NCBI GenBank assembly: GCA_039028635.1
Contig: JBCCHV010000002.1
Span: forward strand, 1-64,000
Origin: Acidobacteriota bacterium
Lineage (GTDB): Bacteria > Acidobacteriota > Thermoanaerobaculia > Multivoradales > JBCCEF01
Reading direction: 5' to 3'
Length of the DNA: 64,000 nucleotides
Shown: piece by piece, positions 1 through 64,000 of the stretch
Layout: the number at the start of each line of letters is the position of its first letter
Position numbering within the stretch: the stretch's first letter is position 1
Notes under the pieces: generated by a model
Told to the model about the DNA's origin: nothing
Databases searched by the model: none
Seen by the model: only the letters and a program-made list of their open reading frames with translations
Position numbers and translations under genes: made by a program

Positions 1-29
1 ATTCTGTCTGCTGCGCGGAGAAAGGAACC

Positions 30-389
30 ATGGCCCTCGAGCTCGCAGAAGTCCAGTCGTTCGTCTCAGACCTCAACGCCGCCCGAGAGTTTTATGGTGA
101 CCTCCTGGGATTGCCCCTCAAACAATCGTCGGACCAGTGGCTGATTTTCGAGGTTTCGGGAATCGACCTGATTCTGATGGGCGGTGCAGCCCGGCACCCG
201 GAACGCGGCGAGTACGGTCAGGAAGCGGCAACCGTGTTGGTGCTCAAAAGTGACGATATCGAGGCTGACTATGCCCGCCTATCGGCTCGCGGAGTGCGCT
301 TCTTCTCGGAGGTCAAGACCGTACCGCAGGGCAAGTACGTCGGTCTCCAGGATCCCGACGGTAATCTGCTGGAGCTGATCCAGACCTGA
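30..389 (+). CDS. VOC (glyoxalase/bleomycin-resistance) family protein
   Basis: A 119-residue protein of the size of a single-module vicinal-oxygen-chelate protein. Seen: an N-terminal segment of the type FVSDLNAAREFYGDLLGLPL and a C-terminal DPDGNLLELIQ, both hallmark stretches of the fold. The C-terminal Glu of GNLLELIQ is in the usual metal-ligand position, but the usual N-terminal His ligand is not obvious, so metal use and substrate cannot be stated. AAAGGA sits just upstream of the ATG. It is followed by a GNAT gene on the same strand after 28 bases. Family assignment is firm; the substrate is unknown. Confidence 0.88.
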   Translation: MALELAEVQSFVSDLNAAREFYGDLLGLPLKQSSDQWLIFEVSGIDLILMGGAARHPERGEYGQEAATVLVLKSDDIEADYARLSARGVRFFSEVKTVPQGKYVGLQDPDGNLLELIQT

Positions 390-417
390 CGCCTGCTTCT
401 TTCACCGCGAGATCGCC

Positions 418-972
418 ATGAGCACTCCCCTCCACCTCACAACGGAACGCCTCGAGATCCGCGACTTTCTGGAGTCCGACTTCGGCGCCACCCACGCTTG
501 GGCATCCGATCCCGAGGTCACCAACTTTCTGAGCTGGGGCCCCAACAGCGAGAGCGAAACGCGCGCCTACCTGGACGCCGCTCGTGCCGATCGCCAGATT
601 GACCCGCGCCGCGATTACCGGCTCGCCCTGGTCGACCGAGAGAGTCGAATCCCGCTCGGTCTCGGCGTGCTCCTGGCGCGCGAGCCGGAGCAGTGGGAGC
701 TCGGCTACTGCCTGGCCCGCGAGGCCTGGGGCCGGGGCCTGGCAACGGAGGCCTCGCGAGCGCTTCTCGTCTTCGCCTTCGAAACTCTGCAAGCCCACCG
801 CATCATCGGACGCGTCGATCCTCGCAACCCCGCCTCCGCCAAGGTTCTGACCAATCTCGGTTTCCGCCGCGAAGGACACTTCGTTCAAGACGTCAAGAAA
901 TATGGCGAGTGGCGCGACACGGTCATGTTCGGCCTGCTCGCCGAGGAATTTCAGCCAGGAGTCCATCCATGA
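418..972 (+). CDS. GNAT family N-acetyltransferase (RimJ/RimL-like)
   Basis: A 184-residue acetyltransferase of the type that acetylates protein N-termini or small amines with acetyl-CoA. Seen: an N-terminal LTTERLEIRDF, the central strand ELGYCLAREAWGRGLATEA that contains the acetyl-CoA loop (R-G-L-A-T-E), and a late RVDPRNPASAKVLTNLGF segment, all characteristic of the RimJ/RimL subgroup. Its stop overlaps the start of the next gene (ATGA), suggesting co-translation. The acceptor is not predictable from sequence. Confidence 0.9.
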   Translation: MSTPLHLTTERLEIRDFLESDFGATHAWASDPEVTNFLSWGPNSESETRAYLDAARADRQIDPRRDYRLALVDRESRIPLGLGVLLAREPEQWELGYCLAREAWGRGLATEASRALLVFAFETLQAHRIIGRVDPRNPASAKVLTNLGFRREGHFVQDVKKYGEWRDTVMFGLLAEEFQPGVHP

Positions 973-1574
973 CCTCTCGCTTCTTCTCGCTCTTCATCAC
1001 CCTGCTCGTCGCTTCGCTGACCGCCCAGCCAGGAATGGCGCAGAGCTCGTGGCTGACTCCCAACCAGCAGAGCCTGCTCTTCGAAGACCTCAACCGACGC
1101 ATCTCGGAGCTCGATCTCGGTCCCGAGCACGAACCCGAGGCGATCCACCGCAAGTCTCGGCAGGCGGTCGAAGCGCTCGCCGATCGCCTCGACCGGTGGG
1201 GGCCCGAGGTCGTGGTCCAGCGAGCCCCGGCGATCGAGGTTCCACCGGTGATCGATCCTTTCCTCAGCGCCATGGCGCGCTATGGAGCCTGCACTTTCTA
1301 TCTCGAGGTCTGGGCCCAGGAGCTCGATCGGCCCACCGGCGGCGAGGACGGGCGCCTCGCCACCACCTTCGCCTCCTTTGCGATGGCCATGACCAGCGGC
1401 TACCTGCGCCACCACTATCTCGAGAACGGTGGCGAAGAGGAGCTCCTGGAGGCCTATCTGGGGAGCGAGATCATGGGTCGCCTCGGCGGCGAGATCTCCC
1501 GCGGCGAGCTGCACCAGGCCGACACGGCACGACGCTGCCGGCCGGCCATCGAGGGATTGCTCGCGGATAGCTGA
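969..1574 (+). CDS. Secreted hypothetical protein
   Basis: A 201-residue protein of no family I recognise. The ATG overlaps the stop of the GNAT gene (ATGA), which picks this start over the longer open frame. The N-terminus is a clear signal peptide: polar start, hydrophobic FSLFITLLVASLTA, then an A-Q-S cleavage region near residue 24. The mature part is acidic and mostly helical in appearance, with two cysteines (in GACTFYLEV and near the C-terminal RRCRPAIEG) that could pair outside the cytoplasm. Probably periplasmic; function unknown. Confidence 0.75.
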   Translation: MTSRFFSLFITLLVASLTAQPGMAQSSWLTPNQQSLLFEDLNRRISELDLGPEHEPEAIHRKSRQAVEALADRLDRWGPEVVVQRAPAIEVPPVIDPFLSAMARYGACTFYLEVWAQELDRPTGGEDGRLATTFASFAMAMTSGYLRHHYLENGGEEELLEAYLGSEIMGRLGGEISRGELHQADTARRCRPAIEGLLADS

Positions 1575-1580
1575 TGGCTA

Positions 1581-1940
1581 TCAGAGCGGATTGATCTCTT
1601 CGACGGTGCGCTCGTTTCGCACGTTGCCGGTGTTGAGCGTCGACGCCGGCTCGAACAGCAGGACATGGACCTCTTCTTCCGCCACCGGAAGGTGCTCGAC
1701 ACCGCGTGGAACGATGAACATCTCGCCCTCTTCGAGCCAAACGTCGCGATCCCGCAGCCGCATCAGCAACCTGCCCTCGAGCACCAGAAAGAGCTCGTCC
1801 TCGTCTTCGTGATGGTGCCAGACGAACTCGCCCTGGAGCTTGGCGAGTCGCACATGCTGTCCGTTGAGCTCGCCCACCAAACGCGGCTGCCAGTGTTGGT
1901 CGATCTGAGTAAGTTTTTGACGCAGGTTGATCTTGTCCAT
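1581..1940 (-). CDS. Cupin-domain protein
   Basis: A 119-residue single-domain cupin. Motif 1 is visible as FVWHHHEDEDELFLVLEG (metal-binding His residues and Glu), and motif 2 as GEMFIVPRGVEHLPV with the final His ligand. The frame is open for 13 more codons upstream, but the ATG at 1940 has GGAGG at good spacing and gives the normal length, so it is preferred. Small stand-alone cupins of this type are common and mostly uncharacterised. It is convergent with the upstream plus-strand genes. Confidence 0.86.
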   Translation of the reverse strand: MDKINLRQKLTQIDQHWQPRLVGELNGQHVRLAKLQGEFVWHHHEDEDELFLVLEGRLLMRLRDRDVWLEEGEMFIVPRGVEHLPVAEEEVHVLLFEPASTLNTGNVRNERTVEEINPL

Positions 1941-2251
1941 TTCCGCCTCCCGGTTGAGTTCTCCTGACATAACGCTCACGATGGGGAGAAATTCTCTCTC
2001 TCGTCGCAGCGATCGCCGTGACGCAAAAATCCCAGAGATTACGCTTTAGCCTTTAGGCGCTCGACGAGCGTTCCAAAGGTGAGACCGAGAAGGAGACGCG
2101 ACCCTTTGAGGGTCAAAATCGGCAATGCCGCAGTGCGGAAGAGACGCGAAGAGCCCAGAAGAGTAGAATAGAGTGACCTTCGAGGTCCGCTTTGTCGTGT
2201 GCTCGGATGTGGACCATTCCTTCGCAGCCCGGCACCGGCTACGAAATCGCC
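1941..2251. other. Intergenic region between divergent cupin and TPR genes
   Basis: About 310 bases separating the minus-strand cupin gene from the plus-strand TPR gene. It must contain promoters for both, but I see no convincing -35/-10 pair. It holds no ORF with a ribosome-binding site and coding character; the minus-strand open frames here are shadows of the TPR gene. Confidence 0.5.
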
Positions 2252-3577
2252 ATGAGTCACAGTCACCTGACCGTATTCTCCCTTCTCGAGAGTGAAGGAG
2301 GAACCGCCTCCCGCGAGGCGGCGGAGATCCGTGATCTGCGGCGCGACTGCGTCGAGTGTGATCGCGCCTACCGCCGCTTCGTGATGTTCGGAGACCGCCG
2401 TCGCTCCGGCGCGGCCGGTCGTCCCCGGTCGAAAGATCTGGCGATTCTCGAGAAGTGGGACCACCAAGCCGCACCGGCACTGGCGGAGAGCTTCCTGGCC
2501 GCACCGCCCCAGCAACGGCGCGAGCTGATCGATCGCGAAGCGGAGACCTATGCCACGCCGGCCGTCATCGTCGGCCTGCTGGCGCGGGCGCGGGAGCTCA
2601 TGCGCCATGCCCCCCGCGAAGCTCTCGAGCTCCACAGCGAAGTCTGCCGCCTGGCTCATCGCGTGCCGGAAGCCCTCTACGGCCGCCTGCGGCCGAGCGA
2701 GTTGCAGAGCTTGGCCGAAGGCCATCGAGCCAACGCATTGCGGGTCACCGACGATCTGCAAGGTGCCGACGGCCTGTGGGAAAACCTGCGGGCCCACCTG
2801 CGGCACCTACCGGTCGAAGATGGCGGCATTCGCGGCGAGCTCGACAGTCTCGAGGCTTCGCTGCGCCAGGATCAGCGCCGTTTCGGCGAGGCGGCGGAGC
2901 TGCTGGCTTCGGCCGAGAGTCACTATCGCCGGCTCGACGACCGCCGCGGCCTCACCAAGGTGCTGATCAAGTGGGGCATCGTCAGTCAGTTGATGAAGGA
3001 CCAAGAGCAGGCGCTACGGCACTTCAGCGAAGCGGCCCGCCTGCTGCACGACGCCGAAGACCCCCGGCTGCCGCTGATGGTGGTTCACAATCAGGCCCTG
3101 AGCCTGTGCGAGCTGCGGCGCTTTGCAGAAGCCCGCACTCTTGTCGAGCAAGCAACGGAGCTCTACGCCGCCTGCGACGACGAGGCCATCACCACGCCGC
3201 GCCTCTGGCTCGAGGCCACCGTCGCCCTCGGGTTGGGAGAAGACCATCGTGGGGAGAAGCTCCTGCTGACGGCCCGCGATGCCTTCCTCGAGCTCGGACA
3301 GACCTACTCGGCCGCTCTGGTGGGTCTCGATCTCGCCGAGATCTACCTCGCCCAGGGCCGCCACTTCTCGACCAAGCGACTCGCCGTGTCGCTGGCGCGC
3401 ATCTTCGGCGACCAAGGGGTGCCGGCAGAGCTCGCGAAGGCCTTGCAGACGTTCCGTCGAGCCGCCTTCGACGAGACTCTCTCGCGGCAGCTGATCGCAG
3501 CCATGCGTCAGAGCATGCAGCTAGCGCGAGGAAACTCGCCGCTGCACTCGCCCAGCTCGGGCCACCCAGAGCCGTAG
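2252..3577 (+). CDS. TPR-repeat protein, possibly with an N-terminal Cys pair
   Basis: A 441-residue, largely helical soluble protein. The central and C-terminal parts carry degenerate tetratricopeptide repeats, for example EQALRHFSEAARLLHDAEDP, RFAEARTLVEQATELYAAC and AALVGLDLAEIYLAQG, expected to form a protein- or peptide-binding superhelix. The N-terminal part has an RRDCVECDRAYR segment with a CxxC that is reminiscent of a small zinc site, though the other ligands are not visible. The frame is open upstream to 2192; the ATG at 2252 (MSHSHLTVF) is taken because the upstream stretch looks non-coding, but no strong ribosome-binding site decides it. Likely an adaptor or regulator; partner unknown. 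Confidence 0.72.
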   Translation: MSHSHLTVFSLLESEGGTASREAAEIRDLRRDCVECDRAYRRFVMFGDRRRSGAAGRPRSKDLAILEKWDHQAAPALAESFLAAPPQQRRELIDREAETYATPAVIVGLLARARELMRHAPREALELHSEVCRLAHRVPEALYGRLRPSELQSLAEGHRANALRVTDDLQGADGLWENLRAHLRHLPVEDGGIRGELDSLEASLRQDQRRFGEAAELLASAESHYRRLDDRRGLTKVLIKWGIVSQLMKDQEQALRHFSEAARLLHDAEDPRLPLMVVHNQALSLCELRRFAEARTLVEQATELYAACDDEAITTPRLWLEATVALGLGEDHRGEKLLLTARDAFLELGQTYSAALVGLDLAEIYLAQGRHFSTKRLAVSLARIFGDQGVPAELAKALQTFRRAAFDETLSRQLIAAMRQSMQLARGNSPLHSPSSGHPEP

Positions 3578-3678
3578 CGCAGTTTTCGGCGTATATACAC
3601 CAAAATTCACGTCAACGCCGTCTCAAACGGCCGGGAGCCTGCTAAGCTGGGCGCCCTTGTTGACTGCTTATTTGGAGC

Positions 3679-3722
3679 CCACGGAGGATCCAGCCGCTGA
3701 GCGGCTCGGAGCCTTCCCGTGG
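3679..3722 (+). promoter_or_regulatory. Stem-loop in the leader of the small secreted gene
   Basis: A two-part hairpin just upstream of the gene at 3743: an outer CCACGG/CCGTGG stem and an inner AGCCGC-TGA-GCGGCT hairpin. It ends 8 bases before the GGAGG ribosome-binding site, so it could influence translation. It resembles no riboswitch class I know; it may simply be a GC-rich leader hairpin. Confidence 0.4.
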
Positions 3723-3742
3723 TCGCTCTGGGAGGAACCGTG

Positions 3743-4021
3743 ATGCGTCGACGGTTGATTGTCTTGTTCGTCGCTCTTTCGATCAGCGGGAGCCTCGCTC
3801 CCGTTGCCCTCGCCGCGCCCGATGGCGAGCCTTCCGACAACTGGTGGAGCTACTTTCTCGACTTCCGCATTCTGAGCTGGTTCGGCGCTGCCGAGGAGCC
3901 CGAAGAGCCGATGGCGACCGGCGACAAGGGAGACGAAGAAGGCGACGCCCACCGGCCTGGCGACGGCGACCGCGGGCCCGATCACGGCGACCGCGGACCG
4001 GCTCTCGACCCGGACGGCTAG
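3743..4021 (+). CDS. Small secreted acidic protein
   Basis: A 92-residue protein with a signal peptide (MRRRLIVLFVALSISGSLAP, cleavage near ALAAP) and a short mature part. It has an aromatic SDNWWSYFLDFRILSWFG block followed by a low-complexity acidic tail rich in Gly, Asp, Pro and Arg with a repeated GDRGP unit. The ATG at 3743 has GGAGG eight bases upstream, which favours it over the start eight codons earlier. It overlaps the end of the convergent glycosyltransferase gene by four bases. No family recognised. Confidence 0.68.
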   Translation: MRRRLIVLFVALSISGSLAPVALAAPDGEPSDNWWSYFLDFRILSWFGAAEEPEEPMATGDKGDEEGDAHRPGDGDRGPDHGDRGPALDPDG

Positions 4022-5289
4022 GAGCTCCGCTCCTCCAGCGCCATCAGCTCGTCGAGGGTCGAGTCGATGGTTGGTAGCTGTCCCGCGAGGGCGGCGCGAA
4101 AGCCGGGGCGCGCGAACAGCAGCTCGTCCCCCGGGTAGGTCGGCACCACGTACACCGGGAAGCGCTCCAAGAGGCTGCGGTCGCTGACCTTGCGCCGCCT
4201 CTGAACCGCCCGGCGTTTGGCGTGACTGCGGTCGAGGTGCCCCAGAATCCAGGTTTGAGCCCGCAGCTGGGCGACGCTGCGCTCGTCCGTCAAGACCGGC
4301 CGACCGCCGGCGCGCAGGCGATGGCGCAGGGTGCGCAGGAGGGTTCGCGGCCGCAGCCACAAGGGTCTCGTCGGCGGACTCGGCCCAGCTTCCCCGGTAT
4401 TGGCGATCAGCCCGGCATAGGGATCCTGAGTCAAGACCTCGCCCCCAGGATTGTTCTGCACCAGCAGGGTCTGGGTGCGCGACGTCAAGGTCAGCCAGAC
4501 CGCCGACATCACCTGCTCCCACAGGCCGTCTTCGTAGTTTTTATAGGCGGTGAGGAAGGCGTTGCGCTCGAACAAGAAGCCGCGGTTGTAGAGCCCGAGC
4601 AGGTCGCTGGTGGCGCTCGAACGGTGGTGAACCACCGCATCGGCGACGTAGCGCACGCGCTCCCCGCCGGACCAAAGGCGCCAGCCGAGGTCGACATCCT
4701 CGAGGTAGGCGAAGTAGTCCTCGTCGAAGCCACCGGCGGCGAGAAAGGACTGCCGCCGAATCAACATGTTGCCGCCACAGGCGAAGAAGAGCTCCTCCCC
4801 GTCGGGTGGGTCCTCCTGCGGTCGCAGCCGGTCGAGGGGACGCCGAAAGCCCATCTGAAAGGCGTGACCATCGAAGGTCATGACGCCGCGGGCGAAGTCG
4901 AGCCGCTCCCCTGCCCAGTCGAGAATCCGTCCGGAGACGGCGGCGACGTCGGGCGGGCAGCGGCGCAAACCATCAACCAGCGCCGCCAGCCAGGACTCCT
5001 GCGGCCGGGTGTCGTTGTTGAGGAAGGCGATGGCATCGCCTTCGGCCTCTTCCACCAGGCGATTGTTGCCGGCACAGAAGCCCAGATTGAGGCGGCTCTC
5101 GACACAGCGCACCGCAGGATGGTTCTGCCGCAGCCACTCCACCGTGCCATCGGTCGAGCCGTTATCGAGCACCAAGACCTCCCACGGCAGCCCGGGGTCC
5201 CGCTGCCGGCTGAGGGCTTCGAGGCAGGGTCCGAGGTGATGGCGTCCGTTCCAGCTCAGGATGGCGACCGAGATCTTCTTCAGGCTCAT
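4018..5289 (-). CDS. Glycosyltransferase family 2
   Basis: A 423-residue inverting glycosyltransferase with a GT-A fold that transfers a sugar from a nucleotide donor to a growing glycan. Seen: ISVAILSWNGRHHLGPCLEA at the N-terminus, VLDNGSTDGT, LNLGFCAGNN and the metal-binding FLNNDTRPQESW (DxD equivalent), plus GFDEDYFAYLEDVDLGWRL, typical of rhamnosyltransferase-like GT2 enzymes. The roughly 130-residue C-terminal extension has no recognised domain. It is the last gene of the polysaccharide operon and overlaps its upstream neighbour (ATGA). Donor and acceptor are unknown. Confidence 0.9.
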   Translation of the reverse strand: MSLKKISVAILSWNGRHHLGPCLEALSRQRDPGLPWEVLVLDNGSTDGTVEWLRQNHPAVRCVESRLNLGFCAGNNRLVEEAEGDAIAFLNNDTRPQESWLAALVDGLRRCPPDVAAVSGRILDWAGERLDFARGVMTFDGHAFQMGFRRPLDRLRPQEDPPDGEELFFACGGNMLIRRQSFLAAGGFDEDYFAYLEDVDLGWRLWSGGERVRYVADAVVHHRSSATSDLLGLYNRGFLFERNAFLTAYKNYEDGLWEQVMSAVWLTLTSRTQTLLVQNNPGGEVLTQDPYAGLIANTGEAGPSPPTRPLWLRPRTLLRTLRHRLRAGGRPVLTDERSVAQLRAQTWILGHLDRSHAKRRAVQRRRKVSDRSLLERFPVYVVPTYPGDELLFARPGFRAALAGQLPTIDSTLDELMALEERSS

Positions 5290-6536
5290 CGCCGACTCCG
5301 GAGCCAGCGACGCAAGCGGAAGGAGAAGGGGTCCGGTGGCGCCACCGTCGCCGGCCGGAAAGCGAAGTCCGCCTTCGACTCGTCACGCCGCGGCCGCTGG
5401 CAGAAGGCCAACAGCGGCGCCAGGGCGACGGAGCTGCGATATCGCGACGTCAGCTCGCGAGCGCCGGCACGGTGGCGCTCTGCGTCGACGCCGCGCAGGG
5501 TTTCGTCGATGGCGACAGCCAGAGCCTTCGAGTCTTCCGCCGGAACCACCCGACCGGCGTCGTACTGAAGCAGCAGGCGGCCGACGGTGCCGCCATCGGT
5601 GGCGATCACCGGGCAGCCAGCCGCCAGCGCCTCGAGGTAGCGAGTGCGCAGCGACAAGCGAGTCTCGAGGCTGGGGCGATGGGGCGCCACCAGCAGATCG
5701 ACATCGCGCAACAGGTCCCAGCGGCGGTCCGCCGACACCCAATCGAGCGGTCGCACCCGTCGCTGCCACCAATCGCGGCGGCGGCAGAAGGACTCGACCT
5801 CGGACCATAGCCGTTGGGGCGTCGACTCGGCATTGGGGTTGCGGATGAAATAGAGCGTCCAGTCGCCTTCGACCTGCTCGAGCGCCTGGAGCAGGGTCCA
5901 CGGGTCATACCAGTCGTAGAGCCCACCGAAGAGGAGTCGCGCCCCCGACGCCTCGTCGTCGAGCACTGGCCGATGAGGCGGCAGCGATTCCGGCAGAGCA
6001 AAAGGCACCGGCGCGATCAGGGAGGTGAGATCCGGATCGCCTTCGAGACGGCGCGGATGGACCCGTCCCAGGGTGGTCAGGAAACCGAGGTAGAAGGTCT
6101 TCTGCTCCTCCGAGGAGCAGAGGAAGAAATCTCCCTGCGACATCTGCAACACCCAGGTCGCGTGGTCGTTGCGGTAGGGGTCGAGGCCGAGACTATCGAC
6201 ATAGTGGAGGTTCTCCACCAACCAGGGGTCGTAGAGGTCGATCGCCACCGGCAGCGCGGGACATTCGAGCAGCACGTCATTGGCGAGCTGACCCTGCGCC
6301 ACGGCTCCTTGGCAGTCGGCCAACAGGCTCTGGAGAGCTCCGCGACGAAAGGTGCGATGCGGAACCTCGCCTCCGGCCGCCGCCTCCTCCCCTCCCTGCG
6401 CCGGCGACACCAGCACCGTCTCGACGGTGCCAGCGCTGAGGGCGCGAAGCTGCCGCGCCATCTCGCGGTAGCGAATGCCGATCCCCGCCATCCGGGGGCG
6501 GATCGGCTCGCTGCTGACCAGAGCGATTCGCGTCAT
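5286..6536 (-). CDS. Glycosyltransferase, GT-B fold (GT4-like)
   Basis: A 416-residue GT-B type transferase. The N-terminal MTRIALVSSEPIRPRMAGIG is a Rossmann-like start with a G-I-G donor/acceptor loop. The C-terminal half has RYLEALAAGCPVIATDGGTV, the usual conserved region of GT4 enzymes around the nucleotide-sugar site, although the E-x7-E motif is incomplete. The ATG at 6536 overlaps the preceding gene's stop (ATGA), so the longer frame upstream is not used. Part of the 4.0-17.8 kb operon. Linkage and sugar cannot be inferred. Confidence 0.85.
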   Translation of the reverse strand: MTRIALVSSEPIRPRMAGIGIRYREMARQLRALSAGTVETVLVSPAQGGEEAAAGGEVPHRTFRRGALQSLLADCQGAVAQGQLANDVLLECPALPVAIDLYDPWLVENLHYVDSLGLDPYRNDHATWVLQMSQGDFFLCSSEEQKTFYLGFLTTLGRVHPRRLEGDPDLTSLIAPVPFALPESLPPHRPVLDDEASGARLLFGGLYDWYDPWTLLQALEQVEGDWTLYFIRNPNAESTPQRLWSEVESFCRRRDWWQRRVRPLDWVSADRRWDLLRDVDLLVAPHRPSLETRLSLRTRYLEALAAGCPVIATDGGTVGRLLLQYDAGRVVPAEDSKALAVAIDETLRGVDAERHRAGARELTSRYRSSVALAPLLAFCQRPRRDESKADFAFRPATVAPPDPFSFRLRRWLRSRR

Positions 6537-8392
6537 CGCCCGGTCCAGCGCCTCCAGCGCAGGTGCCAGCGCCACGCCCGCGTGGCCTCCATTTCCTCGA
6601 TGACGCCCTCGAGGCGCGCGATCTCGTCGTAGGTGCGACCGAGATGCTGGTTCTGATCTTCGACCACCGCCCGCAAGGCCGCCTCCTCTTCGTAGAGGCG
6701 CTGCAGGTCCGCCTGTAAACGCTGATGATCCTGCCGCAAGGGGCCGATCTCGCCGTTGAGGCGATGGTAGCGCTCCGCCGTGGCGGCGTGACGCCGGCGT
6801 TCTTCGACCGCATGTTGGCGGCTGGCGGAGGCTTCTTCGACCGCTTCGACGGTCTCACGCCGCAACCCCTCGACCACCGCCGCCAAGCGCTCCGCCGTCA
6901 GGTCGGCCTGGTGGGTCGCCAGGACCCGAGCCTTGACCGCCAGGAAATCGGACCGCTGACGCGGGCTTTCGCCCAGAGCATGGTGGTCGGCGCCACGGAA
7001 GTGCCGGTACTCGCAGGTCACCTGAGCGAGATGCCGGAAGGGGGTGTGGCGAGCCAGTCGAATCAGGAAGTCCCAGTCTTCGAAGATCGGCAGAGCGGCG
7101 TCGAAGAGGCCGACCTCGTCGAACAATCGGCGCTCGATGAGGAGGGTGTGGAACGGGATGTAGTTGTCGACCAGGAGGCGATCGGGATCGAAATCACGGC
7201 TGTAGGGCAAGCGCCGCTCGCGGCAGCTCCAACCGTCACCATCGAGCTCGTAGATGCCGACGGCGGCATCGCTGTAGGCCACGCGAACACCCGAGCCACC
7301 GACCATGCCGACGAGGGTGGCGAGATGCTCCGGAGCCAGCAGGTCATCGTCGTCGAGAAAGGCCACGTAATCGCCGGTGGCGGCGGTGATCCCGGCATTG
7401 GCCGCCTCCGCCCGGCCACGGTTCTCGGCCAGATCGACCCGCCGGATCGGAAAGGGAAACTCGGCGGCCGGCCGAGGCGTCTCGCCGCCATCGTTCACCA
7501 GCACCAGCTCGACCCGCCGATAGGAGCTGTCGGCAAGGCTGGCCAAGGCCTCCGCCAGCAGCTCGGGCCGGTCCTTGGTGCGCACGATCACCGACACCAG
7601 CGGGCCGTCGCGCACCGTCGACACGGCCGGCGCTCCGCCCAGGAATGAGACCAGCTGGGCGGGGCTGCGCGTGACGAAATCCTCGACCACCAGGCGGCGG
7701 TAGCCCTCCGCCGCCGCGACCGCCGACGGCAGGGTCAAGGTGCGGTACTGGCGCAGCCCGAGGGAGGCGCGCCAGTAGTCGCGGCGCTCCTGCTGGCTGG
7801 CGTAGAGCTCCATCAACTCGGCGAGCCGCGGCACCTCGGCGCTGACATCGATCAGGAGATCCGGGAAGGCCGGCCGGTTGATCTCGTAAACCAGGATCTG
7901 CAGGCTGCGGGTGCGCTCGAGCAAGAGCTCGTCGTCTTCGGACGACGAGCGCAGCGGCGCCAGCAGGCGATGGAGGGCGGCGAACACGGCCCGATGGTCG
8001 GCGCTCGCCTCGAGAGGGGAGGGCACCAGAAGGGCTTCGAAGGGCTGCTCCTCGAGGGCCTGCCGGATGCCTCGGGCGAGGTCGTCGAGGTGATCCTCGA
8101 GGCCGCCGTCGGGCAGGTCGAGGTGAACCAGCGGCTCGAGCGCGAGCTCGGCGGCCACCGCTTCCGCTTCCCGGCGCCGGCGCTCGCGATAGGCCTGCCG
8201 ATCGGCGATCGCTTCCTCACCTCCGCCGCCGTCGCTCAGAAACAGCACTTGGACGCGGGCGCCGGCGGCGAGGCGCTGCAGCAACAGGCCGCCGCAGCCG
8301 AGCACTTCGTCATCGTAGTGAGGCGCCAGCACCAGCAAGCTGCCAGCGACCACCGAGCCGGCAGCGGAGGGCGGAGGCAAGGGCTGGCCCAT
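6533..8392 (-). CDS. PIG-L deacetylase fused to a GT2 glycosyltransferase
   Basis: A 619-residue two-domain protein. Residues 1-230 are a PIG-L/LmbE N-deacetylase: LVLAPHYDDEVLGCGG carries the zinc motif (variant of PHPDDE), and ASADHRAVF supplies the third-ligand region. Residues about 255-480 are a GT2 domain: VSVIVRTKDRPELLAEAL, LVNDGGETP, NRGRAEAANAG and the DxD-containing VAFLDDDDLL. Residues from about 500 onward look like a coiled coil rich in Arg, Glu and Gln. Fusion suggests deacetylation of an N-acetyl sugar coupled to transfer. The start at 8392 overlaps the sulfatase stop by one base. Confidence 0.87.
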   Translation of the reverse strand: MGQPLPPPSAAGSVVAGSLLVLAPHYDDEVLGCGGLLLQRLAAGARVQVLFLSDGGGGEEAIADRQAYRERRRREAEAVAAELALEPLVHLDLPDGGLEDHLDDLARGIRQALEEQPFEALLVPSPLEASADHRAVFAALHRLLAPLRSSSEDDELLLERTRSLQILVYEINRPAFPDLLIDVSAEVPRLAELMELYASQQERRDYWRASLGLRQYRTLTLPSAVAAAEGYRRLVVEDFVTRSPAQLVSFLGGAPAVSTVRDGPLVSVIVRTKDRPELLAEALASLADSSYRRVELVLVNDGGETPRPAAEFPFPIRRVDLAENRGRAEAANAGITAATGDYVAFLDDDDLLAPEHLATLVGMVGGSGVRVAYSDAAVGIYELDGDGWSCRERRLPYSRDFDPDRLLVDNYIPFHTLLIERRLFDEVGLFDAALPIFEDWDFLIRLARHTPFRHLAQVTCEYRHFRGADHHALGESPRQRSDFLAVKARVLATHQADLTAERLAAVVEGLRRETVEAVEEASASRQHAVEERRRHAATAERYHRLNGEIGPLRQDHQRLQADLQRLYEEEAALRAVVEDQNQHLGRTYDEIARLEGVIEEMEATRAWRWHLRWRRWTGR

Positions 8393-10611
8393 CAGAGGTA
8401 CCCCAGAGCACGTAGGCGCTGACGGGTTTCGTCGAGCTCCTCGGCATCGCCGTGAGCGCTCTCTTCGGACACCCACAGGGCCAGGGCGGCGCGTTCCGAC
8501 CGCGGCCAACCTTTGGCCCGAAGGTCCTGCGCCGTCAGCCTGCCGCCTTCGTAGACCCGTCCATCACCGACCAGAATCTCGCCCTCCTCCAAGGTCACCT
8601 CGAGGGACTCGATGACCACCTCCTGAGCCTCCGGCAGGCGGACTCCCCGACTGCCGATCGGGCCCTCGGCGAGCTGCAACACAAGGCGACGACCGATCAC
8701 CTGGAAGCGATCCTCGGGCCCCAGGAAGTAGCCTTCCCAGCCCGCCGTGGGCTCGCCGAGCTCGACCTCCAGGCGCAGTCGGCGGCCCTCCATTCTGGGC
8801 CCCGTCACCAACCACAAGCCGCCTTCGCCGGTCGCCAAGCGGCGATCCACCAAGGGCAGCAGAGGAGCCGCTCGCGGCGCCTCGGAGGGCAGCAGGTTGT
8901 GCGCTTCGGCGGGATCCGCCGTCAGGTCGTAGAGCTCGGTACGCTGCAGACGCTCGACGTCTGCTCGCCACAGGATATCCCGCAGCTCCTCGCCCGCGAC
9001 AAACGGCCGATGGCGATCGAAGCGGACCAGCTTCTTGCCGTCGAGCACCACCGCCGCACGCCGCGGTCCGCTCGACAGATTCTCCGCAAAGGCTTCTCGC
9101 CGCGGCAGCGGCTCGCCGGCGACCACCACCGGCAACAGATCTTCGCCGGCCAATGCCGGGTCCGGCGTTCCGCCGGCGGCGGCGATCAGGGTCGGCGCCA
9201 AGTCCACCAGGCATACCGTCCCGGGGAGACGCCGGCCGGCCGCGATGCGGCCGTCCCAACGCAGGATCAGAGGCACCCGGATCTGCTCCTGATAAAGGGT
9301 CTGACCATGCTTCCAGCCACCGTGATCGTAGAGCTCTTCGCCGTGGTCGGAGGTCAGGACGATCAGCGTATTGCTCAACACCTCGGGATCGATCGAGGCC
9401 AGCAGCCGCCCGACGGCGCGGTCGACATAGGCGATCTCGCTGTCGTAGAGGGCGGTCAGGTGGGCGATGTCTTTCTCCGGATCGGTGAGGGGAATCTTGC
9501 CCGTATAGACCCCATGCACCCATTTTCCGGAGATGGTGCCGTCGTAGTCCGGATACCAGGGCGAACGCCCGTCCACCAGATCCGGGTTGTCATAAGGATC
9601 ATGCGGATCCAGGTAGTGAACATAGAGGAAGAAGGGATGGCGCCGCTGATGGGCCTTCAGCCAGGGCAGCACCCGGCCCTCGACATCGTCGGCGTGGCGC
9701 AACATCGACTCGTTGGCCGGCGGCGCCGTGTAGAAGGTCTGGAAACCGCGCGCGAAGCCGTTGCCGCGATGCATCGTCGGGTTGGCGACGAAGCCGGCGG
9801 TCCGGTACCCGAGGTCGGCGAGCCGTTCGGGCACCGACAGGACATCCGACGGGATCCCGAAGCTGCTCATGCTGGATCCCAGGATGTCTCCCGGATAGCG
9901 ACCGGTGAGGTACGAAGCCGCCGATGGCAGGGTCCAGGGCGCCTGCGAATAGGCGGTCTCGATCAGCGTGCCCTGGCTCGCCAGCAGGCGCTCGATATGG
10001 GGTGCCGTATCGCGCTCGTAGCCGTAGCTGGTGAGATGGTCGGCGCGCAGCGTGTCGATGACGATCCACAGGATGTTGGGCCGCTCGTCGGTCGCCGCCA
10101 CGGCGCTGCCTTCGAGCACCAGCGGCGCCCAAGCCACCTCGGTCTCGCCGGCCGCAGCGATCACCTTGGCCACCGCCTCGATCTCGACTTCTTCGCCGGA
10201 GTAGCGGTCGAGATCGACGCTCAGGTCGAGCCAAGATGGCCCGTCCCGCTGACCGAGGTCGAGAATCTCGAGCTCTTCCCCCCGGCGCAAGGAGAGGCGC
10301 AGCTCGAAGCGCTCGAAGTCTTCCGCTGCCGTCTGCGCCCCCACCGACAGGCGACCGCCGGCCGGCACCCTACCGCGCCAGCGCCAACCACTGCCTCGCG
10401 ACAGGATGGCTGGTCGGGCCTCGTTGTCGCGCGCCAAGAAGGCGAATCGCGGCGGCGAGGAGAACTCGAATCCGGTCGCTGTACAGTCCGGTGGGCAGGG
10501 GCCTTCCTCCAGAGGAAGCCGGAACCCCTCCGGCTCTCCCGAGCCGCACGCCATCCACAGCAGGGCCGCCAAGACCAGGCCGAGGCCGCGCCGCCAGCGC
10601 TCAAACGGCAT
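8392..10611 (-). CDS. Sulfatase-fold lipoprotein with Thr at the nucleophile position
   Basis: A 739-residue alkaline-phosphatase-superfamily protein. The N-terminus is a lipoprotein signal (LVLAALLWMAC, lipobox Cys about residue 22). The catalytic domain has RPNILWIVIDTLRADHLTSY (metal-binding Asp), QAPWTLPSAASYLTGRYP and LTSDHGEELYDHGGWKHGQ (metal Asp/His). In true sulfatases the nucleophile is a formylglycine made from Cys or Ser in C/S-x-P-x-R; here the aligned residue is Thr in W-T-L-P-S. Thr nucleophiles are known in related phospho-transferases, so it may move phospho-groups rather than sulfate. It overlaps both neighbours in the operon, so probably modifies the same polysaccharide. 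Confidence 0.84.
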   Translation of the reverse strand: MPFERWRRGLGLVLAALLWMACGSGEPEGFRLPLEEGPCPPDCTATGFEFSSPPRFAFLARDNEARPAILSRGSGWRWRGRVPAGGRLSVGAQTAAEDFERFELRLSLRRGEELEILDLGQRDGPSWLDLSVDLDRYSGEEVEIEAVAKVIAAAGETEVAWAPLVLEGSAVAATDERPNILWIVIDTLRADHLTSYGYERDTAPHIERLLASQGTLIETAYSQAPWTLPSAASYLTGRYPGDILGSSMSSFGIPSDVLSVPERLADLGYRTAGFVANPTMHRGNGFARGFQTFYTAPPANESMLRHADDVEGRVLPWLKAHQRRHPFFLYVHYLDPHDPYDNPDLVDGRSPWYPDYDGTISGKWVHGVYTGKIPLTDPEKDIAHLTALYDSEIAYVDRAVGRLLASIDPEVLSNTLIVLTSDHGEELYDHGGWKHGQTLYQEQIRVPLILRWDGRIAAGRRLPGTVCLVDLAPTLIAAAGGTPDPALAGEDLLPVVVAGEPLPRREAFAENLSSGPRRAAVVLDGKKLVRFDRHRPFVAGEELRDILWRADVERLQRTELYDLTADPAEAHNLLPSEAPRAAPLLPLVDRRLATGEGGLWLVTGPRMEGRRLRLEVELGEPTAGWEGYFLGPEDRFQVIGRRLVLQLAEGPIGSRGVRLPEAQEVVIESLEVTLEEGEILVGDGRVYEGGRLTAQDLRAKGWPRSERAALALWVSEESAHGDAEELDETRQRLRALGYL

Positions 10612-11521
10612 CGTGGTCCCCCATTGAGAAATACAGACCGAAGTCGGAGAGAGCCCGGTCCACCGGACCCTGCCAGCACACCAAAGTCTCTTCCTTCGGC
10701 ACCTTTCGCAAGCTCAAACGCTCCAAGACCCGCTGCTGCACCGCATCCGCCGACGGCCAGAATCGCCAGCGCTCGATCCCTGCCCGCCGCAGATCCCCGG
10801 CCACGGCCAGCAGCGCATCGTACCAATCGCCACCGGCCGGCAGCCACAGCTCGGCGGCCCAAGCTTCGGGGCCGACAAAGGCGAAGACCGCCAGGCCCAT
10901 CAAGCTGCCGCTGCTGAGCCGGTAGAAGCGGTAGTAGCGACTCGGCCGGGCGTAGTAGCGCCAGTTGAGGAAAGTGCCCGATCGCACCACTCCGCCGAGG
11001 TCACAGGCGGTCCAGATCGCCTCCGCCTCGGGCGGGCACGTGTCCTGCGGCTCGGCCCCAGCCTGGCGCGGTGGCGCCGTCGGCAGCTCCCCCCACAGCG
11101 GCACCTTGGTGGCCACGGCGACATAGTCGAAGGCGCGTCGCCCGAGCTGGTAATGGCGGCGGTTGGGGAACCCGGTCACCCAGGGGAAGTCTCCGCTGTG
11201 GGGAAGCTCATCCAGGATGCCGCCGAGCAGGTCCAGCATGGGAGGGCGGAGGCCTTGCCCCTTACCGGTGCGGCCAGCGATGTCGACAACGCTCCACAGG
11301 AGCCCGGAGCCTCCCCGCCAATGGGCTGGAAAGGCCAACGCCCCGGCGTGGGCCAAGACTTCGCCGGCCTCGTCGACGGCCACCCGGCTGATCGCCGAGC
11401 CGGGGGTGCGGCGATACTTCCAGTCCCAAGACTCGGCGTCGAAGGGATGGCCGAAGCGATCACGAAACAGGGCATCGAGCCCGGCGAGCTCGGCCTCCCC
11501 GGTGTCCCGGAAGGAGATCAT
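10601..11521 (-). CDS. GNAT-like acyltransferase in polysaccharide operon
   Basis: A 306-residue protein beginning MISFRDTGEAELAGLDALF, whose layout is that of a GNAT N-acyltransferase with two related halves: SAISRVAVDEAGEVLAHAGA and LWSVVDIAGRTGKGQGLRPP (candidate acyl-CoA loop), followed by ARPSRYYRFYRL in the second half. The start at 11521 overlaps the stop of the YfhO-like gene (ATGA), rejecting the 85-codon longer frame. Its C-terminus overlaps the sulfatase gene by 11 bases. It may acylate an amino sugar exposed by the PIG-L enzyme; this is inference from context. Confidence 0.72.
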   Translation of the reverse strand: MISFRDTGEAELAGLDALFRDRFGHPFDAESWDWKYRRTPGSAISRVAVDEAGEVLAHAGALAFPAHWRGGSGLLWSVVDIAGRTGKGQGLRPPMLDLLGGILDELPHSGDFPWVTGFPNRRHYQLGRRAFDYVAVATKVPLWGELPTAPPRQAGAEPQDTCPPEAEAIWTACDLGGVVRSGTFLNWRYYARPSRYYRFYRLSSGSLMGLAVFAFVGPEAWAAELWLPAGGDWYDALLAVAGDLRRAGIERWRFWPSADAVQQRVLERLSLRKVPKEETLVCWQGPVDRALSDFGLYFSMGDHDAV

Positions 11522-13701
11522 CGGGAACGCCTCCAGAGCACGGCGAGAGCTCCCAGTGCCAGCGCGCTGACGATCACTCCGGGCCACCAACCGGGCGGTC
11601 GATACTCGAGCTCGAGGCGACCGCTGCCAGCACCGACCTCGATCTGCAGCAAATAGTCGTCGCTGGCCGCCAGTTGCGCCGCCGTCGAACCGTGCGAGCG
11701 CAGCCGCCAACCGGGAGCCGCCGTTTCGGCGACCTCCAGCACCCGAGGCCGGGATGATTGCCAGGTGATCTCCCAATAGCCGGGAACCCGCTTCAAAACC
11801 TCGAGCGATTCCGCCGCGCCGCCATCGGCCCAGCGCACTATCGGTCGCGCCATCGGACGCTCGAAGACGCGAGCATCCGGACCGCCATAGGCCAGCACCC
11901 CCGCCGACGGCGGAGCGCGCTCCTCGGGCCCGGTCATCACCCAGCGCACCGCCAGGCGATCGAGAGCCGCCGCGGGCCAGCGGCGCACCGGCTCGAAGAA
12001 GGTCGGGCTGGCGGTGCCGAAAAGCTCCCGGTGGACCTCCTGAGCAGGCGCCAGCTTGAGGGTGTCGTCACCCCGCACGTCGTCGAGTCCATAGACCGTC
12101 GCGGCATTGGGACGCAGCACCGAGCCGGTGGCCACCAGCCGCCCTTCGCGCTCGCTGAGAAACTCGATGGCGCCGGTTCGCGGGTAGAAGCTGGCCTGCG
12201 ACACCGCAGGTACCAAAGAGCGATGGGCGACGAGCAGATCGACCAGCACCAAGGCGGGGAGGATCAGCCACAGGAGTCGCCAGCGAGGGGATGGCCGCGC
12301 CGCCAGAGCGAGCAGCGCCAAGGCGGCCACCAGCGCCGCCGTGGCCCAGGCCTGGCCCACCAACAGCCCTTCCTGGCGCCAGCTCTCGGCGTGTAGAACC
12401 CAGGCGACGACGACCATGACGAGGGCTCCGAGGCTCCCCCAAAGCAGGCCCCGACGACCGAACCGGCCGGACTTCAGGCTTTCCCAGCCGGCCGCCAGCA
12501 GCAAGACCAACGCGAGATCGACGGCGAACAGCAGGCGGTGATGGAGGGCCTTGCCGATCAGCGGCACGATCGTCAGCAGGTGCCGCACACCGGGCAGGTG
12601 ATAGGCCGCCAGCAGAGCGAAGACCAGGATCGCGGACACCGCCAGCCAACAGCGCTCGCGACGCCGGCCTTCGAAGCCGGCCGCCGCCAGCGGCAAGGCC
12701 AAGGCCCCGGCGTAAACGCCGGTCGCCAGGACGTTGTAGGGCCCCCACCAGGTGCCCGCTGCCGGGTCGCCGTAGAGGCCCGGCAGCACCAGCCGAAGAG
12801 GCTGCTGGAGGAGCCGACCGAGGGGCTCGGCAAAGCTCCCTCCGGCGGCCTGCCAGCGACTGCTCTCGAGCACCAAGGCGGCCAGCGGAACGAGCTGAAT
12901 CGCCGCCAAGGCGCCGCCCAGGGACCAGCCGGCGAGCCAGTATCCCCAGAGTCGCCAAGTAGCCCCTCGCACCAACAGGTAGAGGGCGGAGATCAAGGCC
13001 GTGTGCAGAACCGTTTCGGGATGGCCGGCAAGACCCTGAAGGCCGGCGAGAAGAGCGAGCGGCAGCAGCCTCTTGCGCTCGCGGGACAAACCCTCGACGG
13101 CCCACAGGACCCAAGGCACCAGGGCGATGGCATTGCCCATCGGATACTGCCAGAACCCAATCGCCATGCCGGTGAGCGGAAAGGCGGCTCCCGCCAGCAG
13201 GGCCGCTCCGGGTCCCAGCCCGAGCCGGCGACCGAGGGCACGAGCCCCCAGGCCGGCGATCACCATGCGTAGCCAAGGCAGCAGCAGCCAGCCGAAGGAC
13301 AGGGGCAGGGCCGCGAAAAGGAGATGGAGCGGGAACAAGGGAGCGCTCTGGCCATTGCTCCAGAACGGCGCGCCGGCATACTGGTGGGGATTCCAGAAGG
13401 GCAGACGCCCCTGGCGCAGCTCTTGGCGCGCGAAGACCATCCAGGGCTGAATCTGGTAGACGACGTCGCTCTGCACCGGGTGGCCGCCGACGGTGCTGAC
13501 GACGCCCCGCCAGGGCGCCTCCTGGCCGGTGATGGCTGCCGGCGAGGGAATGCCGTCCGGGATCTCGAGAGCCGGCCAGAGGGCCGCCGTCGCGACCAAA
13601 GCGACCACCGCCCAGGCGCGCCACAGGGGCCGATTCCACCCCCACAGGAGCGGCACCAGTGCCAGCCCCACCAACACCGGCAGCATGGGATTGAAGCTCA
13701 T
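11518..13701 (-). CDS. YfhO-like multi-pass membrane protein
   Basis: A 727-residue integral membrane protein with about a dozen hydrophobic helices and a C-terminal periplasmic part ending in one more helix (PGVIVSALALGALAVLWRRS). The region QSDVVYQIQPWMVFARQELR followed by GRLPFWNPHQYAGAPFWSN is diagnostic of the YfhO family, whose members take part in glycosylation of lipid-linked glycans or lipoteichoic acids and may be GT-C enzymes. The ATG at 13701 overlaps the upstream gene's stop (ATGA). In this operon it probably adds a sugar from a polyprenyl-phosphate donor outside the membrane; its neighbour at 13698 could make that donor. Confidence 0.83.
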   Translation of the reverse strand: MSFNPMLPVLVGLALVPLLWGWNRPLWRAWAVVALVATAALWPALEIPDGIPSPAAITGQEAPWRGVVSTVGGHPVQSDVVYQIQPWMVFARQELRQGRLPFWNPHQYAGAPFWSNGQSAPLFPLHLLFAALPLSFGWLLLPWLRMVIAGLGARALGRRLGLGPGAALLAGAAFPLTGMAIGFWQYPMGNAIALVPWVLWAVEGLSRERKRLLPLALLAGLQGLAGHPETVLHTALISALYLLVRGATWRLWGYWLAGWSLGGALAAIQLVPLAALVLESSRWQAAGGSFAEPLGRLLQQPLRLVLPGLYGDPAAGTWWGPYNVLATGVYAGALALPLAAAGFEGRRRERCWLAVSAILVFALLAAYHLPGVRHLLTIVPLIGKALHHRLLFAVDLALVLLLAAGWESLKSGRFGRRGLLWGSLGALVMVVVAWVLHAESWRQEGLLVGQAWATAALVAALALLALAARPSPRWRLLWLILPALVLVDLLVAHRSLVPAVSQASFYPRTGAIEFLSEREGRLVATGSVLRPNAATVYGLDDVRGDDTLKLAPAQEVHRELFGTASPTFFEPVRRWPAAALDRLAVRWVMTGPEERAPPSAGVLAYGGPDARVFERPMARPIVRWADGGAAESLEVLKRVPGYWEITWQSSRPRVLEVAETAAPGWRLRSHGSTAAQLAASDDYLLQIEVGAGSGRLELEYRPPGWWPGVIVSALALGALAVLWRRSR

Positions 13702-14423
13702 GGCGCGCGGTGCCGAGATCTCCCCCGGTGGCGCCACCGCATGCGCAGGATGTCGCGCAGCATGCGGCTCGAATCGAGGATCGGGTGAACTCGGGAGTCG
13801 GCCGAGTTGGACCAGCGAACTCCCACTTCCACCACCTCGTGACCGGCCCTCAGGGCGAGCCAGACCAGCTCGACGTCGAAGGCGAAGCCATCGGTTTTGA
13901 GCTGCTCGAAGAGCTGCCGGGCGACGGCACCGTCGAGCAGCTTGAAGCCGCACTGGGTGTCGCGAAAACCGCGCACGCCAAAGAGGCGAATCAGACCGTT
14001 GAAGGTCTTTCCCATCAGCTCCCGATAGAGCGGCTGACGCTGTTCGATACGGGAGCCGGACACGGCCCGGCTGCCCATCGCCAGGGCGGCCCCGGCATCG
14101 ACCGCCGGGATCAGTCGGGCGAGATCTTCGATCGGGGTCGACAGGTCGGCATCGCACAGCAGCACGCGATCGCCACGGCTCTCACCGACCCCGCGGCGCA
14201 AGGCGGCTCCCTTGCCGCGGTTCTCCGGCTGGCGCAGCACCCTCACGCCGTCTCCGGCGGCCTCGGCGACCGCCACGGTGGCGTCGCGACTGCCGTCATC
14301 GACCACCAGAATCTCCCAGGATCCGGAGCCCTCCTCGAGGTAGGAGGCAATGCGCTCGAGGGTGGGCCCCAAGCGCTCGGCTTCGTTGAAAGCCGGAATG
14401 ACGACCGACAAGCTCAGCGACAT
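13698..14423 (-). CDS. GT2, polyprenyl/dolichyl-phosphate sugar synthase type
   Basis: A 241-residue GT2 enzyme resembling dolichyl-phosphate beta-glucosyltransferase. Seen: LSVVIPAFNEAERLGPTLER, LVVDDGSRDAT, NRGKGAALRRG, the DxD in LLCDADLSTPIEDL, and GFRDTQCGFKLLDG, a run strongly associated with this subgroup. It lacks C-terminal membrane helices. Expected to load a sugar onto a polyprenyl phosphate at the cytoplasmic face, giving a donor for GT-C enzymes such as the adjacent YfhO-like protein, with which it overlaps by four bases. Confidence 0.88.
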   Translation of the reverse strand: MSLSLSVVIPAFNEAERLGPTLERIASYLEEGSGSWEILVVDDGSRDATVAVAEAAGDGVRVLRQPENRGKGAALRRGVGESRGDRVLLCDADLSTPIEDLARLIPAVDAGAALAMGSRAVSGSRIEQRQPLYRELMGKTFNGLIRLFGVRGFRDTQCGFKLLDGAVARQLFEQLKTDGFAFDVELVWLALRAGHEVVEVGVRWSNSADSRVHPILDSSRMLRDILRMRWRHRGRSRHRAP

Positions 14424-14432
14424 CGCGGCATT

Positions 14433-15479
14433 CTATTGCGCTCCCGAGGGGGGATCGGAACGCCAGACGCCGGCGACCGCAGAACCCTCGTCCGGGACCG
14501 CCGAGACGACCAAGGACAGGGCCTCGGGACAGGCCTCGTGGAGCGCTCGAAGGCTTTCCAGAGGCACACCGTGAGAGCGCAGTCCTGCGGCCGGCATGCC
14601 GAGGGACGTGGGAGACGCCAGCCACCAGGCAGGCCCGAGATCTCGACGGCGCTCGCCGGGCAGCTCACCGGCCGCGAACGGTAGATCCTCCCCCCATTTG
14701 GGGGTTCGCAAGGCCAACCGACCGAGCCAGCCACGGGAACGAAAGTAGCGCCGGCGCGAGCGCGCGTAGCGCTCCGCCTGGCCGGAGGGTCGGGCGGCAT
14801 GGCCCCAGGAGTGAACCACCCGAGCCCGCGGCTCGAGGGCCACTGTCAGCCCGAGACGGTGGGCTCGGTCGATCCAGTCGGTCTCCTCGAAGTAGAGGAA
14901 GTAGCTCTCGTCCCAGGGGCCGAGGCGTTCGGCGACCTCGCGACGGCAGGCGACCAGAGCTCCCGAAAGCTGCCGCACCGCGATCAGGCTCGACGCCTCC
15001 CAGACCCGGCGGCAGCGGTCGGTTTCCCGACGCATGGTGCGAAACCAAGCGCCCGGGCTGCGGCCGGCACGCTGTCGGCGGCGCTCCTCCCGCACCGTCC
15101 GCGGCTCCGCCGGTGGAAAGAGGAAACCGGCGAGCTCGAACTGCGGCCCAACGAGATCGGCCTCCCCGGTGGCCTTCACCAAGGCGGCGACGGATCCGGC
15201 TTCGAAGTGCAGATCCGGGTTGCCGAACAGGAGAATCTCGCCGGTGGCGTGAGATCGCCCGGCATTGAGACCGGCGGCATAGCCGGCGTTCGGTCGCACC
15301 TCGAGGTGCTCGGGCTCGAGGGCCTCGAGAGCGGCGGTCTCGGCGGCATCGTCCGAGTGATCGATGACGACCACCTCGGCGACATGACCGGCGGCTCGCG
15401 CCTCTTTGCGAAACGACTCGATCGCTGGGCCGATTACGGGCGAGGAATGAAATGCCACCACGATCCAGCTCAGCTTCAC
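14433..15479 (-). CDS. Glycosyltransferase family 2
   Basis: A 348-residue GT2 enzyme. Seen: LSWIVVAFHSSPVIGPAIES, VVIDHSDDAAE, PNAGYAAGLNAGRSHATGE, the metal-site region LLFGNPDLHFE (N-P-D in place of DxD) and ESYFLYFEETDWIDRAHRLG, typical of rhamnosyltransferase-like members. The GTG at 15479 overlaps the stop of the upstream GT4 gene (GTGA), matching the style of this operon; the frame is open further upstream to an ATG at 15533. The last 80 residues include a tryptophan-containing tail of no known domain. Confidence 0.86.
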   Translation of the reverse strand: MKLSWIVVAFHSSPVIGPAIESFRKEARAAGHVAEVVVIDHSDDAAETAALEALEPEHLEVRPNAGYAAGLNAGRSHATGEILLFGNPDLHFEAGSVAALVKATGEADLVGPQFELAGFLFPPAEPRTVREERRRQRAGRSPGAWFRTMRRETDRCRRVWEASSLIAVRQLSGALVACRREVAERLGPWDESYFLYFEETDWIDRAHRLGLTVALEPRARVVHSWGHAARPSGQAERYARSRRRYFRSRGWLGRLALRTPKWGEDLPFAAGELPGERRRDLGPAWWLASPTSLGMPAAGLRSHGVPLESLRALHEACPEALSLVVSAVPDEGSAVAGVWRSDPPSGAQ

Positions 15480-16528
15480 GACTCTCTCCCGGACCGCACC
15501 GCTTCGCGCTTCCAAGCCCCCGAGGCGACCCATCGCAGTGCCGATTCGGCATCGGCCGCGGCTTTCTCCTCGGCGAAGGCGTCGGCCACCGCCAAGCCGG
15601 CTCGACGCCCCTCGCGCCAGCGTTCAGGATCGTCGAGGAGCGCACCGGCGGCGGCGGCGAAGGCGAGGCCATCGCGCGGCGGCACGAGCGCCGCGGCACC
15701 GGCGGCGAAGCCACGAAAGCAAGCGATGTCGGAGGCCACGACGGGCACCCCCGAGGCCATCGCCTCGAGCACCGGAAGACCGAACCCCTCGGCTTCCCAA
15801 GAGGGGGCGAGCAAGAGATCACAGCTCCGTACCAAGTCGGGCACCTGCCGGGGCGGAATACCGATATGGGCTTCGTCAGCCGGCAGGAGCGCGGTTTCTT
15901 CCGCCGGCAGCGGCCATTGCGACAGCCGGACCAGGCGGCAAGGAACTCCCCTTTGGCGCAAATGCCGCACCGCATCGAGGGCGGTCGCGACTCCCTTCCA
16001 GTCGATCTCGAAGGGCGAGGCCACCAGGATCCGCGGCGGATCCGAGGGCTGCCCGGCTGGGCGTGGCGACCACTCCGGTTCGAGCGGTTGAAGCACCCGC
16101 CGGGCCGGCCGACGGAACTGTCGGCGCACCAACTCGGCCAGGTGCTCGGAGACCGTGATCGCCGGCACCGGGGTCTGGTAGGCAAGGCGAATGGCGTCGT
16201 GTTCGCTGCCGTTGTGGCTGTAGGAGGCCTCGTAGCCCTGACAGTAATGGACCACCTCGCCCTGGCTCTGGCAGGCCGGGGCGAGGGTCGTCCAATAGGT
16301 CGCGACGGTGACATCGGCAGGCGGCCGGGCCGCCGGATCGAGATCCGGCAGAGTCAGGAACTCGGCCTCCGGGGAATACCAATCGGGAGCCTTTCCGCGG
16401 CTGATCACGGTCACCCGATGGCCGCGTCGGACCAGCAGATCGGCCTGGCGCAAAACCACCTTGACGCCCCCGAAGAGGGGTGCGTCGTCAAGGAGATATT
16501 GGATCCTGAGGGGGGATGGGCTCAGCAC
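15476..16528 (-). CDS. Glycosyltransferase family 4
   Basis: A 350-residue GT-B retaining glycosyltransferase. The N-terminal DDAPLFGGVKVVLRQADLLV and GHRVTVISRG form the acceptor-side Rossmann domain; the C-terminal LLLAPSWEAEGFGLPVLEAM carries the E-x7-E donor motif, followed by GVPVVASDIACFRG. The likely start is GTG at 16528. It is about 60 bases downstream of the Wzt gene and overlaps the next GT2 gene. Likely an early transferase acting on the repeat unit or its cap, but the sugar cannot be named. Confidence 0.9.
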   Translation of the reverse strand: MLSPSPLRIQYLLDDAPLFGGVKVVLRQADLLVRRGHRVTVISRGKAPDWYSPEAEFLTLPDLDPAARPPADVTVATYWTTLAPACQSQGEVVHYCQGYEASYSHNGSEHDAIRLAYQTPVPAITVSEHLAELVRRQFRRPARRVLQPLEPEWSPRPAGQPSDPPRILVASPFEIDWKGVATALDAVRHLRQRGVPCRLVRLSQWPLPAEETALLPADEAHIGIPPRQVPDLVRSCDLLLAPSWEAEGFGLPVLEAMASGVPVVASDIACFRGFAAGAAALVPPRDGLAFAAAAGALLDDPERWREGRRAGLAVADAFAEEKAAADAESALRWVASGAWKREAVRSGRES

Positions 16529-16586
16529 GCCGAGGGAAGGGGCTCACGACCAAGACGGGAGAGCACCCAGCGTCGGATTCGCAACC

Positions 16587-17813
16587 TCATCGCTGCGCTT
16601 CCATCAGTCGCGGCACCGCTTGGCCGTCCAGGGACTCCCAGCCATGGTCGACCTCGATCAACCCGAAACGATACTCGCCGCCGACGACCCGAAATCCGGG
16701 TTTGAGGGTGCACTGATCGTAGATGTGGAGCCCCGCTTCATCGAGCAGGAAGACGTTGAGGACGAACTCGCCCTTGACCACCGGCATGCGGGGTAGCTGA
16801 AGCGCGACGCGATAGCGTTCGCGGCCACTGAATGGCGTCAGGCCGTCGTGATGGGTTCCGAAGACGCAGACTTCGACTCCGTCGGCACGATCGAGGCCGA
16901 TCCCAAGGTGGAACTGGCGCTGTGTATCGTCCGTCTCCCAGGAGATCTCGACCGCCGCAGGGTCGCAATAACCGAGCGTCGGGACGCCGTCCTCGGAATC
17001 CTCCGTGACCACGCTCACCTCGGTCAGCCGCGCCGGCCCTGGCAAGGCAGCCTCCGGCACCTGGACCTGGGATCGGGCGGCCGATTTTGCCAGCAGGTAG
17101 TTCTCATACTCCCGGACGACATCGGCCACCGGCCCGAGGGCCGCCATCTCGCCATCGCGCAGCCAGAGGGCACGATTGCAGAAGGCGTTGACGTAGTACA
17201 TGGCGTGGGAGCAGAAGAGCAGTGTGCCGCCGGATTCGACGAAGACCTGCAGGCGATCGATGCACTTCTTCTGGAAGTAGCCGTCGCCGACGGACAGGGC
17301 CTCGTCGATGATCAGGACCTCAGGATCGACCTGGGTCGCAATCGAGAAGCCCAGTCGCATGGCCATGCCCGTCGAGTAGGTCTTGACCGGCCGCTCGATG
17401 AAGTCACCGAGCTCGCTGAAGGCGATGATGTCGTCCATCTTGGCGTGCACCTCGGACTCCGAAAGGCCCAGGAGCGCGGCATTCAGGACGATGTTGTGGC
17501 GACCCGAAAAGTCGGGATGGAAGCCGGACCCGAGCTCGAGAATGGAGGCGCAACGACCGCGCACCGAAAAATCGCCAGCGGTCGGCTCGGTGATCCCGGA
17601 GAGAATCTTGAGGAGGGTGCTCTTGCCGGCACCGTTCTCGCCCACCAGGGCGAGGCCCTCGCCCCCGGCGAGCTCGAAGGTGACGTCCCGCAAAGCACGA
17701 AATTCTTCGTGCAGAGCGCGGCCCGTGAGGAGCTCCCGCAACCGCCGACCGGGGGACGCGAAGACCTTGTAGCTCTTGGTCAGTCCCTGGGCACGGACGG
17801 CGGGCTCTAGCAT
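16587..17813 (-). CDS. wzt: Polysaccharide ABC exporter ATPase (Wzt type)
   Basis: A 408-residue ATPase that, with a Wzm-type permease, flips undecaprenyl-linked polysaccharide across the inner membrane. Seen: Walker A LVGENGAGKSTLLKILSG, the signature region YSTGMAMRLGFSIA, and Walker B PEVLIIDEALSVGDGYFQ, all Wzt/TagH-like. Residues from about 265 to the end form an extra beta-rich domain, consistent with the Wzt C-terminal domain that binds the chain terminus and determines specificity. It leads the glycosyltransferase operon. The matching permease gene (25693-26466) lies about 8 kb upstream on the same strand, beyond three secreted-protein genes. Confidence 0.92.
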   Translation of the reverse strand: MLEPAVRAQGLTKSYKVFASPGRRLRELLTGRALHEEFRALRDVTFELAGGEGLALVGENGAGKSTLLKILSGITEPTAGDFSVRGRCASILELGSGFHPDFSGRHNIVLNAALLGLSESEVHAKMDDIIAFSELGDFIERPVKTYSTGMAMRLGFSIATQVDPEVLIIDEALSVGDGYFQKKCIDRLQVFVESGGTLLFCSHAMYYVNAFCNRALWLRDGEMAALGPVADVVREYENYLLAKSAARSQVQVPEAALPGPARLTEVSVVTEDSEDGVPTLGYCDPAAVEISWETDDTQRQFHLGIGLDRADGVEVCVFGTHHDGLTPFSGRERYRVALQLPRMPVVKGEFVLNVFLLDEAGLHIYDQCTLKPGFRVVGGEYRFGLIEVDHGWESLDGQAVPRLMEAQR

Positions 17814-17836
17814 GGACGGTCGATCTCGCGACGATC

Positions 17837-17886
17837 GCCCTCGCGAAGAGGGCTGAGTGGCGACGGCTCGGTGAGAGCCGTCGCCA
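17837..17886 (-). terminator. Tandem hairpins after the PKD gene
   Basis: Two adjacent inverted repeats in the 82-base gap between the PKD gene and wzt. One is a perfect 12-bp stem with a 5-base loop (17858-17886, TGGCGACGGCTC arm), the other is GCCCTC-N5-GAGGGC (17837-17853). Neither is followed by a T-run, so this may be a leaky or Rho-assisted terminator, or an mRNA-stabilising structure upstream of wzt. Confidence 0.6.
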
Positions 17887-17895
17887 TCAAGGGGC

Positions 17896-20800
17896 TCAGA
17901 AGGCCGAGGTATCGGCCTGACCGCAGAAGTTCCCCGGCTGGTTCTCGTAGACCTTCGTCTCCTGGGTCACGGTATCGGTGACCCGCACGAAGTAGTTGAG
18001 GTCCGAGAGGGCGCCGAAGAACACCCAGTACCCCTGGTCGATCGAGGTGGCGTCGATCATCTTCACGACCAGCTCGATGTTGTCGGCGTTGAAGAACCAG
18101 AAGTAACCGGTTTCGTCGGTTCCTACGACCGCGGTGCCTTCCCCTTCATCGCCTTCGACCCGCTGGTTGATCCAGTCGACCTCGACCGCGAAGCGGCCGT
18201 TGAGCAGGCAGAGGGTCTGGTCCGACTCGACGCAGGTACCGGAAGCGCCACCCGGAGCGGCGATCGAGCCGAGACCGCTATCGCTGAAGTCCGACAGGGC
18301 GCTCATCGGCTGCAGACGCAGACCCGAAGTGACGTTCCCGTCCGGCAGCGCCTCGGTGTCGGCCTGGCCGCAAATGGTCCCCGGCAGGTTGTGGTACTCC
18401 ACCGACTCCTCGGTCTCCGTATCGGTCACCGTCAGCCAGTACTCGACATCGCTGAGGCCGCCATAGAAGACCCAGAAGGCGCCGGTCGAAGTGCGGCCAT
18501 CGAGGATCTTGACGATCAGCTCGACGTTGCTCGGACCGAAGAACCAGAACATGCCGGTTTCATCGGACGGGAACGGGAACACCTTGCCGGTACCTTCGTT
18601 GTCGTCCCGCTGGTTCTTCCAGCGAACCTGGAGATCGAAACGACCGTCGAAGAGGCAGAGGGTCTCGTTGCCCGGCTGGCAGGCACCCGATGTTCCACCG
18701 ACCGCCACCGTTTGGGTCACGACATCGGTGCAGAAGTTGAACGAGCAGGACGAATCGTCTCGCCCGACCTCGAGCTGCACCTGGTAGGCGCCGTTGTTCT
18801 GGAACGTGTGGGTCACCACCCGCCCATTGGCCGTGCTGCCGTCGCCGAAGTCCCAGAAATAGGAGTCCGGTCCACCGGTCGAAGAACCAGCGTTGAAAGT
18901 GACTTCCTGACCGGCGGCCGGTGCCGAGGGCGCGTAGCTGTAGCGCGCCACCAGGTCGCCGCCTCCGCCGGTGCTGGGCTCGCGGATCACCACCGTATGG
19001 GTGTCGCTCTCGTTGCCGCAGCCGGAGTTCTCGACCCGCACGGTCTTGGTTCCGGTGGTGGTCCACGAAATGGTGATGCGGTCGCTGGTACTGCTGCCAC
19101 TGCCGCCACCGGTGTTCCAGCTGTAGCCGTTGGCGTTGGGCGTGCAGTCGACGGCGGAGGCCCGGAACTCGAGGCTGTCACCGGTTTCGCCAGTCGACGG
19201 CCCGGTGATGATCAGACGCGGGTTCTGCTGCTGGCCGGTGGTCACCTGGATATCCACCGCATGCTCGAAGGTGTCCGTCCGGCTACCGCGAGTCACCTGC
19301 AGCCGCGGCCGGTAGAAGCCGGTGGTGGTGTAGCGATGAGTGGTTACCGGCGTCGAGCTGGTCTGCTCGAAGGTGCCGTTGCCGTCCCAGTCGTAGCGGT
19401 ACTGCTCGGGATCACCGTTGACGGTGGTCTGGAAGGTGATGTTGTCGGTGGTGAAGAAGAAACACTGACCGAAGGGACACACCGCCTTGAACTGAGTGAT
19501 CTCCAGCGGACTGACGTCGGTGATCGGCACCGTCACCTCGGCGCTCTGCAGCGGCGTGGATTCGACGCAGTTGCGAATCTCGACGCTCACCGTGTAATTG
19601 CCTTCGGTGTCGTACTCGTGGGTCGGCCGAGGTCCGGTCACCGGATCGTCGTCCCAAACCGCCGGCGTGCCGTCGCCGAAGTTCCAGCGCCATTCGGCCG
19701 CCCCCTGGCTCAGGGCATTGAAGTCCACACTGCCGAAGTTGACATTGAAGCTCGGTGCACCTCCGGGCCCGGTGAAGGCCAACGGAGCCGGCTGCGTGAT
19801 GGCGACGGGACCGCTGGTGGCGGTGTCGTCACCGGCCGAGTTGGTCACCAGCAGCTCGGCGCGATAGTTGCCGTTCGCAGGCTGGTCGGCGCCGGTGTCC
19901 CAAGTCGCCGTACGGCCGTCCGCGCTGATGGTCAGCGACGGATTGCTGATCGGCTCGTTGTTGGGATTCAGGATCGACCAGTCGAAGGTCAGCGGCGCGC
20001 GGCCGTCGACCCCATTGGCGGTGAAGGTCACCTGCTGGCAGACGGACGCGCTGCTGACGTTCGGCGTCACGCTGCCGATGACCGGTGCCGGGTCGAGAAT
20101 GTTGACCGTGTCGGAGTTCTGATTCGCTCCGCCGCAGGACGAGTTCGACGCATTGACGGTCTTGACGCCGGTCGAGCCCCACTGCACCTGAATCGTGGAG
20201 CCGTTGCTCGAACCGATGATGTCGCCGCCGGTCGTCGTCCAGCTCCAGCCGGACGGCGAGGGAGTGCAGTTGGCCGCTGTCGCCGAGAAGCTGACGGTAT
20301 CGCCGATGAAGCGATCTTCGGCGCCGCTTCGAACCACCGTAATGGTCGGCGAGACGTCCTGCAGGCGATGGATATCGAAGATCGACGAACCGGCGCGATA
20401 GAAGAACTCACCCGAGAACTTACCCATGCGCGGCTCGAAGTGGTTGGTCCCCTCCGGCGAGCAGGCGTAGTAGTAGCTCCAGTAGCCGAGAGTGGTTCCT
20501 TCCAGGGTCTGAGTCTGCTGGCCGGTATTGCCGTTGTTCGGGTTGCCGCCGAGGATCTCCCGCGGGTTGGAGGGCGACGAGACGTCGAACAGCCACTCGC
20601 TCTGCAGGTCGTCGATGACGTTGCCCTGCTTTCGGCCGAAGTAAACGTAAGGAGTGCCGTTGCTCTCCGAGTAGGTCACGGTCGCGACGGTCGAAGCGCT
20701 CAAACCCTCAAGGGGGAAGCTGAACAGCGGCGCACCGAGGGTGCAGGTACCGGTTCGGATGCAGCTCACGTCGTAGATCCGGCCGACGTCCGGGAAGCGG

Positions 20801-21801
20801 CTGGCGACGGCGAGGTAGAACTTCGAGCCGTCCTTCCAAAGAGCCACGCCGTGGGCTCGATCGTTGCCCAGGCCGTCCATCACGGGGCTCGGGTTCTGGG
20901 GGTTGGAGACGTTCCAGATCTCGAAGCCGCGGGCGGAGACCTCGATGCCGCCGCTGAAGACCACGAAGTGGCCCTGACTGTCGCTGCCGGCACCGTCGAC
21001 GTGACGCTGCGGGTCGCTGCTCAGGGCGCGCTGGAAGACGCCGCTGCACAGCGGAGCCGGGAAGGCGGGATTGATCTTTTCGGAGCAGGCTTGAGTCGCG
21101 CCGACGGTCATTGCCTGGGTCAAGTCATAGCTGAACAGACCGCCTTCGAGAGACCAGGCCGCCATGAAGGCGTAGTCGCGGTTGTTGATGGTGGTGGCGT
21201 AGACCTCGGAGCCGCGCTTGGCATTGCCCCCGGTGGCGCCATCCTGGTAGGCAACCCGCACATTGGTCTTGTTGGTGGTGTCCCAGACCACGAAACCCAT
21301 GCCTTCCCAGCCCACCATCGCGGCGACATCGTCGTTGCCCGGCGGGGCATCGACATCGTCGACGATGAAGTAGTTGTGGGGATTGCGGAAGAAAATCGGC
21401 AGGGTGCCGTTGCGGGTGACATCGACATTGGCCCGCTTGGTCGGCTGAGTGCGACTCGCAGTCGCGTCCCAAATCTGAAAACCGAGATTGAAGCCCGCAA
21501 AGATGTAGTTGTTCTCGACGTCGAGGGACTGCCAGATGGGCTTGGACGCCGAGTAGCCGCCATTGCGGTCGAAAAAGGTGGTGTCTCGCAGGTTGTTGCC
21601 AGCCGTCGGAGGACCGGTGGTGTCAGCCGGCCGCAGGCCACTCCACAGGCCGCTCGGGGGCAGCGTCGACGGCGAGTGATCGGGGTTCCAACCACAGCTC
21701 TGGGCTTGGGCCGTCGGCGCGAGAAGGGCGAGCAGCCCCCCCAGGGCGACCGCGAAGATGAGGGTGCGAAGGGTGCGGGAGTCCTTGGTCATTGGCAGCA
21801 T
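17896..21801 (-). CDS. Large secreted PKD-domain protein with duplicated C-terminal module
   Basis: A 1301-residue exported protein. ATG at 21801 has AGGAG eight bases upstream and gives a good signal peptide (IFAVALGGLLALLAPTAQAQ), so the longer frame is not used. Residues about 35-480 look like a beta-propeller of LVIVD type (repeated strands such as YIFAGFNLGFQIWDAT and RGFEIWNVSNPQ). About 480-1030 hold several PKD or PKD-like beta-sandwiches with signatures WRWNFGDGTP, YRYDWDGNGTF and YFWDFGDGS. The C-terminus has two copies of a roughly 110-residue Cys-bounded module (starts ETLCLFDGRF and QTLCLLNGRF; ends ICGQADT and FCGQADT). Probably a cell-surface or outer-membrane-associated adhesin or binding protein. 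No transmembrane anchor at the C-terminus. Confidence 0.86.
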   Translation of the reverse strand: MLPMTKDSRTLRTLIFAVALGGLLALLAPTAQAQSCGWNPDHSPSTLPPSGLWSGLRPADTTGPPTAGNNLRDTTFFDRNGGYSASKPIWQSLDVENNYIFAGFNLGFQIWDATASRTQPTKRANVDVTRNGTLPIFFRNPHNYFIVDDVDAPPGNDDVAAMVGWEGMGFVVWDTTNKTNVRVAYQDGATGGNAKRGSEVYATTINNRDYAFMAAWSLEGGLFSYDLTQAMTVGATQACSEKINPAFPAPLCSGVFQRALSSDPQRHVDGAGSDSQGHFVVFSGGIEVSARGFEIWNVSNPQNPSPVMDGLGNDRAHGVALWKDGSKFYLAVASRFPDVGRIYDVSCIRTGTCTLGAPLFSFPLEGLSASTVATVTYSESNGTPYVYFGRKQGNVIDDLQSEWLFDVSSPSNPREILGGNPNNGNTGQQTQTLEGTTLGYWSYYYACSPEGTNHFEPRMGKFSGEFFYRAGSSIFDIHRLQDVSPTITVVRSGAEDRFIGDTVSFSATAANCTPSPSGWSWTTTGGDIIGSSNGSTIQVQWGSTGVKTVNASNSSCGGANQNSDTVNILDPAPVIGSVTPNVSSASVCQQVTFTANGVDGRAPLTFDWSILNPNNEPISNPSLTISADGRTATWDTGADQPANGNYRAELLVTNSAGDDTATSGPVAITQPAPLAFTGPGGAPSFNVNFGSVDFNALSQGAAEWRWNFGDGTPAVWDDDPVTGPRPTHEYDTEGNYTVSVEIRNCVESTPLQSAEVTVPITDVSPLEITQFKAVCPFGQCFFFTTDNITFQTTVNGDPEQYRYDWDGNGTFEQTSSTPVTTHRYTTTGFYRPRLQVTRGSRTDTFEHAVDIQVTTGQQQNPRLIITGPSTGETGDSLEFRASAVDCTPNANGYSWNTGGGSGSSTSDRITISWTTTGTKTVRVENSGCGNESDTHTVVIREPSTGGGGDLVARYSYAPSAPAAGQEVTFNAGSSTGGPDSYFWDFGDGSTANGRVVTHTFQNNGAYQVQLEVGRDDSSCSFNFCTDVVTQTVAVGGTSGACQPGNETLCLFDGRFDLQVRWKNQRDDNEGTGKVFPFPSDETGMFWFFGPSNVELIVKILDGRTSTGAFWVFYGGLSDVEYWLTVTDTETEESVEYHNLPGTICGQADTEALPDGNVTSGLRLQPMSALSDFSDSGLGSIAAPGGASGTCVESDQTLCLLNGRFAVEVDWINQRVEGDEGEGTAVVGTDETGYFWFFNADNIELVVKMIDATSIDQGYWVFFGALSDLNYFVRVTDTVTQETKVYENQPGNFCGQADTSAF

Positions 21802-22123
21802 CGAAATCACTCCTGTCGACTTCCTGGAGTAGCAGAGAAAGTAAGGACGCTCGATGGGGGAGCCGCAGGATGCGACGCCGAGAAGGCTGCGGAGGTGCAG
21901 GCGAGCGCGGGGAGCACGTGGGATCTCATCTCGGAGAACCCTCTCTGTTGCTGGCGGACGAAAGAAACCGCCAGGTGGCTCGGAGAATCCCTCCGGTCTG
22001 GCTCGGACACCGATTGCGACGGAACCAGGCCACAGGGATCGTCGAAAGCAAAACGCCTCGAGAAATAGAAAGGGTGGGCCCGGGAAACCCGAGCCCACCG
22101 TCCTTCAAACTACTGAACTCCGA
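21802..22123. other. Intergenic region upstream of the PKD gene
   Basis: About 320 bases between two minus-strand genes. Near its right end is the terminator of the gene at 22124; the rest must contain the promoter and leader of the PKD gene. I see AGGAG for the PKD start but no clear promoter boxes and no credible ORF. Confidence 0.5.
22073..22099 (-). terminator. Rho-independent-like terminator of the secreted gene at 22124
   Basis: A 12-bp stem (one G-T pair) with a 3-base loop begins about 25 bases after the stop codon: GGTGGGCTCGGG-TTT-CCCGGGCCCACC on the minus strand. It is followed by the T-rich CTTTCTATTTCT. Strong hairpin plus T-rich tail supports intrinsic termination. Confidence 0.8.
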
Positions 22124-23359
22124 CTAGCTGTCACCACCGATGGGCAGCAGAATGTCGAGGTCCGAGCAAGCGCTCACGAGGGAGATGGCGTCGAAGCCGA
22201 CGCTGTAACGACCCTCAGCGCTCATGATGGTGGTCACCCAAGCCTGAGCGATGCCACCGGTCGGGTCACCGGCCGCCAGCGTGTGGTTCAGGTTCAGGAA
22301 AAGCCAACCGTTGTTCGGCGTGGTGAAGTCCACGGCGCGACGCTGCGCGCAGTAGGGGCACACCAGAATCTCGTCCTCTTCCTCTCCCGGGGAGATCCGG
22401 GACTCAGGAACGATCTCCGGATTCTCCTCTTCGTCAAAGATGACAACCTGGGACTGACCCAGCGGAATCGGGCTCGGCAGGCTACCGCAAGCGAACGGCG
22501 AGCCGCTCACCTTGGGGTCACGCCAGCAGATGAGGTCGGTGCCACCGTCGAAGCCGCCACCGGTCAGGTAACGGGTGCCGAAGTGGGTCGACAGGGGCTC
22601 ACGAGCGTCAGCCGCGGTGAACGCGACGTAACGGCCGTAGTAGGTGTAGTCGCCAGGGGCGAAGGCCTGCTGGTTGGCCTCGATGTGCACCAGGGTCTCA
22701 CCCTGAGCGAAGTCGTTCGACGGGTCGACGTAGAAGTAGTCGCCCCACAGAACGTTGTCGAAGCCAGCGACGGTGTCGAAGTAACCCGGGGTGTTCGGGA
22801 AGTCGGTCGAGCACTCGCGAACGATGTCCACGGTGATGTAACCGCGGGCAATGTTGTCGCCCTGGTCGGTACCGGCGCAGAGACCGCCGAAGCGGGTCAC
22901 GGACTGACCGGTGTGGGCCTCCTCCAGAAGCTGAATCAGCGACGGGGGAACGTTACCGATCGGGAAACCGCCGGCGCAGCTCGCGGGAACCGCGTGCGGG
23001 TCCGAGAAGTCGCCCCGGTTGCTCAGGGAGTCGGTCGGACCGGTCTGCGGCAGCGTGCCGTTGAAGATGTCACGGACGTTGAACGACTGGACATCGTACC
23101 CGGTGAGGTAGAGGTCGAAGTCGATCGTGGCGACCGACAGGTCGGTCCAGAGCGTGACGTGAGCGACGACCGGAGCGGCCGAAGCGTTGTTGACCGAGAA
23201 CAGGGTGGTGATACCCGAGTCGCTGTCCAGATCGACCTCGAAGTAGGGCAGCAGCAGGGTCGCGCCCGGCACGTCATCGATCGTGCAGAGCTCGGCGACC
23301 GCCGAACCACCCAGAGCCAGGAGGCTGATCAGGGCAAGACTGAGAACAGTCTTTTTCAT
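22124..23359 (-). CDS. Secreted protein of unknown family
   Basis: A 411-residue exported protein. The ATG at 23359 is preceded by GAGGAG and starts a textbook signal peptide (MKKTVLSLALISLLALGGSA, cleavage near AVAEL). The mature part is acidic and beta-rich, starting with IDDVPGATLLLPYFEVDLDS and VNNASAAPVVAHVTLWTDLS, which reads like an immunoglobulin-like or CARDB-like strand pattern. It contains a CPYCAQRR CxxC near residue 350 and paired cysteines elsewhere. GC and codon use are less extreme than its neighbours, and its strong terminator suggests an independently and perhaps highly expressed monocistron. No catalytic motif seen. Confidence 0.78.
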   Translation of the reverse strand: MKKTVLSLALISLLALGGSAVAELCTIDDVPGATLLLPYFEVDLDSDSGITTLFSVNNASAAPVVAHVTLWTDLSVATIDFDLYLTGYDVQSFNVRDIFNGTLPQTGPTDSLSNRGDFSDPHAVPASCAGGFPIGNVPPSLIQLLEEAHTGQSVTRFGGLCAGTDQGDNIARGYITVDIVRECSTDFPNTPGYFDTVAGFDNVLWGDYFYVDPSNDFAQGETLVHIEANQQAFAPGDYTYYGRYVAFTAADAREPLSTHFGTRYLTGGGFDGGTDLICWRDPKVSGSPFACGSLPSPIPLGQSQVVIFDEEENPEIVPESRISPGEEEDEILVCPYCAQRRAVDFTTPNNGWLFLNLNHTLAAGDPTGGIAQAWVTTIMSAEGRYSVGFDAISLVSACSDLDILLPIGGDS

Positions 23360-23768
23360 GAGAGACAATCTCCTCAAATCTACGTTACAGTTTGAAAAAC
23401 CAACAAGTTACAGCTTTTGTCCCCCCAGGCGGAACCGGTCTTGCCGACGCTCGGCGAAGTTCCACCGGAGGCCTGGGTTCGTGTCTTGTTCTTGCGCCGA
23501 GAGAGCGACATCACCTCCTGTTAAAAGAGTGTATTCCTGCGTAACTCGTATACCACTGAGTTGCGTCCTGTTTTAAGCCGCGCCACCCCTGCCGAAGTCG
23601 GTCAAACCATAGAAATACAAACGCAGGGGCGATACGCCCAATGCACTATAGGGGGGCAACCCCTGGCTGTCAAGGCGTTTATCGCGGGCGAGGAAGTGCC
23701 CTGGAGAGGCACCGGGGCGACCGCCATCGCCCCGAAATGCCCTGTGGCCGCAGGGGCCAGATCAGTCG
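23360..23768. other. Lower-GC intergenic region / long leader
   Basis: About 410 bases between the secreted gene (start 23359) and the FG-GAP lipoprotein gene, noticeably richer in A+T than the surroundings (TTTTAAG and TTAAAAG tracts at about 23520-23575). It probably contains the promoter of the gene at 23359. A 43-codon minus-strand ORF (23511 to 23380) begins two bases after an AGGAGG; the spacing is too short for confident translation, but a leader peptide cannot be excluded. Confidence 0.5.
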
Positions 23769-25550
23769 CTAGAGGGAGGGATCCCAGTCCCAGGCCCGCA
23801 TCAGGCCGCGCGAGGGGCAGCGGTCAGGATCGGAGAATCCCGACGGCTCGCCGGCGAAGGCCTCGACGAACTCGTCCCGACCGTCGCCATCGAGGTCACG
23901 CAGCATGACCCGGTAGCCACGGCACTTGCCGGGTGCGTCGGCGATCTCGGGCGAGAGCTCTTCGACCATCTCCCCTCCCCCGGCACCGAGAAACACGCGG
24001 GTCTCGCCGTCGCGGGTGAGGGCCACCAGGTCGCGCTCGCCGTCACCGTCGAGGTCGCCGGCACCGAGGGCGAAGTAGGAGTTCTTGCTCTCGTCCGCCG
24101 TGATCGTGCGCCGCTGCCAACCGTCGCCCCCACGATTGAAGATCAGGTCGATACCGGTCCACCAACCGGAATCGACCTTGGTGAGATAGGAAAGGGCCAG
24201 ATCCCGGCGGCCATCGCCATCGAAGTCATCGGTGGTGATCGAGCGGACATAGGAGCCGGGGCGAATCGAATCGACCTTCACCGCCTCCCAGGAGGCACCG
24301 GCAGCGCCTCCGAGGTTGACCACCTCGCGCACGCCATAGGTACTCGACGAGGTCACGAAGTCGGGCCGGCCATCGTCATCGAGATGCGCCACTTCGATGG
24401 CGTCGCCAAAGATCTGGTCCGACTCGAGCCCCTGATCGAGCCGCTGCCAGGTGCCGTCGCCACCATTGATGAAGATGGCGGTGCCGTAGGAGGCCGACTC
24501 CGCCAAGCCCATCTGACGGCCACGGTTGTCGCTCAGCGGACGCGGCCCTTCGCCGAAGGCCAGAATGTCCGGTAGCTGGTCGCCATTCCAATCGGTCGTG
24601 GTGACCGCCCGCGACGAGAAGCCGCTGGCGTCGTCTCCCCGGCCGGGGAACTGAATGTCGATGCCACGACTCCAGGGCACGAAGCCGCCCTTGCCATCAC
24701 CGACCGTCGCCAGCACCCCCTGGATGTGGAGGCCGAAGACGACGTCCTGGATGCCGTCGCGATTGAAGTCGTCCACCGCCACATCGCCATAGGAATAAAG
24801 TCCCTGGGGAAACTTGGCCTCGCGCCAGGGCCGCCAGTTGCCGGCGCCATCACCCAGAAAGATGATCGGCCCCAGTCCACCCATTTTGCGCGGCGGTCCG
24901 TGGACCACGTCGAGGAAGCCATCGCCATCCATATCGGCGATATCGAAACCGTTGCGCCACTGGCCCTGGTCCGGGAGACCGGAACCGAAGCTCTTGAACC
25001 GCAGCCGGTCGTCGGACACCAGCTCGTGCTGGAAGGTCTCCCGCAGAGCCGCGAACCTCGCCTCGTCCTTGAGCTTGATGTTGAGGGGCGCCACCGGCTT
25101 GAAGACTCGCACGACGAGCTCCTGCTCGCGTTCTTCTTCGAGCTCGTAGAAGTCGTAGCCGTAGCGCACCTTGGTCTTGGCATCGTCGGCGTAGTACCAA
25201 CGCTCGGCATCCTTGGGCAGAGACTTGAGGTAATACTCCCGCCCCGCCTCATCCTTCAGCCAGTTCTCATCGGGAGGCTGATTGACCTCACGCTCCATCG
25301 CCTTGCGTCGTTCGGTGCCGCCCTCGACACCGACGCCGAAGCGGCGAATCAACTCCTCTTCCTCGGTGGGCACCGTGGTCTCAGCGGAGGCGGACTCAGT
25401 GGCCGGCTCCGCAGCGGTCGGCTCGTCGCCCGCAGCTTCCGCCACGGTCTTCGGCGCTGGCGCCTGAGAGCAAGCGGACAGAAGGGCCAGAATGGCGCCC
25501 GTCAACAACAGTCGCCAGGGCGCTCGGGGGTTGTCAGGTCGCAGCATCAT
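23769..25550 (-). CDS. FG-GAP/VCBS-repeat lipoprotein
   Basis: A 593-residue putative lipoprotein: hydrophobic RLLLTGAILALLSAC gives a lipobox with Cys about residue 27, followed by a Pro/Ala/Glu/Thr-rich linker. From about residue 200 to the end there are at least seven calcium-binding-loop repeats of FG-GAP type, such as IADMDGDGFLDVV, VDDFNRDGIQDVV, TTDDFDGDGRRDLAL, AGDLDGDGERDLVAL and LRDLDGDGRDEFVEA, which build an integrin-like beta-propeller. Likely an outer-membrane or periplasm-facing binding protein. It sits in the minus-strand run between the exporter permease and ATPase genes. Confidence 0.85.
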   Translation of the reverse strand: MMLRPDNPRAPWRLLLTGAILALLSACSQAPAPKTVAEAAGDEPTAAEPATESASAETTVPTEEEELIRRFGVGVEGGTERRKAMEREVNQPPDENWLKDEAGREYYLKSLPKDAERWYYADDAKTKVRYGYDFYELEEEREQELVVRVFKPVAPLNIKLKDEARFAALRETFQHELVSDDRLRFKSFGSGLPDQGQWRNGFDIADMDGDGFLDVVHGPPRKMGGLGPIIFLGDGAGNWRPWREAKFPQGLYSYGDVAVDDFNRDGIQDVVFGLHIQGVLATVGDGKGGFVPWSRGIDIQFPGRGDDASGFSSRAVTTTDWNGDQLPDILAFGEGPRPLSDNRGRQMGLAESASYGTAIFINGGDGTWQRLDQGLESDQIFGDAIEVAHLDDDGRPDFVTSSSTYGVREVVNLGGAAGASWEAVKVDSIRPGSYVRSITTDDFDGDGRRDLALSYLTKVDSGWWTGIDLIFNRGGDGWQRRTITADESKNSYFALGAGDLDGDGERDLVALTRDGETRVFLGAGGGEMVEELSPEIADAPGKCRGYRVMLRDLDGDGRDEFVEAFAGEPSGFSDPDRCPSRGLMRAWDWDPSL

Positions 25551-25692
25551 GGGCCCAAATCTCCTCTCGGGGCAGTCATTCTCAAAATATCAGCTCGACC
25601 CGACCCGACTTCTACGGAAGCCATCGAACATCGAACCCGAAACCCTTGAAGCAAGGGCCGCGCCAGCTTCCCCCGAAGGCACCGATCACGGG

Positions 25693-26466
25693 TCAGATCT
25701 CATCGACGAAGGCGCCCCTGAGACGGCGGAACACCCAACCGCCCAAGCCCAGGAGAAGCACGGCGAAGACGGTCAGACCGATCAACGGCGGCCACGGCGG
25801 CCAGCCCGGCGGCCCGAGCAAGGCATGCCGGTAGAGGCCCACCAAAGGGGTCAGGGGATTCAGGTGAAGGAACCCAACGAAGGAGTCCGGCACCAAATCC
25901 AGCGGGTAGACGATCGGCGTCAGATAGAACCAAGCATTGAACACCATGCCCAGAATCTGCTGGATATCCCGAAAGAACACGTGCAGAGCCGCCAACAGCA
26001 GCCCCAGGCCAAGGGCGATGGCGGTCTGCAGCGCCATCGCCGGAATCAGCAGCGGCAGGGTCACCCAGCTCAGGGCACCGGTGGCCGCCAAGATCACCAG
26101 AAAGACGCCGAGAGCGATCAGTTGGTGAAGCAGAGCCGCCACCACCACCGCCAGCACCAGGATCTGCGAGGGAAAACGTAGCTTCTTGACCAGGTCGGCG
26201 CTGTCGGTGATCGCCGTCGCCGAGCGCAGAACTCCCTCGTGGACCGCCAGCCACGGCAGCAGGCCGGCGAAGAGAAAGACGGCGAAGCTCTCGGTGCGCT
26301 CGCCCACCAGCGAGATCTTCATCACCGTGCTGAACACGAAGGTGAAGAGGATCAGGGTCCAGAGGGGCTGCAGCAGCGACCAGAGAAAGCCCAAGACGGA
26401 GCCCGCATAGCGCCCTTGAAAATCGCGCTTGACGAGCTCCTTGAGCAAGAACAGATCGCGGGCCAT
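25693..26466 (-). CDS. wzm: Polysaccharide ABC exporter permease (Wzm type, ABC-2)
   Basis: A 257-residue ABC-2 membrane protein with six hydrophobic segments. Seen: the cytoplasmic start FLLKELVKRDFQGRYAGS, then VLGFLWSLLQPLWTLILFTF, both hallmarks of O-antigen/teichoic-acid exporter permeases, and the late NAWFYLTPIVYPLDLVPDS, a family signature. The ATG at 26466 fits the normal length; the longer frame upstream is mostly non-coding in character. It should pair with Wzt encoded at 16587-17813 to move lipid-linked polysaccharide outward. The divergent XRE gene starts about 200 bases away. Confidence 0.91.
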   Translation of the reverse strand: MARDLFLLKELVKRDFQGRYAGSVLGFLWSLLQPLWTLILFTFVFSTVMKISLVGERTESFAVFLFAGLLPWLAVHEGVLRSATAITDSADLVKKLRFPSQILVLAVVVAALLHQLIALGVFLVILAATGALSWVTLPLLIPAMALQTAIALGLGLLLAALHVFFRDIQQILGMVFNAWFYLTPIVYPLDLVPDSFVGFLHLNPLTPLVGLYRHALLGPPGWPPWPPLIGLTVFAVLLLGLGGWVFRRLRGAFVDEI

Positions 26467-26553
26467 GATCGCTCCGGTGATCTCCCCGGAGAAGGCCGGA
26501 GAGGGGCGCGATTTTCTACCACGAAAGGCCAGTCCGGAGCGAGATTCTTCGAG

Positions 26554-26581
26554 TTGACAGGCCAAGCCGGTGCACCATAAA
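26554..26581 (+). promoter_or_regulatory. Candidate sigma70-type promoter for the XRE/TPR cassettes
   Basis: TTGACA (perfect -35) separated by 16 bases from CATAAA (four of six matches to -10), about 90 bases upstream of the first XRE gene. A second TTGACA at 26614 has no good -10 at normal spacing. Prediction only. Confidence 0.45.
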
Positions 26582-26603
26582 CTGGCGCGTGTCACCAAAA
26601 AAC

Positions 26604-26622
26604 CTATGCCGATTTGACATAG
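26604..26622 (+). promoter_or_regulatory. Candidate operator dyad, CTATG-N9-CATAG
   Basis: A perfect 5-bp inverted repeat separated by 9 bases, just downstream of the candidate promoter and 47 bases before the XRE gene. Size and position fit an operator for a dimeric HTH regulator, so autoregulation by one of the two encoded XRE proteins is plausible but unproven. Confidence 0.4.
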
Positions 26623-26668
26623 ACCGAAATATCCAAAACTAGAGTCGATTCCAGAGCTTTCAGAGCCT

Positions 26669-27043
26669 ATGCCTCCACTTCCCAAAACGCGCCAGGTCCA
26701 ACTGGTGGGCCAGAAGATTCGACAGCTGCGCAAGGAGCGTCGGCTGACGCAGACCGAGCTGTCGTCGCGGATCGGCATTCAGCAGTCCGATCTGTCGCGC
26801 ATGGAGAAGGGCGAGTACCGGGTCAGCCTGGACACCCTGTTTCGCATCCTCGCCGAGTTCAAGATGGGCATCGGCGAGTTCTTCGAAGACCTCAATCACG
26901 AGACCATCACACCTCGCGATGTCCAGTTGATCCGCCAGTTCCGGCAGCTCGACGACGACGCCCAGCGAGAGGTCGAAGAGTTCATCGCATTCAAGCGCGG
27001 CCAGCGAGACGATGCCGGCTACGCCCTGGAGGTCGATCCGTGA
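26669..27043 (+). CDS. XRE-family HTH regulator (cassette 1)
   Basis: A 124-residue DNA-binding protein. Residues about 13-68 are a Cro/C1-type helix-turn-helix: IRQLRKERRLTQTELSSRIG then QQSDLSRMEKGEYRVSLDTL. The tail continues with an acidic helix containing EVEEFIAFKRG, a motif that recurs as HEIEEFVAFRHS in the second cassette's XRE protein. Its stop overlaps the GTG of the following TPR gene (GTGA), so the two are almost certainly co-translated. HTH and TPR on one chain are known from RRNPP peptide-sensing regulators; here they are separate proteins. Target genes are unknown. Confidence 0.9.
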   Translation: MPPLPKTRQVQLVGQKIRQLRKERRLTQTELSSRIGIQQSDLSRMEKGEYRVSLDTLFRILAEFKMGIGEFFEDLNHETITPRDVQLIRQFRQLDDDAQREVEEFIAFKRGQRDDAGYALEVDP

Positions 27044-27945
27044 CCGCCCTCGAGTCCGCCTACGAAGCCCTCCGCGAGCGTGGCCTGAAGGCCATCACGG
27101 CGGGAGATCACGAAGCCGCCCACGGCCACTTCGAGGCCGCCCTCGAGATGGCGCGGCAGATCGCCCGGCCGACACTGGTCGATCGCGCTTCCTGCAACCT
27201 CGCCGCGGTCGAGATCGAGCTGCGCCGCGGGGACGGCAAAGTTCCCCAGCTGCGCCAGATCCTGATGCGCAACGGCAATCCGCGCGGCGGCGATCCCGCC
27301 AACTGCTTCCTGGCGGCCTACAACATCGCCCGCCACTACGAGCTCAGCAAGGACTACCGCAAGGGCCTGTTCTATGCCCAGGTGGCCCGCGACCGCGCGC
27401 AAGCCATCGGCAATACCGAATGGCGCGCCTCGAGCTTCAACCAGATCGGCGACCTGCTGCTGGCGCGCAGCTACTCGCGGCGCGCCACGGCGGCCTACTC
27501 GAGCGCCCTCGAGCTGCTCGCTCCGGGCCCGAGCCTGCGCCGCGGCCAGATTCTCGACAATCTCGGCTACTGCCTGATCCTCGAGGGCGACACCCGCACC
27601 GGATTCCGTCATCTCTACGAGAGTGTTCGCCTGCTGCGCCGCCTGGGGGCGCGCACGGCTCTGGTGTCGGTCCACCTCGACCTCTGCTTCGCGCTGCTCG
27701 AGAACGATCGGCCGCGGCTGGCCCGGGGGCATGGCCAGCGGGCTCTCGCCTTGGCCGAGGATCTCGGCCTCGACGAGTCGATCAAGAACGCCCTCTACCT
27801 ACTCGGCGAGGCCCACACCATGAATGGAGATCGCGGCGCCGGCCGGGACTGCTTCGAGCGCCTCGAGCAGTTCTATCCCGACGCTCAGTTCTGCGACCTC
27901 CTGGCGGCCGTCGATGTTCGCCGCATCATCAATCTGAAGGCCTAG
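27040..27945 (+). CDS. TPR protein of XRE/TPR/secreted cassette 1
   Basis: A 301-residue cytoplasmic all-helical protein with repeated TPR-like pairs (HEAAHGHFEAALEMARQIAR, CFLAAYNIARHYELSKDYRK, WRASSFNQIGDLLLARSY, LYLLGEAHTMNGDRGAGRD). It starts with GTG overlapping the XRE stop. It has exactly the same length as its paralogue at 29790 and the same ending (DVRRIINLKA versus DVRKMINLRA). Likely a peptide- or protein-binding partner of the XRE regulator, by analogy with RRNPP receptors; this is inference. The secreted-protein gene begins five bases after its stop. Confidence 0.87.
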   Translation: MTALESAYEALRERGLKAITAGDHEAAHGHFEAALEMARQIARPTLVDRASCNLAAVEIELRRGDGKVPQLRQILMRNGNPRGGDPANCFLAAYNIARHYELSKDYRKGLFYAQVARDRAQAIGNTEWRASSFNQIGDLLLARSYSRRATAAYSSALELLAPGPSLRRGQILDNLGYCLILEGDTRTGFRHLYESVRLLRRLGARTALVSVHLDLCFALLENDRPRLARGHGQRALALAEDLGLDESIKNALYLLGEAHTMNGDRGAGRDCFERLEQFYPDAQFCDLLAAVDVRRIINLKA

Positions 27946-27949
27946 AACG

Positions 27950-29314
27950 ATGAAGCTGCGCACCCTCACCGCCCTCGCTCTGCTGCTCGCCAGCCCACTC
28001 CTGGCAAGCCCCAAGGACGCCGTCGTCGGCATCGACGGCGAAGTCTACGTCGCCCGCTCCGGCAACGCCTCGAACCTATTCCCGGGTCTCGCCGGCACCT
28101 CCGACGGCGAGTTCAACGCCCTGGCCGTCGACATCTCCTTCGCCGACGGCACCAGCCGCCGCATGGGCGTGCCCCACTCCGTGGGTCCCGAGTTCGAGCA
28201 GAATCCACAACTCTTCTTCGAAGACGCCAGCGGCACGGTGTTCTTGATCTGGGAGAGCTGGAAGAACTACATCCATCCCAGCCTCAAGCTGGTCGGCTTG
28301 AAGGATGGCGCATGGTCACCGGTGGTGACCATCCAGGGCAATCGCTTCAGCCCCAAGGGCGCTCCCAAGCTCCAGATCACCCGCGACGAGTACATGGTGC
28401 CGGCCGAGGACGGCGGCACTCGCCTGCAGCACCGCACCATCCTCCACCTCACCTGGTGGGAGGAGACCGGTGACGGCGACAAAGTGCTCTACGCTCCGGT
28501 CACTCTGATCGATGGCAGCTTCCCGTCGGACAGCCCCCCGACCATCGAGCTCAACGACTTCGACCCGGCGGCGGACGGCGAGGGGGCCGGACTGGCGGCG
28601 CGCTTGGCGCGCTACCCGAACCTGCAGCCGGGCCGCGACGAAGCCAGCCTGACGGCGATCTTCGCCAATCCGCGCAGCGACCGCGTGGTCAGCTTCGAGC
28701 TCGACGTCGTGCCCGGTGAGATCGTCGGCATCGGAGACGCCGCCCGCTCCCACATCATCGAGATCGGAGCTCACGGCGGCGGCGGAATCCAATCGATCAG
28801 CAGCGCCGCCCGCTCCCACATCATCGAGATCGGAGCCCGCCTCGACGTCGAGCCGCGCTTCGCCCGCTTCCTCGCCGACCAGACGCGCGACGAGATCCTC
28901 GCCCTCGGCGACGCCGGAGACAGCCTCGAGATCGAATCGCTGGCGGAAACGGCCCGCTCCCACATCATCGAGATCGGGGCTCGGATGTCACGCCCCGGCA
29001 TGGAGCGCTCCAACTCCCTTCCGGCCACCTTCCTCGAGGTGTCCCTCGGCGAGGTGCCCCACGGCAATCACCTGATTCGCTTGCTGCCGATCGCCGACTG
29101 GGCAGCTCCCGAGCTCGAGGACGGCCTGGAGCCGGTGCTCTATGGGTCGGCCGATGGTGACGAGCTACTGATCGCGGCGGACGACGAGAACAGCGTCCGC
29201 TACATCGAAACCCGGCCCGAGGGTTGGAGCGGTCCCCGCAACCTGACCTTCGACGACACCATCGATCGCGCCCGCGCCCATTCGATTCTCGAAGAGCGCG
29301 CGCGCCATCGTTGA
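27950..29314 (+). CDS. Secreted protein with repeated ARSHIIEIGA motif (cassette 1)
   Basis: A 454-residue exported protein (signal peptide TLTALALLLASPLLAS). Residues about 22-200 are beta-rich, with paralogous landmarks LIWESW and ILHLTWWEETGDGDKVLYAP. Residues about 264-345 hold three near-identical AARSHIIEIGA(R/H) units (at 264, 286 and 335) and a degenerate TRDEILALGD. The C-terminal part resumes a beta pattern (DELLIAADDENSVRYIETR). No catalytic motif is visible. It is paralogous to the protein at 30700. It may be a surface protein with helical inserts, or a precursor releasing short peptides; neither is demonstrated. Confidence 0.83.
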   Translation: MKLRTLTALALLLASPLLASPKDAVVGIDGEVYVARSGNASNLFPGLAGTSDGEFNALAVDISFADGTSRRMGVPHSVGPEFEQNPQLFFEDASGTVFLIWESWKNYIHPSLKLVGLKDGAWSPVVTIQGNRFSPKGAPKLQITRDEYMVPAEDGGTRLQHRTILHLTWWEETGDGDKVLYAPVTLIDGSFPSDSPPTIELNDFDPAADGEGAGLAARLARYPNLQPGRDEASLTAIFANPRSDRVVSFELDVVPGEIVGIGDAARSHIIEIGAHGGGGIQSISSAARSHIIEIGARLDVEPRFARFLADQTRDEILALGDAGDSLEIESLAETARSHIIEIGARMSRPGMERSNSLPATFLEVSLGEVPHGNHLIRLLPIADWAAPELEDGLEPVLYGSADGDELLIAADDENSVRYIETRPEGWSGPRNLTFDDTIDRARAHSILEERARHR

Positions 29315-29320
29315 CCGGCT

Positions 29321-29347
29321 CCGGGACCGCTCCGGCGATCGTCCCGG
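29321..29347 (+). terminator. Hairpin between cassette 1 and cassette 2
   Basis: CCGGGAC and GTCCCGG form a 7-bp stem across a 13-base loop shortly after the first secreted-protein gene and are followed by GTCTTTG. Weak as a terminator; it may only reduce read-through into the second cassette, whose XRE gene starts 18 bases later. Confidence 0.4.
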
Positions 29348-29364
29348 GTCTTTGAGAAGAAGCC

Positions 29365-29691
29365 ATGGCGGTAGGCCCCGATTCGGGCCAGATCGAGCTT
29401 TTCGGTCGCACCCTTCGCCGGCTGCGCAAGGAGCGCGGTCTCCAGCCCGCCGAATTGGCAGCTCGAGTCGGCATCCAAACTGCCGATCTCGTGCGAATGG
29501 AAAAGGGAGGCTTCCGCATCGCTCTCGATACCCTGGCTTCGATCGCCCGCGAGCTCGGCGTGGGTTTGCCGGAGCTGGTTGCGGACGCCGAACGTGAACC
29601 GAGACGCGCACGACGGGAACGAAAGACGAAACGCCAAGGCGACGAACACGAGATCGAAGAATTCGTCGCTTTCCGACATTCGGTGAGCTGA
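29365..29691 (+). CDS. XRE-family HTH regulator (cassette 2)
   Basis: A 108-residue paralogue of the XRE protein at 26669. The HTH is visible as LRRLRKERGLQPAELAARVG and QTADLVRMEKGGFRIALDTL, with the same R-M-E-K-G turn. A basic linker (RRARRERKTKRQ) is followed by the shared acidic tail EIEEFVAFRH. It precedes the second TPR gene by about 100 bases rather than overlapping it. No obvious promoter lies in the 50 bases upstream, so it is probably transcribed with cassette 1. Confidence 0.87.
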   Translation: MAVGPDSGQIELFGRTLRRLRKERGLQPAELAARVGIQTADLVRMEKGGFRIALDTLASIARELGVGLPELVADAEREPRRARRERKTKRQGDEHEIEEFVAFRHSVS

Positions 29692-29789
29692 CCGGTCCGC
29701 AATCGCCCGACGACCTGCCTTCCAGACCGCCTCGAATCCCTCACGACGATTTTCACGGAACGCCACCGAGACACCCACGGAGCCCGCCC

Positions 29790-30695
29790 ATGACGCAAAG
29801 CGATCCCATGAGTTGTTATCAGAATCTGCGGGAGGAGGCCGGCACCGCCCTCGAGGCTGGACGCCTCGAAGAGGCCCTCGAGCTCTATGAGGAGTCTTGG
29901 CAGGTCGCCCAAGAGCTGGGCGAGCGCGAGTTGGTCGATCGCTCCTTCTGCAACCGCAGCGCCGTCCTCATCTCCCTCGGCCGAGGCGACGAGGTGCTGC
30001 GCTCCCTGCGCGAGATCCTGAGCAGCTCTTCGAACACCGTCAATCGGCGTCTGGCGGCCTACAACGTGGCCCGCATCTACGAAATCCGCAAGGACCGCAA
30101 GAAGGCCCTGCTCTACGCCCGCATCGCCCGCGGCGAGCTGGTCAAGCTGGAGTCGCCGGAGCCCGAATGGCGCGCCTCGAGCCACAACCTGATGGGCAAC
30201 CTGCTGATCGCCGAGAGCCGCTTCGAAGAAGCCGCCATGGAGTACGAGAACGCCCTCTCCGCCCAGGCCGACGCCCCGGAGCTGCGGCGCGCCATGATCT
30301 GGGGCAATCTCGGCTACTCGTACATCTCCTTGGGCCGCCACTTCGCCGGTTTCGACCTGCTCTTCCGCAGCCTGCGAGTGTTCCGGCGCACCGGCGCGGA
30401 GCGCGCCTTGATGGTCGCCCACCTCGACCTCTGCTTCGCTCACCTCGAGGTGTCGCGCTACCGCCACGCCTGGCGCCACGGCCATCGCGCCCTCGAGCTG
30501 GCCGAGAAGCTGGGCGACCTCGACGTGCTCAAGAACTCCCTTTACCTGCTTGGCGAGGCGGCCAATCTGCTCGGCCTCGAAGCCGACGCCCGGGATTGCT
30601 TTGATCGCCTGCAGCGCTACTTCCCGGACCTGCCCTTTCTCACCGAGTTCCTGTTCGCGATCGACGTCCGCAAGATGATCAACTTGAGGGCCTGA
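29790..30695 (+). CDS. TPR protein of XRE/TPR/secreted cassette 2
   Basis: A 301-residue TPR-like protein paralogous over its full length to the one at 27040: RLAAYNVARIYEIRKDRKKA, EWRASSHNLMGNLLIAES, VAHLDLCFAHLEVSRYRHAW and LYLLGEAANLLGLEADARDC align directly with that protein. It begins MTQSDPMSCYQNL; the ATG at 29790 or the one six codons later could be used. The stop is four bases before the secreted-protein gene. Expected to bind a partner or peptide in the cytoplasm; ligand unknown. Confidence 0.86.
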   Translation: MTQSDPMSCYQNLREEAGTALEAGRLEEALELYEESWQVAQELGERELVDRSFCNRSAVLISLGRGDEVLRSLREILSSSSNTVNRRLAAYNVARIYEIRKDRKKALLYARIARGELVKLESPEPEWRASSHNLMGNLLIAESRFEEAAMEYENALSAQADAPELRRAMIWGNLGYSYISLGRHFAGFDLLFRSLRVFRRTGAERALMVAHLDLCFAHLEVSRYRHAWRHGHRALELAEKLGDLDVLKNSLYLLGEAANLLGLEADARDCFDRLQRYFPDLPFLTEFLFAIDVRKMINLRA

Positions 30696-30699
30696 TGAC

Positions 30700-32070
30700 A
30701 TGCGCCGGTTCTACTTCACGATTCTGCTTCTAGGCCTTGTCCTGTTCGCCGGCACCGCTGCCGCCGAACAGCCCACCAGCCGTGCCCTCGGCGCCGATGG
30801 CACGCTCTACCAAATCCTTCACGGCCGCTACGGTGACATTTTCCCCGGCGGCGAAATCGCTCCGCCCGAGAACCAGGTTCTCGCCCTGCGGGTGACCCAG
30901 CACGACGGCGTCGTGCGCACGGTGCTGGTTCCGGGATCGGCCGGCCCCCAGCTCGAAAACCATCCCCGCCTGGTGATCTCGGACAACGTCCACGTCCTGT
31001 GGGAGAGCCGAGGCGCTACCAACAAGCTGATTCTCGCCACCTTCGGCGGTCAGTCCTGGGGCGCCAACGTGCTGGTCTCGAACCTCCGCACGGTCGACCG
31101 CTCGACCTCTCGCCTGACGGTGACCCGAGATTCCTACGAGATTCTGCACGACGACGACACCCGCACGGTCCAAGAGCGCACCCTGCTGCACGTCGTGTGG
31201 TCCGAGACCCTGGTCAACCAAGGCACCCAGATTCACTACGCTCCGGTGGTCCTCGAGGAGGGTCTCTACCTCGGCGCCCACGCCATTTACCAGCCGGTGG
31301 ACTATCTACCGGATGATCGCCCGGTCAGCGAGACCCCGGTGTCGAGCAAGCTCCTCCAGACGCCGACCGTACGACCGGGCACCAATGCCGGTACGGTGGT
31401 CGTGGCCTTCGTCGATCCGGTGTCCGGTCAGCTCACGTCGATGGACTTCCGCGTGCTGCCGGGCGAGCTCAGCCATCTCGCCGAAATCGTGCGCGAGACC
31501 ATCGTCCAGGTCGGCGAGAGCCTCGACCTCAGCGATCCCACGAGCCTCTCGGTGCTGGTCGGCAGCACGCGTCACCAGCTCATCGATGTCGGCGCCCGTC
31601 TGCATCAGGACCTCCTCCAGGGACTGGCGGACCAGGTCGAAGCCTACGTCATGGCGCGAGGCTGTGGGCCGCAGTGCAACGTCGAAGGCCTCGCCCAGGG
31701 GGCGTACCGCCACATGCTCGAGGCGGCGGTCCAGTGGACCGAGCTGGATGTCGTGGCGGTGGCCGAAGGCACCCGCCATCAGCTGATCGATGTCGGTGCC
31801 CGCATCAACGCCGACATCGGCCCCATCTCGCTTCATCTGCGCGTCCGCCCGACAGCCCAGCGTCCGCTTCCGGAGGTCGGCTCGGAGAACCTCGCCATCT
31901 ACCTGTCGAGCAGCGGCGAGCACTTCCTGATCGCATGGGAGAACGAAGGCAACGTCTTCTTCCGGGAGACCGTCGCCGAAGGCTGGAACCCGGTTTATCA
32001 CCTCGGGGAAGACGGCGGTGTCGAGAGCGTTCGCGCTCTGCTCGAGAACCGCGTCGACAACCGCCAGTAG
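30700..32070 (+). CDS. Secreted protein with repeated TRHQLIDVGAR motif (cassette 2)
   Basis: A 456-residue exported protein (signal peptide FTILLLGLVLFAGTAAA), paralogous to the protein at 27950. Shared landmarks: VHVLWESRG, LLHVVWSETL, IHYAPVVLE, and a similar C-terminal beta segment (SSGEHFLIAWENEGNVFFR). The central region has two exact TRHQLIDVGAR units (residues 290 and 358) and a degenerate VRETIVQVGES upstream. The two exact units differ at six synonymous positions in 33 bases and none non-synonymous, suggesting protein-level selection. Function unknown. Confidence 0.83.
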   Translation: MRRFYFTILLLGLVLFAGTAAAEQPTSRALGADGTLYQILHGRYGDIFPGGEIAPPENQVLALRVTQHDGVVRTVLVPGSAGPQLENHPRLVISDNVHVLWESRGATNKLILATFGGQSWGANVLVSNLRTVDRSTSRLTVTRDSYEILHDDDTRTVQERTLLHVVWSETLVNQGTQIHYAPVVLEEGLYLGAHAIYQPVDYLPDDRPVSETPVSSKLLQTPTVRPGTNAGTVVVAFVDPVSGQLTSMDFRVLPGELSHLAEIVRETIVQVGESLDLSDPTSLSVLVGSTRHQLIDVGARLHQDLLQGLADQVEAYVMARGCGPQCNVEGLAQGAYRHMLEAAVQWTELDVVAVAEGTRHQLIDVGARINADIGPISLHLRVRPTAQRPLPEVGSENLAIYLSSSGEHFLIAWENEGNVFFRETVAEGWNPVYHLGEDGGVESVRALLENRVDNRQ

Positions 32071-32088
32071 CTCAGTTTCCTCCGCCAC

Positions 32089-32114
32089 CGGGGGTGCCTC
32101 GCGAGGCACCCCCG
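32089..32114 (+). terminator. Strong hairpin ending the cassette locus
   Basis: CGGGGGTGCCTC and GAGGCACCCCCG form a perfect 12-bp inverted repeat around GC, 18 bases after the stop of the second secreted-protein gene. There is no T-run, but stem strength and position fit transcript termination. Confidence 0.65.
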
Positions 32115-32195
32115 ACAACGCGACGGCGGCGGCAAGCCCGCTCGGCGGAGCTGCACCCACGGCAACCACGGCACCCTCCGTTTTCCAGCGGTGCC

Positions 32196-33215
32196 CTACG
32201 TCGCAGAAGAGAGGTCTTTCAGGATGAGGGGCTCTCCCGCCGGGGCCGCCGGCAGGAGCGTCGCTCCGGCCGCTTCGAGGGCGGCCATCACCGCTCGACG
32301 CCGCTCCTCCGGCGCCAACACCGCCAGGCACCCTCCTCCGCCCGCCCCGCAGGCCTTGCCGCCCCAGGCGCCGGCGGCGCCGGCGGCCTCGAGCAAGGCT
32401 TCCAGAGTCGGCGTCGAAATGCCATCGGCAAGTCCGCGGCGCTGGGCCCACTCGGCACTCATCAGCTCGCCGACCCGGGGAAGGTCACCGGCTTCGAGGG
32501 CCGGCGCTAGCTCCTCGGCAACCCGCGAGATGGCGGCGAACCGCTCCACGACTTCTCGGTCACCCTCGAGCCGGCGGCGAATGATCTGCCAGTTGTTGCC
32601 GGCCGAGAAATGGCTCTGCCCGCTGTAGGCCACCACCAGACAGCGCCCCAAGGCCTCGAGATCGACGGCGAGCTTGCGAGCGCGATGACTGCCGGGACGG
32701 AAGGTGATCTCGAGGGCACCGCCGAGCAAGGCCGGGTAGTGATCTTGAATGCCGGTCGGAAGCTCCATCAAGGCCGCTTCGAGATCGCGGGCGATCGCCA
32801 CCGTCTCGGCCGGCAGACGGCGGCGCCCGGCGCGCAGCCGATCGCCCGCCGTAATCAGCGCCACGGCCAGAGCCGAGCTCGCACCGAGCCCGCCGCCGCG
32901 CGGTGAGCCGCTCTCGATCTCGACCTCCGCCCCCGGCACCTCGAGGGCCTCGAAGACCAACCCGGCGAGGGCGGCCCCCGGCAGAGCCTTGAGCTCGGTC
33001 ACCGAGTCGGCGATCGCTTCGTCGTCTCCCTGCCGCACCCGGAACCCCTCCGCCCGGGGGCGCAGCGTCACCGAGACGGCCACATCGATTGCCAAGTTGA
33101 CGGTGCGGGAGCCTGGATGGAGGAGTCCCAGCGGCCAGAGATCGAGGGTGCCACCGGCGAGATCGACACGGCACCAGGCGCGCGCCGAAACCGGCGTCCC
33201 TGCAGATTCGGACAT
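32196..33215 (-). CDS. GHMP-family sugar kinase
   Basis: A 339-residue kinase of the galactokinase/homoserine-kinase/mevalonate-kinase superfamily. Seen: the ATP-binding motif 2 as SPRGGGLGASSALAVALI, motif 3 as KACGAGGGGCLAVLAP, and an N-terminal CRVDLAGGTLDLWPLG typical of the heptose/fucose kinase branch. D-glycero-D-manno-heptose 7-phosphate kinase (HddA) is a reasonable candidate because ADP-heptose genes lie 3.5 kb away, but the sugar is not proven. The ATG at 33215 lies just inside the upstream M23 gene's downstream spacer (eight bases), so the pair is probably an operon. Confidence 0.84.
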   Translation of the reverse strand: MSESAGTPVSARAWCRVDLAGGTLDLWPLGLLHPGSRTVNLAIDVAVSVTLRPRAEGFRVRQGDDEAIADSVTELKALPGAALAGLVFEALEVPGAEVEIESGSPRGGGLGASSALAVALITAGDRLRAGRRRLPAETVAIARDLEAALMELPTGIQDHYPALLGGALEITFRPGSHRARKLAVDLEALGRCLVVAYSGQSHFSAGNNWQIIRRRLEGDREVVERFAAISRVAEELAPALEAGDLPRVGELMSAEWAQRRGLADGISTPTLEALLEAAGAAGAWGGKACGAGGGGCLAVLAPEERRRAVMAALEAAGATLLPAAPAGEPLILKDLSSAT

Positions 33216-33223
33216 GTCGGGGA

Positions 33224-34585
33224 TCAGCGTCCGGCGGTGGCCGTCGACACGGAGCGCGACGGCGGCGGCGCACTCTCGGCGGCCACCACCGTGTCCGGCA
33301 GCGGAGCCGAGCCCAGGCCCACTCCGCGCTCCAGGCTGTCGCGACAACGATCACGCCAGGCGTAGAACTGATCGAGCTCGGCCACCGCAATCGGCTGCGC
33401 CGGCACATTGCGCAGCGAGAGGGGATCGATCCAGCGACCGTTCTTCTGCACCCGGTAGTCGAGATGGGGTCCGGAGCTCAAACCCGTATTGCCCGAATAG
33501 GCGATCACCTCGCCCTGCTCGACGCGGCGGCCGGGAGCGACCCCCTTGGCGAAGCGCGACAGGTGCAGGTAGGCGGTCAAGTAGCGGTTGGCGTGGCGCA
33601 CCTTGACCACCTTGCCACCACCCTTGTTCCAGCCGGCGAAGGTCACCACCCCGCTCGCCGTCGCCCGCACCGGCGTTCCCACCGGGGTGCCGTAATCGAC
33701 ACCGTAGTGCGGCCGGTACTTTTTCAGGACCGGATGGAAGCGCCGCAAATTGAAGCGCGAGGTGACCCGCGAGTAGCGCAGCGGCGAACGCAGGAACATC
33801 TTCTCGAGGGGACGTCCGTCGGGACCGTAATAGCCCCCGTCGCCGGAGCCGTAGCGAAAGGCCTCGAGGGTGCGGCCACCGTTCTGGTAGCTCAGCGCCA
33901 AGACGTTGCCCAGACCGTGGTAGCGACCGTCGAGGTAGACCTCTTCGAACAGCACCTCGAACTCGTCTCCCACCCGCAGATCACGGTTGAAGTCGAGATC
34001 CCACTGCAGCACTTCGGCCATCTTGAAGGACAGCTTGCCGACTCCACCGCTGGCCACGATGGCGCTCTCCAGGGCCCCCTCGAGCTCGCCCCGAATGGCG
34101 CGCGTTTCGACGCGCCGCTCGAACGGTGTCCAGGTGGTCGCCCATCCTTCCGAAGCCCGCGCCAGGTGCACCTTGCCGCTGTCGCCGATCCGCATCGTCA
34201 GGCGTTCCGGTCGCGAATCGGCCCCCAGGTAATAGGAGACCGCCTGTCCCGGGCGCAGGCGTCGCACGTCGAGGTACTCCTCGAGAGCGAGGATCGCTCC
34301 CGACGCCTCCGACGCCTCGAGCCCGGTGCTCTGCAGCAAACCGCCGAGGGTGTCTCCGGACTCCATCGTCACGCGCAACGGAATCGCCGAGCCATCGACC
34401 GCCGGCAAGGGCAGTGGATCGAGGCCGGCCAGGGCCTCGTCGAAGGGCAGCGGATTCGGCAGCGGAAAGGGCGACTGCGCAAACTCGGTGAGACGTCGCT
34501 GCGACAGCATCAGCACCAGGGCCACGGCGAGTAGAGCCAGAGGGAGAGCCCAGCGCAGGACGGAGATCTGAGGGCGACGCGTCAT
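33224..34585 (-). CDS. M23-family (LytM-like) peptidase homologue, membrane-anchored
   Basis: A 453-residue protein with an N-terminal membrane anchor (WALPLALLAVALVLMLS), an OapA/LysM-like segment (VTMESGDTLGGLLQSTGLEA) and a C-terminal M23 domain. The zinc motif HxxxD is present (HYGVDYGTPVGTPV), but the usual HxH is GPHLDYRV, with Asp in place of the zinc-binding His. The fold is intact (GNTGLSSGPHLDYR, NGRWIDPLSL). It may be a variant metal site or a catalytically inactive activator of amidases, as with EnvC/NlpD. Likely acts on or near peptidoglycan in the periplasm. Confidence 0.87.
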   Translation of the reverse strand: MTRRPQISVLRWALPLALLAVALVLMLSQRRLTEFAQSPFPLPNPLPFDEALAGLDPLPLPAVDGSAIPLRVTMESGDTLGGLLQSTGLEASEASGAILALEEYLDVRRLRPGQAVSYYLGADSRPERLTMRIGDSGKVHLARASEGWATTWTPFERRVETRAIRGELEGALESAIVASGGVGKLSFKMAEVLQWDLDFNRDLRVGDEFEVLFEEVYLDGRYHGLGNVLALSYQNGGRTLEAFRYGSGDGGYYGPDGRPLEKMFLRSPLRYSRVTSRFNLRRFHPVLKKYRPHYGVDYGTPVGTPVRATASGVVTFAGWNKGGGKVVKVRHANRYLTAYLHLSRFAKGVAPGRRVEQGEVIAYSGNTGLSSGPHLDYRVQKNGRWIDPLSLRNVPAQPIAVAELDQFYAWRDRCRDSLERGVGLGSAPLPDTVVAAESAPPPSRSVSTATAGR

Positions 34586-34838
34586 GAATCGATCGGTATC
34601 TACGAAAATCCCTTATTTGATCGACATTTTCGCCTGCATCGTAAGACAAAAGAAGCAGCGAGGCAACCGCTGTCCGGAACATCGGACACACCGGCCTTGG
34701 AACCAGGGGCTCCCGCGCGGCACCGGCGATCCCGGCCGCGAGGCAGCACGCAGCTCGCTCCTCTCCTGATCCAAGAGAGGAGCCGAGCGTCCGCGCGGAC
34801 TGAATTCGCGCTGGTTTTCTTATTCGAGACTCAGACGA

Positions 34839-35297
34839 TCAACCGAGCACGCGGGAGAGCTCGGCATTGGGATCGGCCGGCATCCGAACCTTGAGCAGCG
34901 GCTTGCGGCCATCGAGGACCACCAAGGCTGGCAAGTCCGGGCGCGAGTACTTCTTCGAGAAGGAGGCATCAGCATCGAGAAAAACCGGCACTTTCAGCCC
35001 CTTGCCGGCGAGAAACTGCCGCACCGTCGCCGGATCTTCCTGAAAGTTGACGGTGATCACGCGGGCCTTGCCGGCCCACTGGTCGGCGATGCCGTTGACC
35101 CGATCCACCACGTCCCGCCCGCGGGGCGACCACGAGGCCCAAAAGACGATGATGGTGCGCTTGCCGTCGAGGTCGGCCTCGCGCAGCGCTTCGCCACCGA
35201 GCCCCTCGAGGCGCAGCTCCTGCGCCGACAGCGGAAGGACACCGACCGCCAGCGCAAGGATCAGCAGGATTCCGACCCGTACGATGTTTCGGCTCAT
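34839..35297 (-). CDS. Thioredoxin-fold (TlpA-like) exported protein lacking the CxxC
   Basis: A 152-residue exported protein (signal peptide VGILLILALAVGVLPLSAQ). The fold is TlpA/ResA-like: DGKRTIIVFWASWSPRGRDV corresponds to the active-site helix, and VPVFLDADASFSKKY and RPDLPALVVLDG match the later strands with the cis-Pro region. Where family members have W-C-x-x-C there is W-S-P-R-G, and there is no cysteine in the mature chain, so it cannot be a thiol oxidoreductase. It follows the anti-sigma gene by 31 bases on the same strand, so may be part of the same stress operon. Confidence 0.8.
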   Translation of the reverse strand: MSRNIVRVGILLILALAVGVLPLSAQELRLEGLGGEALREADLDGKRTIIVFWASWSPRGRDVVDRVNGIADQWAGKARVITVNFQEDPATVRQFLAGKGLKVPVFLDADASFSKKYSRPDLPALVVLDGRKPLLKVRMPADPNAELSRVLG

Positions 35298-35328
35298 GGC
35301 AACCTCCCTTCAGTTCGTGATCGAGGAA

Positions 35329-35589
35329 TCAGGGCCCCGGCCGCGTCATGGCGCGGCGATGCTCCATTCGCTCGAGAATGCGGTCCCGCAAGCTGCGGGG
35401 CGCGCAGCGACGCACGCAACGGCGTCGCACCGTCAGCAGAACCCGACGGGTGTACTGCACTTGCTCGGCGCAGGGGGCACAGTAGTCGATGTGCTCTTCG
35501 AAGGAGACCCGGAGATCGCCGTCCATCTCGTTGTCGAAAAAGAGGTAGATCATCTCGGCCACCCGTTGGCAACTCAGCCCTCGGCTCAT
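35329..35589 (-). CDS. RsrA-like zinc-binding anti-sigma factor
   Basis: An 86-residue protein with the zinc anti-sigma pattern: Cys7, then His33-x3-Cys37-x2-Cys40 (EEHIDYCAPCAEQ), and two further cysteines at 58 and 62 (RRRCVRRCAP). RsrA of Streptomyces has C11, H37, C41, C44, C61 and C62 in almost the same spacing; oxidation there releases zinc and the sigma factor. This fits the SigR-like sigma encoded 102 bases upstream. Redox control of the pair is inferred from the cysteines, not shown. Confidence 0.84.
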   Translation of the reverse strand: MSRGLSCQRVAEMIYLFFDNEMDGDLRVSFEEHIDYCAPCAEQVQYTRRVLLTVRRRCVRRCAPRSLRDRILERMEHRRAMTRPGP

Positions 35590-35691
35590 CCCGCGACCTC
35601 CACGCGTCGAACCCCGTCGACCTCGTTCTTGTCCATCTCGACCTCGAGAAGCCTAAACCAAAGCGTCCCGAAGTGAAATTCCGAAGACGTC

Positions 35692-36315
35692 TCAGGAAGG
35701 CTTCTCGTCGCGGCTGCGCATCTTCGCCGGTTCGCCCTGGCGCAGATAGCCGTGCTCGCGAGCATACTTGAGCATGGCCGATTCGAGCAGTCGGCGCCCG
35801 CGGTAGAGGCGGCTCATCACCGTGCCCACTGGGACTTCGAGGATCTCGGCGATCTCCTTGTAGGCAAAGCCTTCGAGATCGGCGAGCAAGACCACCATGC
35901 GGTAGTCCGGCGGCAGGTCGTCGAGGGCGCGCTGGAGATCCTGATCGAGGACATTCTCGAGCAGCTCCTGCTCGGGGTCCTTGGTGCGCGGCGACAGATC
36001 TTCGTTGACCTGCGTCTCGAAGGACTCCTCGATGTCCGCAAAGTCGCTCTGCGGCGGCGCCTGCTGCTTCTTGCGGTAGTTGTTGATGAACGTGTTCTTC
36101 ATGATCTTGAAGAGCCACGCCTTGAAGTTGGTGCCCTCTTCGAACTTGTCGTAGTACTTGTAGGCCTTGAGGTAGGTCTCCTGGACCAGATCCTCCGCGT
36201 CCTCGGCGTTGCGAGTCATGCGGTAGGCCGTATTGAAAAGCGCATCCACGAAGGGCATGGCCGCGACCTCGAAGTCCCAACCTCGCTGGTGCCTGATTGC
36301 GGCTTGATTCGTCAT
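35692..36315 (-). CDS. ECF sigma factor, SigR/RpoE-like
   Basis: A 207-residue extracytoplasmic-function sigma factor. Region 2 contains FNTAYRMTRNAEDAEDLVQE and TYLKAYKYYDKFEEGTNFKA, then WLFKIMKNTFINNYRKKQQ; region 4 contains LPPDYRMVVLLADLEGFAYK and EIAEILEVPVGTVMSRLYRG. These runs closely resemble SigR of actinomycetes, which controls the thiol-oxidative stress response. ATG at 36315 is preceded by GGGGGA and is preferred over the ATG 13 codons upstream. Its anti-sigma partner is the next gene. Confidence 0.9.
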   Translation of the reverse strand: MTNQAAIRHQRGWDFEVAAMPFVDALFNTAYRMTRNAEDAEDLVQETYLKAYKYYDKFEEGTNFKAWLFKIMKNTFINNYRKKQQAPPQSDFADIEESFETQVNEDLSPRTKDPEQELLENVLDQDLQRALDDLPPDYRMVVLLADLEGFAYKEIAEILEVPVGTVMSRLYRGRRLLESAMLKYAREHGYLRQGEPAKMRSRDEKPS

Positions 36316-36659
36316 GGTGTCCCCCGCGTTCCTAGTAGCCAAGCTCATGCCCATTTCATACGCACATCCGATGCCAACGGATGAAGGGGCGTGATAATCG
36401 TTACAACGGCTGTGTTTCCTGGCCTCGACCGTCCCTCAGAGAGGACGGACCGACACAGCTATGTGCCGTCCTGACGGGGCGACATCCCCAAAGCGACACA
36501 TTCACTCGTCAGTATCTCATTCGAATTTGAAATATTCCCTGGGAATTCTCTCCCCCCGGGGAAGACTCTCCCGGCCATCGCACCCCGATCTCGGCCCCCG
36601 ATCCGTCCCGCCGTGAGATCCCGCCGGAACCGTCGGAGGTGTAAGATCTGGCGGCCCCT
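36316..36659. other. Intergenic region between divergent sigma and heptose-kinase genes
   Basis: About 340 bases with divergent promoters expected. It includes a CCGTCC-N8-GGACGG hairpin at 36429-36448 and an A+T-richer stretch near 36510-36540. GGGAAT occurs here on both strands, similar to a SigR -35 element, but no GTT lies at the standard 18-base spacing. No ORF with coding character is seen. Confidence 0.5.
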
Positions 36660-37709
36660 ATGCCCACAGACCGAGAGCCCATCACCGCCGACTCGTTGTT
36701 GGCGATCGTCGACCGCATGGCCGATCGGCCGGTGGCGCTTTTCGCCGACCTGGTGGCGGATCGCTTCATCACCGGCTCGCCGAAGCGCATCAGCCGCGAG
36801 GCACCGGTCCTCATCCTGCGCCACGAGGGCGAGCATCTCGCCCCCGGCGGCGGTGCCAACGCCGCCGCCAACGTCGCCGCCCTCGGCGGTGTCCCCCGAG
36901 TGGTGGGAGTGGTGGGCGACGACGCCAACGGCCGAGATCTGCTGGAGGCCCTGCGCGAGGTCGGCATCGCCACCGATACGATTCACATCCAGCGGGATTA
37001 CGCCACCCCCACCAAAACCCGGGTCCTGGGGGGAGATCCCCACGGCATCAAGCAGCAGATCGTGCGCTTCGACATCGAGCAGGACTTCGTGCCCGACGAG
37101 AGTGCCCGTGCCGCCCTCGACGCTCACCTCGCCACCGTCGCCGCCCAAGGACCGGCGGTCGCCGTGCTCAGCGACTACGGCTACGGCGCCGTCGACCCGC
37201 AGCGCACGCCGCGCTTGCGCCAAAGCCTGGGAAGCGACTGTCAGCTACTCTGCGACAGCCGCTTTCGCCTCGATCAGCACCGCGGTATCGACGGCGCCAC
37301 CCCCAATGAAGAGGAAGCCTGCGCCCTGCTCGGCGACAGCCTCGGCGAAGATCGCCCGACGCTGGTCGCCAACGGACGCCGGCTGCGCGATGTGCTGGCC
37401 GCGCGCTGGCTCCTGATCACCCGCGGTTCCCGCGGCATGACCTTGTTCGAAGCCGAACGCGCCCTTCACCTGCCGGTCCACGGTACCGATCAAGTGGCCG
37501 ACGTCACCGGCGCCGGCGACACCGTGATCGGCACCTTCGCCCTCGCCCTCGCCGCCGGCGCCACACCGGCACAAGGCGCCGTTCTCGCCAACTATGCCGG
37601 CGGCGTGGTGGTGATGAAGATGGGCACCGCCGTCGTTCACCCGGACGAGCTGCGCGAGGCGGTGAGCCAGAACTCGCAACTTCTCGAGGCCCTGCAATGG
37701 GACGCGTGA
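36660..37709 (+). CDS. rfaE1: D-glycero-beta-D-manno-heptose 7-phosphate kinase (HldE kinase domain)
   Basis: A 349-residue PfkB-family kinase corresponding to the N-terminal half of HldE. Seen: the substrate-side RISREAPVLILRHEGEHL and APGGGANAAANVAALGGVPR (sugar-binding glycines), and the ATP/anion-hole motif VADVTGAGDTVIGTFALAL with the catalytic Asp. It phosphorylates heptose 7-phosphate at C1 for ADP-heptose synthesis. The end overlaps the adenylyltransferase gene by 13 bases, so in this organism the bifunctional HldE is split. A neighbouring heptosyltransferase supports an LPS-core role. Confidence 0.88.
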   Translation: MPTDREPITADSLLAIVDRMADRPVALFADLVADRFITGSPKRISREAPVLILRHEGEHLAPGGGANAAANVAALGGVPRVVGVVGDDANGRDLLEALREVGIATDTIHIQRDYATPTKTRVLGGDPHGIKQQIVRFDIEQDFVPDESARAALDAHLATVAAQGPAVAVLSDYGYGAVDPQRTPRLRQSLGSDCQLLCDSRFRLDQHRGIDGATPNEEEACALLGDSLGEDRPTLVANGRRLRDVLAARWLLITRGSRGMTLFEAERALHLPVHGTDQVADVTGAGDTVIGTFALALAAGATPAQGAVLANYAGGVVVMKMGTAVVHPDELREAVSQNSQLLEALQWDA

Positions 37710-38173
37710 TCGCCACCGAAGAGCTCGCCGGCGAGCTCGAAGGGCTGCGCCAGCGAGGCCGGCGAGTCGCCTTCGCCAACGGCCACTTCGACCTTCTGCA
37801 CGTCGGTCACCTGCGCTACCTGCGCGACGCCCGCAGCCAGGGCGACGCCCTGGTGGTGGCGATCAACGACGACGCTTCCGTCGCCCGCCTCAAGGGAGCG
37901 GGACGGCCGATCGTTCCGGCAGCGGAAAGGGCCGAGCTTCTCGCCGCCCTCGAGCCAGTCGACTTCGTGGTGATCTTCGACGGCGACAGTCCGGCGCCAC
38001 TGCTCGCCCGCCTGCGCCCGGACGTGCACTGCAAGGGGCCCGACTACGGCACCCCGGAACGGGTCCCGGAGTACGCCACGGTGAAGGCCTACGGGGGTGA
38101 GACCCGACTGGTGGGCGACCCCAAAGATCACGCCACCAGCGACCTCATCTCGAAGGTCCGCTCGCTGCCTTAA
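37697..38173 (+). CDS. rfaE2: D-glycero-beta-D-manno-heptose 1-phosphate adenylyltransferase
   Basis: A 158-residue nucleotidyltransferase matching the C-terminal half of HldE. Seen: VAFANGHFDLLHVGHLRYLR with the HxGH nucleotide-binding motif, VVAINDDASVARLKGAGRPI, and the late KDHATSDLISKVRS corresponding to the ISxTxxI-like site. It transfers AMP from ATP to heptose 1-phosphate. Overlaps the kinase gene and is followed by a GT9 gene after 24 bases, giving a compact ADP-heptose synthesis and transfer operon. Confidence 0.92.
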   Translation: MGRVIATEELAGELEGLRQRGRRVAFANGHFDLLHVGHLRYLRDARSQGDALVVAINDDASVARLKGAGRPIVPAAERAELLAALEPVDFVVIFDGDSPAPLLARLRPDVHCKGPDYGTPERVPEYATVKAYGGETRLVGDPKDHATSDLISKVRSLP

Positions 38174-38197
38174 GCGAGCTCGAGCCAGGAATCGCCG

Positions 38198-39298
38198 GTG
38201 ACCGCGCCGCCTCGCATTCTCATCATCCGGACCAGCGCCCTCGGCGACATCGTCCACTCCCTGCCCACCCTGATGGCCCTGCGCCGCGCCCAGCCGGCGG
38301 CCAAGATCGCCTGGGTGGTGGAAGCGCCGATGGCTCCCCTGATCGATCTTCCGGCCATCGACGAGCGCCTCGAGGTTCGCTTGCGCACCTGGCGACGCCG
38401 GCCCTGGCACAACCCCCAGCGACGAGCCTGGCGGGACTTCTACCAGCGCCTGCGGGCCTTTCGAGCCGACATCGCCCTCGAATTGATGGGCAACCACAAG
38501 GGCGGCGCCATCGCCCGGCTGTCGGGCGCGCCGCGCCGCATCGGGCTGGCCCGCAGCCATCGCCGCGAGCCCTCGAGCGCACTGTGGATCAACCATCCGG
38601 TGACGCCGGCGGGCGACCACGCCGTCGACCACGCCCTCGCTCCCCTCACCGCCCTCGGCATCGAGCCTCGACCGATCGACTTCGCCAGCCATGACCTGCT
38701 GCCGGGAGGCCAGACTGAAGGCGAGGATGTGCTGACCGCCGCGAACCTCGCCGATCAGCCCTTCCTCCTGCTTCACCCGGGCACCGGCTGGCCGAGCAAG
38801 GACTACCCGACGGAGCGCTGGGCCGAGGTCGTCAGCGCCCTGCACGACCGCGCCGGCCACCGCACCCTACTGTCCTCGGGACCCGGCGAAGAGCCCCTCG
38901 CCCAAGCCATCGCCGCGGCCGCCGGGCCGGCCGCCGTCGTCGCTCCTATGACCAGCCTGGCGGCCATGGCCTGGCTGCTGCGTCGTTGCCGCCTCGCCCT
39001 CGGCGGCGACACCGGGCCTCTCCACCTCGCCCATGCCCTCGGCACGCCGGTTCTGATGCTCTACGGCCCCACCGATCCCCGCCGTCACGGCCCCTACGGC
39101 CATCCTCGAGGCGCCCTCTGCCTCGAGCCAGAGGGTTCGTTCTCCTACCGTCGCGACCGAGATCCGGCCCAACGCCTCGAGCGACTGCCCCCGGCAACCG
39201 TCGTGGCGCGCGCCTTGGAGCTCCTCTCGGAGGCCCCCGAAGGGCCTCTTATTACTCCCGTTGCACTGCCTAAATCGACTGAAAACAAAGCACATTGA
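38198..39298 (+). CDS. Heptosyltransferase, GT9 family
   Basis: A 366-residue GT-B transferase of the WaaC/WaaF family. Seen: ILIIRTSALGDIVHSLPTLM at the N-terminus, FLLLHPGTGWPSKDYPTERW and CRLALGGDTGPLHLAHALG in the donor domain, all hallmark GT9 runs. It starts with GTG after an AGGA. It should add heptose from ADP-heptose to lipid A-Kdo or an equivalent core sugar at the inner membrane. Resemblance to WaaC is greater than to WaaF in the start motif, but I do not assign a specific linkage. Confidence 0.9.
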   Translation: MTAPPRILIIRTSALGDIVHSLPTLMALRRAQPAAKIAWVVEAPMAPLIDLPAIDERLEVRLRTWRRRPWHNPQRRAWRDFYQRLRAFRADIALELMGNHKGGAIARLSGAPRRIGLARSHRREPSSALWINHPVTPAGDHAVDHALAPLTALGIEPRPIDFASHDLLPGGQTEGEDVLTAANLADQPFLLLHPGTGWPSKDYPTERWAEVVSALHDRAGHRTLLSSGPGEEPLAQAIAAAAGPAAVVAPMTSLAAMAWLLRRCRLALGGDTGPLHLAHALGTPVLMLYGPTDPRRHGPYGHPRGALCLEPEGSFSYRRDRDPAQRLERLPPATVVARALELLSEAPEGPLITPVALPKSTENKAH

Positions 39299-39324
39299 CC
39301 GTCCAAACGCGGCGTTGCTAGACT
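39295..39324 (+). promoter_or_regulatory. Candidate promoter for pilB
   Basis: TTGACC (five of six -35 matches), an 18-base spacer and TAGACT (four of six -10 matches), ending about 65 bases before the pilB ATG and overlapping the end of the upstream gene. Reasonable but untested. Confidence 0.45.
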
Positions 39325-39390
39325 GGACCGAGGGAATCTTTCTTCTGAGCCCGTGCGGGGCAGCGGGCTTCGGTACTAAGGGGACAAAGC

Positions 39391-41127
<1,737 letters not shown>

Positions 41128-41140
41128 TTCCTAAGGGGGA

Positions 41141-41824
41141 TTGTTCCAACCCCCCTCGGCCGCACGCACATGTCGTGCGGCCTTCACCCCCTGGCCGGGC
41201 GCCCCGAGACAACGCTCCGCGTTGCGCGGCCTCCATTCAGAGGCCACGGGGTGATTTCAGACCGCTCACTCTCCGAAACTGACCGATACCAGTCCAGCGG
41301 GTTGTTCCAGCCCCCCTCGGCCTGCGCGGCCCGACCGCACGCACATGTCGTCCGCTCTCACCCCCTGGCCGGGCGCCCCGAGACAACGCTCCGCGTTGCG
41401 CGGCCTCCATTCGGAGGCCACGGGGTGATTTCAGACCGCTCACTCTCCGAAACTGACCGATACCAGTCCAGAGGGTTGTTCCAACCCCCCTCGGCCTGCG
41501 CGGCCCGACCGAACGTACATGTCGTTCGCTCTCACCCCCTGGCTGGGCGCCCCGAGACGAGCCTTACGGCTCGCGCGGCCTCCCTCCGGAGGCCGCGAGC
41601 GTTTTCGGACCGATCACTCTCCGAAGACCTGCGGCTCCAGGGATCAGGGGTTGTTCCAACCCTCCTCGGCCTGCGCGGCCCGACCGCAAGCACAGGGCGT
41701 GCGGCCTCACCCCTGCCCGGGCGCCCCGAGACGAGCCTTACGGCTCGCGCGACCTCCCTCCGGAGGCCGTGGGCGTTTTCGGACCCATCACTCTCCGAAG
41801 ACCTGCGGCTCCAGGGATCGGGGG
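41141..41824. repeat. Tandem repeat array A: four units of about 161-175 bp with conserved hairpins
   Basis: Units start at 41141, 41302, 41476 and 41651, each opening TTGTTCCA and ending in a GGGG/GGG run. All contain the same series of hairpins. One of these changes sequence by compensation: CAACGC-TCC-GCGTTG in units 1 and 2 (41210, 41384) becomes CGAGCC-TTAC-GGCTCG in units 3 and 4 (41558, 41732). A second, GGCCTC(C)/(G)GAGGCC, is kept in three units and weakened by one change in the fourth. It lies in the gap between convergent pilB and fabI. Open frames across it are a by-product of the repeat. Structure rather than coding appears conserved. Confidence 0.8.
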
Positions 41825-41870
41825 TTGCTCGAATCCCCCTCAGCCTCCGTTCGGGAACCGAACCACCACC

Positions 41871-42835
41871 GGAGGGGCCGCGGTGGTGGCGGATCGGAAG
41901 CGAAGCCTGAGCCCGCGGGCAAAAGCCTTCACAGGCCGACCCTAGGCACGCGCAGGAAAAGCGGAGCCATCTGTCTGAGCCGAAGGCGAGTTGTGGCTCC
42001 GCCCGAAGCGGGCCGGCTCGCAGGCTGAGGAATCTCACGCGGGCGACCGGCGGAGCGAAGAGCCGCCGCCAACGCGGCTCCGGCCGTACTCACACCTCTT
42101 ACCCACCACCACCCTAAACGCCCCGCCTCCACCCACTCCCGACCCAATCACCAACGGAGGGGCTGCGGGGGCGGCGGCGCGGAGCGAAGCCTGAGACCGC
42201 GGGCAGGAGATTCTATAGTCCGACCCTAGGCACGCGGAGGATAAGCGGAGCCATCTGTCTGAGCCGAAGGCGAGTTATGGCTCCGCCCGAAGCGGGCCAA
42301 CTCGCAGGCTGAGGAATCTCACGCGGGCGACTCAGCGAAGCGGAGAGCCGCCGCCACCGCGGCCGCACTCACACCTCCCCACCAACACCCTAAACGCCCC
42401 GCACCCACTCCCGACCCCAACCTCCAACGGAGGGGCCGCGGTGGTGGCGGCACAGAGCGAAGCCTGAGCCCGCGAGCAAGAGCTTCCATAGTCCGACCAT
42501 AGGCACGCGAAGGACAAGCGGAGCCATCTGTCTGAGCCGAAGGCGAGTTATGGACAGCCTGCTCTTGCTCGTCAACTCCGTCGCGAGCAGTCCAGAGTTG
42601 CTGTAGATCCAAGGACTGGGTTCTTGAAGCGCCGCAGGCGTACTTTCAGTACGTCGAGGACGCGGAGAGGGCACAGGACGCTGGAGATGCGGTGACTCTG
42701 GACCGCGCAGCAGGAGGCTGACGAACAAGGCAGGCTTACCCGTAGCGGGCCGACCCGCAGGCTGAGCACTACCACGCGGGCGACCTGGCGAAGCGAAGAG
42801 CCGCCGCCACCGCGGCCCCGGCCAAAGCCGAGGCG
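41871..42835. repeat. Tandem repeat array B: two full units (~280 bp) and a third interrupted unit
   Basis: Units start at 41871, 42156 and 42429 with GGAGGGGC(C/T)GCGG. Each has GCGGAGCCA..., CTGTCTGAGCCGAAGGCGAG and, in units 1 and 2, the pairing TGGCTCCGC arm, giving a 9-10 bp stem around a loop of about 22 bases, followed by a GCCCG-AAG-CGGGC hairpin. In unit 3 the right arm is replaced by about 180 bases of unrelated sequence (from about 42554), after which unit homology resumes near 42735. No coding potential recognised. Function unknown. Confidence 0.75.
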
Positions 42836-42840
42836 GGGCG

Positions 42841-43629
42841 TCACCCGTCCCCCAACTCCATCGCCATGACGTGGTACCCACCGTCGACGTATACCGTCTC
42901 CCCGGTGATACCGCTCGACATCGGCGACAGCAGGTACAGCCCGAGGTTGCCGACGTCTGCGTGGCTGACATTTTCGCCCAGCGGCGCCATCGCCCCGACG
43001 CGCTTGTACATCTTGATGAAGCCCGGAATGCTGCGCGCCGCGACGGTGCGCACCGGCCCCGCCGAGATCGCATTGACCCGCACCTTCTTCTGGCCGAGCT
43101 CATAGGCGAGGTAGCGCACGCTCGACTCGAGGGCGCTCTTGGCGACGCCCATGACGTTGTACTTCGGCACCACCCGCTCCGCCGCCAGGTAGCTCAGGGT
43201 GATCAAGCCGCCGCCCTCGTTGAGCAGCGGCTCCGCCTCGCGCGCCACCGACACCAGCGAGTAGGACGAGATCTCCAGGGCGGTGATCCAGTCATCACGG
43301 GTGGTCTCGATGTAGCGACCGTCCATCGCCGGACGCGGCGCAAAGGCGATGGCGTGGACGACGTAATCCAGCGTGCCCCAGGCCTCGCCGAGATCCGCGA
43401 AAAGGCCCCGCAGCTCCTCCTCGTTGGTGACGTCGCACTGGTAGAGACGGCGGCCCGGCATGTCGGCGGTGAGCTTCTCGAGCTCGCCCTGGAGGCGCTC
43501 CCCCTGGTAGCTGAATGCGAGCTCCGCACCGGCTTCGTGAAGACGCGAGGCAATCGCCCAGGCGAGGCTGCGAGCATTCGCCACACCCATCACCAGGGCA
43601 CGCTTGCCTTTGAGATCGATCGTAATCAT
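42841..43629 (-). CDS. fabI: Enoyl-[acyl-carrier-protein] reductase (NADH), FabI
   Basis: A 262-residue short-chain-dehydrogenase-type reductase that performs the last step of each fatty-acid elongation cycle. Seen: the cofactor region LVMGVANARSLAWAIASRLH (FabI type, lacking the classical GxxxGxG), the catalytic Tyr-x6-Lys in YNVMGVAKSALESSVRYLAY, and ISAGPVRTVAARSIPGF, a FabI-specific substrate-loop signature. ATG at 43629 is used; an ATG four codons earlier is also possible. Its stop lies at the right edge of the repeat array. Confidence 0.95.
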   Translation of the reverse strand: MITIDLKGKRALVMGVANARSLAWAIASRLHEAGAELAFSYQGERLQGELEKLTADMPGRRLYQCDVTNEEELRGLFADLGEAWGTLDYVVHAIAFAPRPAMDGRYIETTRDDWITALEISSYSLVSVAREAEPLLNEGGGLITLSYLAAERVVPKYNVMGVAKSALESSVRYLAYELGQKKVRVNAISAGPVRTVAARSIPGFIKMYKRVGAMAPLGENVSHADVGNLGLYLLSPMSSGITGETVYVDGGYHVMAMELGDG

Positions 43630-43693
43630 GGTGCGCCGCATCTTACGCCGACCGCGGCCGCGGGCAAAGGCCAGCCCCTCGGAAACGCCAGCC

Positions 43694-44380
43694 TCACTGC
43701 ACGCTGAAGTGCACCGAGATCTCCATCTCCACGGACACCGGCTTGCCGCGCAGCGTCGCCGGCTCGTACTCCCATCGGGCGACCGCTTCGGCGGCGGCCT
43801 CGCCGAGGCCGAAGGGCAGATCCTTGAGGATGCGAACGTCGGTGACGCGGCCCTGCTTGTCGAGCACCGCCCGTAGGATCACCACCCCCTGGATTCGCGC
43901 CTTGCGGGCGATCTCGGAGTAACGCGGCGAGGGCGCGAACCGCTGCGCCGGACGCCGGATCTCGCCCCCGACCCGGAGAATCCCCGCCGGCTCGACCGGC
44001 GGCGGCGCCGATGGAATGTCGAAGATGATGTCCGACTCGGGCAGGTCGAGCTGCGGTTCGATCTCGACCACCTGGCGCAGCGGCTCCGGATCGTGGGGAT
44101 TGGGATCCGGGACGAAGACCTTCTTGACCCGTTTCTTGGGAATCTCTCGCACCGCTTCGACCACCGGCGGTTTGAAGCGCACCGGCTGCACCACGAAGAC
44201 CTTGGGCTTCTCCTCTTCCGCCGAATCCGTCGCCGCCGCCTGGGGAATCGGGGCGAAGAGCAGCAGGGCGTGGAGCGCCGCGGCACCGACCAGCGCCCAA
44301 CGCAAACGCGGATCACCGTCCTCGGCGATCCAGTAGTCCGGGGCATGATCCGACGTCGCGGACCGAGTCTTCTCTTCCAT
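43694..44380 (-). CDS. TonB-family energy transducer
   Basis: A 228-residue protein with a short cytoplasmic N-terminus, one membrane helix (LRWALVGAAALHALLLFAPI), a Pro/Lys/Glu-rich periplasmic linker and a C-terminal TonB domain: PSPRYSEIARKARIQGVVIL and DVRILKDLPFGLGEAAAEAV, then ARWEYEPATLRGKPVSVEM. It should couple the proton-motive force to outer-membrane receptors, although acidobacterial TonB-domain proteins are numerous and may have other partners. ATG at 44380 has GGAGGAGG upstream, settling the start. No ExbB/ExbD genes are adjacent. Confidence 0.9.
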   Translation of the reverse strand: MEEKTRSATSDHAPDYWIAEDGDPRLRWALVGAAALHALLLFAPIPQAAATDSAEEEKPKVFVVQPVRFKPPVVEAVREIPKKRVKKVFVPDPNPHDPEPLRQVVEIEPQLDLPESDIIFDIPSAPPPVEPAGILRVGGEIRRPAQRFAPSPRYSEIARKARIQGVVILRAVLDKQGRVTDVRILKDLPFGLGEAAAEAVARWEYEPATLRGKPVSVEMEISVHFSVQ

Positions 44381-44572
44381 TCGAGCACCTCCTCCGATCT
44401 TCGGCCTCGTAGGCCGAATCGATGACGAAGTGAGGGCTCCGCGCGGGCCACTCGTCCCGGACTCCCGCGCACGCCGCCGGAAGGTCCGGTCCCTGCTCAC
44501 CGAAGGTCTCGGCGAAAAGGGAGTCTTGCTAACTGATTGGATCGCGCTGGCGGGAAAGGAGTTCCCGCGAGC

Positions 44573-45004
44573 TCACGAGCTGGCTTGTCGAGCGTAGGTG
44601 GTGACCATCGCCACCATCCCCATCAGCCCCATCGACTTGCCCATCGAGAGCTCGCGTCCGAAGATCTCGTAGACGACATCCCGCGGCACCGCCGCCACCT
44701 GGTCGAGCGGGGCACCGGAGAGGGACTCGCCGAGCAGTACCGCCATCGCCATCGCCGAGATTCCCTGGGGGTTCTCGACGGCGAAGTGGAAATCGAGGGT
44801 ACCGTCGGTTCGCGGCAGCGCCCAGACAAAGGCTTCCGACTCGCAGGCCGGCACCCGATGCTCCTCGCCAAAGGGGCGCTGAGCGATTTCCGCCGAGACC
44901 TCCCGAAAGCGCTCCGCCGTATCGATGAGGAGCTGGATGCGGTCCGCCCGATCGGGCATCAGGGCGAGCAGCTCGAGATTTTCTCGCAGGCGCTCGGGCA
45001 ACAT
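44573..45004 (-). CDS. sufE: SufE-family sulfur acceptor
   Basis: A 143-residue SufE-like protein that takes persulfide sulfur from a cysteine desulfurase or sulfurtransferase. The active cysteine is visible at about residue 54 in EHRVPACESEAFVWALP (compare VxGCxSxVW of SufE), and AMAVLLGESLSGAPLDQVA matches the family's helical core. The start at 45004 overlaps the sulfurtransferase stop by one base (TGATG), so the pair is translationally coupled, suggesting that the sulfurtransferase feeds this acceptor. Confidence 0.9.
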   Translation of the reverse strand: MLPERLRENLELLALMPDRADRIQLLIDTAERFREVSAEIAQRPFGEEHRVPACESEAFVWALPRTDGTLDFHFAVENPQGISAMAMAVLLGESLSGAPLDQVAAVPRDVVYEIFGRELSMGKSMGLMGMVAMVTTYARQASS

Positions 45005-45870
45005 CAGCCGCGCTCGATGGGAACGCCCACCAGATTGCCCCACTCGGTCCAGCTGCCGTCGTAGTTGCGCACCTTGTCGTAGCCCAGCAGGTGGGTGAGC
45101 ACGAACCAGGTGTGGCTGCTGCGCTCCCCGATGCGGCAGTAAACGACGACATCGTCGTCGGACTCGAGGCCGGCTTCGCCTTCGTAGATCTCGCGCAGCG
45201 CCTCGGCGGTCAGAAAGGTGCCGTCGGCGGGATCGATGGCGCGCCCCCAGGGCACGTTGGCGGCGCCGGGAATGTGGCCACCACGCAGGGCACCCTCGTT
45301 GGGATAGGCCTCCATGTGGAGACGTTCGCCGGTGTACTCCTCCGGGCTGCGCACGTCGATCAGGGGCCGCCGGCCGCTGACGTGGTCGAGCACCTCGCCG
45401 CGGAAGGCTCGCACCACCGAGTCGTCGCGCTGCGACGCCTGGTAGGTGGACTCGGCGTAGGTCGGCACCTCGCGAGTCACCGCCCGCCCCTCGTTCTTCC
45501 ACTTCAGGCTGCCGCCGTCCATCACCCGCGCGTTCTGGTGACCAAAGAGTTGGAAGACCCAGAAGGCATAGGTTGCCCACCAGTTGTTCTTGTCGCCGTA
45601 GAACACCACCGTGGTGTCGGCCTCGATGCCGAGGCGCCGCATCAGGCGCTCGAAACCTTCGCGCCCGAGGTAATCGCGGCGCACCGGATCGTTGAGGTCG
45701 CGGGTCCAGTCGACCTCCACCGCGCCGGGAATGTGACCGGCGGGGTAGAGCAGCGGATCCTCGTTCGACTCGACGATACGAACCTTGGGATCGTTCAGGT
45801 GTCGTTCGACCCACTCCGTCGACACCAGAACATCAGGATGGGCGTAGCCGCGGCTGGTGATATCGCTCAT
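45004..45870 (-). CDS. sseA: Two-domain rhodanese, thiosulfate sulfurtransferase type
   Basis: A 288-residue tandem rhodanese. The N-terminal inactive domain carries [20 protein letters not shown]; the C-terminal active domain has [18 protein letters not shown] and the catalytic loop [20 protein letters not shown], where the R-I-G-E-R-S form after Cys is typical of thiosulfate rather than 3-mercaptopyruvate sulfurtransferases. ATG at 45870 is chosen over an upstream frame that has no coding character. Coupled with sufE, so probably part of sulfur delivery to Fe-S or thiomodification pathways. Confidence 0.9.
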
Positions 45871-46072
45871 GGTCTGTAGAGCTCCTCGCTGGGAAACCGA
45901 TCTTCGAGGACCGGTGGGACGGATGATTGGAGGCCGCCTTCGCGGAGAGATTACGGCCAGACCGGCAGCGCGGATCCTACCAAGGACTGGTCGATCACGG
46001 GATAGAATCGGCCTCCCCGGGCAGCGTCTCCGCTGCCGGCCCTTTTCGACAGAACTCGAGGTTCGAACAACC

Positions 46073-46852
46073 ATGAAGATGCTCCTCACCTGCCGTCTTG
46101 CTGGGCTCTTGCTGGCAATTCTCTGGCTGGTCGCGACGCCTGCCGGCGCCCAGGGACCACGTGACTTTCTGTTCTGGGCTGACATCGAACCCGGCGTCAT
46201 CGTCCAGGGCCGCCTGCCCACCACCGGAACTCTCTACTGGGCCCAAACCGAGGAAGCCGCCAGCGGCGGCGGCATTTACTCGGCGGGCACCGACGGTAGT
46301 GGCCCGGCGACCGTCGTGCCGAGCCGCGAGAAGCCCCATGATCTCGCCCTCGACCCGGTCAATGGCCACCTCTACTGGACCGAGGGCATCAGCGGCGGCA
46401 GCTCGCCGACGGCGGCCATCCGCCGCGCCGATCTCGACGGCTCCAACCTCACCGATATCCTGACCGGTCAGAGCGGCGGCATCCGGGGCCTCGACCTCGA
46501 TGTCGCCGGCGGCAAGCTCTACTGGACCGACCGCGCCAACGAGACCATCTCGCGGGCCGATCTCGACGGCTCGAACCCGGAGATCATCCTCTCGAGCCTC
46601 GACCAGCCCCACGACCTCGCCATCGACGCCGGCAACGGCTGGATCTACTGGACCGAGGGTGTCGGGTCCGACGACGACCCCAACGGGAAGATCCGCCGCG
46701 CTGATCTCGACGGCTCGAATCCCCAGGACGTTTTCACCAATCTGCAGGACTCTCTGCGGGACTTGATCTCCACTCAGGTGACCTATATCTTCGCGGACAG
46801 TTTCGAAAACGGCGATACCTCTCGCTGGAGCACGACCGTCGGCCTGCCCTGA
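46073..46852 (+). CDS. Secreted YWTD-type beta-propeller protein
   Basis: A 259-residue exported protein (signal peptide [19 protein letters not shown]). The mature part has LDLR class-B-like YWTD repeats: [33 protein letters not shown] and [10 protein letters not shown], each followed by an ADLDGSN loop. Too few blades are visible for a complete six-bladed propeller, so it may dimerise or be shortened. The C-terminus [15 protein letters not shown] resembles a short tail motif (F-E-x-G-D-T-S-x-W-S) seen at the ends of secreted proteins in several phyla. Ligand unknown. Confidence 0.83.
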
Positions 46853-46871
46853 CGCTCAAAGAGGTTGACTC

Positions 46872-46894
46872 GGCGGCGCCGTATCGGCGCCGCC
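46872..46894 (+). terminator. Hairpin between the propeller gene and icd
   Basis: GGCGGCGCC-N5-GGCGCCGCC, a 9-bp perfect stem 20 bases after the propeller-protein stop and 48 bases before icd. No T-run. A terminator or mRNA-boundary hairpin; icd probably has its own promoter, but I cannot identify one. Confidence 0.5.
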
Positions 46895-46942
46895 AACTCG
46901 CCCACCGCCCATCTCGACTCAAACGCTCTGGAGACCCAACCG

Positions 46943-48231
<1,289 letters not shown>

Positions 48232-48235
<4 letters not shown>

Positions 48236-48837
48236 GCCATCCGAATCTCGAGCTGAGCTGGCACGGCAACTTCGGCGAGGCCCTCGCAGGGTCCGCCGAG
48301 GTCTGCCTGGTCTATTTCTGGGCCCCGGGTTGACTGGGCTGTGCGCGCATGGGTGCCGTGACGTACCCAGACGACCGAGTCGCCGCGCTCCTGACGGAGC
48401 GCTTCAACCTCTACAAGCTCGACCTCAGCACGCCCCATGAGGACTTCCGCGCCGCCAGCGGTGGCGCACCGGTGCCGTGGGCCCCGACCTTCCGCTTCTG
48501 CGACCGCCGAGGCCGGGAGGTTCGGCGGCTCGTCGGTTGGCTGCCGCCGGAAGGCTTCCTCGCCGAGCTCCACCTGACCCTCGGCCTGCAGGACATCGCC
48601 CGCGGTCGTTTCGCCGACGCCGAGGCCGCGATGGGACGCATCGCCGACCGGTGGCCGGAGGCCGCCGCGGCCCCGGAAGCTCTCTACTGGGCCGGCATGG
48701 CAGCCTTTCAGGACGGCCAGCGAGACATGCATCGCCTCCATCAGGGCTGGCAGGCGCTGCGCCAGCGCTACCCGGACAGCACCTGGGCCGAGCGCGCCTC
48801 GGTGATCGACGACTGGAAGGGCGCGCAGGCTCACTGA
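48232..48837 (+). CDS. Thioredoxin-like protein with in-frame UGA (putative selenoprotein, UxxC)
   Basis: Read from a GTG overlapping the icd stop (GTGA), the frame runs 33 codons to TGA at 48331-48333 and then, in the same frame, to 48837 (201 residues). Around the TGA it reads VYFWAPG-[UGA]-LGCARMG: a thioredoxin-type active site in which UGA takes the place of the first Cys of CxxC. The sequence after the UGA ([40 protein letters not shown] with the cis-Pro region) continues the same fold and ends in two TPR-like helices. A stem-loop follows the UGA. Seen directly: frame, overlap and motif. Insertion of selenocysteine is inferred; a sequencing error or a broken gene is the alternative. Confidence 0.8.
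48334..48370 (+). promoter_or_regulatory. Candidate SECIS stem-loop for the UGA at 48331
   Basis: Immediately 3' of the UGA, CTGGG (48334) pairs with CCCAG (48366), with an inner GCGC-ATGG-GTGC hairpin whose loop starts 15 bases from the UGA. Bacterial SECIS elements lie just downstream of UGA with a G in the apical loop at about this distance. The structure was drawn by eye, without energy calculation. Confidence 0.5.
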
Positions 48838-49225
48838 CCCAGCCGGCCCTGCAGGCGGGCCGGCCGCCCTCCATCTCGACCTCAGACGTCCGCAGCCCCG
48901 GAGCTCCTGGGCTCGGCTGCGCCATCGCCTCGATTCCGAACCCTCTCCGCCGCCACTGAAGGGCTCTCCGGAGGCGCCTCGCCCTGCGCCTCTCAAAGCC
49001 ATGCTGGAGTCCCCATTTCAGCATCGCCGGACCACCCGCAGAACACTAAGATGATTTATATCAACACTTTGCGACCACAGACAGAAAACCGCCAGAGTGT
49101 CCTCGGGAGCGCGCAAAGTTAGCCAAGGTTGAGCAAGGAAAATCTCCTGCCGGAGCTTCGTAGCCTGCCCGTCCGTAGAGCGTGAAATCCGCTTGCCATC
49201 AGGACGCTACGAGGAACCGAAACTC
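48838..49225. other. Intergenic region upstream of the IPTL-CTERM-like gene
   Basis: About 390 bases. It contains an ATGCTG-N12-CAGCAT hairpin near 49001-49024 that may end the icd transcript, and an A+T-richer stretch (GATGATTTATATCAACAC, about 49051) that is a plausible promoter zone for the gene at 49226. No credible ORF. Confidence 0.45.
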
Positions 49226-51601
49226 ATGAGCCGAACCGCGCCCCGCTACCATTCCAGAACTTACCGCGCTACCGTCAGCGGCCTCGCCCTGTTGCTGGCA
49301 GCTCTCCCCTTCCAAACACTGACCCCCACCGCCATCGCTCAGCCTTCGCCCACGGCTGGGCTCGAGTCGATCGCCGAAGACGGCCTGCCCCGGGGAGCCG
49401 TCGACTCTCCCCCGCCGAGCGCCCTCGGCGGCATCGTCTTCTCCACCTATCCGGGCATCTCGCCATCCCCGGCCTTCGCGACCTCCGTCGTCGAAACCAC
49501 CGATTTGCCGTTTCCCGAGCAGCCTTCGGTGATCGAGGCCGACGACTTCACCGTCGGCGGTCACGGCTGGCGCATCGACACGGTCGAGGTGCGCGGCGTC
49601 TACATCGATTTTCTCGGCAACAGCGGACCGGCGGCCTCGGTCAACGTCTACTTCCTGCCCGACGGCGGCGCCGGCTTTCCCGCCACCACCGACGTCGTCG
49701 GCGGCGCCGTCAAGGCCTACCCGGCGCGCAGCTACACCGACGTCGACGACGGCGACTTCCGCGTCGTCCTGGTGGACGACGACGGCAATCCCGACCCTTT
49801 AGTCCTGACCCCCGGCACCTACTGGCTGGCGGTCCAGCCGGTGATGGCCCTGCTCTCGAACGGTCTCTGGGGCTGGACCGAGAGCTCCGCCGCTCCCGAT
49901 ACCGGCACCACCATCGGCGCGGAGAGCGTCTGGATGCAGAGCGTCGGCCTGATCCAGAGCACCGACACGGTCGTGCGCTGTGACCAGGGCAGCTGGAGGC
50001 GACGGGTGACGGACTGCCTGATCACCCGGCCGGGCGATGCCGGCCCCTTCGAGCGCGACGCAGCGTTCCGCTTCATCGGTGAGGCCTTGTCTCCGGGAGC
50101 TGAGCTGTCGGCCACGGCGGTCCAAACCTCAGAAGCGGGCGTCACGGCCAGCTTCACGGTGGCCCTGGAAGCTCCCCCCAACGCCCCGGTCGCGATCCCC
50201 GTCGGAGCCGCGCCGGCGGGCGAAGGAACCGTCTCGACGACCTCCTTTAGCTTCGACGCCGGCAATTGGGACCAGCCCCAGACGGTCACCGTCACACCGG
50301 TGGACGATGGAATCCCCGAGGCCTCGATGGCCTACAGCATCGCCCTCGGGCCCGCTTCGAGCCCGGGCGATCCCGGCTATGACGGCTTGATCCTGCCGGC
50401 GGTAGCGGTCGAGAACCTCGACGACGATTCGGCCGGCATCGCTGCCAACCCCCTCAACGACCTCGCCATCGCCGAGAGCGGCACCACCGAAACCCTCGCT
50501 CTGTCGTTGATCGCACCGCTGGCGCCCGGTGAAACGGTGACCGTGCCCCTTTCCGTCAGCCCCGCCGGGATCGCCAGCGTGCCAGCCTCGGTCGTCTTCA
50601 CCGAGGCCGACGGCACCAACCCCCGGAATGTCACGGTCACGCCGATCGATGATCTGGTCTTCGACCAGGACTCCCCCTTCACCGTGGTGACCGGCGACCC
50701 GACGAGCAACAACCCGATCTACGACGCCCTCGGCGCCACCGACTTGCCGGACATCTCCGGCCTACGCGAGGAGAACGATGTGGTGGGTGCCGTCGTCACC
50801 CCGGACGCCACGCCTCTGACCACCGACGAGTCCGGCACCACGGCGAGCTTCTCCGTCGTTCTGACCTCGGAGCCGCTGGCCGCGGTGAACATCGAGCTGT
50901 TCTCGAGCGACGTCACCGAGGGGACTCTATCCACTGCGGTGTTGAGCTTCGACGCCGGCAACTGGGACATGCCCCAGACGGTCACCGTCACCGGCCAGGC
51001 CGACGACTTCGACGACAACGACCTCGACTACACCATCAGCCTGCTACCGGACGCCGACAGCGCCGATCCGTTCTACGCCGTCTTCGATCCCAACGATGTC
51101 GCCGCCGTCAACCTCGACGACGACACCGCCGGCTTCACCATCGTTCCCCTCGACGTGGTGGTGGCGGAGAACGGCGCCGAGAGCCTCGTCGCCATTCGCC
51201 TGACCGCTCAGGCCGCCTTCGACGCCGTGCCGGTCACCCTTCCGCTCACCGTCGACGACGCCAGCGAAGCGGAGATTTCCGTCGACGGCGGGCCCTTCGC
51301 CGACAACGCCACCCTCGAGTGGCAGCAGGACGAATGGCAGGACGACCGTCTGGTCACCATCCGCGGCGTCGACGACGAGCTTCTCGATGGCGACATTTTC
51401 TTCCGGGTCGAAACCGGTGATCCGGTGGGAGGTGACCTGTCCTTCGCCGCCCTCACCGCCGAAGATGTCCTCGACATCCAGGGCCTCAACGTCGACGACG
51501 AAACCGTCGTCGAGGTGCCGACCCTCGGCAACCTCGGCCTGGCTCTGGTCTCTCTCTTGCTCGCCCTGAGTGCCTTCGGGGTGCTTCGCCGCCGAAGCTA
51601 G
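49226..51601 (+). CDS. Secreted Calx-beta-like repeat protein with IPTL-CTERM-like tail
   Basis: A 791-residue exported protein. ATG at 49226 has GAGGA upstream and begins a signal peptide (ATVSGLALLLAALPFQTLTP). From about residue 285 there are four Calx-beta-like beta-sandwiches with conserved SFDAGNWDQPQTVTVTPVDD and SFDAGNWDMPQTVTVTGQAD strands. The end is VEVPTLGNLGLALVSLLLAL followed by RRRS: a V-P-T-L motif, one hydrophobic helix and basic residues, the layout of IPTL-CTERM sorting signals that are associated with exosortase H. It is probably anchored or sorted to the surface; no exosortase gene is in this window. Confidence 0.86.
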   Translation: MSRTAPRYHSRTYRATVSGLALLLAALPFQTLTPTAIAQPSPTAGLESIAEDGLPRGAVDSPPPSALGGIVFSTYPGISPSPAFATSVVETTDLPFPEQPSVIEADDFTVGGHGWRIDTVEVRGVYIDFLGNSGPAASVNVYFLPDGGAGFPATTDVVGGAVKAYPARSYTDVDDGDFRVVLVDDDGNPDPLVLTPGTYWLAVQPVMALLSNGLWGWTESSAAPDTGTTIGAESVWMQSVGLIQSTDTVVRCDQGSWRRRVTDCLITRPGDAGPFERDAAFRFIGEALSPGAELSATAVQTSEAGVTASFTVALEAPPNAPVAIPVGAAPAGEGTVSTTSFSFDAGNWDQPQTVTVTPVDDGIPEASMAYSIALGPASSPGDPGYDGLILPAVAVENLDDDSAGIAANPLNDLAIAESGTTETLALSLIAPLAPGETVTVPLSVSPAGIASVPASVVFTEADGTNPRNVTVTPIDDLVFDQDSPFTVVTGDPTSNNPIYDALGATDLPDISGLREENDVVGAVVTPDATPLTTDESGTTASFSVVLTSEPLAAVNIELFSSDVTEGTLSTAVLSFDAGNWDMPQTVTVTGQADDFDDNDLDYTISLLPDADSADPFYAVFDPNDVAAVNLDDDTAGFTIVPLDVVVAENGAESLVAIRLTAQAAFDAVPVTLPLTVDDASEAEISVDGGPFADNATLEWQQDEWQDDRLVTIRGVDDELLDGDIFFRVETGDPVGGDLSFAALTAEDVLDIQGLNVDDETVVEVPTLGNLGLALVSLLLALSAFGVLRRRS

Positions 51602-51627
51602 CCTCCCAGGAGAGCCGGCTCTTTCAA

Positions 51628-51653
51628 ATCCCGTCTCCCTTCGGAGGCGGGAT
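51628..51653 (+). terminator. Rho-independent terminator
   Basis: An 11-bp stem (ATCCCGTCTCC / GGAGGCGGGAT, one G-T pair) with loop CTTC, followed by TTTTGATTTT, 26 bases after the stop of the IPTL-CTERM-like gene. A textbook intrinsic terminator. Confidence 0.92.
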
Positions 51654-51879
51654 TTTTGATTTTCAGGCGAGCTCCAAGGCTCTCCAGCAGGCACCTCGAG
51701 GACTGCGCAACCCGAGGAAGGCAGGTGTCCTTCAGCAGCAGGTCACCGCAAAAGACTTCGCAAGACTGACCAAGACTCAACAATGAGGTTCATCAGCCGA
51801 TGACCCCCTAGCCTGGGCCCGTCGCCGTTCCCCCGCCCTCTGGCGGAGGACCCACGATCCAATCTTGGAGGTCATCTCT

Positions 51880-53046
51880 ATGAGACTCAGCAGCGCCTTA
51901 TCCAGAACCATCCAGTGCTCGGTCGCCGTTCTGCTCGTCAGTTCGGCATGGGCCGAAACGGCAGTGAAGTACCCCCACCCATTGTCGCACCATGACACCG
52001 GCCGAATCGGTGGCACCGACGAGCCACCACCAGACGACGAGATTCGTCGAAATGCGCATGCAGTCTTCGGTTTCGAGCTTTCAGGACCCCAGTTCGAGAA
52101 GACCAAGCATTGGAAGACCAGTGAATTTCAGTGGTGGACCAACGGCGCTCGAGAAGACCAAGCCCAGAACGCAGTGGCCGAGATCTACCGAGTCACTGGG
52201 CTGCACGATCACGAAGGTGAGCTACGCACGACGCTGCGAGATTCCATCGACCTGTTCGGCGTCGAAGTGAGAGAACAAAGTGTCGGCGGCACAGGCTCCA
52301 CCAGCCAGCTCTTGACAGTAACCGTCGACCCCAAAAAGCGGCCTGATCTCGCTTCCTACCGAGATCTTCTCTTCAAAGTCCTCGAGCGCTTCGCCAAGTC
52401 CTCGAAAGACGGGGAGCCCAATCAAGTGATGTTCTATCAGTTATTCCCATAACTCGAAGGTGCCAGTTTCTCGCGCTACGGGACGCCTTTGACCATCGAC
52501 CGATTCCTCGCCGATGTCCGCAATCTGATCGACAGCTACGAGATGCACCTCGATCTCGAAGGGGAGCCCAATCAAGTGATGTTCTATCAGTTATTCCCAC
52601 AACTCGAAGGTGCCAGTTTCTCGCGCTACGGGACGCCTTTGACCATCGACCGATTCCTCGCCGATGTCCGCAATCTGATCGACAGCTACGAGATGCACCT
52701 CGATCTCGAAAGGGAGTCACAGCTCATGCCGTTGGTGCGCTCTCACGCTCAGAGCCGCGGCGCCACACTCACCCTCGCGGCCTTCGAGACCATGGAAATT
52801 ACCGGTGAATCTGCAAACAAGGACGCCCTCAACACGGCCCTCGACGAATTCCTCGCCCTGCAGGACACTCGAGACTTTCCTGGGTCGGCCCAGCCCTCAG
52901 AAGTCCTGGCGCGTTCGGTGATCGAGGGTTTCATGCCCCAGGCCGTTCGCACTTTCTACCTCCCAACCCGCTCCAAGAGGCAAGCCACCGCAACGGAGCT
53001 ACGGCAAGCCTTCGCCAACAGTGACCCCAGCGGAGGTGTGCAGTGA
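51880..53046 (+). pseudogene. Secreted protein gene interrupted by a stop inside a 150-bp in-frame duplication
   Basis: From ATG 51880 (GGAGG upstream; signal peptide VAVLLVSSAWAE) the frame stops at TAA 52450-52452, but the same frame continues open to 53046. Bases 52411-52560 and 52561-52710 are identical 150-mers except one C-to-T change that turns CAA (Gln, second copy) into TAA in the first copy. Restoring that base gives one 388-residue protein, or 338 residues without the duplication. The last codons overlap the next gene (GTGA), as in a functional operon. Thus a recently broken gene, a phase-variable state, or an assembly artefact. The product family is not recognised. Confidence 0.82.
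52411..52710 (+). repeat. Perfect tandem duplication, 2 x 150 bp
   Basis: Two abutting 150-base copies beginning GGGGAGCCCAATCAAGTGAT, 149 of 150 positions identical, exactly 50 codons each. The single difference (T at 52450, C at 52600) creates a stop in copy 1. Near-identity implies recent origin. Confidence 0.95.
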
Positions 53047-55268
53047 AGAGAGTCCTCTGCTGCCTTGCCTTCGCCATCGCCTTCACCAGCCACCTCGCAG
53101 AGGCAGCCTACATCGACATTACAATTCTCAAATATGAGGCGACCCCTGAAAGAAAACTGACCGACGACTTCGGCGACCTCTCGACCTTTTTCGAATTCAC
53201 GGCCGAGCTCAAGGGATTTTCGTTCAATGTCTCGACCGATTGGCGAGAGGGGACCCGTCCCAATACCCTCATCAACTTGGACCTCGAGAGCTACCAGACA
53301 GTGACCTGGGGGACCCCCGAAAGGCGAAGTCCTTTCAGCCAGCATCCGGGACTGGTCCACAACGACCTCGTTTACGCCGGGGTAAATCCAGAACCCCGAT
53401 TCATCGGCTACTACGGCGCCCGATCGGTTTGGTCCCCGTTCACCTTTCCGGATCGCACCTACGAGGCCAAAGCCGAACCCAGATATCGAGCCTACTGGCT
53501 CGTCGCAGGATCGATTTCGTTCGATATCGGAGACAATCTCACCGTCTCGATCGACTCCAACTCGACCTTGCCGGGCTCCCAAGATGCCCCGGGCGTTTCT
53601 CCGATTGAGGGATCCTCCCGTCCCTGGAGTCCGATCTGCAAGGACTCACTGCGCATCTTCGACCTTCAAGACGGCAAGTGTGTTTGCAAGTCGGGAAATC
53701 CTGCCGATCGTCCCGACTGCCGCCCAGGAGCCGGCTGTATTCAGCCCGAGCGCATGACCAAGATCGACGGCAACTGCGCCTGCCTTCCCGACTTCCCGGT
53801 GCCGATCCTGTTGGGCAATCAGCTCGTCGGCTGCATGACCAATGGAGAAGCCTCGGATGCAGCCCAGGGCGGTCCCAACTTCCGCGACCGGGCCCTCCAG
53901 GCGACCGCCAGGCACTGGCTCAATCCCGGGTGGATCGTCTTCTACGATTGCGACGAAGCAAACGCTCACACCTCCGGCTCGGTGCCGAACTCCCAAGGAT
54001 CGGGAAAACCAAAGTTCATTTGCCAGATGGTGGTGATTCCGCTCTTCCTCAATGGCGGCTCTGCCACCGGGAGTTCGCTACCTCCGGAGCGCTGGGCCTG
54101 CTTCGATGCCGACAACCTCGACGGTTGGGTCCGTTGCGAGAACGACAGCCATCCGGGTCTACCGCTCGATCTTTCCTACGCGAACTTTCGTGCCCAACTT
54201 CCGGAGTGCAACACGAGCAACGCGCCCGAGTGGTGCCGGCGCATCAACCCGGGAAGGCGTCCGGTCTGGGACGAGGACCCGACCCGGCCGGCGGATCTCC
54301 GAGTGCCGGTGGCGGCCTACCTGCCCTCGGCACCGGTTGCCAGCGACCAGCTCGAGCTTCAGGTGACTCTTCACAACGAGGGATCGACGGTGGCGCCTAG
54401 CCATCACTATCGAGTCACTCTGCGCAAGCCCGACGGCAGCACCGAGTCGCGCGATCGCTATGCCGGGACCCTCGGCCCTGGGCGCAGCCGATTCTTGACC
54501 ATTCGAGGCGAGGAGCTCGGCTACCCGGAGCTCGAAGACGGCCTCCACAGGGTGACCTTCGAGATCGACTCCCAGAACGAAGTCGCCGAAGGGGACGAAA
54601 GCAACAACCTGATGACCTTGAGTTTCGAGGTCGGCGAGGGACAGGCGACTTCGGAGGCGGATCTGCGCATTACGCGCCTCCGGTCCAGTGATGCCAACCC
54701 CGCCTCGGGCCATCCATTGGAAGTCGAGATGACCATCACCAACGTCGGTGGAACGACCGCTAGCCCGTCGAGGGCCACGGTCGCAGTGCTGACTCCGACG
54801 GACTCCGCTCACGCCGAGACCTTCGATCTGCCGGCACTGCCGCCCATGGCCTCGGAATCCCTGCGCTTCGTCACCGGCGAAGTCGTCGATGGCGGGGAGC
54901 ATGACATTCTCGCCATTGCGGACAGCGACAACGACGTCGCCGAAAGCGACGAAGGCAACAACCTGGCCGAGCGCACCGTCATCGTGCACGACAGCCAGCT
55001 CGACTGCCTGCCCTGCACCTCCGGCGCGATCCACGAAGTCGGTACCGAACAGTGTCAGCCCAGTAGCAATGGCGCTCCCTCGCCGGGCCTACACCACGTC
55101 TGTCGCGGGGTGCGCTCCGATGGCACGACCTGCGCCAACGATCCCAACAACCCCAATGGCTGGGAGTTCATCGGGCCGCAGTGTCCGCCGGAAGAGGACT
55201 TGCCAGACGGCTGGCACCCCAACGCCTGCGGCGAGCCGGACGTCTGCCGCGGCACCGCGACCGACTGA
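53043..55268 (+). CDS. Secreted CARDB-domain protein
   Basis: A 741-residue exported protein starting with GTG in a GTGA overlap with the upstream gene; signal peptide CCLAFAIAFTSHLAEA. Residues about 25-190 form a beta-rich domain of unknown type; about 195-400 are Cys-rich (CKSGNPADRPDCRPGAGC, GNCACLPDFPVPI). About 415-520 and 535-640 are two CARDB-like adhesion domains (VTLHNEGSTVAPSHHYRVTL with EGDESNNLMTL; MTITNVGGTTASPSRATVAV with ESDEGNNLAE). The C-terminal 80 residues are again Cys-rich. Likely a surface protein; no anchor is seen. Confidence 0.83.
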   Translation: MKRVLCCLAFAIAFTSHLAEAAYIDITILKYEATPERKLTDDFGDLSTFFEFTAELKGFSFNVSTDWREGTRPNTLINLDLESYQTVTWGTPERRSPFSQHPGLVHNDLVYAGVNPEPRFIGYYGARSVWSPFTFPDRTYEAKAEPRYRAYWLVAGSISFDIGDNLTVSIDSNSTLPGSQDAPGVSPIEGSSRPWSPICKDSLRIFDLQDGKCVCKSGNPADRPDCRPGAGCIQPERMTKIDGNCACLPDFPVPILLGNQLVGCMTNGEASDAAQGGPNFRDRALQATARHWLNPGWIVFYDCDEANAHTSGSVPNSQGSGKPKFICQMVVIPLFLNGGSATGSSLPPERWACFDADNLDGWVRCENDSHPGLPLDLSYANFRAQLPECNTSNAPEWCRRINPGRRPVWDEDPTRPADLRVPVAAYLPSAPVASDQLELQVTLHNEGSTVAPSHHYRVTLRKPDGSTESRDRYAGTLGPGRSRFLTIRGEELGYPELEDGLHRVTFEIDSQNEVAEGDESNNLMTLSFEVGEGQATSEADLRITRLRSSDANPASGHPLEVEMTITNVGGTTASPSRATVAVLTPTDSAHAETFDLPALPPMASESLRFVTGEVVDGGEHDILAIADSDNDVAESDEGNNLAERTVIVHDSQLDCLPCTSGAIHEVGTEQCQPSSNGAPSPGLHHVCRGVRSDGTTCANDPNNPNGWEFIGPQCPPEEDLPDGWHPNACGEPDVCRGTATD

Positions 55269-55277
55269 GTCGCCAAT

Positions 55278-55311
55278 CCCTCTCCCGGTGCCTTCGAGCG
55301 CCGGCAGAGGG
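55278..55311. terminator. Bidirectional hairpin between convergent genes
   Basis: CCCTCTCCCGGTGC pairs with GCGCCGGCAGAGGG over 13 of 14 positions (one G-T pair and one mismatch) around CTTCGA. Placed between the CARDB gene and the convergent antiporter gene, it could end both transcripts. No clear T-run. Confidence 0.55.
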
Positions 55312-55383
55312 ACTCACGAACCATCACTGTTGGGCCGCGTCCCGGATTCGACTTCCCGATACAGCTTCCAGCGGGCGCGGTCC

Positions 55384-56322
55384 TCAGACCAGGTAGAGGG
55401 ACAGCGTGTAGCCCAAATAAACCAACAGCAGGAAAGCGCCCTCCGGGCGCGACAGCCGACGGCGGGTGAGCAAGAAGGGCAACAGGATGAGCGAGAGGAA
55501 CATCATCACCAGGAAGGGGGTGCGGATCTCTCCGATATCCACCGGAATCGGCAACGCGATGGCCGCCAGGCCGAGAATCGCCAACACGTTGAAAATGTTC
55601 GAGCCGACGATGTTGCCGAGAATGATGTCGCCCTCGCGTCGCCGAGCCGCCACCAGAGCCGCCGCCAACTCCGGCAGGCTGGTTCCCAAGGCCACGGCGG
55701 TAATGCCGATGACCGTCTCCGAGATGCCGAATCCGCGAGCCAAGGAGACCGCCCCCTCGACCAGGGCATAGGCACCGCCCACCAACAGCCCGATCCCCAC
55801 CAAAACCGAGATCGCCGCCTTCCAGATGGTGCCGGTCTCGTCCCCGAACTCGTTGCGAAACTCCTCCTCGACCACTGGCTTCTCACCCTTGCGCAGCAGC
55901 ATCCAGAGGTAGAAGACGAGTAGCGCCACCAGCATCAGGCCGTCGATGGCGCCATAGCTACCGTCGAGGGCCAACGGCATCATCAATGCCGAGGTCAAAA
56001 TCATGAAGGGCAGCTCACGGCGGATAAAGCGCGCCATGGCGAGGAGTGGATAGAACAGCGCCGCCGAGCCCAGAATGAGCCCGAGGTTGGCGATGTTCGA
56101 TCCCAGAACATTGCCGATCGCCACCTGTGGGGCCCCTTTGTAGGCCGCCACCAGCGTCGCGGCGAGCTCCGGGCTCGAAGTGCCGAAAGCGACCACCGTC
56201 AAGCCCACCACCAAAGGGCTCATGCCGAGAATTCGGGCGAGGGACGAGGAGCCGTTGACCAGCAGGTCACCGCCGAAGTAGAGCAGCGCTGCACCACCGA
56301 TGATCCAGATGAGATCGATCAC
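55384..56322 (-). CDS. Calcium/sodium antiporter (CaCA family, YrbG-like)
   Basis: A 312-residue membrane transporter with ten predicted helices in two inverted halves. The two alpha repeats are visible: VVGLTVVAFGTSSPELAATL with GNVLGSNIANLGLILG, and VIGITAVALGTSLPELAAAL with GNIVGSNIFNVLAILG. The Glu in each GTSxPE binds the cation. It exchanges calcium for sodium or protons across the inner membrane. GTG at 56322 with GAGGAGG upstream sets the start; the longer frame is not used. It overlaps nothing functional, and ctaA is divergent. Confidence 0.92.
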   Translation of the reverse strand: MIDLIWIIGGAALLYFGGDLLVNGSSSLARILGMSPLVVGLTVVAFGTSSPELAATLVAAYKGAPQVAIGNVLGSNIANLGLILGSAALFYPLLAMARFIRRELPFMILTSALMMPLALDGSYGAIDGLMLVALLVFYLWMLLRKGEKPVVEEEFRNEFGDETGTIWKAAISVLVGIGLLVGGAYALVEGAVSLARGFGISETVIGITAVALGTSLPELAAALVAARRREGDIILGNIVGSNIFNVLAILGLAAIALPIPVDIGEIRTPFLVMMFLSLILLPFLLTRRRLSRPEGAFLLLVYLGYTLSLYLV

Positions 56323-56440
56323 GATTCTTGGCCTCCTCGAAAAGTGGACGGCTCGCGAGCCGCGCCGGAGCCTACCAGCATCTCTGGTCGCGACGACGGC
56401 GTCGCCGCCTGGTAGACTGGCGATCCACGGGAGGTTCGCC

Positions 56441-57421
56441 TTGAGCTCCACTTCCACACCAAAATTCACCCGTTTCGCCTGGTTCGTGCTGGGCTACAAC
56501 CTGCTGGTCATCATGTGGGGCGCCTTCGTGCGCGCCACCGGCTCCGGTGCCGGCTGCGGCAATCACTGGCCGCTGTGCAATGGCGAGGTGGTGCCGCGGC
56601 CGGAAAGCGTCGAGACGATGATCGAGTTCAGCCACCGCCTGACCAGCGGCCTCGACGGCTTCCTCGTGCTCGGCCTGCTGATCGCGGCCTTCCGCACCTA
56701 TCCGAAGCGTCACCGGGTGCGGCTGGCGGCGGTGGTGAGCATGGTGTTCTTGATCAGCGAGGCCCTGCTCGGCGCCGGCCTGGTGCGCTTCGGGCTGGTG
56801 GCCGACAACGACTCCATCGAGCGCGCCTACGTGATGGCCGCCCACCTCCTCAATACCTTCTTCCTGGTCGCCGCCCTGACCCTCACGGCGGCCTGGTCGG
56901 GAGGGCTTTCGCGGCCTCGCCGGCCGCTCCACCGGCAGACCGCTTGGCTCGCCCTGGGCGGCATCCTGCTGCTTCTGCTGGTCAGCGTCAGCGGTGCCAT
57001 TGCCGCCCTCGGCGACACCCTCTTCCCGGCCGAGAGTCTGCGCGAGGGCATCGCCCAGGATCTTTCACCGACCGCCCACATCCTGGTGCGACTGCGCGTG
57101 TTCCATCCGATCATCGCGATCGGCGCCACCCTCCTGCTAGGCGCCTTGGCGCTCAAGATCCAACGCCTTCAGCCGACCGCCGCGGTCACCTGGAACTGCC
57201 GCTTCTTCCTCACCATGTTCGGAATTCAGCTCGGCATCGGCTTCGTCAACCTGGCCCTGGCCGCACCGGTCTGGCTGCAGCTAGTTCACCTGCTGGCGGC
57301 GGATCTCGTCTGGATCGGCTGGATCCTGCTCGCCGCCTCCGCCCTCGCCGCCGAGCTGCCGGCAACGGCGGCCGCTCCTGCGACTTCCCGTGAGCCTCTG
57401 GCCGGCGTCCCTGCCCGTTGA
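56441..57421 (+). CDS. ctaA: Heme A synthase (CtaA/COX15)
   Basis: A 326-residue membrane protein with eight helices that oxidises heme O to heme A for aa3-type cytochrome oxidase. Seen: WGAFVRATGSGAGCGNHWPL with a Cys pair (CGNHWPLC) facing the periplasm, EFSHRLTSGLDGFLVLGLL with a heme-ligand His, and RVFHPIIAIGATLLLGAL in the second half with another. The likely start is TTG at 56441 with GGGAGG upstream; upstream ATG codons lie in divergent-promoter sequence. It implies an aerobic, heme-A-using respiratory chain. Confidence 0.9.
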   Translation: MSSTSTPKFTRFAWFVLGYNLLVIMWGAFVRATGSGAGCGNHWPLCNGEVVPRPESVETMIEFSHRLTSGLDGFLVLGLLIAAFRTYPKRHRVRLAAVVSMVFLISEALLGAGLVRFGLVADNDSIERAYVMAAHLLNTFFLVAALTLTAAWSGGLSRPRRPLHRQTAWLALGGILLLLLVSVSGAIAALGDTLFPAESLREGIAQDLSPTAHILVRLRVFHPIIAIGATLLLGALALKIQRLQPTAAVTWNCRFFLTMFGIQLGIGFVNLALAAPVWLQLVHLLAADLVWIGWILLAASALAAELPATAAAPATSREPLAGVPAR

Positions 57422-58511
57422 CGAGATCCTCGCCGCCGGAAGTCGCGAGACCCCGGCGGCCGAGATTCTCGGCCAATCGCGGCAAGGCCGCCCGATCCTC
57501 GCCCACCGCTTCGACAGCGCAGCGCCGGGCGCCTCCACCATCAGCCTGATCGCCGGCTGCCACGCCGACGAGCCGGTCGGACCGGAGCTGCTGCGCCGGC
57601 TGGCGCGCTGGCTGGCGACGGCAGCAGCGGCCCCCTGGCGACGGCCGCTCCACTGGCGGCTGGTACCCCACGTCAACCCCGACGGCGAGGAGCGCAACCG
57701 GCGCTGGTCGGACCACACGCTGCCGGTCGCCGATTGGCAGGGCCGATCGGACCGCGGCTACGACCTCGAGCGCTACCTTCGCGACGTCGTCCGTGAGGCT
57801 CCCGGCGACGATCTCGAGTTCGGTTTTCCGCGCTCTTCCACCGACCTCGAAGCAAGGCCCGAGGCGCGTGCGGTGGCCGCCTTCCTGGAGTCCGCGCCAG
57901 GCCGAATCGTCTTTCACGCCACCCTCCACGGCATGGCCTTCGCCGACGGCCCTTGGTTTCTGCTCGAAAAGAGCTGGGTCGAACGTTCGGAGACCCTGCA
58001 ACGGAACCTCGCGACCCGAGTCGAGTCGATGGGCTATCGCCTCCACGATGTCGACCGCGGTGGAGAAAAGGGCTTCGAGCGCATCGCTCCGGGCTTCTCG
58101 ACCCGCCCCGACTCGCGCGCCATGCAGGCCCACTTCGAGGCTCGCGGCGAGCCGCAGACGGCGGCCCTCTTCCGACCGAGCTCGATGGAGACGGTGCGCC
58201 GCATCGCCGGCGATCCCCTGACCGTCGTCTCGGAGATGCCAATCTTCCTACTGCCTCCCCCGGAGCGCTGGCCGGCGAAGCTGCCGCATCCCACCGGTAC
58301 CGAGGGGAAGGCTCGCTTCCTCACCGCGCTGATGCCTCGTCTGGCGGCCGGAGAGGAGATTCTCCGGCCAATGGCCCTGCGGGACCAGATGACCCTGCAG
58401 CTCGCCCTCATTGAGCAGGGCATCGTCTGCGCCCTCTTTCAGGGGCGCCCGGCTGAGGGGCGCCCGGCTCAGGGGCGCCCGGCTGAGGGGCGCCCGGCCG
58501 AGGGGGGCTAA
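57390..58511 (+). CDS. M14-family zinc carboxypeptidase-like protein
   Basis: A 373-residue protein with an M14 fold. Seen: the zinc-site SLIAGCHADEPVGPELLRR (H-A-D-E), VPHVNPDGEERNRRWSD with the substrate-binding region, and FHATLHGMAFADGPWF supplying a later His. A catalytic Glu further on (VSEMPIFLLPPP) is plausible. No signal peptide is seen, so it may be a cytoplasmic peptide or amino-acid-conjugate hydrolase. GTG start at 57390 overlaps the end of ctaA. The C-terminus is a translated 15-bp minisatellite (GRPAEGRPAQ-type repeats) that may vary between strains. Confidence 0.82.
   Translation: MSLWPASLPVDEILAAGSRETPAAEILGQSRQGRPILAHRFDSAAPGASTISLIAGCHADEPVGPELLRRLARWLATAAAAPWRRPLHWRLVPHVNPDGEERNRRWSDHTLPVADWQGRSDRGYDLERYLRDVVREAPGDDLEFGFPRSSTDLEARPEARAVAAFLESAPGRIVFHATLHGMAFADGPWFLLEKSWVERSETLQRNLATRVESMGYRLHDVDRGGEKGFERIAPGFSTRPDSRAMQAHFEARGEPQTAALFRPSSMETVRRIAGDPLTVVSEMPIFLLPPPERWPAKLPHPTGTEGKARFLTALMPRLAAGEEILRPMALRDQMTLQLALIEQGIVCALFQGRPAEGRPAQGRPAEGRPAEGG
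58441..58500 (+). repeat. 15-bp minisatellite at the 3' end of the M14 gene
   Basis: Four head-to-tail AGGGGCGCCCGGCT-type 15-mers with third-position changes, encoding repeated Gly-Arg-Pro-Ala-Glu/Gln. The unit is a multiple of three, so copy-number change would preserve frame and vary the protein tail. Confidence 0.9.
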
Positions 58512-58594
58512 AAGGCGACCTGAGCTTGCGACCAGCGGCCTCGAGCTCGCCCCTCGCCATGGCGCAGCGACATCCCTGATAGACTTCCGCGGCG

Positions 58595-61210
58595 ATGAAG
58601 AGGACTTGGGCTGCAGCACAAGCCCAACCGGCAAAGGAGTCCATCGAGCTTGCGCGCACCGTACACCGCTACGTGCCGGTCTTGATCGCCCTTCTCCTGA
58701 GCCTGTTGCTGACCGCCGGCCTGGCTTCGGCCACCGAACCGCCGGCTATCGACGCCCCTGCGACCGAATCCCCCTCCGAAAAAGCCGGCTCCGGGGACGC
58801 CGAGGTCGATACGACCGACCCCATCGCCAACCTGAAACCGCGCTTCCGGCAGTGGCTGCGGGCCGCTTCCCCATTCATCACCGTCAACGAACGGCGGGCC
58901 TTCCTGCGGCTGACGCGGGACTACCAGCGCGATGCCTTCATCGACCGCTTCTGGCGCATGCGAGACCCCTTCCCGGAGACCGCCCGCAACGAGCTGAAGG
59001 AGCGCTGGGAGCGCACCGCCTCGACCATCGAGGCGCGCTACGAGACCTTCGACGACGATCGCGCCCGCATCCTGCTGACCCACGGCATGCCGCAAGGCGG
59101 CTTCCAGGTGCGCTGCACCACCACCCGGATTCCGGCCGAGGTGTGGGTCTATCAGCACAGCGAGATGGTCGACTTTCCGTTCTTCCTGGTCTTCATCAAG
59201 CGGCGCATGGACGGCCCCGCCTTCGTGCTGCGGCCCGACCAGGCGGCCTTCTACCAGGCCAACATCGACGCCGCCATCGAGTGCATCAACGGCCGGCGCC
59301 TGACCGACGTGCTGTCGGTCATGCGACGCATGGGCATCGACTACCAGCGAGTCCTGGTGCGAGTGCTGGCCAAGCCGCGACCGCGCAGCGAGGAATGGCT
59401 CGCCACCTTCGCCGCTTTCTCGACCGACGTCGCCGAGGGCACGACCCCGCTCAACGCCGCCTTCGAGACCACCTATCCCGGGCGTCGCGATAGCCGCACC
59501 GTGCTCCAGGGCCTGCTGACGCTGCCGCACCAGGAGATCACCTTCGGTGAGTTCGCGGGCCATCGTTCGGCCGACTTCCTGCTCGTCGGCGAGGTGGTGG
59601 CGGAGGATCGCCTGTTCGAGAACTTCCGCTACAAGTTCGGATTTCCCGCCGCCTCCCTGGCCGCCGGCCGCAACGTTCCGCTGGCCTTCCAACGCCTGCT
59701 GAGGCCCGGCACCTACCGGCTCATCCTGCGCCTCGAAGACCTCAACAGCCATGCCGTCTTCCGCCACGAGCAGGACATCACGGTGCCGAAGGTCGAGCGG
59801 GTGATCGCGGCGAGCCGCACCACCGACTCCGAGACCGCGCGCCTGTTCACCGAGGCCACCGAAGCGATCAGCGCCGGCGAGACCACGGTGCGCATCATCC
59901 CGCCGAGTGGCGACTTACACACTGGCCTGGTTCGCATCGACACCCTCGCCGTCGGGGACGACATCAAGAAAGTCTCGTTCTTTCTCGACGAACGGCTGGT
60001 GATGACCAAGAACCGGCCGCCCTACAACGTCGAAATCGACCTCGGCGAGTTTCCGCAGCTCCACACCCTGCGGGTCGAGGCCTACGACAGCGCCGGCCGC
60101 GACATCGCTCGCGACGAAGCTCTGATCAACGCCGGCGGCAATCGCTTTGCGGTGCGCTTGACGGAGCCGGTCAAGGGACGCCAGTACGAACAGAGCCTGC
60201 AGGCCCGGGCGGAGGTCGAGACGCCCGACGGCCGCGAAGTCGATCGGGTCGAGTTCTTCGTCAACGAGGACCTCATCGCCACCCTCTACCAACCGCCCTA
60301 CAGCCAGCCCATCGTGCTGCCCCAGAGCGACGATCTGACCTACGTGCGCGCCGTCGCCTATCTCCCCGACGGCAACTTCACGGAAGACCTGGTGTTCGTC
60401 AACGCCCCGGAGTACCTGGAAGAGCTCGACGTCCAGTTCGTCGAGCTCTACACCAGCGCCTTCGATGGCCGCGGGCGACCGATTCAGGGGCTGACCAAGG
60501 ACGAGTTCCAGGTCTCCGAGGACGGCGTGCCCCAGTCCATCGAACGCTTCGAAGAGGTCCGCGATCTACCGATCCACGCCGGCATCCTGATCGACAACTC
60601 GGGCTCCATGCGGGGCTCCCTGGAAGCAGCTCGCAAGGCGGCCCTGTCCTTCTTCGAGCAGGCGATCACTCCCCGTGACCGCGCCGCGGTGATCACCTTC
60701 AACAAGTTCCCGCACCTGGCGGTGAAGCTGACCAACAACCTACAGGCCCTCGGAGGAGGTTTGGCGGGATTGACGGCCGAGGGCGAAACGGCGCTCTATG
60801 ACAGCCTGATCTTCTCCCTCTACTACTTCGCCGGCATCAAAGGCCAGCGGGCACTGCTGGTGCTCTCCGACGGCCGCGACGAAGCCAGCAAGTTCACCTT
60901 CGAGGAAGCCCTCGAGTACGCTCGCCGCGCCGGTGTGACGGTCTACACCGTCGGCCTCAACCTGGGCTCCAATGACGCCCGTCGCAAGCTTGCCCAGATC
61001 GCCGACGAAACCGGCGGACGCAGCTTCTTCATCGGCAACATCGGCGAGCTCGACGCGATCTACCAGTCGATTCAAGAAGAGCTGCGCAGCCAGTACCTGA
61101 TCGCCTACCAGTCCTCCAACACCGCCGAGGATCGCGAGTTTCGCAGCGTCGAGCTCGAAACCGTCCGGCCGGGCGTCAAAGTCAAAACCATCAGCGGTTA
61201 CTACCCTTAG
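58595..61210 (+). CDS. GWxTD and VWFA-domain exported protein (acidobacterial type)
   Basis: An 871-residue protein with an N-terminal hydrophobic signal (VPVLIALLLSLLLTAGLASA). Residues about 75-230 match the GWxTD domain (LTRDYQRDAFIDRFWRMRDP, ETARNELKERWERTASTIEA). Middle residues 300-620 are Ig-like beta domains. Residues about 655-850 are a von Willebrand A domain with a MIDAS site, HAGILIDNSGSMRGSLEAAR, and LVLSDGRDEASKFTFEEALE. The architecture resembles VWFA-related proteins abundant in Acidobacteriota. Probable role in surface adhesion or complex assembly with divalent-metal binding. Start at 58595 is the first ATG; no strong ribosome-binding site is visible. Confidence 0.87.
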   Translation: MKRTWAAAQAQPAKESIELARTVHRYVPVLIALLLSLLLTAGLASATEPPAIDAPATESPSEKAGSGDAEVDTTDPIANLKPRFRQWLRAASPFITVNERRAFLRLTRDYQRDAFIDRFWRMRDPFPETARNELKERWERTASTIEARYETFDDDRARILLTHGMPQGGFQVRCTTTRIPAEVWVYQHSEMVDFPFFLVFIKRRMDGPAFVLRPDQAAFYQANIDAAIECINGRRLTDVLSVMRRMGIDYQRVLVRVLAKPRPRSEEWLATFAAFSTDVAEGTTPLNAAFETTYPGRRDSRTVLQGLLTLPHQEITFGEFAGHRSADFLLVGEVVAEDRLFENFRYKFGFPAASLAAGRNVPLAFQRLLRPGTYRLILRLEDLNSHAVFRHEQDITVPKVERVIAASRTTDSETARLFTEATEAISAGETTVRIIPPSGDLHTGLVRIDTLAVGDDIKKVSFFLDERLVMTKNRPPYNVEIDLGEFPQLHTLRVEAYDSAGRDIARDEALINAGGNRFAVRLTEPVKGRQYEQSLQARAEVETPDGREVDRVEFFVNEDLIATLYQPPYSQPIVLPQSDDLTYVRAVAYLPDGNFTEDLVFVNAPEYLEELDVQFVELYTSAFDGRGRPIQGLTKDEFQVSEDGVPQSIERFEEVRDLPIHAGILIDNSGSMRGSLEAARKAALSFFEQAITPRDRAAVITFNKFPHLAVKLTNNLQALGGGLAGLTAEGETALYDSLIFSLYYFAGIKGQRALLVLSDGRDEASKFTFEEALEYARRAGVTVYTVGLNLGSNDARRKLAQIADETGGRSFFIGNIGELDAIYQSIQEELRSQYLIAYQSSNTAEDREFRSVELETVRPGVKVKTISGYYP

Positions 61211-61271
61211 GTCGAAGCTTCTCGCAAGCTACAACGGAGCTCCTCGACTCCCCGAAAAGCCGGTAGCCACC

Positions 61272-61610
61272 TCAACTTCGGTAGTTCGCGTGATCGGCAC
61301 GCAGTCCGAGCTGGGTATCGGTCTTGCCACTGGTGGCTCGCTGGTGGCGGTTATAGCTCTCCTTGACATCCTTCTCGAACTGACAGCCCTGGAGGATCTG
61401 ATCCACCGTCCAACCGGCCGGTGGGCTCTTGGTCTCCATCTCCTCCTCCACCAGCTCGAACAGTGACTTCTCATGGTCGTTGGCCAGGTAGATACCACTC
61501 GCCTTGCGAATCTTGGCGATGACCGCGGACTTTCCAACCAAGCTGCTGTAACCGTAGTACCTGTCTTCATAGTCCTTCCACTTCACACTGGTGTCACCCT
61601 GCTTGCCCAT
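61272..61610 (-). CDS. Hypothetical protein
   Basis: A 112-residue soluble, charged protein. GAGGAGGG lies about nine bases before the ATG at 61610, selecting this start. The sequence (TSVKWKDYEDRYYGYSSLVG, KIRKASGIYLANDHEKSLFE, GWTVDQILQGCQFEKDVKES) suggests alternating helices without an obvious motif, signal or membrane segment. It is divergent from the dioxygenase gene and convergent with the VWFA gene. No family recognised. Confidence 0.65.
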   Translation of the reverse strand: MGKQGDTSVKWKDYEDRYYGYSSLVGKSAVIAKIRKASGIYLANDHEKSLFELVEEEMETKSPPAGWTVDQILQGCQFEKDVKESYNRHQRATSGKTDTQLGLRADHANYRS

Positions 61611-61848
61611 GCTCGGTACCCTCCTCAAAATCGAGTCCATACATCGTTGACTGCGGCGCTCGAGCAAAGCTAGCAACAGCAACCGGCGGTGCGGAATGAT
61701 GCCTGTTCTTGGGGTTCCGAACGCGAATCAGTCGGCAAGGCCCGGTGGCCCCGCTGCTTCGAAGTGACCAGGCTGGGCTCGAAGCAACTTCGCCGGACCT
61801 ATCTCGTACACGTGTAGTAGAACTTTCACGAGAAAGGACCCTGACCCG

Positions 61849-62424
61849 ATGCGAGATGCCCTCTTGATCGTCGCTTTGGTGGCGACGCTGGTGCCAAGCC
61901 CCTTCGCCTCGGCGGCGCAGGACCGCAGCTCCCGTCCCTGCCGCGACTGCACCGTTCTCGATGAGGCCCCGGAGAAGCTCGACTGGCGCCTCACCATTCC
62001 CAGCCAAGGCGAGCCGGGTTCACCCTTGGTGCTCACCGGCCGAGTCCTCGCCGCCGATGGCGAGACGCCGGCCGCCGGCGTGCTGCTCTACTTCCACCAC
62101 ACCAACGGCGAAGGGGTCTACCCACCTCCTCCGGGAAGCACCGGATGGCGCCGGCGCCACGGCACCCTCCGCGGCTGGCTACGGACCGACGCCGAGGGGC
62201 GCTACGAGCTCCGCACCCTGAGGCCGGGTCCCTACCCCGACGCCAGGATTCCGGCTCACATCCACCTGCACATCCGAGAAGCGGACGGTAGTTCCTACCG
62301 CGGCAGGGACTTCCACTTCACCGACGACCCGTTCCTGAGTGAGACGGCGAGACGACGCGCCGTCGAGCTCGTGCGAGCAGGAGACGGCTGGCGCGGAGAG
62401 AAGGACGTCATCTTGCGTCCCTGA
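61849..62424 (+). CDS. Exported intradiol-dioxygenase-like protein
   Basis: A 191-residue exported protein (signal peptide LIVALVATLVPSPFASAAQ) with the catechol/protocatechuate intradiol-dioxygenase core. Seen: VLTGRVLAADGETPAAGVLL, YFHHTNGEGVYPPP and GWLRTDAEGRYELRTLRPGP, then the iron-ligand Tyr and His set in YPDARIPAHIHLHIREA (Y, H-x-H). All four non-heme iron ligands appear present. Extracytoplasmic members of this family act on unknown aromatic or polysaccharide-linked substrates. AAAGGA precedes the ATG. Confidence 0.86.
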   Translation: MRDALLIVALVATLVPSPFASAAQDRSSRPCRDCTVLDEAPEKLDWRLTIPSQGEPGSPLVLTGRVLAADGETPAAGVLLYFHHTNGEGVYPPPPGSTGWRRRHGTLRGWLRTDAEGRYELRTLRPGPYPDARIPAHIHLHIREADGSSYRGRDFHFTDDPFLSETARRRAVELVRAGDGWRGEKDVILRP

Positions 62425-62440
62425 GTTGAATCGGGGAAGT

Positions 62441-62464
62441 CAGGGGGCGCCTGGGCGCCCCCTG
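62441..62464. terminator. Hairpin between convergent dioxygenase and UGA-containing genes
   Basis: CAGGGGGCGC-CTGG-GCGCCCCCTG, a perfect 10-bp stem with a 4-base loop, located 17 bases after the dioxygenase stop and 10 bases past the end of the minus-strand gene. Likely a bidirectional terminator. Confidence 0.75.
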
Positions 62465-62474
62465 GAAGCCGGTA

Positions 62475-62807
62475 CTAGCCGCTGACCAGGTCCGCAGCCA
62501 GCTCCCGGTTGAAGCCCACCAACAGGGTATCGCCCGTCAGCACCATCGGGGCCCGGTAGTTGCCGGTCGGGCCTTTGAGGGCATCGAGATCGGTCTCGCC
62601 GGCCTCGAAGGTCACCACCTTCTTGCCCTTGGCGACGTGCACCGTGCTCACCTTGCCGAGCAAGACCTGGACCTCGTCATCGGAGAGGGGTTGTTTGCGC
62701 GCCGAGCGCTCCTCGACGATCTCGGCATCGTGGTTCGTCAGCACCTCACGGGTGCGCTCACAGCTCTTTCAAGAGGGGCGATGGTAATAGAGTTCGACCT
62801 GACTCAC
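62475..62807 (-). CDS. ArsC/glutaredoxin-like protein with in-frame UGA (putative selenoprotein, UxxC)
   Basis: From GTG at 62807, preceded by AAGGAG at ideal spacing, 12 codons read VSQVELYYHRPS, then TGA (62771-62769), then KSCERTREVLTNHDAEIVEE and on to 62475 (110 residues). Y-H-R-P-S-[UGA]-K-S-C is the ArsC/Spx/glutaredoxin active-site pattern (RPxCxxC) with UGA at the first cysteine. The C-terminal part has GNYRAPMVLTGDTLLVGF, with the cis-Pro and final strands expected of the fold. The frame alone, without the UGA, would lack its first strand and active site. Selenocysteine insertion is inferred; a sequence error or mutated Cys codon (TGC) is the alternative. Confidence 0.8.
62741..62755 (-). 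promoter_or_regulatory. Candidate SECIS stem-loop for the UGA at 62771
   Basis: On the minus strand GCAC-CCGTGAG-GTGC forms a short apical hairpin whose loop starts 17 bases after the UGA and contains GT. The lower stem is poor by eye (AGC and GCT can also pair), so it is weaker than the one at 48334. Confidence 0.4.
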
Positions 62808-62861
62808 GGGATCTCCTTGAGAATTGTCTTCAATTCCAGCGACGCGAATGCTAGCAGGCTG

Positions 62862-63305
62862 CTAAGACCCAAGCTCTTCGAAGTCCTCACTGCGCGCGAT
62901 CGAACGGAGGGCCGCGAGCAGCGCCGGCGGCGGCCGACGAATCCGCCGAGTGGTGAGATCGAGCCATGCCCCTTCGACGGTCACCGTCGCCGCGAGCTCG
63001 CCATCGGCTCGCAGCACCCGGTGGGTCAAGCGGTACTTGCGGCCGTTGGCGGAGAGGCCGGCAACGCGAAAGTCGATGGTGATGGTCTCTCCCATCGCCA
63101 CCTCACGGCGGTATCGGGTCTCCTCGCGGAAGATCACCGGACCGACATTCGCGGCCTCGAAGCGCTCAGCCCCGAAGCCGCGCTCGGCGAGGCAGGAGAA
63201 GCGCACGTGGGTGGCGTAGTCGTTGAAAGCGGTGTGGCGAAGATGCCGATTGGGATCGAGATCCGCCCACCGGACAGGGAAGGCTTGCTCGTAGGTCTGA
63301 CTCAT
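62862..63305 (-). CDS. Hotdog-fold acyl-CoA thioesterase (4HBT family)
   Basis: A 147-residue single-domain thioesterase. Seen: QAFPVRWADLDPNRHLRHTA with the catalytic Asp in the D-x-N/D-x-x-x-H context, FNDYATHVRFSCLAERGFG, and the strands ETRYRREVAMGETITIDFRV and YRLTHRVLRADGELAATVTV followed by AWLDLTTRRIRRPP. It hydrolyses acyl-CoA or a related thioester in the cytoplasm; chain length is not predictable. The start at 63305 overlaps the upstream membrane-protein gene (ATGA). Confidence 0.88.
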   Translation of the reverse strand: MSQTYEQAFPVRWADLDPNRHLRHTAFNDYATHVRFSCLAERGFGAERFEAANVGPVIFREETRYRREVAMGETITIDFRVAGLSANGRKYRLTHRVLRADGELAATVTVEGAWLDLTTRRIRRPPPALLAALRSIARSEDFEELGS

Positions 63306-64000
63306 GACGGCAGTGGCTTCTGTCTCGTGTCGGCTCGTTGTAGCCAGAGGGCCGAAGCCACCAGCAGCACCGGAACCAGATGGAAGAGGAGACGCGGGAA
63401 GCTCGAGCGAACGTAGAACCCGACGTCCACCGGAGCGGTGAAATAGACGAATAGATAGAAGGCGAGCTGGCCAGTGCAGACCCACGCGATGGCGCGCGTC
63501 GAGCGCCACCCCAGCAGCACCGGCAGAAGCAGCAGCACCCAGGGCAGGAAATGCCACTCGGGCAAATTGAGGATCTCGACCAGGGCGAGGGCGATCTCGC
63601 GACCGCGGGAGAGGTCCGGCCAGCCGGTGTTGGTGGTCTGAAACAGGTCGTGGCGAAGGTTGAGCGCCAGCCAGGGCACCACCACCAAGGCGGCGGGAGC
63701 CAAGGTGAGGATCGCACCACCCCAGCGCCAGGTGCCACTGCGCCAGCGGCGGATCAGCCAAACCAGGGCGAGAACCGCCGCCAACGCCGGGCCTTCGATC
63801 TTGGCCCCGGCCGCCAGAGCGGCCGCCGCACCGAGGCGGAGATCGTCCTCGAGACCCCGCGGCACCAGCAGAGCCGGCAGCGCGAGGAGCGGTGCCAGGG
63901 CCATGAACCAATCGGCCCCACCGGCGATGCGGTAGCCGATTCCGAACATGGCGACGGCGACGGCCATGAGGCCAACGGTCACCTGGCCCCCGAAGCCTCG
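63302..64000 (-). CDS. Multi-pass membrane protein, partial (GT39-like)
   Basis: The 3' 233 codons of a gene that runs off the right edge; the frame is open to the window end. At least five hydrophobic helices alternate with short loops (LAPLLALPALLVPRGLEDDL, LALVWLIRRWRSGTWRWGGA, FLPWVLLLLPVLLGWR, YVRSSFPRLLFHLVPVLLVA), and AAALAAGAKIEGPALAAVLA lies near the edge. The pattern resembles C-terminal halves of GT-C (PMT/ArnT, GT39) mannosyl- or arabinosyltransferase-like proteins, but the catalytic N-terminal loop is outside the window, so this is tentative. Coupled by ATGA to the thioesterase gene. Confidence 0.6.
   Translation of the reverse strand, partial: RGFGGQVTVGLMAVAVAMFGIGYRIAGGADWFMALAPLLALPALLVPRGLEDDLRLGAAAALAAGAKIEGPALAAVLALVWLIRRWRSGTWRWGGAILTLAPAALVVVPWLALNLRHDLFQTTNTGWPDLSRGREIALALVEILNLPEWHFLPWVLLLLPVLLGWRSTRAIAWVCTGQLAFYLFVYFTAPVDVGFYVRSSFPRLLFHLVPVLLVASALWLQRADTRQKPLPS

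Follow-up and report, generated by a model that had tools for sequence, protein, structure and literature searches.

Exported proteins of Thermoanaerobaculia (Acidobacteriota) carry copies of a short peptide that co-varies with an adjacent TPR protein, suggesting an RRNPP-like signal in a diderm phylum

What keeps two copies of an 11-residue peptide identical within one exported protein when the DNA that encodes them differs? Exported protein 2, encoded in the window (the whole stretch of 64,000 nucleotides that was analyzed), carries TRHQLIDVGAR twice. An earlier note had reported 11 identical residues and six synonymous codon differences between the two units, and a direct reading of both units reproduced this exactly: unit 1 is encoded by ACG CGT CAC CAG CTC ATC GAT GTC GGC GCC CGT and unit 2 by ACC CGC CAT CAG CTG ATC GAT GTC GGT GCC CGC. 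All six codon differences are synonymous (pS 0.68, pN 0), and because only ~26% of changes would be expected to be silent if changes were random, six silent changes out of six have a probability of ~3e-4. The DNA of either unit had no further occurrence in the 6.28-Mb assembly, and a search for the cassette peptides elsewhere in the genome found no other copies.

The gene for exported protein 2 belongs to a cassette (cassette 2) that follows another of the same layout, cassette 1 (26669-29314), in which an XRE-type HTH gene, a TPR gene, and an exported protein gene succeed one another. The features of the two cassettes are as follows.

26669..27043, + strand, XRE-type HTH protein 1 (HTH1), 124 aa, with a helix-turn-helix that is almost invariant across the order
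27040..27945, + strand, TPR protein 1, 301 aa, proposed receptor of ARSHIIEIG; 4-base overlap with the end of HTH1
27950..29314, + strand, exported protein 1, 454 aa, a paralogue with 28% identity to exported protein 2
28742..28768, + strand, ARSHIIEIG copy 1 of exported protein 1
28808..28834, + strand, ARSHIIEIG copy 2 of exported protein 1
28952..28978, + strand, ARSHIIEIG copy 3 of exported protein 1
29365..29691, + strand, XRE-type HTH protein 2, 108 aa
29790..30695, + strand, TPR protein 2, 301 aa, proposed receptor of TRHQLIDVG
30700..32070, + strand, exported protein 2, 456 aa, with an N-terminal signal-peptide-like stretch, a beta-propeller-like body, and a helical insert (255-347) with the units
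31567..31599, + strand, unit 1 of exported protein 2, TRHQLIDVGAR, residues 290-300, read directly; in the model mostly in helix 280-297
31771..31803, + strand, unit 2 of exported protein 2, TRHQLIDVGAR, residues 358-368, read directly; in the model a loop and the start of strand 361-370

Neither Pfam nor NCBIfam has a match for the exported protein. Relatives were searched in genome contigs with an HTH profile, the exported family itself being short of conserved stretches for a profile, and the family was located in the class Thermoanaerobaculia. By whole-genome search, it is present in 52 of 72 genomes of the order; family f3 of the order is without it. Complete exported proteins are ~320 to 510 aa long, and a simple count found a hydrophobic N terminus in 90 of 94; the same count gave no informative result on the TPR proteins. 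A TPR gene lies directly upstream on the same strand for 93 of the 94 exported genes, and the remaining gene is at a contig end. An XRE gene is found upstream of the TPR gene in many cassettes, does not adjoin it in much of two families of the order, and is elsewhere in the genome in the f4 and f7 members looked at. A PADLOC search for defense systems returned only generic HTH and TPR matches, and the reading of the cassette as a defense system was rejected on that ground.

An exact internal recurrence of one 7- to 14-residue peptide was found in 51 of 62 members of the exported family, always in the same region, and the peptide that recurs varies between proteins (ARVHIVLVG, ARAQVIIIG, IRGNIIDIG, LGNHIVDIG, and others). 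Units are dispersed, ~22 to 90 residues apart in the putative precursor. The recurring unit is not due to chance, since shuffled 150-residue segments never yielded an exact internal repeat of over 6 residues and the longest in the TPR proteins of the same loci was at most 6 residues. Copy-to-copy identity is 0.91 to 1.0 at positions p1 to p9, falls to 0.20 at p10, and is 0.57 just before p1; p1 to p9 served to pick the copies, so the informative part is the fall in identity on each side. Because 4 of 59 peptides carry G instead of R at p2, a cut after the p2 arginine cannot be general. Some members lack a repeated unit (e.g., those of loci L060, L061, L063, L064, and L068). Two loci carry a 9-residue unit twice head to tail, IRTVIIHGG with identical DNA (L062:1229-2599) and IRTEIIASG (L134:3454-5163). 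In a third (L045:4143-5525), the two copies differ by one residue, ARHHVVLVG and ARHHIVLVG, and this protein is perhaps an intermediate in a change of peptide.

Other orders of the class keep the cassette with an exported protein of ~340 residues that has one unit-like segment at the matching place. These single units often stand behind three basic residues (RRR-HMPIFG, RKR-NVIVFG, RRR-HIVLVG), and peptide distance tracks TPR distance among the single-unit relatives (partial Mantel 0.30, P = 0.0005). By inference, multiplication of the unit looks derived in the order of the window. One single-unit relative (L114:3222-4403) has LTIPIG internally and a second copy that is its exact C terminus.

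Selection and DNA copying were compared in genus g4, where 17 genes were examined. Copies within a protein differed at 86 of 152 synonymous codons (57%) and at 1 of 153 residues, and copies taken from different proteins differed at 24% of residues with a synonymous distance of 58%. Pooled over the genus, copies in one protein gave a dN of 0.009 and a dS of 1.66, and the next nine codons were unrelated (dN 1.6). These values indicate that in genus g4 the peptide changes in all copies together without copying of DNA. In the genus of the window, orthologues of cassette 1 have ARSNIIEIG in place of ARSHIIEIG in all three copies, and orthologues of cassette 2 have TRHHLIDIG in place of TRHQLIDVG in both. 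The earlier note had attributed the identity of the units to selection on the peptide and not to copying, a view that free nonsynonymous drift in orthologues would have refuted. No such drift was seen, as orthologues change in all copies at once, and the dN and dS of units over relatives uphold the claim for cassette 2 and genus g4. The synonymous argument cannot be extended to cassette 1, where the three ARSHIIEIG copies are near-identical in DNA (1 to 3 synonymous differences) and recent copying or conversion did act. Neighboring genes thus display two ways of keeping copies alike, the copies being near-identical in DNA in cassette 1 (28742-28978) but not in cassette 2.

If one partner is common to all copies, that partner should co-vary with the peptide. 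In 25 g4 cassettes, the peptide was correlated with the TPR protein given the N-domain of the exported protein (partial Mantel 0.67, P = 0.0005), and its correlation with its own N-domain given the TPR protein was -0.17. Over all 59 cassettes, the values were 0.19 for peptide and TPR protein (P = 0.0015) and 0.11 for peptide and own N-domain (P = 0.07). This comparison of unit variation with variation in the cognate TPR protein supports the suggestion of the earlier note that each cassette has its own specificity. In a column test, ~20 TPR columns each for p3, p7, and p8 were above a z of 4, compared to 0 or 1 in the exported N-domain. With columns numbered as in TPR protein 2 of the window, they include 172, 195, 205-210, and 245 for p3; 87, 113-117, and 131 for p7; and 21, 22, 90, 114, and 151 for p8.

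The resulting code holds in 25 of 25 g4 cassettes. V at p8 occurs with V or I at TPR position 21, F with G, and G with L. L at p7 occurs with C87, A117, and A131, and I or V with W87, S117, and S131. At p3, H occurs with D206, S210, and D or E245, and A, V, I, and H pair with V, T, G, and G, respectively, at TPR position 172. In three g4 genomes, two cassettes coexist whose peptides differ, and each peptide fits the TPR protein beside it. On the N-domain tree, the peptide positions reassort, with at least six changes at p8, three for H at p3, and four for I or V at p3, all concordant, and six independent pairs are allowed for p7. Only two to three independent pairs per trait lie on well-supported branches, so phylogenetic correction is incomplete, and relatedness is only partly accounted for in the permutation P values. 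Among 34 cassettes outside g4, the pairing of p3 with TPR172 ranked 4th and that of p7 with TPR87 ranked 3rd of 283 columns, and the p8 columns did not carry over. Full carry-over of the g4 code to other families was therefore rejected in favor of a partial one.

The TPR protein is predicted to form a superhelix like those of the Rap and NprR receptors. The AlphaFold2 model of TPR protein 2 (pLDDT 96.7) matched RapJ-CSF (Z 25.6), a phage Rap with RRGHTA-type pheromones (25.4), RapF-PhrF (24.8), and NprR-NprX (24.6), with the Rap and NprR complex matches spanning 279 to 289 residues. The fold alone is no proof of a pheromone receptor, because this generic TPR fold also matches LGN of the LGN-Afadin complex, at a higher score (Z 27.2). 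A sequence search with the TPR protein found NprR (E value of 5.8e-6) and Rap3T (2.1e-5), both ranked below many generic TPR proteins, and NCBIfam assigned no RRNPP receptor family to the TPR proteins. A fusion of HTH and TPR domains was sought as a link to the classic RRNPP regulators, but no ORF had both matches; they are in separate genes, often overlapping. Rap proteins likewise have no HTH, so its absence does not exclude a Rap-like mode.

From the TPR consensus assignment, we infer that the co-varying positions 21, 22, 172, and 256 and the invariant N133 and N173 are in or next to the groove face, on the first helices of TPR repeats. Late TPR repeats are linked to the N-terminal end of the peptide and early repeats to its C-terminal end, an arrangement most simply explained by an extended peptide that runs antiparallel. 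A conserved C-terminal tail like DVRKMINLRA, present in nearly all TPR proteins (30660-30695 and 27910-27945 in the window), is itself unit-like (R..I/V.L) and could be a built-in pseudo-ligand.

The model of exported protein 2 (pLDDT 89) shows a propeller-like body and an insert of four helices, and the body had only weak matches among known structures, to propeller proteins with TM-scores of up to ~0.34. The same peptide was modeled differently in its two places, mostly as helix in unit 1 and as loop and strand in unit 2. This suggests that what is conserved is a linear peptide and not a local fold, and different modeled folds of the two units are as expected of a linear ligand. Residues ~261-350 of this protein (31480-31750) also contain degenerate unit-like stretches, such as VRETIVQVGES and YRHMLEAAVQW, on the same ~22-residue register that the two units follow.

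Upstream of cassette 1 lie a candidate operator and a possible output gene.

25693..26466, - strand, ABC-2 permease of the Wzm/KpsM type (polysaccharide export), possible output gene, divergent from HTH1
26604..26622, no strand assigned, palindrome CTATG-CCGATTTGA-CATAG, candidate operator of HTH1

The palindrome sits between HTH1 and the divergent permease gene. The site at 26604-26622 is the only match to the full CTATG-N9-CATAG in the 6.28-Mb assembly, and with this single site, the operator search gave no wider regulon. The shorter ATG-N9-CAT occurs within 160 bases upstream of 21 of 22 XRE genes of the order, compared to 0.5 expected. Of 77 nonredundant loci for which enough DNA was available, 39 have such a permease gene in divergent orientation to the XRE gene, among them loci whose XRE gene has no TPR neighbor. 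It is therefore likely, though not shown, that the XRE protein controls its own operon and polysaccharide export. One SBP_bac_5 gene, for an oligopeptide importer protein, was found in the genome and is the only such importer component found. Behind the permease gene is an FG-GAP repeat lipoprotein-like gene (23769-25550); it may have relatives among the genes that occupy the corresponding place near orphan XRE genes (L142, L146, L150, L158, and L160). Close to the cassettes, beside a GHMP kinase gene, is a gene for an M23 endopeptidase of the ShyC/MepM kind (33224-34585); a similar gene may be near several orphan XRE loci.

Judged from the sequences, the copies are kept identical by selection, change jointly, co-vary with the TPR protein at the level of residues, and are encoded next to it. 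We consider it probable that a short linear peptide derives from the exported protein as its precursor and has a dedicated receptor in the adjacent cytoplasmic TPR protein, forming an RRNPP-like signal in a diderm phylum. The precursor would leave by the Sec route, and cutting would free several units from each. The peptide, with a p3-p9 core of HQLIDVG in cassette 2 and SHIIEIG in cassette 1, may return via an oligopeptide importer, for which the single SBP_bac_5 protein is a candidate. In the TPR groove, it would adopt an extended, antiparallel course, with the N-terminal end at repeats 5 to 7 and the C-terminal end at repeats 1 to 4, and its binding would alter the action of the TPR protein on the XRE protein encoded just upstream. 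The XRE protein is in turn inferred to bind ATG-N9-CAT and to control its own operon and often the divergent polysaccharide-export permease. The cell would thus produce its own peptide signal, with the paralogous cassettes that it holds insulated from one another, and this signal would set the export of cell-surface polysaccharide. Release, re-import, and output of the signal are inferences, since neither release, nor import, nor binding of a peptide has been observed. A propeller-like precursor of ~450 residues, unlike the short RRNPPA precursors, and the two membranes between the peptide and a cytoplasmic receptor both count against this proposal, as do the members that lack a repeated unit and the cassettes whose XRE gene does not adjoin the TPR gene. 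We put only even chances on its fullest form, a diderm pheromone system with a folded propeller-like precursor bearing several copies, a three-position code of size and charge, private channels for each paralogous cassette, and control of polysaccharide export.

Could the copies instead be alike merely through DNA copying between them, without selection on the peptide? Copies near-identical in DNA occur in cassette 1, L030, L031, L048, and L062, and synonymous differences between copies overall number 261 versus the 337 expected for independent codons. In cassette 2 and genus g4, however, synonymous sites are near saturation while residues are identical, and within g4 proteins, the synonymous distance equals that between proteins, so conversion is not what keeps these copies alike. 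As a sole or general cause, gene conversion was rejected and is, to our judgment, extremely improbable; it still contributes in cassette 1 and some other genes. We give scarcely more credit to the idea that the units pair with each other as an amyloid-like or scaffold repeat, with an incidental link to the TPR protein. Short I/V-rich motifs ending in G can self-assemble, and the units do follow a ~22-residue helical register, but self-pairing predicts no residue-specific link to a separate gene, such as was seen in 25 of 25 cassettes. The units co-vary with the TPR gene and not with their own protein body, which led us to reject a structural repeat alone, and the two copies are modeled in different secondary structures.

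The most serious alternative is that the precursor is bound before it is exported. Acting as a secretion chaperone or export gauge, the TPR protein might bind the units while the precursor is still unfolded and pass this information to the XRE protein with no peptide ever released. Gene adjacency, several copies, a cytoplasmic TPR protein, and co-variation are all covered in this way, and no re-import across two membranes is needed. Such sensing leaves unexplained the fast diversification of the peptide into a code matched in size and charge, the different codes of paralogous pairs in one genome, and the RRR or RKR before single units together with the exact C-terminal unit. We hold it to be unlikely, though clearly less so than the two preceding explanations.

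A released peptide read by the adjacent TPR protein, the reading that we prefer, would be a sign that peptide signaling systems of the kind known in Gram-positive bacteria also exist beyond them. Acidobacteriota, abundant members of soil and sediment communities, are difficult to cultivate, and their social behavior is poorly understood. Since the peptide sequences can be read straight from the genomes, their synthesis and testing could start immediately. Natural variants of the receptor code within one genus make the question of how peptide-receptor pairs reach new specificity directly testable.

Among known TPR proteins, the TPR domains of LGN/Pins and kinesin light chain also bind peptide ligands in their groove and are among the top fold matches alongside the Rap receptors, but they are eukaryotic scaffolds without a co-encoded exported peptide. 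RRNPPA systems have been described in Bacillota (PMC10075063, PMC9765709), and a full-text literature search, which did not cover subscription papers and preprints, found nothing on RRNPPA-type systems in Acidobacteriota. As in Rap-Phr, NprR-NprX, PlcR-PapR, and AimR-AimP, a cytoplasmic TPR protein is encoded beside an exported precursor of a short linear peptide; the TPR model matches RapJ-CSF, RapF-PhrF, and NprR-NprX, and peptide and receptor co-vary. The Acidobacteriota cassette differs in its diderm host, in an XRE protein that is separate from the TPR protein, and in a TPR sequence that resembles generic TPR proteins at least as much as it does RRNPPA receptors. Its precursor is propeller-like, 320 to 510 aa long, and has dispersed units, whereas RRNPPA precursors are tens of residues long. 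Repeated pheromones in one precursor are known in RRNPPA systems (PMC9765709, PMC11343458). The tandem Phr propeptides of phages phi3T and phi105 (PMC11343458) likewise hold several identical or near-identical copies of the mature peptide per precursor; those are small Bacillota precursors, whereas the Acidobacteriota copies sit in a large folded protein and remain identical although their synonymous sites have diverged widely.

Follow-up and report, generated by a model that had tools for sequence, protein, structure and literature searches.

The gene at positions 62475..62807 on the minus strand of the window, by which we mean the whole stretch of 64,000 nucleotides analysed, very probably encodes a selenoprotein of the family NF041106. 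This is a joint claim on the family and on the recoding of an in-frame UGA, the latter being read from sequence comparison. As a preliminary description made from the sequence alone had stated, a strong ribosome-binding site (AAGGAG, 62818-62813, minus strand, spacer of 5 nt) precedes a GTG start codon (62807-62805), and a TGA lies in frame at codon 13 (62771-62769) within HRPS-UGA-KSC. Reading through this codon gives a frame of 110 codons that ends with the stop codon TAG (62477-62475). The 110-residue product, VSQVELYYHRPSUKSCERTREVL...NYRAPMVLTGDTLLVGFNRELAADLVSG, carries the motif U13-K-S-C16. Taken alone, a UxxC motif spanning a TGA counts for little: when both strands of the 64-kb window were scanned laxly for UxxC or CxxU across TGA, 18 pattern hits at 17 distinct sites were returned, mostly in nonsense frames. 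The UGA described here stands out from chance because it is conserved at the same codon in the relatives of the gene.

With Cys put at the position of U, the protein matched NF041106, 'ArsC family (seleno)protein' (ArsC_rel_Se_1), with 90.5 bits against a cut-off of 85, and the match extended from residue 4 to 102 on positions 1-105 of the 107 model positions. In a DNA search in which UGA is read as stop the window gene reached 82.8 bits, below the same cut-off. The matches to the Pfam Glutaredoxin and ArsC models were under their cut-offs. The earlier view of the gene as an ArsC/Spx/glutaredoxin-like UxxC selenoprotein is supported; the gene had not been matched to a named family in that description, but it does have one, NCBIfam NF041106. 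In a 2026 review NF041106 is entered as 'Arsenate reductase-like protein' with a UxxC motif and as a high-confidence prediction (PMC13188914), and ArsC-like selenoproteins have been catalogued since 2005-2008 (PMC1088965, PMC1794560, PMC2398784). The family is therefore already catalogued and the window gene adds one member to it.

In our alignment of the family (A3) the residues Y8, R10, U13, C16, G61, G79, G82, R85, A86, P87, V97 and G98 are invariant. An AlphaFold2 model calculated with 48 sequences (pLDDT 94.4, pTM 0.86) showed a thioredoxin fold. Using Foldseek, Spx was the best match in the PDB (5.7e-5), followed by an archaeal glutaredoxin and YffB. Structural superposition with VIA-align gave a Z score of 10.3 for Spx (rmsd 2.1 over 88 residues), of 8-9.9 for ArsC relatives (1i9d, 8.1; Vibrio cholerae ArsC 3f0i, 9.0) and of 7.9 for NrdH. 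The model confidently predicts a single ArsC/Spx-type thioredoxin fold that is nearest to Spx and ArsC. The protein is probably cytosolic.

We infer that the protein probably acts as a Spx/glutaredoxin-like selenol-thiol oxidoreductase. Chemistry of the thiol-disulfide type is suggested by the UxxC motif together with the R85-A-P87 loop, whose proline presumably corresponds to the cis-Pro that is typical of thioredoxin folds. Sec13 would be the nucleophile, with a disulfide or some other oxidised substrate as its target, C16 would resolve the resulting selenenyl-sulfide, and the enzyme would be recycled by cellular thiols or thioredoxin. The host genome contains the bacillithiol enzyme gene bshC, which hints at bacillithiol as a plausible reductant; bshC also occurs in most genomes of the class with or without the selenogene and is hence not specific.

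Two other functions were considered for the same fold. The protein could be a Spx-like transcription regulator that binds the alpha subunit of RNA polymerase and uses UxxC as a redox switch, as Spx is the nearest solved relative by sequence profile as well as by fold and the UxxC motif occupies the position of the Spx CxxC. This is improbable. The protein ends near the equivalent of Spx position 115 and thus is without the C-terminal tail of Spx, its scores are far under the cut-offs of the Spx models (25.8 bits versus 123 for NF002459 and 23 versus 75 for TIGR01617), and UxxC is equally a glutaredoxin trait.

A true arsenate reductase, in which Sec replaces the catalytic Cys, would agree with the ArsC-like family name, with the superpositions on 1i9d and 3f0i and with the observation that Pfam PF03960 finds no further ArsC/Spx-type protein in the host genome. 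Nevertheless, we regard this function as quite improbable. The E. coli ArsC sequence used for the alignment differs from PDB entry 1i9d by a few substitutions, none of them at R94 or R107. These are two of the three arginines with which ArsC binds arsenate at its oxyanion site. In all relatives aligned, the column of ArsC R94 holds Ala and that of R107 holds Phe, Tyr or Ser, which makes arsenate reduction less likely. Around ArsC Arg60 gaps shift the alignment, and a K/R-rich stretch, AKGKK, adjoins. Moreover, the protein has a second active-site cysteine, C16, as in Spx and unlike E. coli ArsC, and no ars operon was seen beside the gene; a pI258-type ArsC/hotdog fusion is encoded nearby only in a few relatives.

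The selenogene is flanked by a gene for a YbgC/FadM-like hotdog thioesterase upstream (62862..63305, minus strand) and by a convergent gene for an intradiol-dioxygenase-like protein (61849..62424, plus strand). A comparison of the neighbourhoods of 36 loci revealed no conserved partner gene, and most of the neighbour clusters obtained were shadow ORFs of the selenogene itself or reflected local synteny within one family. At four related loci (L006, L060, L063 and L065) a YtxJ-type bacilliredoxin is encoded on one side of the selenogene and a pI258-type ArsC/hotdog thioesterase fusion on the other; the family matches were run on single copies, that of L006 for the fusion and that of L063 for the bacilliredoxin. 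The bacilliredoxin beside the gene in these four relatives hints at a link to bacillithiol.

Returning to the recoding of UGA in this putative oxidoreductase, we compared the codon 13 position among its relatives. A TGA at the same codon was found in all 65 distinct full-length sequences, the window sequence included, nearly all of which are from Acidobacteriota. The relatives share 33-72% identity with the window protein, and conservation spans both sides of U. Related loci came from MAGs of Acidobacteriota, from single MAGs of Desulfuromonadales and of a deltaproteobacterium, and from an unclassified bacterium, and TGA is present at the matching codon in all related loci that retain the 5' part of the gene (one relative, L014, is a fragment that covers residues 53-95 only). 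A search of 148 genomes of the class yielded 66 matches to NF041106, and all but one have exactly one internal TGA. The four weakest of these matches, the TGA-free one among them, represent a separate Spx/ArsC-like family with three UGA-containing members and one member with Cys. Likewise, 37 matches at E<=1e-10 were obtained with alignment A3 in 396 genomes of the phylum, each with one TGA (37/37). A Cys orthologue of the gene was not found in the sampled Acidobacteriota genomes. Homologues with Cys or Sec at codon 13 had been expected in the preliminary description; those found carry Sec (UGA) at this codon.

The single match without a stop, from genome G078, was rejected as a Cys orthologue. 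It is a distinct Spx/ArsC-like protein with the motif KPTCTTC, and its relatives in G010, G018 and G074 contain UGA. The four sequences (L056, L057, L058 and L055 from G010, G018, G074 and G078) make up the separate family, which is characterized by KPSUTSCRKAV and the ending RRPLLV. Three of these genomes have UGA and the fourth has Cys, so that this family provides a Sec/Cys pair, and it has retained the Arg directly before Pro.

Downstream of the UGA codon, a bSECIS hairpin, GCACC-CGUGA-GGUGC, is predicted at 62741..62755 on the minus strand from pairing in 34 sequences and from synonymous-site conservation. It consists of a 5-bp stem and the 5-nt loop CGUGA (62750-62746) with G at loop position 2; the loop starts 18 nt past the UGA, and the energy of this structure is about -7.65 to -7.7 kcal/mol. 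Loop, stem, distance and energy are all inside the bSECIS rules given in PMC13188914. Within the subfamily of the window gene the stem GCACC/GGUGC with the loop C-G-U/G-G-A/C is 100% paired in 34 distinct sequences. The only compensatory pair in this subfamily is a C-G to G-C swap in L066, and neither of the two codon changes involved alters the amino acid. The greatest excess of synonymous conservation is shown by five codons, 15, 18, 19, 21 and 22, every one of which falls within codons 14-25 (Mann-Whitney P=0.0015); codons 18-22 are inside the hairpin and codon 15 is located just before it. As a single sequence, the window hairpin region folds no better than shuffled sequences (z -0.05), and the hairpin has a pairing probability of ~0.2, a competing register being preferred. 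Rfam models gave zero matches to the window at gathering score. In a second subfamily (YYHRNGUTSC) a different stem-loop, GCGUCC-AAGUUGAU-GGACGC, is found at a nearly equal distance. Seven cells of its stem are changed on both sides, a value that 0 of 500 shuffles reached; sequences that are related may surpass shuffles on other grounds as well, and this result is thus supportive but no proof. In the second subfamily RNAalifold, used by itself, missed the hairpin. In the proposed mechanism, SelB and tRNA-Sec would act together with the hairpin just 3' of UGA codon 13 to insert selenocysteine.

The genome of the host (6.28 Mb, 95% complete) was searched for the corresponding machinery. The genes for SelA (535 bits) and SelB (367 bits) are adjacent on one contig (C21), and SelD (279 bits) is encoded on another (C42). 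A gene for tRNA-Sec with the anticodon UCA (73 bits) is situated at C2:83322-83417, on the contig of the window itself and approximately 20 kb past the end of the window, and lies apart from selAB. One further sequence exceeded the cut-off for tRNA-Sec, and it is a tRNA-Ser(TGA). The host had been proposed to use selenocysteine, and the presence of selA, selB, selD and tRNA-Sec bears this out. SelB is above the cut-off in 131 of the 148 class genomes, and its co-occurrence with the gene is therefore uninformative.

It is hardly credible that the UGA is a true stop codon or an error of sequencing and that the gene is a pseudogene or a short ORF beginning at GTG 62744, where an 89-aa ORF does open downstream of the UGA. 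A genuine stop and a sequencing error can be ruled out because the same UGA recurs throughout the relatives, in dozens of assemblies obtained independently, and the protein shows conservation across it, including sequence and start 5' of the UGA. The Sec machinery in the host genome and the synonymous-site constraint at the hairpin also argue against this reading, and the product from 62744 would have neither the first strand nor the active site. The earlier judgement that a random sequencing error was unlikely is upheld by these assemblies.

As also proposed previously, a second UGA-containing redox gene is present within 15 kb. This second selenogene (48232-48837, plus strand) has its UGA at codon 34 (48331) within APGULGC and encodes a thioredoxin-like UxxC domain and a C-terminal TPR-like part. 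The UGA is kept in nine relatives with 30-47% identity. In the closer relatives a hairpin GGGURC-CGUGAC-GUACCC is found, and the loop CGUGA is common to both selenogenes. No NCBIfam family scored above its cut-off, and the gene may thus represent an unnamed selenoprotein family.

These data confirm a lineage of Acidobacteriota that decodes Sec, and one window of its DNA contains at least two genes for selenoproteins. Both would be truncated or missed by an annotation that takes UGA solely as stop. What remains of interest is that Cys orthologues appear to be missing from the phylum. It is possible, although we put this forward tentatively, that Acidobacteriota harbour a Sec-only family, unlike most selenoproteins, together with a SECIS loop, CGUGA, that is common to two unrelated selenogenes of this genome. 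If the Sec-only reading is true, it would suggest that the protein catalyses a reaction to which Cys is poorly suited. The apparent lack of Cys orthologues in the sampled phylum makes the family reasonably well suited to asking why Sec has been retained.

Compared with known systems, the window protein resembles NF041106 in its score over the cut-off, the near full-length match and Sec at UxxC; its subfamily (HRPSUKSCERTREVL) scores near the cut-off, and many relatives fall below when UGA is read as stop. The ArsC-like or 'Arsenate reductase 2' selenoproteins described from deltaproteobacteria and from marine metagenomes (PMC1794560, PMC2398784) likewise combine Sec with the ArsC-like fold class. 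For 'Arsenate reductase 2', PMC2398784 gives a UxxC motif like that of the window protein, and the Desulfuromonadales relative found here is L012. The host phylum of these published proteins differs, and the likeness noted here is one of fold class and motif. With E. coli ArsC (1i9d) the window protein has the fold and the catalytic position 12/13 in common, whereas R94 and R107 are not conserved and UxxC replaces the single active-site Cys. With Bacillus subtilis Spx it shares the thioredoxin fold and an Arg at the RAP-Arg position, and the CxxC of Spx stands at the site of UxxC. It differs from Spx in that it lacks a C-terminal extension, carries Sec where Spx has its first Cys, and has Ala, and not Arg, immediately before Pro.
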